Positions 1 through 39,401 of a DNA stretch of 39,401 nt are shown here, in pieces; the stretch's first letter is position 1, and each line of letters opens with the position of its first letter. The notes beneath the pieces are model-generated. The model made no database searches, was not told the DNA's origin, and saw only the letters and a list, made by a program, of their open reading frames with translations. A program made the translations under genes and the position numbers. The stretch lies in assembly GCA_945905835.1 (NCBI GenBank), contig CAMDQJ010000027.1:1-39401 (forward strand), in the 5' to 3' direction. This DNA is from Asaia bogorensis. Its GTDB lineage: Bacteria > Pseudomonadota > Alphaproteobacteria > Reyranellales > Reyranellaceae.

Positions 1-1293
1 CTGGATGCTGGTCGCGGGCGGAGGAGCAGGTGCTGCAGCGACCGGCGCTTCGACCGGTGCCGACGGCATGATCTGCACCGGGATCGGCGCCTGCGCGACC
101 GCGGCATACGCCACCGGTGCGGGAGCGGGTGCCGCTTCCATCACCGGCGGTGCGGCCATGACGGGAGCAGCCGGCGCGATATGTGCGGCAGGTGCCGATG
201 CCGCAGCCGGCATGACGACGCGACCGACCGGCGCGGCAGCCGGACGGCTGAGTGCCGGCTGGCCGGTCTGCATCGGCCGGTTCATGTCGAGGTTGAGGTA
301 GTTCGGCGCCGGCGCCTGCGCCGCCATGGCGGCAATGCCGGTGGAGACCACCGACACGCGCATGCGGCCCTGCATCGAAGCATCGAAGGTCGAGCCGAAG
401 ATGATATTGGCGTCGGCGTCGACCTCCTCGCGGATGCGGTTGGCCGCCTCGTCGACCTCGTGCAGGGTCATGTCGAGGCCGCCGGTGATGTTGATGAGCA
501 CGCCCTTGGCGCCCTTCATCGAGTGATCTTCCAGCAGTGGGTTGGAGATCGCCGATTCGGCCGCAACACGGCTGCGGTCCGGACCTTCGGCCTCGCCGGT
601 GCCCATCATCGCCTTGCCCATCTCGCTCATCACCGTGCGGATGTCGGCGAAGTCGAGATTGATCAGGCCGGGCATGACCATCAGATCGGTGACGCCGCGC
701 ACGCCCATGTGCAGAACGTCGTCGGCCATCTTGAAGGCATCGGCGAAGGTGGTCTTCTCGTTGGCGATCTTGAACAGGTTCTGGTTGGGAATGACGATCA
801 GGGTGTCGACGACCTTCTCGAGTTCGAGAATGCCCTGCTCGGCCACCTGCATGCGGCGGCGTCCCTCGAAGTGGAACGGCTTGGTGACGACGCCGATGGT
901 GAGGATGCCCTGCTCGCGCGCCGCGGCAGCGATGACGGGCGCCGCACCTGTGCCGGTGCCGCCGCCCATGCCGGCGGTGACGAACACCATGTTGGCGCCG
1001 TCGAGATATTGCAGGAGCTCCTGCATCGCCTCTTCGGCGGCCTGGCGGCCGACTTCCGGCCGCGCACCGGCACCCAGGCCCTGGGTGATGGTGATACCAA
1101 GCTGTACCCGCCGATCGGCGAGCGACTGACCCAATGCCTGAGAGTCCGTATTGGCGACTATGAATTCAACGCCTTCGAGGGCGGCGCTGATCATGTTGTT
1201 GACGGCGTTTCCGCCCGCACCACCGACTCCGACGACGGTAATGCGGGGCTTAATCTCCGACTCCTTTTGGGGGAGACTGAGGTTGATTGTCAT
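1..1293 (-). CDS. ftsZ: Cell division protein FtsZ (3' end outside window)
   Basis: Tubulin-like GTPase that polymerises into the Z ring at the division site. Translation from ATG at 1293 gives [11 protein letters not shown], and 431 residues are visible before the window edge. The nucleotide-binding tubulin signature GGGTGTGA sits at residues 110-117, and an upstream [10 protein letters not shown] glycine-rich loop is also present. After the globular core (about residue 318) the chain becomes a long Pro/Ala/Val-rich linker of more than 110 residues. Long linkers are common in alphaproteobacterial FtsZ. The C-terminal peptide that binds FtsA is not visible because the gene runs off the window. 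A GGAGA Shine-Dalgarno stretch lies about 8 nt before the ATG. It is the last gene of the dcw cluster seen here and is separated from ftsA by 143 bp, unlike the overlapping genes upstream. Confidence 0.97.
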
Positions 1294-1436
1294 ACGGCTT
1301 TCTCCACGCAAACGAGGGGGGTATCTGCTCGGAGCGACGGCGCGGGCCCGTTTAAGAAAGACCCTTCACCGCCACCGGCTTTTTATTATTGCACTACAGC
1401 CTGTTGGGGACTGCCACACCCCATACAACATATTGC
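1294..1436 (-). promoter_or_regulatory. ftsA-ftsZ intergenic leader
   Basis: This 143-bp gap is the largest inside the dcw cluster. On the minus strand it contains an AT-rich stretch (GCAATAATAAAAAG at about 1380-1393) in otherwise GC-rich sequence, and a GGAGA Shine-Dalgarno close to the ftsZ ATG. Extra ftsZ promoters in this position are known in other alphaproteobacteria. I could not identify a convincing -35/-10 pair, so a separate ftsZ promoter is inference from the gap size and base composition only. Confidence 0.35.
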
Positions 1437-2672
1437 CTAAAAGTTGTCCCTAATCCAACTACCAAGTCGACCGATTCGGCTCGCCGGTGCCTCTGTCGCC
1501 GCGCTCGGAGCCTGCACTGCAGCATGATGTTGCAGGGCAAACGCAAGAAGTCCGGCCGCAGAGGAAAAAGCCGGCCCACCCGTGGAATCCGCAAGCCCAG
1601 CAAGACGAAGCGGGCCTCCAGCACGAACTTTCTTATTCAGAATTGCGGCCGCGACCTCAGGCACGCCGTCGAGTTGGCAGCCGCCTCCGACCAAGACGGC
1701 CCGGCCACCGGCCAACTTATCCACACCACTAGCCTCGAGCCGGCTGCGCACCAGCTCGAAGGTTTCCTCTATCCGGGGGCGTATGATTCCTACCAGGATC
1801 GAGCGCGGCACGTGGTTCGGACGCGTCCGGTCCTCCTCGCCGATCAGGGGAACGTCGATGATGTCGTATTCGTCGTTCGGTTTGGCGACCGAACGGCCGA
1901 TCTGGGTCTTCATGCGCTCGGCATGGGCGACCGGCGTCGACAGTCCGCGGGCGATATCGCGCGTCACGTGCTCGCCGCCGACCGGAATCGAGTCGACATG
2001 CACGAGATGGCCTTCATAGAACACTGCGATCGAGGTCGTGCCGCCGCCCATGTCGATCAGCGTGACGCCGAGGTCGCGCTCGTCGGCGACCAGCGAGGAC
2101 AGGCCCGCGGCATGCGCGGCGCAGACGCGCTCGGCGATCTCGAGATGGGCGCGGCGCACGCAGACCTGGAGGTTGCGCATCGAGCCGCTGGCCGCCGTCA
2201 CGAGATGCACGTCGATGGCCAGCCGCTCGCCGAACATGCCGCGCGCGTCGCGGACCGGCGTGCCGTCGACGGTGTAGCCGATCGCCTCGGAATGGATGAT
2301 GTCGCGGTCAGCGGTCTCGGCCGGTAGATGGATATGCTGCTGCACGCGGCGCACGTCGCGCTCGCCGATCTCGTGATGGCCGACGGCGACCTCAAGGCTC
2401 TGGTTGTGCGAGGCCGGCGATCCGCCGCTCACGCCGACGATGACCTCGCGGACATGCTCGCCGCACATTTCCTCCGCGGTCGACACCGCCGAGGAGATGG
2501 CGCGCGTCACCGCCTCCATGTCGATGATGTTGCCCGATCGCATGCCGAGCGCCGGCTGGTGGCCGATGCCGACCACGCGCAGCCCCTGCCCGTCGACCCG
2601 CGCCACGAAGCAGACGACCTTGCTGGTCCCGATATCGAGCGCCGCGATGACGCCGTTTCTTGTCTTGGCCAC
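1437..2672 (-). CDS. ftsA: Cell division protein FtsA
   Basis: Actin-like ATPase that anchors FtsZ filaments to the inner membrane and recruits later divisome proteins. The 411-residue product has the phosphate-1 motif ALDIGTSKV at residues 11-19 and the phosphate-2 motif LIDMGGGTTSIAVF at 205-218. It ends in a basic amphipathic helix (RIGRLGSWIRDNF, 399-411), the membrane-targeting sequence typical of the family. Length matches family members (about 410-440). The start is GTG at 2672; in-frame sequence upstream offers no better start, and purine-rich AAGGACGGGGG precedes it. It follows ftsQ by 33 bp, so it is probably co-transcribed with ftsQ although not translationally overlapped. Confidence 0.97.
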   Translation of the reverse strand: MAKTRNGVIAALDIGTSKVVCFVARVDGQGLRVVGIGHQPALGMRSGNIIDMEAVTRAISSAVSTAEEMCGEHVREVIVGVSGGSPASHNQSLEVAVGHHEIGERDVRRVQQHIHLPAETADRDIIHSEAIGYTVDGTPVRDARGMFGERLAIDVHLVTAASGSMRNLQVCVRRAHLEIAERVCAAHAAGLSSLVADERDLGVTLIDMGGGTTSIAVFYEGHLVHVDSIPVGGEHVTRDIARGLSTPVAHAERMKTQIGRSVAKPNDEYDIIDVPLIGEEDRTRPNHVPRSILVGIIRPRIEETFELVRSRLEASGVDKLAGGRAVLVGGGCQLDGVPEVAAAILNKKVRAGGPLRLAGLADSTGGPAFSSAAGLLAFALQHHAAVQAPSAATEAPASRIGRLGSWIRDNF

Positions 2673-2705
2673 GATGACCCCCGTCCTTACGCGTACAATT
2701 TCAAA

Positions 2706-3587
2706 TCAACCCGGCCCGGGCAACGCGTCGCCACCCGGGGTCCGTTTTCTCAAGTAGAGCTTGTCCGGCAGCCTGAGATCGACGACGCCGTAGTCGCGCG
2801 ACAGCAGCCTGTGGCTAGCATCGAGTGCGCCGATCTTCTGCAGCGCCGCCACCGAGTCGTCTTCGGGAAGCCAGATCTCGACACCGTTGGCGAGCACGAG
2901 ATTCCAGCGCCGCTGGCCGACCCACACCGCCGCGCGCAGCTGGCGTGCGATCTTGGGTTCGTTGACGAGCAGCAACAGCAATTCGCCGACATGCTCGGGT
3001 GCGCCGACGCCGCCCAGCAGCAGGAGCGTTTCGGCGCCCGGCGGCATGCGCTTTGCCCGCACGGTGCGGCCGTTGACGTCGATCAGGGTGTATTCGCTGC
3101 CGTTCTGCCATAGCGCAACGGCGCGGCGCTCCGTCAACGTGACGTACAAGGTTTCGGGCAGACGCCGCTCGACCGTGGCGGTCGACACCCAGTCGATGGC
3201 CTCCAGCCGCTGGCGCGCCGCCTGCAGATCGATACCGAGCAGCGAGTCGCCCATCTTGACGTTGAGAGCAGCGAGAATGACATCGGGATCGACCTGGTCG
3301 CGGCCCTCTACCGTGACGTCGGTGAGCTTGAAGGGCGTGATGGCGCCCACGATGCTGTGTGTCGTGGCGTCGACCTGGCGCTCGAATTCGCCGAGCCAGC
3401 CTTCCTTCCACGCCCACCAGCCGCCACCACCACCGCCGGCCAGCAGCAGCACGGCGAGGCCCAGCAGCAGAGGCTGCCGCCACAGCGGCCGCGTCGTCTT
3501 GCGCCCGGGGCCGCGCTTCTTGCGCCGGTCGTAGTCGCGGCGCGGCGCGTTACGGGGAGGTGCGGGGCGGTCCCTGCGGCTGTTCAT
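2706..3587 (-). CDS. ftsQ: Cell division protein FtsQ
   Basis: Bitopic inner-membrane divisome protein that links early (FtsA/Z) and late (FtsL/W/I) components. The 293-residue product has a strongly basic cytoplasmic tail (residues 1-37), one hydrophobic segment (about 38-52) followed by a run of glycines, and a periplasmic POTRA domain starting near FKLTDVTVEG (86-155). The FtsQ beta domain follows. I chose the ATG at 3587 because it overlaps the ddl stop by 4 bp (ATGA). An open frame extends further upstream but only inside ddl. The six-glycine run GGGGGG right after the membrane segment is a small oddity. Assignment rests on the POTRA topology plus position between ddl and ftsA. Confidence 0.94.
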   Translation of the reverse strand: MNSRRDRPAPPRNAPRRDYDRRKKRGPGRKTTRPLWRQPLLLGLAVLLLAGGGGGGWWAWKEGWLGEFERQVDATTHSIVGAITPFKLTDVTVEGRDQVDPDVILAALNVKMGDSLLGIDLQAARQRLEAIDWVSTATVERRLPETLYVTLTERRAVALWQNGSEYTLIDVNGRTVRAKRMPPGAETLLLLGGVGAPEHVGELLLLLVNEPKIARQLRAAVWVGQRRWNLVLANGVEIWLPEDDSVAALQKIGALDASHRLLSRDYGVVDLRLPDKLYLRKRTPGGDALPGPG

Positions 3588-4513
3588 GACGGCTGCCGTG
3601 CGTGATCGAGCATCCAGGTCATGAGCTGCGGCCAGGAAATCCCGGCCCACTTGGCCTGTTCGGGCGCCAGCGACAGTGGCGTCATGCCCGGCTGGGTGTT
3701 GAGCTCGAGTACCACCAGGCCGGTCGTGCCGGGCTTGCTGTCGTCCCACCGCATGTCGGCGCGGCTAAGGCCGCTGCAGCCCAGCGCCTGGTGCGCCATC
3801 AGCGCCCATTGGCGAGCCTGCTCATAGACCTCGGCCGGGATCGGCGCCGGGATCAGGTGCTCGGTGACGCCGTCGGTATATTTGGCCTCGTAGTCGTAGA
3901 AGCGCGTGCGCGGGCGCAGCTCGGTGACGGCGACTGCCTTGTCGCCCATCACCGCCACGGTGAGCTCGCGGCCAGGCACAAATTTCTCCACCAGCACGCG
4001 CTCGCCAAAGGCGGCTTCCGCCACTTCGACGGCGCCGAGATTGTCGCCGTCGCGTACGATATGGACGCCAACACTGGACCCCTGGTCGATCGGCTTCACC
4101 ACGTAAGGCCGCGGCATCGGATCGCCCGCCGCCAGCGCGCGGCGCTCGATCACCTTACCCGGCGCCACGCGCATGCCGAGCGAAGCAAAGACGTGACGCG
4201 ACATTTCCTTGTTCATGGCGATCGCCGAGGGCAGCACGCCGGAGTGCGTATAGGGCACACCGAGAATTTCCAGCACACCCTGGATGCAGCCATCTTCGCC
4301 AAAGCGGCCATGCAGGGCGTTGAACACCACGTCGGGACCGCCGCCCGCCACCGGACGCAGGAAATCGACCAGCGCACGCAGGTCGCGGCTGACGTCGTAC
4401 TCATAAACTTTGTGGCCGCCTTCGCGCAGTCCCTCGGCACAGGCCTTGCCGCTCACCAGCGAGACTTCGCGCTCGGGAGACCAGCCGCCCATGAGGACCG
4501 CGACGTTCTTCAT
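3584..4513 (-). CDS. ddl: D-alanine--D-alanine ligase
   Basis: ATP-grasp ligase that joins two D-alanines in the cytoplasm; the dipeptide is added to UDP-MurNAc-tripeptide by MurF. The 309-residue product begins [19 protein letters not shown], the standard N-terminal nucleotide fold. The central lid includes [13 protein letters not shown] (138-150), and the C-terminal metal site is [15 protein letters not shown] (268-282). A Tyr-rich loop (YDYEAKY, 206-212) is consistent with a D-Ala rather than D-lactate acceptor. The ATG at 4513 overlaps the murB stop by 4 bp, and its own stop overlaps ftsQ by 4 bp. A slightly longer frame upstream exists but lies within murB. Confidence 0.97.
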
Positions 4514-5427
4514 GCCGCTTCTCCGATGCGGCGGATTTCCCATTCGAGCTGCACGCCGCTCTCGGCCAACACGCGGCGACGCACTTCTTCACCAAGTGCC
4601 TCGATATCGGAAGCCGTCGCCTCGCCCATATTGATCAGGAAGTTCGTGTGCTTCTCCGAGACCTGGGCGCCGCCGACCTTGAGGCCGCGGCAGCCCGCGC
4701 GATCGATCAGCTCCCACGCCTTGTGGCCCGGCGGATTGACGAAGGTCGAGCCGCCGGTGCGGCTGCGCGGCTGCGACTCGGTTCGTGCCGAATCGATTTC
4801 GGCGATGCGCCGGGCGATGGCGAGTTGGTCGTCGCGATGGCCCTTGAGTCGCGCCGACGTAAAAATCCAGTCGGCAGCCGCATCGCTGTGGCGGTAGCTG
4901 AAGCCTATCTCGGACGGGCCGGCGTGATGCTTGCGGCCCCTGCGGTCGACTGCTTCCGCCGACACAAAAACCTCGGACAGTTCGCTGCCATAAGCACCCG
5001 CATTCATGCGCAACGCGCCGCCGATCGTGCCGGGAATGCCGCTCAGGAATTCGAGGCCGGCGAGCGCGGCATCGCGCGCCGTCAGCGCTACGTTGAGATC
5101 GGGTGCACCCGCGCCGGCGACAACCTCTTCACCATCGATAGTGATCCCGGTGAAGCCGCGCATGAGGCGGACCACCACGCCCCTCACGCCGCCGTCGCGC
5201 ACCAGCAAGTTCGAGCCGACACCCAGCGCCATCACCGGCACATCGGCGGGCACTTCGGAAAGAAATTGCGCGAGATCGTCCGGGTCGGCCGGACGGAACA
5301 GCACTTCGGCCGGACCGCCCGTATTGAACCAGGTCTGCGGACCGAGCGGCGCGTCGGCGGTCAGCCGTCCGCGCGGCCTGGGCAGCCGGTCGATCAGGTG
5401 CGAGCGCGTGGTTGCAAGCGCCATCAT
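4510..5427 (-). CDS. murB: UDP-N-acetylenolpyruvoylglucosamine reductase MurB
   Basis: FAD- and NADPH-dependent reductase that converts UDP-GlcNAc-enolpyruvate to UDP-MurNAc, the second committed step of peptidoglycan precursor synthesis. The 305-residue product shows the FAD-binding motif [12 protein letters not shown] (69-80), NAGAYG (142-147) and the catalytic-serine motif [10 protein letters not shown] (225-234), followed by the conserved [16 protein letters not shown] segment. The start overlaps the murC stop by 4 bp (ATGA at 5424-5427). A second ATG immediately follows, so the true start could be one codon later. Placement between murC and ddl is the usual alphaproteobacterial order. 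Confidence 0.97.
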
Positions 5428-6902
5428 GCCGCCGAGCCGCTGTTAAGGGGGCCTGAATCGTTGGCGATGGCACGCGGGCCGGCCCGCTCGACGGCGAGCT
5501 GCTGGATTTGGCCGGGCAGCGCATGCGCCCACGAGGTGATGCTGCCGGCGCCGAGGAATACGACGACGTCGCCCGGTCGCGAGATCTGCCAGATCATGTT
5601 CGGCAGATCGGCCGGCGCTTCGAGCGGCATGACTTCGCGATGGCCGGCGCGGGTCGCGAGACCGACCAGCATGTCGCGGTTGATGCCCTCGATCGGCGTC
5701 TCGCCCGCGGCATAGACGTCGGCGATGATCACCGTGTCGGCATCTCCGAAGCACGCCGCGAATTCGGCTTTGAGCGAGGCCAGCCGCGAGTAGCGGTGCG
5801 GCTGCATGACCGCGATGACGCGGCCCGAACCGCCATAAGCCTGGCGGGCGGCGCGCAGGACGGCGGCGATCTCGACGGGGTGGTGGCCGTAATCGTCGAT
5901 CACGGTGATGCCGTGCGCCTCGCCGGTCTTGGTGAAGCGGCGCTTGACGCCGGCGAACGACGCCAGCGCGTTGCGGATGGTGTCGTCAGGCAGGCCCATC
6001 TCTTGCGCCACGGCGATGGCCGCCAGCGCGTTCTGGACATTGTGCTGGCCGAACATCGGCAGGCACAGTCCGGAAATGATGCGCGACTGGTTGGTGGAAC
6101 GATGCTCGACCATGACGTCGAAGTCGGCGCCGCCGCGGTCGAGCTTGAGGTTGATGGCGCGCACGTCGGCGTTGGCACCGATGCCGTAGGTGATGATGCG
6201 GCGGTCGCCGACGCGCGGGATCAGCGCCTCGACCTCGGGATGATCCGAGCACAGCACGGCAAAGCCGTAGAACGGGATATTTTCGACGAAGCGCACGAAG
6301 GCGTCGCGCACGGCGTCGAAGGTGCCGTAATGGTCGAGATGCTCGGGATCGATGTTGGTGACGATGGCGATGGTGGCCGGCAGGCGCAGGAACGAGCCGT
6401 CCGATTCATCGGACTCCACGACCATCCAGTCGCCCTCGCCCAGGCGGGTGTTGGTGCCGTAGGCGTTGATGATGCCGCCGTTGATCACGGTCGGGTCGAG
6501 GCCGCCGCCTTCGAGCACGGCGGCGATCAGCGACGTCGTCGTGGTCTTGCCGTGGGTGCCGCCGACAGCGATCGCCCATTTGAGCCGCATCAGCTCGCCC
6601 AGCATCTCGGCGCGCCGGACCACCGGCACCAGACGCGCGCGCGCTGCCAGCACCTCGGGATTGTCTTTCTTCACCGCGCTGGAGACGACGACGACCTGGG
6701 CACTGCCGATGTTCTCGGCGCGATGGCCGATCACCACCTTGATGCCGAGTTCGGTCAGGCGGCGCGTGTTGGCGCCTTCGCCGATGTCGCTGCCCTGCAC
6801 CTTGTAGCCGAGATTGTGCAGCACCTCGGCGATGCCCGACATACCGATGCCGCCGATGCCGACGAAATGGATCAACCCGATGTCCAACGGCAACGCTCTC
6901 AT
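5424..6902 (-). CDS. murC: UDP-N-acetylmuramate--L-alanine ligase MurC
   Basis: Cytoplasmic Mur ligase that adds L-alanine to UDP-MurNAc using ATP. The 492-residue product has the N-terminal substrate-binding fold with [17 protein letters not shown] (12-28), the ATP P-loop GTHGKTTTT (115-123), DESDGSF in the central domain and [10 protein letters not shown] in the C-terminal domain, all hallmarks of MurC. Length is typical (about 460-490). The ATG at 6902 overlaps the murG stop by 4 bp, and the gene ends in the 4-bp overlap with murB. Confidence 0.98.
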
Positions 6903-8020
6903 GCGGCGGCTCCTGACGGCGCGAAATTCTGCTGAATCAACTCGACGACGAGGTCGGCAAGGCGCGCCGCGGCGTCAGGCCAGCCGGCGGCCAGCGCTTG
7001 CGCCGCCATGTCCGACAGACGCTGCGGCGACTCGAGCAGCGCGCGCAACTGTGCGCCCAAGGTCGCTGCGTCGAACCGGGCGTGCGGGATCACGATACAG
7101 CCGCCCGAGCTCTCGAAGGCGCGGGCGTTGGCCGTCTGGTGGTCGTCGGCGGCATAGGGAAACGGGATCAGGATCGACGGCCGGCCGATGGTCGCAAGCT
7201 CCGACACGGTCGAGGCGCCGGAACGGCCGATCACGAGATGCGCCGATGCCAGACGCTGCGGCAGGTCGGCGAAGAACGGTGCCAGCTCGGCCACGATGCC
7301 GGCCTGGCCGTAGCGGACACGCACGCTCTCCAGATCCTCGGGCCGGCATTGCTGGACGATGCGCAGGCGAGAACGCAGCGGCACCGGCAAGGCGATCACT
7401 GCCTCCGGGACGATCTGGCTGAACGACGCAGCACCCTGGCTGCCGCCGAACACCAGCAGGTCGATCGTGCGGTCGGCCGACGGAGCGCGATAGGGCGAGC
7501 CGCGCAGGGCGCGCACCGCCTCGCGCACGGGATTGCCGACCAGCCGGATGCGCTCGTCGTCCTCGGCGATATGACGCGTGCGGTCGAATGAAGTCGCCAC
7601 GCGCGCGGCACCGCCGATGACCATGCGGTTGGCCTTGCCCAACACCGCATTCTGTTCGTGCAGCATCGACGGCAGGCGCCTCAAGCGGGCGGCAATCATG
7701 GTCGGCACCGAGGCATAGCCGCCGAAGCCCACGACCGCCGCGGGCGCGAGGCGTCGCAACGCCAACCAGGCATCGAACAGGCCGATCAGCAGGGAGAACA
7801 TTCCAGCCACACGGTGCTTGAACGAACCGGTCGGGCTATCGGCGTGGATATAGTGAATCGGCCGGCGCGCCAACGCACCTTGCCACTGCCGGCCGCGCGT
7901 GTCGGTGACTAGCGCAAACGGCACGCCGCGCGACTCGAGTTCGCCGGCCAGCGCTTCGGCCGGGAACACGTGCCCGCCGGTGCCGCCAGTCGCCAAGACA
8001 ACGGGCCCGCCGTGCGCCAT
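6899..8020 (-). CDS. murG: Lipid II synthase MurG (GlcNAc transferase)
   Basis: Peripheral inner-membrane glycosyltransferase (GT28) that transfers GlcNAc from UDP-GlcNAc to lipid I, making lipid II. The product begins [20 protein letters not shown], containing the GGTGGH loop (12-17). GGYASVP follows, and the C-terminal donor-binding domain has GGSQGA and [15 protein letters not shown]. Length from the ATG at 8020 is 373 residues. A GTG one codon upstream (8023) would give a 4-bp GTGA overlap with ftsW like other junctions; the ATG gives a 1-bp TGATG overlap. Either is possible. The downstream stop overlaps murC by 4 bp. Confidence 0.97.
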
Positions 8021-9147
8021 CACACGGCCTCCCTCAAGCCGGCGTGCTCGCGCGTCAGCGACAGCAGCATGCCGAGGCAGATCGCCATGGCGAGCGCCGA
8101 CGAGCCGCCGTAGGAGATGAACGGCAGCGTCATGCCCTTGGCGGGAATGAGCTGGATGGTCGAGGCCATGTTGATGGTCGCCTGCAGGCCGAACTGCACG
8201 GCAAGTCCGGTGGCGGAGAGCGTGATGAACAGGCTGGTTTCCTTAGTCGCGCGCGACAGCGAGCGCAGCGTCACGAAGGCAAACAGGCTGAGAATGATCA
8301 GGCAGACGATCAGGCCGAATTCCTCGCCGGCCACGGCCATGACGAAGTCGGTGTGTGCGTCGGGAAGCTGGGCCTTCACCGTGCCCTCGCCCGGACCGCG
8401 CCCGACCAGGCCGCCGTTCATAAAGGCTTCGAGGGCCGTGTTGACCTGGTAGTTGTCGCCCGACGAAGGATCGAGGAAGCGGTCGAAACGGCTGCGCACG
8501 TGACTCAGCATGAAGTACGCGACGACAAGACTGGCGCCACCCGCCAGCACGCCGAAGCCGACGACCCACAACGGCAGGCCGACGACGAAGAGCTGGCACG
8601 CCCACACCGCGGCCACGACGATGCTCATGCCGAGGTCGGGCTGCCTGATCAGCAGCGCCAGCACGCCGCCGACCAGAAGCGTGGAGAGGAAATAGCCCGG
8701 CATGCGCCGTTCGGTGCGGCTCTGGGCCAGCAGCCAGGCCGAGATCACGGCCAGGCTCGGCTTCACGAACTCCGAGGGCTGCAGGCTAGAGAGGCCGGGC
8801 ACCGTGATCCAGCGCTTTGCGCCCTTGATCTCGACGCCGATCACGAAGGTCGCCGCCAGCAGCACAATGCTGCCGGCGAACACCAGCAGCGAGAGCCGGC
8901 GGACGTGGCGCGGCGACGCCAGCGAGATCGTCAGCATGACGACCAGCGCCAGCGGCAGGAACAGGAACTGGCGCTTGGCGAAGATGAAGGAGTCGGCGCC
9001 GATGCGCTCGGCGGCAGGTGGCGAGGCGGCGAGCGTCAGCATGACGCCGAACGCCATGATCGCCAGGATGGCGCCGAGCGACCAGCGGTCGACGGTCCAC
9101 CACCATTGTCCGACCACGCTGCGGTCGTCGCGCGGAACCTGGATCAC
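8020..9147 (-). CDS. ftsW: Septal peptidoglycan glycosyltransferase FtsW
   Basis: SEDS-family polytopic membrane protein that polymerises lipid II into glycan strands at the septum together with its partner FtsI. From GTG at 9147 the product is 375 residues with a hydrophilic N-terminus and about ten hydrophobic segments. Conserved SEDS features include GAKRWI, LQPSEFVKPSLAV, RQPDLGMS and the C-terminal LPFISYGGSSALA. The GTG overlaps the murD stop by 4 bp (GTGA at 9144-9147). The open frame continues upstream inside murD, but that part has no membrane character and is not FtsW. Confidence 0.97.
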   Translation of the reverse strand: MIQVPRDDRSVVGQWWWTVDRWSLGAILAIMAFGVMLTLAASPPAAERIGADSFIFAKRQFLFLPLALVVMLTISLASPRHVRRLSLLVFAGSIVLLAATFVIGVEIKGAKRWITVPGLSSLQPSEFVKPSLAVISAWLLAQSRTERRMPGYFLSTLLVGGVLALLIRQPDLGMSIVVAAVWACQLFVVGLPLWVVGFGVLAGGASLVVAYFMLSHVRSRFDRFLDPSSGDNYQVNTALEAFMNGGLVGRGPGEGTVKAQLPDAHTDFVMAVAGEEFGLIVCLIILSLFAFVTLRSLSRATKETSLFITLSATGLAVQFGLQATINMASTIQLIPAKGMTLPFISYGGSSALAMAICLGMLLSLTREHAGLREAV

Positions 9148-10532
9148 GCGGCCCTCCCCAAACTCGCCGCGCCCGGCAGGGCGCGCGCCATGGCGCGGAA
9201 GGCATCGCCGCGATGTTCGTAGCTCGCCCACTGGTCCCACGAGGCGCAAGCCGGCGATAGCAGCACCACGGCAGGACCGGTGGCCTCGCGCTGCGCCCGG
9301 TCGTGGGCGGCATCCAGCGCCGACTTGAGATCGCCGCAGCGGCTGTAGGCGAGCTTGCCGTCGAGCTGGCCGGCGAAGAGATCGCTCGCCTCGCCGATCA
9401 GGAAGGCGTGCCGGATGCGCTCGAAGTACGAGGCGAGCGGCGCCACGCCGCCCTCCTTGGCCTGGCCGCCGGCGATCCAATAGATGTTGCGATAGCTCGA
9501 GAGCGCGCGCGCCGCGGCATCGGCGTTGGTCGCCTTGCTGTCGTTGATGTAGGTGATGTCGCCGACGGATGCGACGCGCTCCTGGCGGTGCGGCAGGCCG
9601 GGATAGCTTTTAAGGCCCTCGACGATCTTTTCCCGCGCGATACCTAGCCAGCGGCAGGCAGCCCAGGCGCAGGCGGCATTCTGGGCGTTGTGGTCGCCGG
9701 GCAGGGTCGGCACGTCGGAGAAGTCGACGGAGAAACCGTCGGCATCGATCAGGCGGCCGGCGCGGAACGACACGCCGCCGGGAATCGGACGATCGAGTGC
9801 CACCGGAACGGTCGTGACGCCGGCCCGGCGCAGCAGCTTTTCGTGGACCGTACGGGAATAATCGTCGTCGACGCCGATCACTGCGCAATCGCCCGTCTGC
9901 TGACGGTCGAAGATGTGCTCCTTGGCAGCGACGTAGCCGGCCATGTCACCATGGCGGTCGATGTGGTCGGGCGTGATGTTGAGCCACACCGCGACGTGGG
10001 CGCGGAAGGTCTCGAGCAGCTCGAGCTGGTACGACGAAAGCTCCAGCACATAGACGCCGCCTTCGCCCAGGGTGCTGAGATCAAGCGCTCCACGACCGAT
10101 ATTGCCGCCGACCTCGCAGGCAAGCCCTGCACTTTTCAGGATGTGGCCGATCAATGCGGTCGTCGTCGACTTGCCATTAGTGCCGGTGATGCCAACGAAG
10201 CGCGCTTTCGGTTCGGCGCAGGCCAAAAGCTCGACATCGCAGATCAGCGGCGTGCCGGCCTTGCGGACGGCGGCGACGACGGGATGCGGCTTGGGCAAAA
10301 GATTCGGGATGCCCGGGCTGATGACCAGGGCGGTGATCTTCGACCAGTCGAGCGTCAGGGGATCGACGATCCGGGCGCCGGCCTGGGCGGCGGTTTCGCG
10401 CGAACCGGCATTGTCGTCCCAGGCGACGCAGTCGATGCCCGCGGCCTTGAGCGCGCGCACGGTCGCCATGCCGGAGCGCGCGAGCCCCAGCACGACGAAC
10501 GACGAACCACGCAGGAACGCGAGATCGATCAA
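9144..10532 (-). CDS. murD: UDP-MurNAc-L-alanine--D-glutamate ligase MurD
   Basis: Cytoplasmic Mur ligase adding D-glutamate to UDP-MurNAc-L-alanine. The product is 462 residues, with an N-terminal Rossmann-like segment VVLGLARSGMATVRAL (13-28), P-loop GTNGKSTTT (117-125), NITPDHIDRHGD and the C-terminal LLSPACASWDQW. The only reasonable start is TTG at 10532: the frame is closed by a stop four codons upstream, and GAGGTGA, which includes the mraY stop, lies 4-7 nt ahead as a Shine-Dalgarno. This suggests ribosomes finishing mraY re-initiate on murD. Four bases separate the two genes. Confidence 0.96.
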   Translation of the reverse strand: MIDLAFLRGSSFVVLGLARSGMATVRALKAAGIDCVAWDDNAGSRETAAQAGARIVDPLTLDWSKITALVISPGIPNLLPKPHPVVAAVRKAGTPLICDVELLACAEPKARFVGITGTNGKSTTTALIGHILKSAGLACEVGGNIGRGALDLSTLGEGGVYVLELSSYQLELLETFRAHVAVWLNITPDHIDRHGDMAGYVAAKEHIFDRQQTGDCAVIGVDDDYSRTVHEKLLRRAGVTTVPVALDRPIPGGVSFRAGRLIDADGFSVDFSDVPTLPGDHNAQNAACAWAACRWLGIAREKIVEGLKSYPGLPHRQERVASVGDITYINDSKATNADAAARALSSYRNIYWIAGGQAKEGGVAPLASYFERIRHAFLIGEASDLFAGQLDGKLAYSRCGDLKSALDAAHDRAQREATGPAVVLLSPACASWDQWASYEHRGDAFRAMARALPGAASLGRAA

Positions 10533-10536
10533 GCCG

Positions 10537-11628
10537 TCACCTCAATTTCAGCGTGGCAAGGCCCACCATCGACAGGATGGCGGCGATGATCCAGAAGCGC
10601 ACGACGATGGTGGGCTCGGTCCAGCCCTTCTGCTCGAAATGGTGATGCAACGGCGCCATGCGGAAGACGCGCTTGCCGGTCCATTTGAACGACAGCACCT
10701 GGACGATCACCGACACCGTCTCGAGCACGAACAGGCCGCCGACGATGGCGAGCACGATCTCGTGCTTGGTGATGACGGCGATGGCGCCCAGCGCCCCGCC
10801 GATCGACAGCGAGCCGGTGTCGCCCATGAACACCATGGCCGGCGGCGCGTTGAACCACAGGAAGCCGAGGCTGGCGCCGACCAGCGCCGACAGCAGCACC
10901 GCGAGCTCGCCGGTGCGCGGGATGTGGTGGACATAGAGGTAGTTGGTAAAGACGACGTTGCCGACCACGTAGGTGATGATGCCGAACACCGCCGCCGCCA
11001 TGATCACCGGGCCGATGGCGAGGCCGTCGAGGCCGTCGGTCAGGTTCACTGCATTGGAGGCGCCGACGATTACCAGGATGGCAAAGAAGATGAAGCCTCC
11101 GAGCCCGAGCGGGATCAGCACGTCCTTGAGGAACGGCAGCGCCAACTGGTAGCGCAGCGGCTGGGGCGACAGCTGGGCGATCAGGTATGCGCCGAGCGCC
11201 GCCACCACGATCGACAGCGCCATCTTGACCCTGGCAGGCACGCCCTTGGGATTGCGCTTGGTGACCTTGAGGAAGTCGTCCCACAGTCCGACGGCGCCGA
11301 ACGCCAGCGTGATGCCGAGCACGATCCAGACATAGCGATTGGTGAGGTCGGCCCACAAGAGCGTGCCGAGCGACAGGCCGATCAGGATCAGCAGCCCGCC
11401 CATCGTCGGCGTGCCCTTCTTGGTCAGCAGATGGCTCTCCGGCCCGTCGTCGCGGATCGGCTGGCCCTGCTTCTGCTTGCTGCGCAGCCAGCGGATCAGC
11501 GTGCCGCCGATGATGAAGCTGAGTATCAGCGCCGTGAGGAACGCGCCGATCGAGCGGAACGTGAGGTAGCGGAAGAGATTGAACGGCCCGAAAGTGTCGG
11601 CCAGCGGATAAAGCAGGTGATACAGCAT
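10537..11628 (-). CDS. mraY: Phospho-MurNAc-pentapeptide translocase MraY
   Basis: Polytopic inner-membrane enzyme that transfers phospho-MurNAc-pentapeptide from UDP to undecaprenyl phosphate, forming lipid I. The 363-residue product has about ten transmembrane segments and the family motifs GLWDDFLK (aspartate pair), [24 protein letters not shown] and the histidine-rich loop [13 protein letters not shown], which is specific to MraY over related phosphotransferases. ATG at 11628 follows the murF stop by one base (TGA G ATG). Its own last codons supply the Shine-Dalgarno for murD. Confidence 0.98.
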
Positions 11629-11629
11629 C

Positions 11630-13036
11630 TCAGTGTCCCGCCCCGCCGTCCGACGCCATGAGGATGGCGTCGACGACCAATTTCATTTTCGAGCCCAGCG
11701 AGCCCTTCACCGCCACGACGTCGCCGGCCTTGAGCGCCGCAGCGACGTCGCCGGCCAGCGCCGCCGAATCCGGCCGATGCACGCCGCGTTGCGTGCTCGC
11801 CAATTGATCCCACAGCGCCCGCATGTGCGGGCCGCAGAGAAAGACCTGCGTGGCGCCGCTAGCTGCGACGGCATCGGCGAGTCCGGCATGGTAGCCATCG
11901 GCGCCGTCGCCGAGCTCGCGCATGTCGCCCAGCGCCAGCAGGCGGCGGCCGCCGGGGCCCGGCTGGGTGCGCGACAGCACTGCCAGCATCGCCGGCACCG
12001 ATGCCGGATTGGCGTTGTAGCTTTCGTCCAGCAGTTCGATCGTTCCTGTCCCGAATTTCAATCGCCGGCGCTGACCACGCCCCGGCGATGCCTTGACCTC
12101 GGCCAGTGTTGCTGCCGCCCTCACGACATCGGCACCCAGCGCCTCTACGACAGCCAAGGCGGCGACGCTGTTCATCGCCCAATGCTCGCCCGCGGCGCCC
12201 AGCCGATATTCGATACGGCGGCCATGAATGGAAGCCACAATATCGCTGCCCAAATCCTGCAGGTCGCATGCGACAAGACGGGCGTCGGCTGCATCGCTTT
12301 TGCCGAATCCAACGATGCGAGTCACGCCGAACCGGCGCGCCCGGTCGGCGAGGCGATCGTAGTGGCGGTTGTCGCGGTTGAGCACGGCGACGGCGCCCTC
12401 GCGCATTCCGGCGAACAGGCAGGCCTTTTCATCGGCGATGGCTTCTTCCGAACCCATCTGGCCGATATGGGTTGATTCGACATTTGTGATCAGGCCGACA
12501 TGCGCCTCGACCTGGCGGGCCAGCGGCTCGATCTCGCCGGAATGATTCATGCCGATCTCGAACACGCCGTAGCGCGCATCGGCCGGCAGGCGCGCGAGAC
12601 TTATGGGCACGCCGACATGATTGTTGTAGCTGGCGGCACTGGCCTCGGTCTTGGCTTGGGCCGACAGCATCGCGCGCAGCGCGTCCTTGGTGCTGGTCTT
12701 GCCGACCGAGCCGGTGACGCTGGCGATGCGCGCCGTGCTGCGGCGTCGGCCGGCGCGGCCGAGATCGACCAGCGCCTTCATGGTGTCGGGCACGCGGACC
12801 AGCGGCCCCGTTGCGCCCGCGACATCGCGCGACACGACGCAGGCCGTGGCGCCGCGTGTAAAGGCGTCAGCCACGAAGCCGTGACCGTCGGTGGTCTCGC
12901 CCGACAACGCGAAAAACAGATCGCCCGTGCCGACGGCGCGACTGTCGAAGGTCACGCCCGACGCTTCGAAGCGGCCGGAAAGCACCGCAGGCGACAGCGT
13001 TCGCGCGACATCGTCGGAGGTCCACAACGCGCTCAC
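11630..13036 (-). CDS. murF: UDP-MurNAc-tripeptide--D-Ala-D-Ala ligase MurF
   Basis: Last cytoplasmic Mur ligase; it adds the D-Ala-D-Ala made by Ddl to UDP-MurNAc-tripeptide. The 468-residue product has an N-terminal domain with [18 protein letters not shown] (27-44), the P-loop TGSVGKTST (108-116), GMNHSGEIE in the central domain and [12 protein letters not shown] at the start of the C-terminal domain. These are typical MurF motifs and distinguish it from MurE. The start is GTG at 13036, overlapping the murE stop by 4 bp. The 3' end is one base before mraY. Confidence 0.97.
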
Positions 13037-14496
13037 GATTTCACCGCCATGAGTTCGCGCGCCACTCCGGCATCGTCGAAGGGGTGCGTGACGCCTTTGA
13101 TCGTCTGGCCAGTCTCGTGGCCCTTGCCGGCAATCAGCAGAAGATCGTCCGGGCCCGCAAGTGCGGCGAGCCCGGCCGCGATGGCGGCGCGGCGATCGTC
13201 GCTGACTTCTTGCCAGTTCTCGCGGTTCGCCGGAATGCCGCGAACGATCTCGGCGCGGATCGCGGCGGGCTCCTCGCTGCGCGGATTGTCGTCGCTGACG
13301 ATGGTGAGGTCGGCCAGCCGTGTGGCGATCTCGCCCATCACTGGCCGCTTGGCGCGATCGCGATCGCCGCCGCAGCCGAACACCACGACCAGCTTGCTCT
13401 TGGTGAACGCCCGCAGGGTCGCCAGCACCGTCTCCAGCGCCTCGGGCTTGTGGGCATAGTCGACATAGACCGGCGCGCCATTCTTGTGACGCGCCACGAG
13501 CTGCAAACGCCCCGGTGCGCCACTCAAGCCCGTCAACGCCGCGACAGCGCGCGCCGGATCGGCGCCGGTCGCGACCGCAAGACCGAGTGCGGCCATGGCA
13601 TTGGAGGCCTGGAAGCCGCCGACCAACGGCAGGTCGACTTCGTGACGCGTGCCCAAGACGTTCAGGACCAAATGCTGGCCAGCCGCGGTCGGCGTCACAC
13701 GCACCAGGCGGAACTCCTTGCCCTTGAAGCCGTAGCTCCAGAAGCGAATCCCCCGGCGGCGGCAGATCGTAGCCAGCGCATCGGCCCGGTCGGCATCGGC
13801 ATTGACGATCGCGGTGCCCGAGGACGGCAGCAGCGTCTCGAACAGGCGCGCCTTGGCGGCAAAATAGCCATCCATCGAGACGTGATAGTCGAGATGCTCG
13901 TGCGTCAGATTGGTGAAGGCGGCTGCGGCGAGTTTCAGCCCATCGAGACGATGCTGATCGAGGCCATGGCTCGACGCCTCGACGGCAAGATGCCCGACGC
14001 CATCCTTGGCCAGGGTCGCGAGATCCGCATGAAGCTGGACCGGGTCGGGCGTGGTGAGGCCGCTGTCGCGATTGAGCGTCGACGAGACGATGCCGAGCGT
14101 GCCGACACTCGCCGCCTTGTGGCCGAGTGCCGACCAGATCTGGCGCAGGAAATGCACGGTTGAGGATTTGCCGTTGGTGCCGGTCACCGCCGCGATGGTC
14201 GCGGGCTGGAGGCCGGCGAAGGCGGCGGCCATCAGGGCGATGCGGTGACGCGGATTGTCGTCGCGCACGACCACGATCTCCGACGGCAGCTGCGGCAGCA
14301 CAGCGCGTTCGTCGGCCAGGATCGCCACCGCACCGCGCTTGGCGGCATCGGCGATGAAAGTGGTACCATCGTGCTTCGTGCCCGAAAGGGCAGCGAACAG
14401 AAATCCGGGTTGAACCTTGCGCGAGTCGAGGGTCAGGCCAGCGAGGTCGGGATCGCGTGAGTCGGCACTGCGGCCCATGAGCTCACTCAGCCGCAA
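13033..14496 (-). CDS. murE: UDP-MurNAc-tripeptide synthetase MurE (meso-DAP type)
   Basis: Cytoplasmic Mur ligase adding the third stem-peptide residue. DNPR at 403-406 is the signature for meso-diaminopimelate, so this organism should have DAP-type peptidoglycan. Other motifs are LTLDSRKVQPGFLF (21-34), P-loop TGTNGKSST (105-113) and GKGHE (457-461). I chose TTG at 14496 (487 residues) because it restores the family N-terminus LRLSELMG and has GGGAG 9 nt upstream; it overlaps the ftsI 3' end by 14 bp. The alternative ATG at 14478 gives 481 residues and leaves a 4-bp gap, but removes the LRLSEL segment and has weaker Shine-Dalgarno support. The open frame further upstream is antisense-free but lies inside ftsI and is not MurE. 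Confidence 0.95.
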   Translation of the reverse strand: MRLSELMGRSADSRDPDLAGLTLDSRKVQPGFLFAALSGTKHDGTTFIADAAKRGAVAILADERAVLPQLPSEIVVVRDDNPRHRIALMAAAFAGLQPATIAAVTGTNGKSSTVHFLRQIWSALGHKAASVGTLGIVSSTLNRDSGLTTPDPVQLHADLATLAKDGVGHLAVEASSHGLDQHRLDGLKLAAAAFTNLTHEHLDYHVSMDGYFAAKARLFETLLPSSGTAIVNADADRADALATICRRRGIRFWSYGFKGKEFRLVRVTPTAAGQHLVLNVLGTRHEVDLPLVGGFQASNAMAALGLAVATGADPARAVAALTGLSGAPGRLQLVARHKNGAPVYVDYAHKPEALETVLATLRAFTKSKLVVVFGCGGDRDRAKRPVMGEIATRLADLTIVSDDNPRSEEPAAIRAEIVRGIPANRENWQEVSDDRRAAIAAGLAALAGPDDLLLIAGKGHETGQTIKGVTHPFDDAGVARELMAVKS

Positions 14497-16372
14497 CGCG
14501 GCGCACTCCCGCTGCTGGCGCGTTTGCCGTTTGCCCGTTCGATGTTTGGCCGTTCGACGTTTGCACTCCCGGCTTGGCCGGCAGTGCCTTGCGCTGCTCG
14601 GGGGTGCGATGGCGAGCATTGCCGGGCGCAGGCTGCAGAGCGGGAATGGACGGCGCGACGGGCACCGAGGCGATTTCCAACGGCGGCAGCCCGCCGTTCC
14701 AGTCGCCCGGCAGGATGCCGTAGAGCGCCGCGATGTTCTCGATGATGGTCTTGACGCTGGGCGCCGCGACCATGCCGCCGGTGGCATAGCCGCTGGTCTC
14801 GGCGATGCCCTTGGGCTCGTCGAGCGACACCAGGATGACGAATTTGGGCTCGTTCATGGGAAACATGCCAACAAACGAACTGATCAAGGCTTTTTGACGG
14901 TAGCCGCCGTGGGCCGGCTTTTCCGCCGTGCCGGTCTTGCCGCCGACCTCGTAGCCTACGACGTTGGCGTTCTTGCCGGTGCCCTCGACCACGTTCAGCC
15001 GCAGCAGCTGGCGCATCGAGGTCGAGGTCTTGGCCTGGATGACGCGCTTGCCGGGATCGCTCGTGGCGGTGCGCTTGATCAGGGTCGGCGGGAACATGAT
15101 GCCGCCATTGATCATCGCCGCCGAGCCGATCGCCAGGTGCAACGGCGTCACCGAGATGCCGTGCCCGAAGGCGATGGTCATGGTGTTGATCTTCATCCAG
15201 TAGCGCGGATAGAGCGGCGCCGAGACTTCCGGGAGCTGCACCGGCTCGGCCTTGAGGAAGCCGATCTTGTCGAAGAAGGCGCGCTGCGCCTCGGGGCCCT
15301 GCTCGACCGCCATCTTGGCCGAGGCGATGTTGGATGAATACTTGAAGATCTCGGGAACGGTCAGCGCCCGGCTCTGCGGATGGTCGTCGTTGATGGTGAA
15401 GCGGTCGATCTTGATCGGCGAACTGGCGTCGTAGACGCTGGTCATCGTCGCCTTGCCGCTGTCGAGCGCCATCGCGTGATTGAAGATCTTGAACGTCGAG
15501 CCCTGCTCGTAGACGCCTAGAGTCGCGCGGTTGAACAGCGCGTCACTGGTGATCGTCTTGGCCTTGTTGGCGTCGTAGGTCGGCAGCGAGGCCATGGCGA
15601 GGATCTCGCCGTTGGTCGCGTCGAGGACGATGGCCGTGGCGCCTATTGCGGAATATTTCGCGACGGCGCGCATCAGTTCGGCCTCGATCATGCGCTGCAG
15701 GCGCAGATCGATCGAGAGCTGCAGCGTCTCGCCGTTCAGCAGTTGCTGGTCGAAGTAGCGCTCGACGCCGGCCAGGCCTGAATTGTCGACGCTGGCGTAG
15801 CCGACGATGTGCGCCGCCGAGCTCCCCTGCGGATAGATGCGCCGCTCCTCGGCTTGAAAATCGAGACCGGGAATACCGAGGCGATTGACCAGGTTCTGTT
15901 CGCGCGGGCTGAGGCCGCGCTTGATCCAGACGAAGCTCTTGTCGGCGTCGAGGCGATCCTTGAGGTCCTCGTACTTGAGCTCGGGCAGCGCGATGCTGAG
16001 CTTGCGCGCAGCCTCGTGCGGATCGAGCACCAGGCGCGGATTGGCGAAGGCCGACATCACCGGCACCGAGGTCGCGAACACGATGCCGTTGCGGTCGACG
16101 ATGTCACCACGCTCCGACTGGATGGCACCGCCGCGCGCCGCCACGCGCTGTGTCGGCTCGCCGCCGTCGCGCAGCAGCGACACGTAACCCATGCGCAACG
16201 CCACGGCGACGAAGGCCAGCGAAAAGATCGCCGAGGCGATCACCAGGCGGTGCCGCGCGGTCTCCTGCGCGTCGCCCTTGAGGCGCTCCTGAACGGAGCC
16301 GTTACGCGCGCCGGCCGCCGCGCTGAGCGCGACGGCCGGTTCGGGCGACCCAGACTTTGGCCACAGTCTCAC
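14483..16372 (-). CDS. ftsI: Septal transpeptidase FtsI (PBP3)
   Basis: Class B penicillin-binding protein that cross-links septal peptidoglycan, partner of FtsW. The 629-residue product has a cytoplasmic N-terminus, one membrane anchor (about 43-65), the pedestal domain starting near ERGDIVDRNG (87-96) and a transpeptidase domain with STFK (292-295, nucleophile), SSN (346-348) and KTGT (479-482). The start is GTG at 16372, overlapping ftsL by 4 bp. After the catalytic domain a tail of about 70 residues is rich in Pro, Ala and Gln and carries an imperfect QTSNG tandem repeat (604-616). Tails of this kind vary between species and are probably disordered. Confidence 0.97.
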   Translation of the reverse strand: MRLWPKSGSPEPAVALSAAAGARNGSVQERLKGDAQETARHRLVIASAIFSLAFVAVALRMGYVSLLRDGGEPTQRVAARGGAIQSERGDIVDRNGIVFATSVPVMSAFANPRLVLDPHEAARKLSIALPELKYEDLKDRLDADKSFVWIKRGLSPREQNLVNRLGIPGLDFQAEERRIYPQGSSAAHIVGYASVDNSGLAGVERYFDQQLLNGETLQLSIDLRLQRMIEAELMRAVAKYSAIGATAIVLDATNGEILAMASLPTYDANKAKTITSDALFNRATLGVYEQGSTFKIFNHAMALDSGKATMTSVYDASSPIKIDRFTINDDHPQSRALTVPEIFKYSSNIASAKMAVEQGPEAQRAFFDKIGFLKAEPVQLPEVSAPLYPRYWMKINTMTIAFGHGISVTPLHLAIGSAAMINGGIMFPPTLIKRTATSDPGKRVIQAKTSTSMRQLLRLNVVEGTGKNANVVGYEVGGKTGTAEKPAHGGYRQKALISSFVGMFPMNEPKFVILVSLDEPKGIAETSGYATGGMVAAPSVKTIIENIAALYGILPGDWNGGLPPLEIASVPVAPSIPALQPAPGNARHRTPEQRKALPAKPGVQTSNGQTSNGQTANAPAAGVRRVAAE

Positions 16373-16917
16373 CGGGTTCCTCCACTACGCGAGAGGATTT
16401 CATCGATGGAAGCTGCGGCGCTCTGGTCGTCGCCTACCGGACCCGATGTTGCCGGCTCTTTTATTAGGGCCGGTCGAGGGGGCGTCGTGGGTCCGGTGCT
16501 ACGGGGGGAATGGGGTGCGGAGGCCGGCGAGGGGCTGCCGGCCTCCGCTGCGACGCGGGCATCACCGGGCACCGTCGACGAGGGGACGTCGTGGCCCGTA
16601 CGGGGGGGGGAAGGGAGTGGTGCTTCGCGCCGCGGGGGGACAGATTCGGTCTTGAGCGTGTCGATCCGGATGACCTGCTTGATCGATACAGGCTCGAGCT
16701 TGAGATGCTTTTCGGCCAGGCGCTGAATGCGCTCGGCCTCGTTGAGGTGAGCCCACTCGACCCGCAGGATATGCGTGGCCTTCTGGCTCTCGATGATCTT
16801 CTGGTTGGTGCGGTCGATCTTGTCCTCGAGGTCCTGCACCCTGTACTTGATGGTGAACAGCCCGATCGCCGTGGCAACCGCGGCGACCGACCAGAACAGG
16901 AGGCCCCGGTGGATCAT
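16369..16917 (-). CDS. ftsL: Cell division protein FtsL with long Pro-rich tail
   Basis: Small bitopic divisome protein that forms a coiled-coil complex with FtsB and FtsQ and activates FtsWI. The N-terminus [20 protein letters not shown] is the membrane segment, followed by a coiled-coil stretch (about 25-60: [13 protein letters not shown] and so on) and [11 protein letters not shown]. That accounts for about 100 residues. The remaining 80 residues are Pro/Ser/Thr/Ala-rich and low complexity, so the protein (182 aa) is longer than usual FtsL (about 100-130). A run of nine C on the coding strand (16602-16610) lies at the start of this tail. Both ends are 4-bp overlaps with rsmH and ftsI, which supports the frame through the C run. 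Assignment relies on topology and position, since FtsL is poorly conserved. Confidence 0.88.
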
Positions 16918-17855
16918 CCCGCGCCTCCCGCCGCAACTTTCTCGGCCACCCGAAGACGCGCCGAGCGGGACCGTGGATTGGCCGATACTTCTGCTTCGGA
17001 CGGCGACAGCGGACGGCGCGTGAGATCGCGCAGCGTGACGGCGGGCGGCGCACCGACCGGCGGCGGCGCATGGCGTGACGGCGACGGCGTGCGTCCGGCG
17101 CGGCCGCGCACGAATTCCTTCACGGCGCGATCCTCGAGCGAATGGAACGACACCACCGCGAAACGGCCACCGGGCGCCAGCACCTGCTCGGCCGCGGCAA
17201 GGCCGCGAGCAAGTTCACCGAGCTCGTCGTTGACGGCGATGCGCAGCGCCTGGAAGGCGCGCGTCGCCGGATCGCTTTCGTCCTTGGGCAGCGGGCCGAC
17301 CGCGCGGCGCACGATCTCGGCCAGCTCGCCGGTGGTCTCGATGCGCTTGATCTTGCGCTGCTCGACGATAGCGCGCGCGACGCGGCGCGAGCGGCGCTCC
17401 TCGCCGTAGCGCCAGAAGATGTCGGCCAGTTCCCTCTCGTCGGCCTCGTTCACCAGGTCGCCAGCCGAGGGCCCACGCTTTTCCATACGCATGTCGAGCG
17501 GGCCGTCACCGCGGAAGGAGAAGCCGCGTTCTGCACGGTCGAACTGCATCGACGAAACGCCGAGATCGAGTGCCACGCCGTCGACATCGGGAACGCCTTC
17601 GGCCGACAGCAGCTCGGCCATGTCGCCGAAGCGGCCTTCGATCAGGTGCAGCCGCGGCTCATAGCGATCGACCAGCACCTTGCCGGCGGAGATGGCGTCG
17701 GGATCGCGATCGATGGCGAAGACCTGGCAATCGGCGCGATCGAGCAGCGCCGTCGTGTAGCCGCCGGCGCCGAACGTGCTGTCGACGTAACGGCCGCCGT
17801 CGCGCGGCTGCAGCGCATCGACCACTTCGTTCAGCATGACCGGAATGTGGTTCAT
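16914..17855 (-). CDS. rsmH: 16S rRNA (cytosine-1402-N4)-methyltransferase RsmH
   Basis: SAM-dependent methyltransferase (formerly MraW) that modifies N4 of C1402 in 16S rRNA. The 313-residue product begins [15 protein letters not shown], as typical for the family, with the SAM motif [11 protein letters not shown] (24-34), then [20 protein letters not shown] and the C-terminal [13 protein letters not shown]. The ATG at 17855 overlaps the mraZ stop by 4 bp, and the stop overlaps ftsL by 4 bp. It is the second gene of the dcw cluster, the usual place. Confidence 0.98.
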
Positions 17856-18346
17856 ATGTCGCCGCCCCCAGAATCAGAGTTGGCGAGGCCGCGCACGAAG
17901 GCGGCCATCTTGGAGCGGTCGGCGTCGCGACGCGTCTGCCAGCGCGCCGGCTGCCAGAGCTGGAACTTGTCGCCCTTGCCGACGAACATCACGCTGTCCT
18001 CGACGGCGAGCGTCTTGACGAAATCGTCGGGCAGCACGAAGCGGCCGTCAGGCTCCATCGGAATGGTGCGGGCGCTGGCCGAGAGGTAGCCCGCTGGATC
18101 GAACGCCTCGTCGTCGAGCGCGACCTTCAGCGAACCCTTGGGGCCGAGCGCCTCGCTGCGCAGGCGGTCGAGCATGCCGTCGAAGCCGGCGCGGGAATTG
18201 CCGTTCACCACGCCCTCGGCGTTGGGCGAGTGATAGAGGACGAATGCACCGCGGTCCTCAACCGGCAGCTCGTCGCGAAAGGCGGCGGGTAAAGAGACCC
18301 GGCCCTTCTTGTCGAGCTTCATCTGGATTTCGGACCGAAAAGCCAC
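17852..18346 (-). CDS. mraZ: Transcriptional regulator MraZ
   Basis: AbrB/MraZ-fold DNA-binding protein that regulates its own dcw operon in the species studied. The 164-residue product has two copies of the fold: [13 protein letters not shown] (12-24), carrying the DxxxR signature, and a second [12 protein letters not shown] copy. The start is GTG at 18346, preceded by AAGGGGA. It overlaps rsmH by 4 bp and is the first gene of the cluster, so the main operon promoter should lie in 18347-18470. Phased GGGA repeats there (18405-18440) are candidate binding sites for this protein. Confidence 0.95.
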
Positions 18347-18404
18347 GGCCCCGTCCCCTTAGATCCCGCCGCAGAGGCCCCACGCTTCTGCGTTTCCACG
18401 TCTT

Positions 18405-18440
18405 ACGGGATGTTATGGGATATCATGGGAATTAATGGTA
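18405..18440. promoter_or_regulatory. Candidate MraZ operator: four 10-bp-phased GGGA repeats
   Basis: On the plus strand four hexamers end exactly 10 bp apart: acGGGA (18410), atGGGA (18420), atGGGA (18430) and atGGTA (18440). They lie about 60-95 bp upstream of the mraZ GTG. In E. coli, MraZ was shown to bind direct TGGGN repeats separated by 5 nt ahead of mraZ, the same 10-bp period. The stretch is also markedly AT-rich between the repeats, as expected of a promoter. Binding by MraZ here is inference, and a precise -35/-10 could not be fixed. Confidence 0.6.
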
Positions 18441-18451
18441 CACAACATACA

Positions 18452-18924
18452 ATGCGAACAATCCACAAGGAATCTGAACGGGTTAGCTCCAATACCTATT
18501 GTGCCTTGCTGGCTGGAATCAGCAAGGGCTTGTTGGTCGCCGGGCTTTTGCTGGCGACGGCGGCCGGCGCCCAGGATCGTGGCCAGGATACCGGCCCACT
18601 GCTGCGGATCCTCGACGGCGACACCTATGAAATGCTGCTGGAAGGCTTTCCCACGAAGGCTCGCCTGTTCAATGCCGACACGCCCGAAACCGGCCGGCGG
18701 GCCCAATGCGCCGAGGAGCGAGAGCTTGGCGATCGGGCGACCAACTGGGTGCGCGAGGCCGTCGCGACCCGCGACGTGGCGGTCTTTCCGGTCGGTCGCC
18801 CCGACAAGTATGGACGGCAGCTCGTCCATGTCCGCATCGACGGCGAGGATCTCGCCCGCCTGCTGGTGAACGAGGGCCTGGCGCGCTTCTACTACGGCGA
18901 GCGCCGCCGGGGCCGTGGTGTTGA
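18452..18924 (+). CDS. Secreted staphylococcal-nuclease-like protein, probable frameshift at C-terminus
   Basis: Thermonuclease-fold (SNase-like) protein. A hydrophobic stretch ending ATAAGA (26-40) looks like a signal peptide, so a periplasmic or secreted protein is likely. The catalytic set is present: DGDT (55-58), R71 and DTPE (76-79), and R122 in DKYGR. The frame as read passes GLARFYYGERRR and then runs on antisense through rnpB. If one G is added to the four-G run at 18909-18912, the protein instead ends ERRRGPWC with a stop at 18922-18924. That is the usual C-terminus of this family (RR-x-PWC), and it ends just before rnpB. So a one-base deletion or a sequencing error is likely. The start is uncertain: upstream in-frame ATGs at 18410 and 18425 overlap the mraZ repeats, and no clear Shine-Dalgarno is visible for any of them. 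The gene is divergent from mraZ. Confidence 0.75.
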
Positions 18925-18925
18925 G

Positions 18926-18944
18926 AAAAAGCAGGTCAGACGGC
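18926..18944 (-). terminator. Probable 3' end/terminator of rnpB
   Basis: On the minus strand the 3' half of RNase P helix P1 (GCCGTCTGACC) is followed after three bases by TTTTT and then CTC. The P1 helix plus T run could act as an intrinsic terminator, or the T run could lie just beyond the processed 3' end. It sits two bases from the frame-corrected stop of the convergent nuclease gene. Confidence 0.45.
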
Positions 18945-19324
18945 CTGTAAGCCGGGTTCTGTCCCCGCCCGTGAGGGCGATGGATGGCCATTCCTCTGGG
19001 ATGCCCGTTACCGGACACCTCGCGCGACCGACCCGGGCGACGTCGCGGAAACACCGCTGCCGGTTACCCGGCGTGCCGCCCCTATTTGGTCTTGCTCCCG
19101 GTGGGGTTTGCCATGCCGCTTCCGTTGCCGGTCGCGCGGTGGGCTCTTACCCCACCGTTTCACCCTTGCCTGGCCAGCAAGCTGGCCCGGCGGTCTGTTC
19201 TCTGTGGCACTTTCCCTGAGGTCGCCCTCGCCGGCCGTTAGCCGGCACCGTGTCTCCGTGGAGCCCGGACTTTCCTCACCGACCCGGTTGCCCGGAGCGG
19301 TGCAGCCATCCAGCCGTCTGACCC
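18934..19324 (-). ncRNA. rnpB: RNase P RNA (bacterial type A)
   Basis: Catalytic RNA of RNase P, which removes 5' leaders from tRNA precursors. Read on the minus strand it contains the universal 5' element GAGGAAAGTCCGGGCTCC (19260-19277), the AAGGGTGAAACGGTGGGGTA and AGAGCCCACCG segments, and the 3' element ACAGAACCCGGCTTAC. The ends pair as helix P1: GGTCAGACGGC at the 5' end (19313-19323) is complementary to GCCGTCTGACC at the 3' end (18934-18944). Length is about 390 nt, normal for type A. A run of five T follows on the minus strand (18926-18930), probably part of the 3' end or terminator. Exact ends are within a few bases. Confidence 0.96.
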
Positions 19325-19335
19325 ACGGCGGTTAG

Positions 19336-20025
19336 CTAGGCCCCTCCCCCTACCTGGTCAAGCAGGTCGGCCAGCAGGGTGAGCGTCTCGGAATCGGGCA
19401 TGCCGTCGACTTGGGAAGGCCGGAAGTGGCGCTGGAACGCCTTCACGATCTCCTTTGGCGGCACCGCCACCGGCGGCGCATAGCCGAACCTTTGCAATGC
19501 CGTATGGATTTTGCCGTCGATGGGCCGCCCGCCCGCTCTCGGCCACAGCCCGATACCGGCGCCCGCCAGCGTCGCCCAGGGGAAGCGGCGGCCGGGGTCG
19601 GTCTTGCGCTGGGGGGCGATGTCGGAATGGCCGACCACGTTGCGCGGCACGATGGCGGGATGGCGGACGATGATTTCGCGGCAGAGCTCGATCAGGGCGG
19701 CGATCTGGGCCGGTGGATAGTCGTGCCGGTCGCCGTGCAGGTTCACGATCTCGATGCCGATCGAGGTGGTGTTGAGCGCCTCGCGACCGCGCCAATACGA
19801 ACGGCCGGCGTGCCAGGCGGTGCGGCCTTCGGGCACCAGGCGATAAAGCGTGCCGTCCTCGGCCAGCACGTAATGCGCGCTGACGCGATGCTCGCGGCTG
19901 GGATCGCACAGGATGTCGAGCGATTCCCGCAGCGGCAGCTCGGTGTAGTGCAGCACCAGCACGTCGACCGCGCCGCCGGCAGGACGCGGCGCGTGGTTGG
20001 GCGACGGATGGTCGGCGGTGTTCAC
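19336..20025 (-). CDS. N-acetylmuramoyl-L-alanine amidase, AmpD/family 2
   Basis: Zinc amidase that cleaves the MurNAc-L-Ala bond; cytoplasmic AmpD members recycle anhydro-muropeptides. The 229-residue product has the amidase_2 fold with LHYTE (H26), TSIGIEIVN and GHSDIAPQRKTDPG, giving zinc ligands H26, H133 and D143. A C-terminal region (about 175-226) with IHTALQRFGY and AFQRHFRP resembles the peptidoglycan-binding helix domain found in many amidases of this group. No signal peptide is visible, which favours a cytoplasmic AmpD-like role, but the extra C-terminal domain also occurs in AmiD-like proteins. Start is GTG at 20025, overlapping the upstream acyltransferase stop by 4 bp. Confidence 0.93.
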   Translation of the reverse strand: MNTADHPSPNHAPRPAGGAVDVLVLHYTELPLRESLDILCDPSREHRVSAHYVLAEDGTLYRLVPEGRTAWHAGRSYWRGREALNTTSIGIEIVNLHGDRHDYPPAQIAALIELCREIIVRHPAIVPRNVVGHSDIAPQRKTDPGRRFPWATLAGAGIGLWPRAGGRPIDGKIHTALQRFGYAPPVAVPPKEIVKAFQRHFRPSQVDGMPDSETLTLLADLLDQVGGGA

Positions 20026-21038
20026 CCGATCATTCTAACCAAATATCGCCGCGCCGGGTGCTCGATGACGGTGTAGAGAACCGCCGCCGCGGCGATCGCC
20101 ACGATCAGCATGAGCGCCGCCGCCGCGGGCCGAGGCAGAAGCGCCGTGGTCCGCAGCCACAGCAGCTCGAGCACTAGCCAGTGCACGACGTAGAGCGAAT
20201 AGGATCGCTCGACCAGCCAGCGCAGCGGCTGCCACGCCAGTGCTCGCGACAAGGCTCCGTCGGCCTGGGCCAGCAGGAACAGCAGGGCGGCGAAGCCGGC
20301 CACGACCAGCATGTCGGCCGCCAGGTTGCGTCCGGCGAAGGGTACGAGGATCGCGATCGCCATAAGAGCGACGCCGAGCAGCTGCGCCACGATGTCGGAC
20401 CAGGCCGCATCGTGGCGGGCGAAATCCATGGCCCGGCGCAGCACCATGCCGATGGCGAACTCGCAGACGAAGCGCAGCGCGTAGCAGCGCTCGTCGTCGT
20501 ACAGGCTGGCGCTGCCGTCGAGGACGTAGCCTGCCGCCAGAATCGCGAGCAGGCCGACGACTGCGGCGACCGCCTGCCGGACGCTCGCAAGGCGCAACGG
20601 GACGAAGACGATCAGGGGAAACAGCAGATAGCCCGCCCATTCGAGGCTGATGCTCCAGCTCGGCGGATTGACGAGTTGCGAGGCCTCGCCGCTCCAGGCC
20701 TGCGCGAGGGCCGCGTAGGTGAACAACTCCGACAAGCTGAAGCCGCCCCGCTTCAGGACGAACAACGCCAGCACGGCAAGCCACACCGGAAAGGTCCGGG
20801 CGATGCGGCGGCCGAGGAAATGCGCATAGGCGGCGATGCCGTCGCGGCGAAACTCCTCGCCGTGGACATGCGTCAGGATCAGGCCCGACAGAATGAAGAA
20901 CAGGTCGGCGCCGAGGTAGCCGAGGCCGGCCAAGGGCATCTCGCCCTGCCACAACCCGCTCAGATGGAAAGACACGACCCACAGCGTCGCCACGGCCCGC
21001 AGGCCGGTCAGGGCGGGTATGTCGCGCGGGACCGTCAG
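20022..21038 (-). CDS. Acyltransferase 3 family membrane protein
   Basis: Polytopic acyltransferase of the family that O-acylates surface sugars, lipids or other envelope molecules. The N-terminus IPALTGLRAVATLWVV-SFHLSG is the family signature with the catalytic histidine, followed by GYLGADLFFILSGLIL, RRIARTFPVWL and PPSWSISLEWAGYLLFP. About ten hydrophobic segments follow to the C-terminus. The start is a problem: homology begins at LTVPRDIPALTG, and no ATG, GTG or TTG lies in frame just upstream of it. A CTG at 21038 overlaps the preceding stop by 4 bp (CTGA), like neighbouring junctions, and is my choice. An upstream start inside the MaoC-like gene is the alternative. The target is not predictable from sequence. 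Confidence 0.85.
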   Translation of the reverse strand: MTVPRDIPALTGLRAVATLWVVSFHLSGLWQGEMPLAGLGYLGADLFFILSGLILTHVHGEEFRRDGIAAYAHFLGRRIARTFPVWLAVLALFVLKRGGFSLSELFTYAALAQAWSGEASQLVNPPSWSISLEWAGYLLFPLIVFVPLRLASVRQAVAAVVGLLAILAAGYVLDGSASLYDDERCYALRFVCEFAIGMVLRRAMDFARHDAAWSDIVAQLLGVALMAIAILVPFAGRNLAADMLVVAGFAALLFLLAQADGALSRALAWQPLRWLVERSYSLYVVHWLVLELLWLRTTALLPRPAAAALMLIVAIAAAAVLYTVIEHPARRYLVRMIG

Positions 21039-21484
21039 GCGGCGTCGCGCAGCAGCGTGTCGAGGACGCCGTCGGCGATCAGCCGGCCGCCTCCTTCGAC
21101 GCCGAAGGCCTCGACCCGGAAGCTGAGCCGCGCCATGCCGCTGGTCGGCAACAGGTCGTCGATCACGAGCGTCAGCACCGCTGCCTCGCCGACATAAAGA
21201 GGATGGTGGAAGTCCATGCGCAACCCGCCCCACAGGCCGTGGGCAAGACCGGGCACGTTCATACCGATCAGGCGCGACAGGCGGGCGATAATCAGGCCTT
21301 CGTAAACGACACGGCCATCGAGGCCGAGACGGCGCGCAAAGTCGGCGGCGCCATGAACGGCACTGCGGTCGCCCGAAAGGGCGGCAAAGCCTTCCATGTC
21401 CTCGGCGGCGATCGAGAAGCGGTCGGTGAATTTCTGTCCGGCTTGCAGAAGCCCCAGCCGGTCGGGTGCAACAATTGCGTTCAT
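21035..21484 (-). CDS. MaoC-like (R)-hydratase/hotdog protein
   Basis: Single hotdog-fold protein of the MaoC/(R)-specific enoyl-CoA hydratase type, 149 residues from the ATG at 21484 (AGG 7 nt upstream). The hydratase loop reads FAALSGDRSAVHGAADFA, retaining the Asp and His spaced as in PhaJ-type enzymes (D-x4-H). The usual Asn two residues after Asp is Ser, and the following family segment VVHG is VVYEG. It therefore may be an active acyl-CoA hydratase with altered substrate choice, or a hotdog protein with another role. It is translationally coupled by a 4-bp overlap to the acyltransferase, followed by the amidase, so the three form one operon. The upstream 100 bp are AT-rich, fitting a promoter. 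Confidence 0.85.
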   Translation of the reverse strand: MNAIVAPDRLGLLQAGQKFTDRFSIAAEDMEGFAALSGDRSAVHGAADFARRLGLDGRVVYEGLIIARLSRLIGMNVPGLAHGLWGGLRMDFHHPLYVGEAAVLTLVIDDLLPTSGMARLSFRVEAFGVEGGGRLIADGVLDTLLRDAA

Positions 21485-21586
21485 GGGGTTACCTGAAAAT
21501 AGGCACTTACGATGAATATATCTTATTTTACTCCCCACCTTGGACCGCCACAACGAAGCAAGGGTAACGTTCGCATCAAAGGCGCC
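21485..21586 (-). promoter_or_regulatory. AT-rich intergenic region ahead of the MaoC-acyltransferase-amidase operon
   Basis: This 102-bp gap contains an AT-rich tract on the minus strand (AGTAAAATAAGATATATTC, about 21513-21531) in an otherwise GC-rich region, which suggests a promoter for the downstream operon. No clear -35 element could be paired with it. Confidence 0.35.
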
Positions 21587-22297
21587 TCACGCCGGCACCA
21601 GCCCGCGTTCCCGTTTCAGGCGGTCATAGGCGTCGTTGATCAGCGCGAGCTTGCGGTTGGCGACGGCGATCGCCTCCTCGGGCAGGCCCTCGGCGATCAT
21701 CCGGTCGGGATGGTTAGCACAGACCTGGCGCAGCCACGCCTCGCGGATCTGCTCGTCGGTCGCCAGCGGATCGATGCCGAGGACGACGCAGGGCTCGCAT
21801 TCGACGTCGCCCAGTGCTGCGGCCTGGGCGCGCTCGAAGCGCGCCGAATCAAGGCGGAAGATCTTCGCCATCTCGGCCAGGTACGCCGCTTCCTCGGTGG
21901 AAATCTTGCCGTCGGCCCTGGCGATGTCGAACAGGCCTTCGAGCACGCTTTCGAGGATTTCCGGCGCATCGGGAAACAACGCCGCCACCTGGCGCGCGTA
22001 AGGCTCGAAGCCGACGGCGTCGCGCTTGGCCAGATTGAAGAAGCGCTCGACGTTCTTCTCCTCGCCCGCCGGCACCTGGAAGAACGACTGGAAGGCCTCG
22101 ACCTCGTCGCGCGTCACCTCGCCGTCGACGCCGGCGATCTTGGCGCCGAGCGCGATCACGCCGATGGTGAAGGCAATCTGGCGCAAGCCGGGATGCGTGC
22201 CGTCTTCAGGCGCCGATGTCGTGCCGAGCAGCGCACCGATCGGGCCGCCGATGCCCAGCCGCGATGCGCTATCGACGAGCTTGTCCCAGATCCTCAT
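21587..22297 (-). CDS. TerB/J-domain co-chaperone (DjlA-like)
   Basis: Co-chaperone-like protein that would stimulate DnaK ATPase. The 236-residue product has a TerB/DjlA-type helical domain (about 38-160, with AKIAGVDGEVTRDE and FDIARADGKIST acidic loops) and a C-terminal J-domain (168-232) with VLGIDPLATDEQIREAW and the diagnostic HPD at 196-198. It lacks the N-terminal membrane segment of E. coli DjlA, so it is likely cytoplasmic. It follows the TauE/SafE permease by 10 bp and is probably co-transcribed with it, though I see no functional link. Confidence 0.9.
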   Translation of the reverse strand: MRIWDKLVDSASRLGIGGPIGALLGTTSAPEDGTHPGLRQIAFTIGVIALGAKIAGVDGEVTRDEVEAFQSFFQVPAGEEKNVERFFNLAKRDAVGFEPYARQVAALFPDAPEILESVLEGLFDIARADGKISTEEAAYLAEMAKIFRLDSARFERAQAAALGDVECEPCVVLGIDPLATDEQIREAWLRQVCANHPDRMIAEGLPEEAIAVANRKLALINDAYDRLKRERGLVPA

Positions 22298-22307
22298 GGC
22301 CGTCCGC

Positions 22308-23039
22308 TTACAGGATCAGCACGCCGATTGCCACGGCGACCAAGAGTCCCAGCGCCAGGCGGCGGTAGAAGCGCTCGCTGGCCAGCGGGAACAGCCGTCC
22401 GCCCGCCATGCCGCCCGCGATCACCGCCGGCGCCAGCACCAGCGCCTGCAGCGCGGTGTCCCATCCGATCAATTGGCGCGCCGTGAACACCGCCAGCGTC
22501 GCGAGGTCGACAAACACGAAATAGGTCGTGAGGTTGGCGCGCACGAGCGCCGCCGCCTCGGTGCCGGCGAGGTAGTAGAAGATGACCGGCGGGCCGGCCA
22601 TGCCTGACAGGCCGTTGAGGAAACCGCTGCACGCGCCCGCGGCCAGCGTCGCGACAAGGTTCGGCCGGCCGGCGTAACGCCAGCCGCTCGCCAGCATGGC
22701 AACCGCCGCCAGCACGATCGCGGAGATCAGCCAGCGCATGGGCTGCGAATCGATCCAGGTGAGCGCGAGGTTGCCGATGGGGATGGCGGCCACGGCGGCC
22801 AGCAGCAGAAGGCCGATCCGCCGCCAGTCGACTAGCCGGACCACCGGCAACAGGAGCGGCAGGGCCACGACGATTTCCAGAAGCAGACAGAGTGCAATTC
22901 CCACGGCCGGGCCGTAGAGGGCCGAAAAAGCCGGCGTCATCAGCATGGCAGCGCCGAAGCCCGCGAAGCCTCGCACCATGCCGGCGATGAACGCCACGAT
23001 CGCGGCGATGATGAAGGGAGCGGCGAGAATTTCCGGCAT
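22308..23039 (-). CDS. TauE/SafE family sulfite/anion exporter-like permease
   Basis: Integral inner-membrane protein of 243 residues with about eight hydrophobic segments. The family hallmarks are the N-terminal [17 protein letters not shown] repeat and the C-terminal counterpart [19 protein letters not shown]. Members export sulfite, sulfoacetate or other small organic anions; the substrate here cannot be read from sequence. ATG at 23039. It is divergent from uvrB, with 59 bp between the two starts, so their promoters share this space. Confidence 0.92.
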
Positions 23040-23060
23040 CTGCAGTGGGCAAACCTAGCA

Positions 23061-23091
23061 TTGCCGAAGCACCGCCCACACATCATATAAT
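23061..23091 (+). promoter_or_regulatory. Candidate uvrB promoter (TTGCCG - 19 bp - TATAAT)
   Basis: A perfect -10 hexamer TATAAT is at 23086-23091 with a partial -35 TTGCCG (4 of 6 matches) at 23061-23066. The 19-bp spacer is longer than optimal. The expected transcription start is near 23098, essentially at the uvrB ATG (23099). No LexA-type operator was recognised in this short region. Confidence 0.5.
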
Positions 23092-23098
23092 CGAGGCC

Positions 23099-25288
<2,190 letters not shown>

Positions 25289-25298
25289 AAGCCACGGG

Positions 25299-26112
25299 TT
25301 ACTTCTTTCGCGCCTTGAACTCCTGCTCGATCTCGGCGAGTTCGTTCTTAGCGTTGTCGAAGCCGGGGCGTTCCCCTTCTTCAAGCGCCTCGGCGGTCTC
25401 CAGATGCTCCTTGGCTTCGGCGATCGCTTCCTCGCAGCGCGCAAGCTGGCCCTCGATGCCGCATGAGATACGGGCGATGGAAATCAGTACACGGCCAAGG
25501 TCGATGGCATCGTAGGGACTTACATCGTCGCCTGCCTGTTTGCGGAACGCCGCCAGCGCGCGTTCGTAGAGCGCCAGCGCTTCGAGCAGACTCCCCGGCG
25601 CGTCGCGCCGCTGCGTCATCTGCTCCAGGAGGTCGCCCAGCCGGCGCTGGTCGATGTCGGGAGTGTCCGTGCTCGCAATCAGCCGCTCCTACAAGGCGAC
25701 CGCATCGGCAAAGGCGCGGTCGGCCTTCGCCGCATCGTTGACGACATCGTACAGCTTGGCGAGCGCTTCCAGCGAACGTACATGCGCGCGCATGGCGCGG
25801 CCGTCCTTGTCCGGCCGCGTCAGGTTGCGCGCGCTGATCTCGCGCGCGCGTTCCCAGGCCTCGATCGCGCCAGCAATATCGTCGTTCTTTTCACGCACCT
25901 TGCCGACGTTGCTCCAGGCGCTCGTGAGCCAGGCCAGGTAAACGTCACCTTCCGGGAAGCGCGCGACAAAATCCTGCGCCAGGACGAGCGACTGGTCGGC
26001 ATATTTCTGCGCCTGCTCGATCTCGCCATGCTCGAGCAGGGTCGGAACGACCGACAGATAGAGGCGCGTTCGCGTCGGATCGACGCGCTTGTCGCCCTCG
26101 CGTTCGCCGACC
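25299..26112 (-). pseudogene. TPR-repeat protein remnant (5' truncated, internal amber stop)
   Basis: A single minus-strand frame encodes Ala/Glu-rich helical repeats of TPR type, for example EIEQAQKYADQSLVLAQDF, AIEAWERAREISARN and LLEALALYERALAAFRKQ. Two lesions are seen. First, an in-frame TAG at 25689-25691 interrupts AVAL-stop-ERLIAS; the same frame continues cleanly on both sides, and a Tyr there (ALYERL) would match the repeat pattern, so a Tyr-to-stop change is likely. Second, the coding character stops at about 26112, where a patatin fragment on the other strand begins. The 5' part of the gene, including any N-terminal domain, is missing. The downstream segment ends in a lysine-rich tail (EFKARKK). 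Its original function is unknown. Confidence 0.7.
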
Positions 26113-26787
26113 GCCTATCCCAACCGCAAGATCAAGCTGGTGTCGGCGGTGCTCGCCAGCACCGCGGCGCCGACCTATTTCCAGCCTGAATTCTTCGAGA
26201 TCGCCGAGGGCCTGCGCGGCGGCTTCGTCGATGGCGGCGCCAGTCCGCACAACAACCCGTCGCTGCTGTTGCTCCTGCTGTCGACGCTGCACGGCTACAA
26301 TTTCAACTGGAAGGTCGGCGACGACAACCTGCTGCTGATGTCGGTCGGCACCGGCGTGTTCCGCAAGCGTCAAACCGAAGCCGAGATGCGCCGCTTCCTG
26401 CCGGCCCAGCTCGCCGTCAACGCGCTGGTCTCGATGATCGACGATTCCAACCGCCAGACGCAGGCGCTGCTGCAGCTCATGGGCACCTCGCCGACCGCCC
26501 GCATCATCGATGCCGAGATGGGCGATCTCAGGGCCGACCAGATGAGCGACAAGAAGCTGCTGCACTACCTGCGCTACGACGCCCAGCTCGAGATCGACTG
26601 GCTGGCCAAGAACCTTGGCATCCAGATCTCGCCCGACGACATCAAGCGCGTGCAGGCGATGGACAATCCCTCGACCATGGACACGCTGATCAATATCGGC
26701 CGCACCATCGCCCAGCGCCACGTCGAGCCAAAACACTTCCCCGAGATCTTCACCAAGACGGTCTGGCGGCCGTCGAGCACGCCGTGA
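26113..26787 (+). pseudogene. Patatin-like phospholipase remnant (N-terminal half missing)
   Basis: Plus-strand frame encoding the C-terminal half of a patatin-family lipase: SAVLASTAAPTYFQPE, then FVDGGASPHNNPS containing the DGG motif with the catalytic Asp, then LLMSVGTG and a long helical C-terminus ending KTVWRPSSTP. The N-terminal half, with the oxyanion loop and the GxSxG nucleophile, is absent. The frame begins abruptly at about 26113 next to the TPR remnant on the opposite strand. Without the nucleophile it cannot be an active lipase. The frame is otherwise open for about 225 codons, so the loss appears recent. A short open extension upstream (from TTG 26089) encodes only sequence antisense to the TPR frame. 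Confidence 0.75.
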
Positions 26788-26797
26788 AGCGGACGTT

Positions 26798-27586
26798 CTA
26801 AGTCTCGCGGCCGAGCGCGCTTTCGTGCCAGCGCCGCAGCAGCAGGTGCGACAGCAGGCTGAGCACCAGGAAGATCGCGATGCCGGCGGCCGAGATCAGA
26901 ACCAGGGCCGCGAACATGCGCGGCACCTTGAGCTGGTAGCCGGCCTCGAGGATGCGGAAGGCCAGCCCCGAGGCGTTGCCACCGGAGCCCGCGACGAACT
27001 CCGCCACCACCGCGCCGATCAGGGCGAGGCCACCCGAAATGCGCAGGCCGGCAAGGAAATAGGGCAGCGCTGCCGGCAACCGCAGATGCACGAGTGTCTT
27101 CCAGCGCCCGGCACCATAGAGCTCGAACAGGCTGAGCAGGTTGTGGTCGACCGAGCTCAGGCCGAGGATCGTGTTGGACAGGATCGGGAAGAACGCCACC
27201 AGCCAGGCGCAGATCAGCAGCGAGAGATCGACATCGTTGGCCCAGGCGATGATCAGCGGCGCGATCGCCACGATCGGCGTCACCTGCAGGATGATGGCGT
27301 AGGGATAGAACGAGGCCTCGATCCATTTGGATTGGGCGAACAGGATCGCCAGCGCGCCGCCGACGACGACGGCCGCCAGCAGGGCCTCGGCGGTAACGGT
27401 GAGCGTGATCCACAGCGCTGGCGCCAGCGTCGGCCAGTCCTGGACCAGCGTATGGCCGATCAAGACCGGCCCGGGCAGGATATAGCTCGGCACACCGGCC
27501 CAGCGCACGACGCCCTCCCACAACGCCAGCATGACGATGCCGACCACGATCGGGCCGACGATCCGCGCGGTTGCCAGCCGGCTCAT
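26798..27586 (-). CDS. ABC transporter permease (NitT/TauT type)
   Basis: Inner-membrane permease of the nitrate/taurine/aromatic-type ABC importers (SsuC/TauC-like). The 262-residue product has about six transmembrane segments, and the EAA-type loop ELYGAGRWKTLVHLRLPAALPYFLAGLRIS contacts the ATPase. From the ATG at 27586 it overlaps the ATPase stop by 4 bp (ATGA). The frame extends far upstream on the same strand, but that part lies inside the ATPase gene. No substrate-binding protein gene is next to it. Its last codons are 10 bp from the patatin remnant. Confidence 0.93.
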   Translation of the reverse strand: MSRLATARIVGPIVVGIVMLALWEGVVRWAGVPSYILPGPVLIGHTLVQDWPTLAPALWITLTVTAEALLAAVVVGGALAILFAQSKWIEASFYPYAIILQVTPIVAIAPLIIAWANDVDLSLLICAWLVAFFPILSNTILGLSSVDHNLLSLFELYGAGRWKTLVHLRLPAALPYFLAGLRISGGLALIGAVVAEFVAGSGGNASGLAFRILEAGYQLKVPRMFAALVLISAAGIAIFLVLSLLSHLLLRRWHESALGRET

Positions 27587-28323
27587 GCCGCCATCGCCTG
27601 GCCGAGGCGGCCCGAGGCCACCCGGCAGATCGCGGCGTACTCGGGCGAGGTCCGGAACGAGTCGGGGCGCGGATAGGGCGCCTCCACCCTGATCTGCGAC
27701 AGGATCCGGCCGGGCCGCGCCGCCATGATGGCGATGCGCTGGGAGAGGAACACCGATTCGAACACCGAGTGCGTGACGAACACCGCGGTGAATTTCGTGC
27801 GCTGCCATAGCTCCAGAAGATCGGCGTTGAGGCGATGGCGCGTGATCTCGTCGAGGGCGGCGAACGGCTCGTCCATCAGCAGGAGCCGTGGCGCCGTCAC
27901 AAGGGCGCGCGCGATCGAGACGCGCATCTTCATGCCGCCCGACAGCTCGCGCGGATAGGCGCGCTCGAAACCGCCGAGACCGACCCGCTTGATCGCCTCG
28001 GCCGCCCGCGCCTCGCGCTCGCTCCCCGCCATGCCGCGCAGTTTGAGCGGCAGCACGACGTTGGCGAGCGTCGTCGCCCACGGCATCAGGGTCGGCTCCT
28101 GAAACACGAATCCAAGATCGCGCCGGCTGTCGCTCCAGGAGATCGTGCCGGCGGTCGGCGCCGTGAGGCCCGCAATCAGCCGCAGCAGCGTCGACTTTCC
28201 GCAGCCCGATGGGCCGAGAACGCTCAGGAACTCGCCCTCCTGGACGTCGAGCGACGCACCCTCGAGGGCGTGGACGCCGTTGGCGAAAACTTTGGAGACG
28301 CCGTGAACGCTGACGAGCGCCAT
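27583..28323 (-). CDS. ABC transporter ATP-binding protein (NitT/TauT type)
   Basis: Cytoplasmic ATPase of the importer whose permease follows. The 246-residue product has Walker A GPSGCGKST (37-45), the Q-loop in VFQEPTLMPWATTLANV, signature LSGGM (127-131), Walker B LLLMDEP (147-153) and the switch histidine in VFVTHSVFESVFLS. The PWAT segment after the Q-loop is typical of SsuB/TauB-like members. The ATG at 28323 shares one base with the dioxygenase stop (TGATG), so the two genes are translationally coupled, implying the transported compound relates to the dioxygenase substrate. Confidence 0.94.
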   Translation of the reverse strand: MALVSVHGVSKVFANGVHALEGASLDVQEGEFLSVLGPSGCGKSTLLRLIAGLTAPTAGTISWSDSRRDLGFVFQEPTLMPWATTLANVVLPLKLRGMAGSEREARAAEAIKRVGLGGFERAYPRELSGGMKMRVSIARALVTAPRLLLMDEPFAALDEITRHRLNADLLELWQRTKFTAVFVTHSVFESVFLSQRIAIMAARPGRILSQIRVEAPYPRPDSFRTSPEYAAICRVASGRLGQAMAA

Positions 28324-29192
28324 CAGGCCGGTGCGAGGGTCAATTTGATAGTGGCAGCCCACACCGGCAGGGGCAGCGTATTGTGCGCGACGAGATTGGC
28401 CGGCAGCGACTTGCGGTCGGTGACCCGGCGGAACGGCAGCACGAGATCGTTGCGCACGCCGAACACGGCATCGCCATCGAGATGCTCGTCGTCCTCGGGG
28501 AAAAACTCGGTGATCAGCGGCCGTCGTCCAGGCGCCTGCACGATCATGTGCAGATGCGCCGGCCGCCAGGCATCGCGGCCGAGCACGCGCAGCATGTCGC
28601 CGGCCGGGCCGTCGTCCGGCACCTTGTAGGAGACCGGTCGCACCGTGGAGAAGGCGAAGGTGCCATCGTCGGCGACCTTGAGGCGGGCATGGTAGTTGAT
28701 CGGCGACTGGCCGGGATCCTGCTGGGCATAGAGGCCGTTGCCGGCGTTCTGCCACAGGGCGAGGACCGTGCCCTTGACCGGCGCACCCTTGTCGTCAGTG
28801 ACGCTGCCGCTCACCACCAGCGGCTCGCCGACCTGGCCGCGCCACAGGTCGCCGCCATTGGGCAGGTCGGGCGCACCCTCGATGTGGAACGGACCCAGCA
28901 CCGACGACGGCGTGCCCTGCTTGTTGGCGTTCACCATGTCGACCAGCGACGACACGCCGAGCAGGTCGGAGAACAGGATGTACTCATTGCGCTTGTCGTC
29001 GGTGAACTGCGTGGCACGGGTGAGCGCACCGATCGCGGCCTCCCATTCGGCCTGGGTCACCTTGTTCTCGCGCACGAAACTGTGGAGGTGGCTCGCTAGT
29101 CCGACCAACAGGTCGCGCGTGCGCGACGATGGTGCGTTCTTGGAATATTCGGCGAAGGCTCGGGTGATGGTGTCGGGAGTGAGATTGCGCAT
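28323..29192 (-). CDS. Intradiol ring-cleavage dioxygenase (catechol/hydroxyquinol 1,2-dioxygenase-like)
   Basis: Non-haem Fe(III) dioxygenase that opens catecholic rings between the two hydroxyls. The 289-residue product has an N-terminal helical linker domain typical of catechol and hydroxyquinol 1,2-dioxygenases (about 1-100). The catalytic beta-sandwich carries the four iron ligands Y155 (GNGLYAQ), Y189 (VSYKVPDDGP), H213 and H215 (RPAHLH). The start is ATG 29192, with GGCGGA about 8 nt before. Length and linker domain exclude protocatechuate 3,4-dioxygenase. Hydroxyquinol or substituted catechol as substrate is inference. It is the first gene of an operon with the ABC ATPase and permease. 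No regulator or further beta-ketoadipate genes are seen nearby. Confidence 0.9.
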   Translation of the reverse strand: MRNLTPDTITRAFAEYSKNAPSSRTRDLLVGLASHLHSFVRENKVTQAEWEAAIGALTRATQFTDDKRNEYILFSDLLGVSSLVDMVNANKQGTPSSVLGPFHIEGAPDLPNGGDLWRGQVGEPLVVSGSVTDDKGAPVKGTVLALWQNAGNGLYAQQDPGQSPINYHARLKVADDGTFAFSTVRPVSYKVPDDGPAGDMLRVLGRDAWRPAHLHMIVQAPGRRPLITEFFPEDDEHLDGDAVFGVRNDLVLPFRRVTDRKSLPANLVAHNTLPLPVWAATIKLTLAPA

Positions 29193-29208
29193 GGAATATT
29201 TCCGCCGG

Positions 29209-29817
29209 TTATCGAGCCGATCGCAGCATGTTGTCATAGTCCGCGCGCAGCAGCGCGAACAGAAGATGGTCCGCCCACTGCCCGTTGATGCGCAGGTACT
29301 GCCGCGCCATGCCTTCCTCGCGAAAGCCGACCTTGGCCAGCACCGCTTTCGATGGCTCGTTGTGCGGCAGGCAGGCCGCTTCGAGCCGGTGCAGCCGGAG
29401 GTCGTCGAACACGAACGGCAGCAGCGTCCGCAGCGCCTCGGTCATCAGGCCGCGCCCGGCATGGGGTTGGCCCATCCAGTAGCCGACCGATACCGCCTGG
29501 GCCACGCCGCGGCGAACATTGCTGAGATTGATGCCGCCGATCAGCCGGCGGCGCTCGTTGAGGAAGACGAAAAACCCGTAGGCCTCTCCGCCGCGCCATT
29601 CGCGGACCTGCTGGCGCAGGCGGCGGCGGTAATGGTCGCGGCCGAGCGAATCGTCCGGCCAGGTCGGCTCCCAAGGGGTGAGAAAATTGCGGCTGCGGGC
29701 GCGCAGCTCGGCCCATTCCGCCCAATCGTCCATGGTCGGAGCCCGCAGGGAGACCCGCGGCCCGGCAATACGGGTCATCCCCGATAACGAAAGCGGTACG
29801 TCCGCGAACCGGAACAT
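29209..29817 (-). CDS. GNAT acetyltransferase, RimJ/RimL-like
   Basis: N-acetyltransferase related to ribosomal-protein alanine acetyltransferases. The 202-residue product has GPRVSLRAPTMDDWAEWAELRARSRNFLTPWEPTW at the N-terminus, which is strongly RimJ-like, then VGYWMGQPHAGRGLMTEAL for acetyl-CoA binding and LHRLEAACLPHNEPSKAVLAKVGF. The start is uncertain: ATG 29817 is used, but ATG 29778 (MTRIAGPRV) fits the family N-terminus equally well. TATTAT at 29827-29832 (minus strand) could be a -10 for it. In many alphaproteobacteria a RimJ-like gene follows the M16 peptidase gene; here a plus-strand gene lies between them. It ends 16 bp before the dioxygenase start. Confidence 0.88.
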   Translation of the reverse strand: MFRFADVPLSLSGMTRIAGPRVSLRAPTMDDWAEWAELRARSRNFLTPWEPTWPDDSLGRDHYRRRLRQQVREWRGGEAYGFFVFLNERRRLIGGINLSNVRRGVAQAVSVGYWMGQPHAGRGLMTEALRTLLPFVFDDLRLHRLEAACLPHNEPSKAVLAKVGFREEGMARQYLRINGQWADHLLFALLRADYDNMLRSAR

Positions 29818-29859
29818 GGTCTGTGTATAATACCGAACGATGCGGATTGTTCCATATTT

Positions 29860-29878
29860 TCCGAGGGTTTACCTCGGA
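29860..29878. promoter_or_regulatory. Inverted repeat between divergent GNAT and hydroxylase genes
   Basis: Perfect 7-bp arms TCCGAGG and CCTCGGA separated by GTTTA. It lies in the 171-bp divergent intergenic region between the GNAT gene and the Asp/Asn hydroxylase-like gene. It has no following T run on either strand, so a terminator is unlikely. An operator or a transcript hairpin is possible. The rest of this intergenic stretch shows nothing else I can name. Confidence 0.3.
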
Positions 29879-29988
29879 GATTGAGACCGTGCGTCGCGGC
29901 TGCAGGTGTCGATAGGACTGCCCTAACAGGGGCATTTCGGGGTACAATGGGTTCCCCTAATCGTTTTTCACAGCCTCGAGGCCAAGAC

Positions 29989-30780
29989 ATGGAGACGGGC
30001 GGCAAGGTCGGTCAGAAGGGTCGATTCTATCTGACGAAGCACATCTGGGTACCCCAGCAGCCGCTGGAGGATATGAATCTCAAGATGTCCGACATTATCC
30101 TGCGTCGCATGCCCAAGCTGCCGCTGGGCGGCGAGGATGCGCTGAAAGTCTTTCCGGTTCTCGCCGAGCTGCAGAAGAGCCACGCCAAGATCAAGGCCGA
30201 CCTGCAGTACGTGCTGTCTCATCACGAGGACATTCCGGCCCTGCACGAGGTCCATCCGCGCGATCTCTACGTGCCCGGCCGCGCCTGGCGGACCTTCCTG
30301 ATGAAGATCTGGGGTCACGAGATCACCGAGAACATCGCCGCCGTTCCCGACACCTATGCCGCGATCAGCCGCATTCCCGGCGTCCACACCGCGCTGTTCA
30401 GCATTCTGCACGGCTATGCCGAGATCGAACCGCATCGCGGGTCGGCGGCCGGCGTCGTGCGTTTCCACTATCCGCTGATCGTGCCGGACAAACCCGAGGA
30501 TTGCTGGATCGAGATCGGTGGCCACCACTTCGTCTGGCGCGAAGGCGAGCCGCTGGTATTCGACGACACGCGCGAGCACTGGGTCAAGAACAAGACGCCG
30601 CAGACCCGCGTCGTGCTGATCATCGACTTCAACGCCGCCATGCCGTTCCCGGTGAACCTCTATACGACGCTGCGCTACAACCTCATCCGCAACAGCGCCG
30701 AGATCCTGGCCATCCACGACCGCGCCTCGATCGGCGTGCTGCCGCGCCAGCCGCAGGTCGAGCTGCCGAAGGCTGCGTAA
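29989..30780 (+). CDS. Aspartyl/asparaginyl beta-hydroxylase-like dioxygenase
   Basis: Fe(II)/2-oxoglutarate-dependent oxygenase of the aspartyl/asparaginyl beta-hydroxylase family, which also includes LpxO lipid A hydroxylases. The 263-residue product has the double-stranded beta-helix core with IEPHRGSAAGVVRFHYPL (H149), LVFDDTREHWVKN (H197) and TRVVLIIDF (R207): two iron-binding histidines and the 2-oxoglutarate arginine. No membrane segment is visible, unlike LpxO, so a protein or soluble substrate is more likely. I chose ATG 29989 because GAGG lies 7 nt upstream; ATG 29947 is the alternative. It stands alone on the plus strand among minus-strand genes. Confidence 0.87.
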   Translation: METGGKVGQKGRFYLTKHIWVPQQPLEDMNLKMSDIILRRMPKLPLGGEDALKVFPVLAELQKSHAKIKADLQYVLSHHEDIPALHEVHPRDLYVPGRAWRTFLMKIWGHEITENIAAVPDTYAAISRIPGVHTALFSILHGYAEIEPHRGSAAGVVRFHYPLIVPDKPEDCWIEIGGHHFVWREGEPLVFDDTREHWVKNKTPQTRVVLIIDFNAAMPFPVNLYTTLRYNLIRNSAEILAIHDRASIGVLPRQPQVELPKAA

Positions 30781-30782
30781 CT

Positions 30783-30800
30783 AGCGCATTCTGATGCGCT
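30783..30800. repeat. Hairpin between convergent genes
   Basis: Perfect 7-bp arms AGCGCAT and ATGCGCT around a TCTG loop, 2 bp after the hydroxylase stop and 31 bp past the end of the convergent M16 peptidase gene. No T run follows on either strand, so at most it is a weak or factor-assisted terminator, or an RNA-stabilising hairpin. Confidence 0.4.
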
Positions 30801-30831
30801 GGCACGGTTCAGAAAGAACAAGAACGCCGGC

Positions 30832-32100
30832 CTAAGCCGCCAGCCACGCGGCGATCTTGTCGAGCGACTCGAGCTCGCCGATCGGGCCGAGGGCGGCGAT
30901 GGTGAGCTTTCCCTGCAGCAGCCGGCGCGCGACGCGGCGCACCGCGTCCTGGTCGACCGCCTCGATACGCGATACGATCTCGGCATAGGGAATCGGCCGG
31001 CCGTGGATGATCAGGTGGCGCGCCGCCTGCTCGCAGCGCGCGCCGCTCGATTCCAGCGCCATCAGCGTGCCGGCCTTGATCTGATTGCGCGCGCGCACCA
31101 GCTCGGCCTCGGTCAGCGTGTCGGCAACGCCGACGAATTCCTCGCACACCGCCGGCACCAGTTCGCCGAGGTCGTCCTCGCCGGTGCCGGCGTAGATGCC
31201 GAACAGGCCGCCATCGGCATAGGCGGCGTTGAAGCAATGAATGCCGTAAACCAGGCCGCGCTCCTCGCGGATGCGCTGGAACAGGCGCGAGGACATGCCG
31301 CCGCCGAACAGCGTGGAATAAACGGCTGTCGCGAAATAATCGGGATCGCGATAGCCGATGCCCTCGCAGCCCAGCACGAGATGAGCCTGCTCGAGCACGC
31401 GGGTCTCGCGGCCGTCACCGCCGACATAGCGCAGCGGCGCCGGCACTTCGGCGTTGGCCGGCGTTTGCGGGACCGAGCCGAAATACTTGTCGGCAAGATC
31501 GAGAATCTCGGCCTGCTTCACCCGTCCTGCCGCCGACAGCACCATGTTGGAGGCCGTATAGTGCCGCGCCAGGTAGGCGAAGAGATGGTCGCGACCGATC
31601 GCCTCGACGCTCTCGGCAGTGCCCAGCACCGGCCGGCCGAGCGGTTGTCCGGGCAGGGCGGTCGCCTGAAACTGGTCGAAGATCAAATCGTCGGGCATGT
31701 CGAGCGCCTGGCCGATCTCCTGCAGGATGACGCCACGCTCGCGCTGCAGCTCGTCGGGGTCGAACACCGAGTTGCGCAGGATGTCGGCCACCATCTCGAC
31801 ACCCAGCGCCACGTCCTCCTTGAGCACCGAGGCGTGGTAGGCCGTCATCTCGCGGCCGGTGTAGGCGTTGAGGCTGCCGCCGACATTCTCGATCTCCTCG
31901 GCGATGGCCCGGGCACTGCGCGTCTTGGTACCCTTGAACGCCATGTGCTCGAGCATGTGGGCCATGCCGTTCAGCTCTTCGCTCTCGTGGCGTGTGCCGC
32001 AGCCGACCCAGACGCCGAGGGCGGCCGATTCGACCTCGGGCATCTCGTCGACGACGACGCGCAAGCCGTTGGCCAGCGTCGTTACCTTCACTTCGCTCAT
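30832..32100 (-). CDS. M16 family zinc peptidase (processing-peptidase-like)
   Basis: Zinc metallopeptidase of the mitochondrial processing peptidase/PqqL superfamily, 422 residues. The inverted zinc motif HMLEH is at 48-52, and the third ligand E128 (ILQEI) lies exactly 76 residues after the motif, as in active beta-type subunits. GLVYGIHCFNA and a C-terminal inactive half-domain follow. It is therefore probably catalytic. No signal peptide is seen. The ATG at 32100 overlaps the thrC stop by 4 bp; the thrC-M16 pair is conserved in alphaproteobacteria, though its physiological role is not clear. Confidence 0.95.
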   Translation of the reverse strand: MSEVKVTTLANGLRVVVDEMPEVESAALGVWVGCGTRHESEELNGMAHMLEHMAFKGTKTRSARAIAEEIENVGGSLNAYTGREMTAYHASVLKEDVALGVEMVADILRNSVFDPDELQRERGVILQEIGQALDMPDDLIFDQFQATALPGQPLGRPVLGTAESVEAIGRDHLFAYLARHYTASNMVLSAAGRVKQAEILDLADKYFGSVPQTPANAEVPAPLRYVGGDGRETRVLEQAHLVLGCEGIGYRDPDYFATAVYSTLFGGGMSSRLFQRIREERGLVYGIHCFNAAYADGGLFGIYAGTGEDDLGELVPAVCEEFVGVADTLTEAELVRARNQIKAGTLMALESSGARCEQAARHLIIHGRPIPYAEIVSRIEAVDQDAVRRVARRLLQGKLTIAALGPIGELESLDKIAAWLAA

Positions 32101-33533
32101 CGCCTCACCGCCCGTGGTTGGCGTGCCGCCGACATGCGCTCGTCGATCATGGCCTTGAGCAGGCCAACGTCATTGCGCAGGCCGTCGACGCGCTCGACGC
32201 GGTCCATCAGGTCGGCGATGCACGCCGGCAACGGCGGCCGCTCGCCGGTCGCCTTGAACACGGCGTCGGGGAACTTGGCCGGATCGGCCGTCGCCAGCAC
32301 GACCATCGGAATCGCCGGATCGCGCCGGTGTTGCTGGGCAACCGCGTAGCCAATGGCGGTATGCGGATCGAGCGTCTCGCCGTACTTGCGCCGGCAGTCG
32401 GCGATGGCGGCGATGGTGCCGTCCTCGTCGAGCCGACCTGAATCGAACAGCGTGCGCACGGCGGCAAGCGCTTCGGCCGACACCGCAAGCGTGCCGGTGC
32501 GGCGGAACTCTTCCATGCCCCTGGCCAAGGCAGGCCCGCTGCGGCCAAACAGGTCGAACAGCAGGCGCTCGAAGTTGCTCGAGATCTGGATGTCCATGCT
32601 CGGACTGTAGGTCGGCACCACGTCCTTCATGGTCATGGCCCCGGTCTCGAAGAAGCGCGCCAGGATGTCGTTGGAGTTGGTGGCGACGACAAAGTGCGAG
32701 ACCGGCAGGCCCATGCAGGCCGCGGCGTAGCCGGCATAGACGTTGCCGAAATTGCCGGAGGGCACGGTGAAGGCGACGGGCCGCTCCGGCGCGCCGAGCC
32801 GAAGGGCGGCGTAGAAGTAATAGACGATCTGCGCCATGACGCGGGCGAAGTTGATCGAGTTCACCGCCGTCAGCGAATGACGGTCGCGGAATTCGAGATC
32901 GTTGAAGCAGGCCTTGGCAAGATCCTGGCAGTCGTCGAAGGTGCCCTGGACCGCGATGTTGTGCACGTTGGGCGCCGTCACCGTCGTCATCTGCCGACGC
33001 TGCACCTCGCTCACCCGGCCGCGCGGATGGAGCATGAAGATGTCGATGGTCTTGCGGTCGCGCACCGCCTCGATCGCCGCCGACCCGGTATCGCCCGAGG
33101 TGGCACCGACGATGACCGCGCGGCGCTGGCGCTCGATCAGCTTGGCGTCGAGCATGCGGCCGAGAAGCTGCAGCGCCACGTCCTTGAAGGCGAGCGTCGG
33201 GCCGTGGAACAGCTCGAGCAGGTGCAGCCCGGTATTGCCCAGCGTCTTGAGCGGGGTCACCTCTTTCGTCTCGAACGAAGCATAGGCCTGGGCGATCAGG
33301 TGACGAAAGGTCGCCTCGTCGAAGGCGTCGCCGACGAACGGCCGTATCACACGATAGGCGACCTCGTTGTAGGACTGGCCGCGCATGGCGGCGATCTCGG
33401 CCGCCGAAAAGCGCGGCCATTCCATCGGCAGATAGAGGCCACCGTCGCGGGCGAGGCCCGCGAGCATGACGTCTTCGAAGCCGAGCGGCTCGGGCGTGCC
33501 CTGCGAGCCGTGGCGGGTACTGATGTAACGCAC
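32097..33533 (-). CDS. thrC: Threonine synthase
   Basis: PLP enzyme that converts O-phosphohomoserine to threonine. The 478-residue product begins with the typical threonine-synthase N-terminus (MRYISTRHGSQG, then GLARDGGLYLP). The PLP lysine is K117 in GPTLAFKDVA, followed by GATSGDTGSAAIEA and VPSGNFGNVYAGY. Length fits the long class of ThrC found in proteobacteria and fungi. The start is GTG at 33533 with AGGAG 7 nt upstream. It is co-directional with the DUF1272 gene (13 bp gap) and coupled to the M16 peptidase gene. Confidence 0.97.
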   Translation of the reverse strand: MRYISTRHGSQGTPEPLGFEDVMLAGLARDGGLYLPMEWPRFSAAEIAAMRGQSYNEVAYRVIRPFVGDAFDEATFRHLIAQAYASFETKEVTPLKTLGNTGLHLLELFHGPTLAFKDVALQLLGRMLDAKLIERQRRAVIVGATSGDTGSAAIEAVRDRKTIDIFMLHPRGRVSEVQRRQMTTVTAPNVHNIAVQGTFDDCQDLAKACFNDLEFRDRHSLTAVNSINFARVMAQIVYYFYAALRLGAPERPVAFTVPSGNFGNVYAGYAAACMGLPVSHFVVATNSNDILARFFETGAMTMKDVVPTYSPSMDIQISSNFERLLFDLFGRSGPALARGMEEFRRTGTLAVSAEALAAVRTLFDSGRLDEDGTIAAIADCRRKYGETLDPHTAIGYAVAQQHRRDPAIPMVVLATADPAKFPDAVFKATGERPPLPACIADLMDRVERVDGLRNDVGLLKAMIDERMSAARQPRAVRR

Positions 33534-33546
33534 GTGAATGCTCCTG

Positions 33547-33798
33547 CTAGGCGACCTGTTTGCAGGCCGCGTGGTCCTTGCGGACGCGCTTAGTCGACGC
33601 GGGATGCTTGGCCAGCATCCGTTCCGGTCGGGTCGGGCGCTTCACCAGATCCCCGCCGCAGTTTGGGCACAACCCGCCCAAACGAGTTCGCGCGCAGTCG
33701 ACGCAGAAGGTGCATTCGTAGGTACAGATCAGTGCATCGGACGCACCGTTCGGCAGGTCCTTGTCGCAGCATTCGCAGTTGGGGCGGAGGTCGAGCAT
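33547..33798 (-). CDS. DUF1272 cysteine-rich small protein
   Basis: Small protein of 83 residues from ATG 33798. Nine cysteines lie in the first 47 residues (C8, C10, C11, C25, C29, C32, C35, C44, C47), in patterns such as CECC, CTYECTFCVDC and CPNC. That matches DUF1272 and suggests one or more zinc sites. The C-terminus is basic (KRPTRPERML and so on) and ends with one more cysteine. Molecular function is unknown in this family. It lies between the M32 peptidase and thrC genes on the same strand and is an unusual insertion in this normally cta-thrC block. Confidence 0.88.
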   Translation of the reverse strand: MLDLRPNCECCDKDLPNGASDALICTYECTFCVDCARTRLGGLCPNCGGDLVKRPTRPERMLAKHPASTKRVRKDHAACKQVA

Positions 33799-33811
33799 GG
33801 TGGGCATCCTC

Positions 33812-35314
33812 TTACGCCGAGAGATACCGGCTTTCCAGATGCGCTTTGAAGGCCGCGGTGCCCAGCGCCGAGCTGGTAGCCTCGGCCAGGATGGTGTCGG
33901 TGTCGGCAATCGAGCCCTTGGCGTGCACATTGGCGCGCAACCAATCCAATAGCGGCGCAAAATCGCCCGTTGCTATGCGCTCCAGCAGGTTCGGCATGGC
34001 TTTCCGGGCGGCGGCAAAAAGCTGGGCGGCCGCCAGCGCACCCAGCGTGTAGGTCGGGAAATAGCCCCAGGCGCCGTCGGGCCAGTGGATGTCCTGCATG
34101 CAACCCAGCGCGTCGTCGGGCGGCACGATGCCCAGAAGCTCGCGCATGCCGTCGTTCCAGGCGCCCGGCAAATCGACCAACGCCAAGTCGCCGGCCAGCA
34201 TCGCCCGCTCCAGCCGGTAACGCAGCATGACGTGCAGCGGATAGGTGACCTCGTCGGCATCGACGCGGATGAAGCCCGGCTGCACACGCGTATAGATGCG
34301 ATAGACGTTGTCGGGCTGCCAGGCGGGCCCGCTCTTACCGAAGGCCGCGCGCATCAGCAGCGAGGCATAGCCGATGAAATCGCGGCCACGACAGACCTGC
34401 ATCTCCATCAGGAGCGACTGGCTCTCGTGCAGGACCATGCCACGTGACTGGCCGACCGGCTGGCGCCGCCACGCCGGCGGCAGGCCAGCCTCGTAAAGCG
34501 CGTGCCCGGTCTCGTGCAGCACGCCCATCAGCGAGCGGGCGAAATCGCTTTCGTCGTAGCGGGTGGTTATGCGCACGTCGGCGGGCGTTCCACCGGTAAA
34601 AGGGTGCGCCGAAACATCGAGGCGGCCGTGATTGAAATCGAAGCCGGCGGCGCGCATCAGCGTCTCGCCCAGCCGGCGTTGCGCCGCGACCGGGAACGGC
34701 CCATCGAGCAGCAGTGGCGCGGGCTGCGAACGCTGCCGCTCGAGCACGCAGCCGAGCGTCTCGGGCAGGAAGGCGCGCAGGTCGGCAAACAGCGCGTCGA
34801 TGCGCAGCGAGCGTCCACCCGGCTCGTACTCGTCGAGCAGGGCATCGTAGAGCGACACGCCGAGCGCGGCGGCCTTGGCCTCGCCGACGCGGCGCACGAG
34901 CTTCAGCACCTCCGACATCGTCGGCAGCAGCGACTTGAAGTCGTTGTTCTTCTTGGCCTCGCGCCATGCCATCTCGCAGGCCGACGATGCAAGCGTGCGC
35001 GCCTCGACGAGGTCTGACGGCAGAGCGTTGGCATGCGTCCAGGCGTGGCGCATCTCGTGCAGGTTGGCGGCGCGCCAGGAATCGAGCGCCGCCTGTCCCT
35101 CCTCCGCCCGTGCCAACAGGTCGGGCATGTCGGGTGCGATCATCATCTCGTGGGAGATGACGCCCAGTGTCGCGAGCTGGTCGGCGCGGTCGTCGCTCGC
35201 CCCTTGCGGCATCATGGCCGAACGGTCCCAGTTCAGGATGGCGCCGGCGCGGTTGACCGCGCTCATGCGGGCAAAACGCTTTTCCAACTCGGCGTAGGGG
35301 TCGTTGGCGATCAT
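33812..35314 (-). CDS. M32 carboxypeptidase (thermostable carboxypeptidase 1 type)
   Basis: Zinc carboxypeptidase of family M32, 500 residues, cytoplasmic (no signal peptide). The zinc motif HETGH is at 267-271 in VLHETGHALYE, with the third ligand in LHESQS (295-300). Conserved segments ILNWDRSAMMP and RVQPGFIRVDADEVTYPLH are present. From the ATG at 35314 it overlaps the SURF1 stop by 4 bp, so it is transcribed with the oxidase assembly genes. I see no reason from function for this linkage. An open frame extends 17 codons upstream inside SURF1. Confidence 0.96.
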   Translation of the reverse strand: MIANDPYAELEKRFARMSAVNRAGAILNWDRSAMMPQGASDDRADQLATLGVISHEMMIAPDMPDLLARAEEGQAALDSWRAANLHEMRHAWTHANALPSDLVEARTLASSACEMAWREAKKNNDFKSLLPTMSEVLKLVRRVGEAKAAALGVSLYDALLDEYEPGGRSLRIDALFADLRAFLPETLGCVLERQRSQPAPLLLDGPFPVAAQRRLGETLMRAAGFDFNHGRLDVSAHPFTGGTPADVRITTRYDESDFARSLMGVLHETGHALYEAGLPPAWRRQPVGQSRGMVLHESQSLLMEMQVCRGRDFIGYASLLMRAAFGKSGPAWQPDNVYRIYTRVQPGFIRVDADEVTYPLHVMLRYRLERAMLAGDLALVDLPGAWNDGMRELLGIVPPDDALGCMQDIHWPDGAWGYFPTYTLGALAAAQLFAAARKAMPNLLERIATGDFAPLLDWLRANVHAKGSIADTDTILAEATSSALGTAAFKAHLESRYLSA

Positions 35315-36060
35315 GGCTCTTTCTTCTTTACCCGGCCGGCGACCTCCAGCCAGCCATTCTCCCAATGGTAGGCGAGGTAGACGCCGACCAGCGACAGCGC
35401 GATCAGGAACCAGGTGATGGCGTACTGCAGGTGATCGTTGGGGATATCGAGGCGCGTCTGGCCGCCGAGCGGCAGGCCGCCGGGATTGGGCGTTGAATCG
35501 GCCTCAAGGAAGAAGCGGTCGAGCGCGGCATCGGCCGGCGCGCCCGCCATCCGGCGCATCAAGGGCGCGTCGACATGGAACCAGATATTGCGATCGGGCG
35601 CGTTCTCGGGCGCGAACTGGCGGCGTTCCTGGTTGCGGCGCACGATGCCGGTGAGCTCGGTCCGTCCCGCTATCTGGCCGGCGGCACGGCGCGCCGGATC
35701 CTTCTTGTCGGACGGCAGCCAGCCGCGGTCGAACAGCACGACCTTGCCGTCGTCGGTGCGAAGTGGAGTTACCACCTGGACACCGACGTCATTCTTGCGA
35801 CTGCGCGCGGCGAGGAAGAACTCCTTGTCGTTCAGGAACGTGCCGGCAAGCTTCACCCGGCCGTACTCGAAGCGCAGCGGGTTGCCCTTCAGCAATTCGT
35901 CGAGCGACATCGGCGCGGCCGCCTGGTTCTTGGCGATGCGGTCGAGGATGTCGCGCTTCCACTCGCGGCGCTCCATCTGCCAGAAGCCGAGCCCCAGCGC
36001 TACGACGAGCACCGGCAGCGAGAACAGCGTCGGCCACAGCGACGGCTTGAGCCGGATCAT
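35311..36060 (-). CDS. SURF1 family cytochrome oxidase assembly protein
   Basis: Inner-membrane assembly factor for haem a insertion into cytochrome oxidase subunit I. The 249-residue product has transmembrane segments near 8-27 and 216-233 flanking a periplasmic domain. The family features are GLGFWQMERREWK, FDRGWLPSDKKDP and the C-terminal LQYAITWFLIALSLVGVYLAYH. The start ATG 36060 overlaps the DUF983 stop by 4 bp. Its position downstream of ctaE and DUF983 fits the alphaproteobacterial oxidase operon. Confidence 0.95.
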   Translation of the reverse strand: MIRLKPSLWPTLFSLPVLVVALGLGFWQMERREWKRDILDRIAKNQAAAPMSLDELLKGNPLRFEYGRVKLAGTFLNDKEFFLAARSRKNDVGVQVVTPLRTDDGKVVLFDRGWLPSDKKDPARRAAGQIAGRTELTGIVRRNQERRQFAPENAPDRNIWFHVDAPLMRRMAGAPADAALDRFFLEADSTPNPGGLPLGGQTRLDIPNDHLQYAITWFLIALSLVGVYLAYHWENGWLEVAGRVKKKEP

Positions 36061-36428
36061 CGTTCCCCTCCGTCGAGCGCCGTCGAACGGTGGATGTATT
36101 GCTGGGCCACCAGCAATCCCTTGAGCAGGCGCAGCATGCCGACCGCAAGCGCGATGGTGACCGGGACCCACAGGATCACGTGCAGCCAGACCGGCGGATC
36201 GAAGCGGAACTCGAACCACAGCACCAGGCCGATCATGATCGCGCCGAGGCCGAGGATGACGAACACAGTCGGGCCGTCGCCGGCATCGTTGCCGCGCAAG
36301 TCGAGGCCGCAATCGCCGCAAGTGTCGACGACATTGAGCAGGCCGCGAAACAGCCGGCCCTTGCCGCAGCGCGGACAGGCGCCGCGCAGGGCGACATCGA
36401 TGGGCGATTGGCGCGGCCAATCGGACAA
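36057..36428 (-). CDS. DUF983 membrane protein
   Basis: Membrane protein of 123 residues with an N-terminal zinc-ribbon-like motif (C18, C21 in CPRCG; C37, C40 in CGDCG) and two transmembrane segments (about 54-72 and 78-98). It belongs to DUF983, a family regularly placed between ctaE and SURF1 in alphaproteobacteria, so a role in oxidase assembly is likely but unproven. The start is TTG at 36428: GGGAG lies 7 nt upstream and no ATG or GTG fits the family N-terminus. A strong palindrome lies just upstream (36448-36473). Confidence 0.9.
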   Translation of the reverse strand: MSDWPRQSPIDVALRGACPRCGKGRLFRGLLNVVDTCGDCGLDLRGNDAGDGPTVFVILGLGAIMIGLVLWFEFRFDPPVWLHVILWVPVTIALAVGMLRLLKGLLVAQQYIHRSTALDGGER

Positions 36429-36447
36429 TGGCGAACTCCCAAAGAGG

Positions 36448-36473
36448 AACCGCCGGGCGATCGCCCGGCGGTT
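36448..36473. terminator. 26-bp perfect palindrome between ctaE and DUF983
   Basis: The two halves AACCGCCGGGCGA and TCGCCCGGCGGTT are perfectly self-complementary. As RNA from the minus strand it folds into a very stable GC-rich hairpin followed by CCTCTTT, so it is only a weak intrinsic terminator. It sits 24 bp after the ctaE stop and about 20 bp before the DUF983 start. It probably lowers or stabilises expression at this junction rather than ending the transcript. Palindromic protein binding is also possible. Confidence 0.55.
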
Positions 36474-36497
36474 TGCATCATAGACCTGTTCTAGCGG

Positions 36498-37370
36498 TCA
36501 GTGGGCAGCGATCGGCGCATGGCCGGCGCCCCACCAGTAGATGCAGAAGAACAGGAAAATCCACACGACGTCGACGAAATGCCAGTACCAGGCCGCCGCC
36601 TCGAAGCCGAAATGCTGGTCGGGCTTGAACTGCCCCTTCTGGGCGCGGAACAGGCAGACCAGCAGGAACGTGGTGCCGACGAAGACGTGGAAGCCGTGGA
36701 AGCCGGTCGCCAGGAAGAATGTCGACGTATAGATGTTGTCGCGGAAGCCGAACGGGGCATGCGCGTATTCGAAGAGCTGGATGCCGGTGAAGGCGGCGCC
36801 GAGCAGCACCGTCAGCAGCAGCCCGCGCACCGCGTCGCGCTTGTTGCCTTCGATGATGGCGTGGTGAGCCCAGGTGGCCGTGGTGCCCGAGAGCAGCAGG
36901 ATCAGCGTGTTCATGAACGGCAGATCGAACGGCGCGATGACGCTGACGCCCTTGGGCGGCCAGATGCCTCCATTGGCCTCGGTGCGGCCCGGCATCTCGA
37001 CGGCCGAGTGATAGATCGCGGCGTCGAAGAAGGCCCAGAAGAAGGCGGCGAAGAACAGCACTTCCGAGGCGATGAACAGGATCATGCCGTAGCGCAGACC
37101 AAGCTGGACGACCCGGGTGTGGTAGATGCGCGACTCGGCAATGACGTCCTTCCACCACCAGTACATGACCGCGAAGATGATCAGGAAGCCTGGAACGACG
37201 ATCCACCACTGGACGCTCTTGACGAAGACTTCGACGCCTTTGCCGAGCATGTCGGGATGCATGCCGAGGGCCGCGCCCAACGCCAGCAGAAACGCGCCGA
37301 CGGCGCCCAGCGCCGGCCACGGGCTGGGATCGACGAGATGATAGGGATGCTTTTGCTCGGCCATGTTCAT
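36498..37370 (-). CDS. ctaE: Cytochrome c oxidase subunit III
   Basis: Integral-membrane subunit III of the aa3-type haem-copper oxidase, 290 residues with seven transmembrane segments. Family features include HPYHLVDPSPWPALGA at the N-terminus, EVLFFAAFFWAFFD with the conserved carboxylate, HAIIEGNKRDA and TGFHGFHVFVGT. The C-terminus has WYWHFVDVVWIFLFFCIYWW. The ATG at 37370 overlaps the ctaG stop by 4 bp; a second ATG two codons later (37364) is possible. The protein stabilises the oxygen-reducing core and lies in the usual order ctaB-coxF-ctaG-ctaE. Confidence 0.98.
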   Translation of the reverse strand: MNMAEQKHPYHLVDPSPWPALGAVGAFLLALGAALGMHPDMLGKGVEVFVKSVQWWIVVPGFLIIFAVMYWWWKDVIAESRIYHTRVVQLGLRYGMILFIASEVLFFAAFFWAFFDAAIYHSAVEMPGRTEANGGIWPPKGVSVIAPFDLPFMNTLILLLSGTTATWAHHAIIEGNKRDAVRGLLLTVLLGAAFTGIQLFEYAHAPFGFRDNIYTSTFFLATGFHGFHVFVGTTFLLVCLFRAQKGQFKPDQHFGFEAAAWYWHFVDVVWIFLFFCIYWWGAGHAPIAAH

Positions 37371-37963
37371 CCACCCTTTCCAGATCGATCGGCGGCAGGC
37401 AACGCGCCGAGCAAGATTTTAGCCCGCTCCGTCTTGGCCTCGTAGAAGGTGTACGAGAGCGTGACGGTGCGGACGTTGTCGTAGCGGCGATCCTTGTCCA
37501 TGTCGGGATCGACGAAGAAGACGACGGGCATGTCGACCGACTGCCCGGGCATCAACAACTGCTCGGTGAAGCAGAAGCATTGCACCTTGTTGAACCACGG
37601 CCCGGCGTGCTCGGGCGTGACGTTGTAGGTCGCAGTGCCGACGATCGGCCGCTGCGAGACGTTGGTCACGCGGTAATGCGCCAGATTCTCCTCGCCGAGA
37701 TGCACCTTCACTTCGCGTTCGAGCGGCTGGAAGCGCCACGGCAGGTTGGGATCGACGTTGGCGTCGAAGCGCACCTGGACGGTGCGGGCAATCACCGGCC
37801 GCTCGCCACCCTGCTGGGCGATCACCGGCGTGCCGGCAAAGCCGGTGGCGCGGCAGAACATCTCGTAGAGCGGCACTGCGGCGTAGGCCAGCGCCGCCAT
37901 GCCGACGGCGACGGCGGCCAGCCGGCCGGCGGTGCGGGCGTTGCGTGTCTCGACAGCGCTCAT
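37367..37963 (-). CDS. ctaG: Cytochrome c oxidase assembly protein CtaG/Cox11
   Basis: Copper chaperone that delivers Cu to the CuB site of oxidase subunit I. The 198-residue product has one N-terminal membrane anchor (about 12-31), the PLYEMFCRATGFAGT segment and a periplasmic domain with the copper-binding pair C129 and C131 in QCFCFTEQ. FVDPDMDKD follows near the C-terminus. ATG 37963 overlaps the CoxF-like stop by 4 bp. Length matches family members. Confidence 0.97.
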   Translation of the reverse strand: MSAVETRNARTAGRLAAVAVGMAALAYAAVPLYEMFCRATGFAGTPVIAQQGGERPVIARTVQVRFDANVDPNLPWRFQPLEREVKVHLGEENLAHYRVTNVSQRPIVGTATYNVTPEHAGPWFNKVQCFCFTEQLLMPGQSVDMPVVFFVDPDMDKDRRYDNVRTVTLSYTFYEAKTERAKILLGALPAADRSGKGG

Positions 37964-38136
37964 AGCTTGTCGCCCATGCGCACGATGGTGAGCACGAAGA
38001 AGATAGCGGCCAGCGCCAGAAGGGCCGCGAACATCAAAAGGTTCTTGCCGCGCTGACGTCGGTGAATGTCGGTATCACCGGGTTTGCGCCCAGGGGCTGA
38101 GTTGTTCGGAGCGGGCTCGGCCATGACCACGCTCAT
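37960..38136 (-). CDS. Small membrane protein between ctaB and ctaG (CoxF-like)
   Basis: A 58-residue protein from ATG 38136, with a hydrophilic N-terminus (MSVVMAEPAPNNSAPGRKPG), a basic patch (HRRQRGKN) and one hydrophobic segment (about 34-52: LLMFAALLALAAIFFVLTI). Size, topology and position between ctaB and ctaG match the small CoxF proteins of alphaproteobacterial oxidase operons, whose role is not well defined. Both ends are 4-bp overlaps (ATGA with ctaB; TGA with ctaG). It is easily missed because the same frame stays open far upstream inside ctaB. Confidence 0.85.
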   Translation of the reverse strand: MSVVMAEPAPNNSAPGRKPGDTDIHRRQRGKNLLMFAALLALAAIFFVLTIVRMGDKL

Positions 38137-39050
38137 CCGACCAGGGCCCGGTCGAGCGGCAGGGCGGCGAACAGGAGCGCCAGGTAGAGCAGCGAGAAGC
38201 GGAACATGCGCCGTGCAGCGCCGTGCGCACTGTCGTCGTCGGCGGTGCGCCAGACGATCACGGCATGGCCGATGAAGGCGAGGCTGAGGCCGACCGCGAA
38301 GGCGCCGTAGAGCCAGCCGACGGCGCCGAGCAGGGTCGGCGCCAGCGCCACCGGCGCCAGGACAAGCGTATAGATCAGCATCTGGCGCTTGGTCTCGCGC
38401 GGCCCCGCCACCACCGGCAGCATCGGCACGCCGGCGCGACGGTAGTCCTCGCTGCGATAGAGCGCGAGCGCCCAGAAATGCGGCGGCGTCCACAGGAAGA
38501 TCAGCAGGAACAGCGCAATGCCGACGGGCGAGACGTCGCCGGTCGCGGCGGCCCAGCCGATCATCGGCGGGAAGGCGCCGGCGGCGCCGCCGATCACGAT
38601 GTTCTGCGGCGTGCGGCGCTTCAGCCAGATCGTGTAGACGAAGACGTAGAACAGGATGGCGGCGGCCAGCAGTGCCGCTGCGACGTAGTTGGTGGCAACG
38701 GCCATCAGCAGGACCGAGAAGATCGACAGCAGCACGCCCAGCCCAAGTGCGTCGTCCGGCGCGACGCGGCCGGTCGGCAGCGGACGGCCGCGCGTGCGCG
38801 TCATCAGGGCGTCGAGATCGCGCTCGTACCACATGTTGATGGCGCCGGCGGCGCCCGAGCCCAGCGCGATCGCCGCCACGGCAAGGGCTGCGGTGAAGGG
38901 ATGGATGTGGACCGGTGCAATCAGCACGCCGACCAGGCCGGTGAACACGACCAGCGACATGACGCGCGGCTTCAGCAACTCGACATAGTCGCGCACGCGC
39001 GCCGGCGTCGCGTCGATCGCTTCTGTCAGGATATATGCGGTATCGCTCAT
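38133..39050 (-). CDS. ctaB: Protohaem IX farnesyltransferase
   Basis: Polytopic UbiA-family prenyltransferase that adds a farnesyl group to haem b, making haem o for conversion to haem a. The 305-residue product has about nine transmembrane segments, the first Asp-rich motif NMWYERDLDALMTRTRGRPLP and, in the second conserved region, LWTPPHFWALALYRSEDYRRAGVPMLPV. The start is ATG 39050. It lies 48 bp after ctaD, with a small hairpin between, and overlaps the CoxF-like gene by 4 bp. Confidence 0.98.
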   Translation of the reverse strand: MSDTAYILTEAIDATPARVRDYVELLKPRVMSLVVFTGLVGVLIAPVHIHPFTAALAVAAIALGSGAAGAINMWYERDLDALMTRTRGRPLPTGRVAPDDALGLGVLLSIFSVLLMAVATNYVAAALLAAAILFYVFVYTIWLKRRTPQNIVIGGAAGAFPPMIGWAAATGDVSPVGIALFLLIFLWTPPHFWALALYRSEDYRRAGVPMLPVVAGPRETKRQMLIYTLVLAPVALAPTLLGAVGWLYGAFAVGLSLAFIGHAVIVWRTADDDSAHGAARRMFRFSLLYLALLFAALPLDRALVG

Positions 39051-39066
39051 CGCCTCTTAAAGGCGA

Positions 39067-39087
39067 AGGCGCCGGTGAACGGCGCCT
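39067..39087. repeat. Hairpin between ctaD and ctaB
   Basis: 8-bp arms AGGCGCCG and CGGCGCCT around a GTGAA loop, 11 bp downstream of the ctaD stop. On the minus strand it is followed by TCGCCTTTAAGAGG, so it lacks a proper T run. It could be an RNA-stabilising or processing hairpin that sets different levels of ctaD and ctaB. Confidence 0.4.
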
Positions 39088-39098
39088 CCGCTCCTCGA

Positions 39099-39401
39099 TT
39101 AATGGTGCGCGGTCGGCGAAATGTGCGGCAGTTCCTCGAACGTATGGAACGGCGGCGGCGAAGGCACCGTCCATTCCAGCGTCGTGGCGCCGTCGCCCCA
39201 GTAGTTGGCGCCGACCTTGCGGCCGGCGATCAACGTGCCGAACACGATGAAGACCAGCCAGAAGATCGCCGAGCCGAACGACAGGAACGCACCCATCGAC
39301 GACACGTAGTTCCAGTGCGACATCGCGTCGGGATAGTCGACGTAGTGGCGCGGCATGCCGGCGAGGCCGGAGAAATGCATCGGGAAGAAGGTCAGGTTGA
39401 C
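39099..39401 (-). CDS. ctaD: Cytochrome c oxidase subunit I, C-terminal part
   Basis: Only the last 100 codons are in the window; the 5' part lies beyond the right edge. The fragment reads [27 protein letters not shown], then [24 protein letters not shown] (the last transmembrane helix) and [29 protein letters not shown]. These are the standard C-terminal features of aa3-type subunit I. The catalytic haem-copper ligands lie in the missing part. It is the first visible gene of the oxidase operon, with ctaC presumably further upstream. Confidence 0.97.

Follow-up and report, generated by a model that had tools for sequence, protein, structure and literature searches.

A truncated CapV-like patatin gene and a broken TPR-like frame meeting at one junction between uvrB and ABC transporter genes

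Described phospholipases and conflict systems closest to the locus

The closest described counterpart of the patatin remnant studied here is the CapV-type patatin phospholipase, an effector of CBASS, and the best matches of the remnant in PDB (8zr9), NCBIfam (NF041079) and PADLOC (PDLC00758) were all of this kind. A full-length relative of the remnant (L107, from genome G021) also matched the CBASS phospholipases of NCBIfam and PADLOC, and the DGG motif is kept in the remnant; unlike CapV, however, the remnant is without the half that carries the nucleophile. Both scores lay below the NF041079 cut-off of 200 bits, with 32.6 for the remnant and 117.4 for full-length L107. No CD-NTase was seen among those neighbours of the patatin loci that were scanned with general Pfam profiles.

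The second point of comparison is provided by the predicted NTP-dependent conflict systems, among whose components STAND, TPR, SLOG and SLATT have been named (Kaur et al., 2020; PMC7159879). The word patatin is absent from the main text of that paper, and set against the systems as that text presents them, the window keeps just two broken parts. Nearer at hand are loci of the genus in which a patatin stands together with a SLOG-like and an nSTAND1 gene (L107, L148 and L113 are examples), the patatins being 51-57% identical to the remnant (43% in L115). These loci differ from the window in that they lie at another site, carry longer genes and have a convergent SLOG-like partner which is absent in the window. 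Among the literature matches listed, which comprised titles and the starts of abstracts and took in few subscription journals, none dealt with patatin, SLOG-like and nSTAND1 genes arranged in this way, an absence that says little.

Two gene remnants and the junction between them

The window, that is, the whole stretch of 39,401 nucleotides that was analysed, is contig C27 of the draft assembly G000 (185 contigs, 4.07 Mb, 96.5% complete). Its uvrB gene is 88-94% identical to those of relatives, the match spanning nearly the whole length. Two gene-like frames alone (Table 1) occupy the DNA that separates uvrB from the ABC transporter permease gene (25289-26797), and at the 3′ end of each the spacer to the intact neighbour (uvrB for the TPR frame, the permease gene for the patatin) was 10 bp.

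Table 1. Positions of the features of the locus within the window
Feature	Position	Strand	Remark	Evidence
uvrB	23045..25288	+	intact left flank	Pfam
3′ remnant of a TPR-like repeat protein gene	25299..26108	-	269 codons, inner stop read as X	
In-frame TAG splitting the TPR frame	25689..25691	-	second lesion besides truncation	
Junction zone between the remnants	26100..26121	.		codon-signal phase switch, start of patatin alignment
C-terminal remnant of a CapV-like patatin phospholipase	26118..26787	+		Pfam, alignment, PDB/NCBIfam/PADLOC matches
ABC transporter permease gene	26798..27586	-	intact right flank	Pfam BPD_transp_1
ABC transporter ATPase gene	27583-28323		next after permease gene	Pfam ABC_tran

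The patatin remnant, for which the mechanical open reading frame was 26089-26787 (+) with 232 aa, corresponded to roughly the last 215 residues of a patatin that would be about 385 aa long. It covered positions 147-186 of the 191 of Pfam PF01734 with 25.5 bits, just below the cut-off of 27.7, and it matched residues 164-380 of the 386-aa L107 protein with 56% identity (E 1.2e-75). In an alignment with 13 relatives, of which L114 was partial, clear similarity set in at about codon 26122, or possibly slightly before it. In patatins, the GGGxRG motif forms the oxyanion loop, GxSxG carries the nucleophile and DGG or DGA holds the catalytic aspartate. It was clear from the same alignment that the remnant keeps DGG (as FVDGG) and that the GGGxRG loop and the GTSTG nucleophile motif are both absent and map to the lost N-terminal half, so that the loss of GxSxG and the retention of DGG, as reported in the sequence-only reading, were confirmed. 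As the nucleophile is absent, the remnant can hardly be a lipase. What is left of the gene is well preserved: its 222 codons are free of stops, GC3 is 0.92, and 34 of the 37 columns that were invariant in the other full-length aligned patatins are still kept. The intact relatives gave 37/37 to 37/48 in the same test and the partial L114 gave 36/37, and the column conservation of the remnant is thus within the range of intact relatives. Judged by the 34 columns kept, the truncation appears recent on the time scale over which the patatin family diverged.

On the minus strand, the TPR frame as listed consisted of two open pieces, 25898-25689 and 25619-25299. The frame itself is real, as the sequence-only reading had it; its splitting by the in-frame TAG was missing from that account. 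Pfam matches were weak, the 3′ piece giving DUF2524 (E 4.2e-4) somewhat ahead of TPR_12 (E 0.0014) and the 5′ piece giving TPR_2 (E 0.029), all below the cut-offs; consensus TPR proteins in PDB matched the remnant better, with a best E of 4e-22. Close kin were not found in the 74 other genomes of the family, of which four gave generic TPR matches, and in the class such generic matches came from 7 of 384 other genomes with at most six candidates scored per genome; the best generic match was a TIR-TPR protein in G079. The DNA of the remnant gave short matches of 24-43 bases only, in 12 of 40 other genomes. A search of plasmids gave no match; the 46 pattern matches in genome contigs and the 19 in viral contigs included none that could be confirmed. 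A TPR query spanning the junction matched nine other genomes through its residues 1-62, which proved to be the antisense of patatin and were dropped, and its residues 117-297 gave one further match, a TPR, in G009. The sequence-only reading had described both frames as lacking their 5′ ends. This holds for the patatin; since no full-length close relative of the TPR gene was found, we only infer that its 5′ end, too, was lost at the junction.

The TPR remnant was also considered as the tail of an nSTAND1-TPR protein, a candidate that was not upheld. A profile was built from the TPR regions of four nSTAND1-TPR proteins, and the remnant scored 19.2 bits against it (shuffled copies, at most 0.6). 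Of the other TPR sequences compared, five (L120, L127, L128, L130 and L131, the last being identical with L146) scored 67-131 bits, or 54-110 bits in their best 269-residue stretch, and three (L129, L132, L133) scored less than 10 bits; these sequences had mostly come from the remnant's own searches and are not an independent sample. By this profile the remnant is a TPR of a general type related to that of the nSTAND1-TPR proteins, without being specifically close to them. The nSTAND1-TPR protein of L107 gave no match in G000, in a search run without a known positive as control.

In the codon-usage scan, the coding phase passed only once from the minus-strand TPR frame to the plus-strand patatin frame, at about 26100-26115, and the TPR-frame signal reached up to about 26109, in agreement with the junction at about 26112 of the sequence-only reading. 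An exact 12-base direct repeat (26104-26115 and 26488-26499) touches the junction with one of its copies. As a deletion signature it was set aside as too weak, since repeats of 12 bases or more occurred at 14 of 371 random points of the window.

The uvrB interval and patatin loci in relatives

In order to compare the site itself, the stretch downstream of uvrB was read in 20 relatives (L087-L106) out of the 60 in the uvrB search. The permease gene followed uvrB in 15 of the 20 loci, after a gap of 156 to 4766 bp. The remaining five stretches did not show it: in L088 a dioxygenase gene lies directly after uvrB, in L097 and L100 other genes and then a dioxygenase gene follow, L089 runs into the contig end, and L102 has neither the permease nor the dioxygenase gene in 6.7 kb. 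The interval is variable across the genus, with alpha/beta-hydrolase and MFS genes in several loci. No relative of the patatin or the TPR protein was found at the uvrB site in any of the 20 loci (tblastn, and blastp on ORFs of at least 100 aa), nor in the 1.5-kb flanks of 29 relatives, which include most of the 20. The sequence-only reading predicted that relatives would have a TPR and a patatin gene in divergent orientation at this place. Such a pair was thus seen in none of the 20, and neither was a relative with the same short genes, which would have spoken against a deletion.

Patatins related to the remnant do occur elsewhere. Matches were obtained in 14 of 61 genomes of the genus, its own included, eight of them at 51-57% identity, one at 43% and four at 32-38%; the order-wide search gave 15 of 76 genomes, again with its own, by adding G084 (57%). 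The closest patatins are those of G021 (L107) and G084 (L148), both 57%. Pattern scans of genome contigs and viral contigs gave no close kin of the patatin, a result that says little, as the genome search matched 14 of 75 other genomes of the order. Ten loci of the closer class were read (L107-L115 and L148, with L115 being the one of 43%), and in all of them the patatin sits at another genomic site than the uvrB interval.

In seven of the ten loci (L107, L109-L114), a long SLOG-like gene is convergent with the patatin; L108 and L148 end at a contig edge on that side, and L115 shows no SLOG-like gene. The SLOG-like protein gave weak YAcAr and SLATT matches, all below the cut-offs. Its gene is present in all eight genomes with patatins of the 51-57% class, in G066 on another contig, and these eight are among the 12 genomes matched in a search for it. 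The others include G019 and G069, which have a close SLOG-like gene (at a contig end in G069) and no patatin match, and G000 and G001, which have distant ones. The single distant SLOG-like gene of G000 (L143:3456-4706, contig C11) has 34% identity, and no patatin match was found beside it. By Pfam, the SLOG-like gene adjoins mnmG in L142 (G019) and L144 (G066), unlike the uvrB site of the window; in L142, the remaining 1.7 kb of the contig after the SLOG-like gene holds an alpha/beta-hydrolase and no patatin.

By Pfam, seven of the ten loci (L107, L109-L113, L148) have an nSTAND1 gene close to the patatin, and none was seen on the stretches read of L108, L114 and L115; among the seven loci with convergent patatin and SLOG-like genes, all except L114 have the nSTAND1 gene close by. 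TPR repeats were called in five of the seven nSTAND1 proteins (L107, L110, L111, L113, L148) and not in that of L112. The nSTAND1 protein L109:8699-10999 has, by Pfam, a C-terminal FGE-sulfatase domain instead of TPR. The patatin and the nSTAND1-TPR gene are divergent in L107 and L148, which hold the two closest patatins, whereas in five of the seven loci having both, patatin and nSTAND1 genes point in one direction. The former divergent pair postulated in the sequence-only reading has a counterpart in G021 and G084, at a different locus; at the uvrB site none was found.

Among the distant patatins, those of L116, L117 and L119 adjoin TPR-S, TIR or nSTAND1 genes. That of G050 (L118:1781-2650) is without its N-terminal part, the match starting from residue 139, and on its sequence it would be the second N-terminal patatin truncation in the genus; by gene-cluster similarity only, it adjoins a TPR-S-like gene. 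The patatin of G009 (L114:5385-6553) lies in two frames, residues 1-115 and 99-386, and looks frameshifted.

It is conceivable, and at present a tentative proposal that we would rate as unlikely, that the intact relatives make up a conflict module composed of a CapV-like patatin, a SLOG-like membrane protein encoded convergently and with weak SLATT matches, and mostly an nSTAND1 NTPase, often with TPR, and that the window holds a relic of it minus the SLOG and STAND parts.

History of the locus

A single deletion through a divergent patatin/TPR pair is probably the best account of the locus. On this account, the locus would be the defunct remainder of a set of conflict-type (defence-like) genes. 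Its patatin and TPR genes would formerly have been arranged head to head, with uvrB on one side and the ABC transporter genes on the other, and one deletion would have removed the intergenic region that they shared, a 5′ part of the TPR gene and, from the patatin, about 163 initial codons, that of the catalytic serine among them. One deletion is the simplest history because the broken ends face one point, the lost half of the patatin was not found elsewhere and the closest relatives have patatin and TPR-carrying genes head to head. When full-length L107 patatin was searched against G000, the single match was the remnant, and the missing half was not found on other contigs, with five of eight candidates scored. 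The patatin truncation, the stop in the TPR frame and the single switch of coding phase are direct observations; that there was a single event, that the TPR gene was once longer, and that both genes were once whole and head to head at the uvrB site, we infer. The proposal of the sequence-only reading that one deletion explains both truncations is therefore kept as the simplest reading, a single event not being demonstrated. Several findings count against it: the pair stands at the uvrB site in 0 of 20 relatives' loci, the TPR remnant shows no specific kinship with the nSTAND1-TPR proteins (19 versus 67-131 bits), and, as regards divergent ancestry, the patatin and nSTAND1 genes share a strand in five of the seven loci having both. 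Because of the additional TAG in the TPR frame, the decay of one gene may not have coincided with that of the other. As the patatin has lost its nucleophile and the TPR frame contains a further stop, both products are probably non-functional.

The main alternative, which we regard as rather unlikely, is that two fragments with separate histories were joined after uvrB by insertion and recombination, no intact divergent pair having ever been there. The variability of the uvrB interval in the 15 loci with a measured gap, with hydrolase or MFS genes in several, would agree with such a history, as would the absence of both genes from all 20 uvrB loci, the further stop in the TPR frame and the rarity of even generic TPR matches in the family (4 of 74). 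However, at least two events would be needed, and they would have to leave the two broken ends in the same place by chance; the two closest patatins, moreover, do stand head to head with a TPR-carrying gene.

An assembly artefact, by which the central part of an intact divergent pair would have been lost through collapse or mis-joining, is improbable. The draft is in 185 contigs and the 12-base repeat touches the junction; yet repeats as long are found at 14 of the 371 random points, the missing half of the patatin did not turn up on another contig among the five of eight candidates scored, and the in-frame TAG points to true decay of the TPR side. The order of the flanks agrees with 15 of the 20 relatives' loci, which makes a gross mis-join unlikely; a collapse inside the interval may still have occurred. 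Least probable is that selection maintains the short patatin frame as a small functional protein (a regulatory or decoy C-terminal domain), for although its stop-free codons, GC3 and 34 kept columns would suit this, the same short gene stands at the uvrB site in none of the 20 relatives, its listed start (TTG, 26089) falls inside the TPR-like part, and its good preservation is equally explained by a recent truncation.

To return to the deletion, the scar it would have left is ordinary genome decay. Of the genomes in the genus comparison table with a completeness of 95% or more, G000 (4.07 Mb) is the smallest, which fits a lineage undergoing gene loss. The patatin remnant is the tail of a phospholipase like those in antiviral defence, and G000 retains only this broken patatin of the kind associated with SLOG-like and nSTAND1 genes. 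The use of the finding lies in the comparison: across the genus, patatins keep company with SLOG-like and nSTAND1 genes, pointing towards a defence-type module that can be tested.
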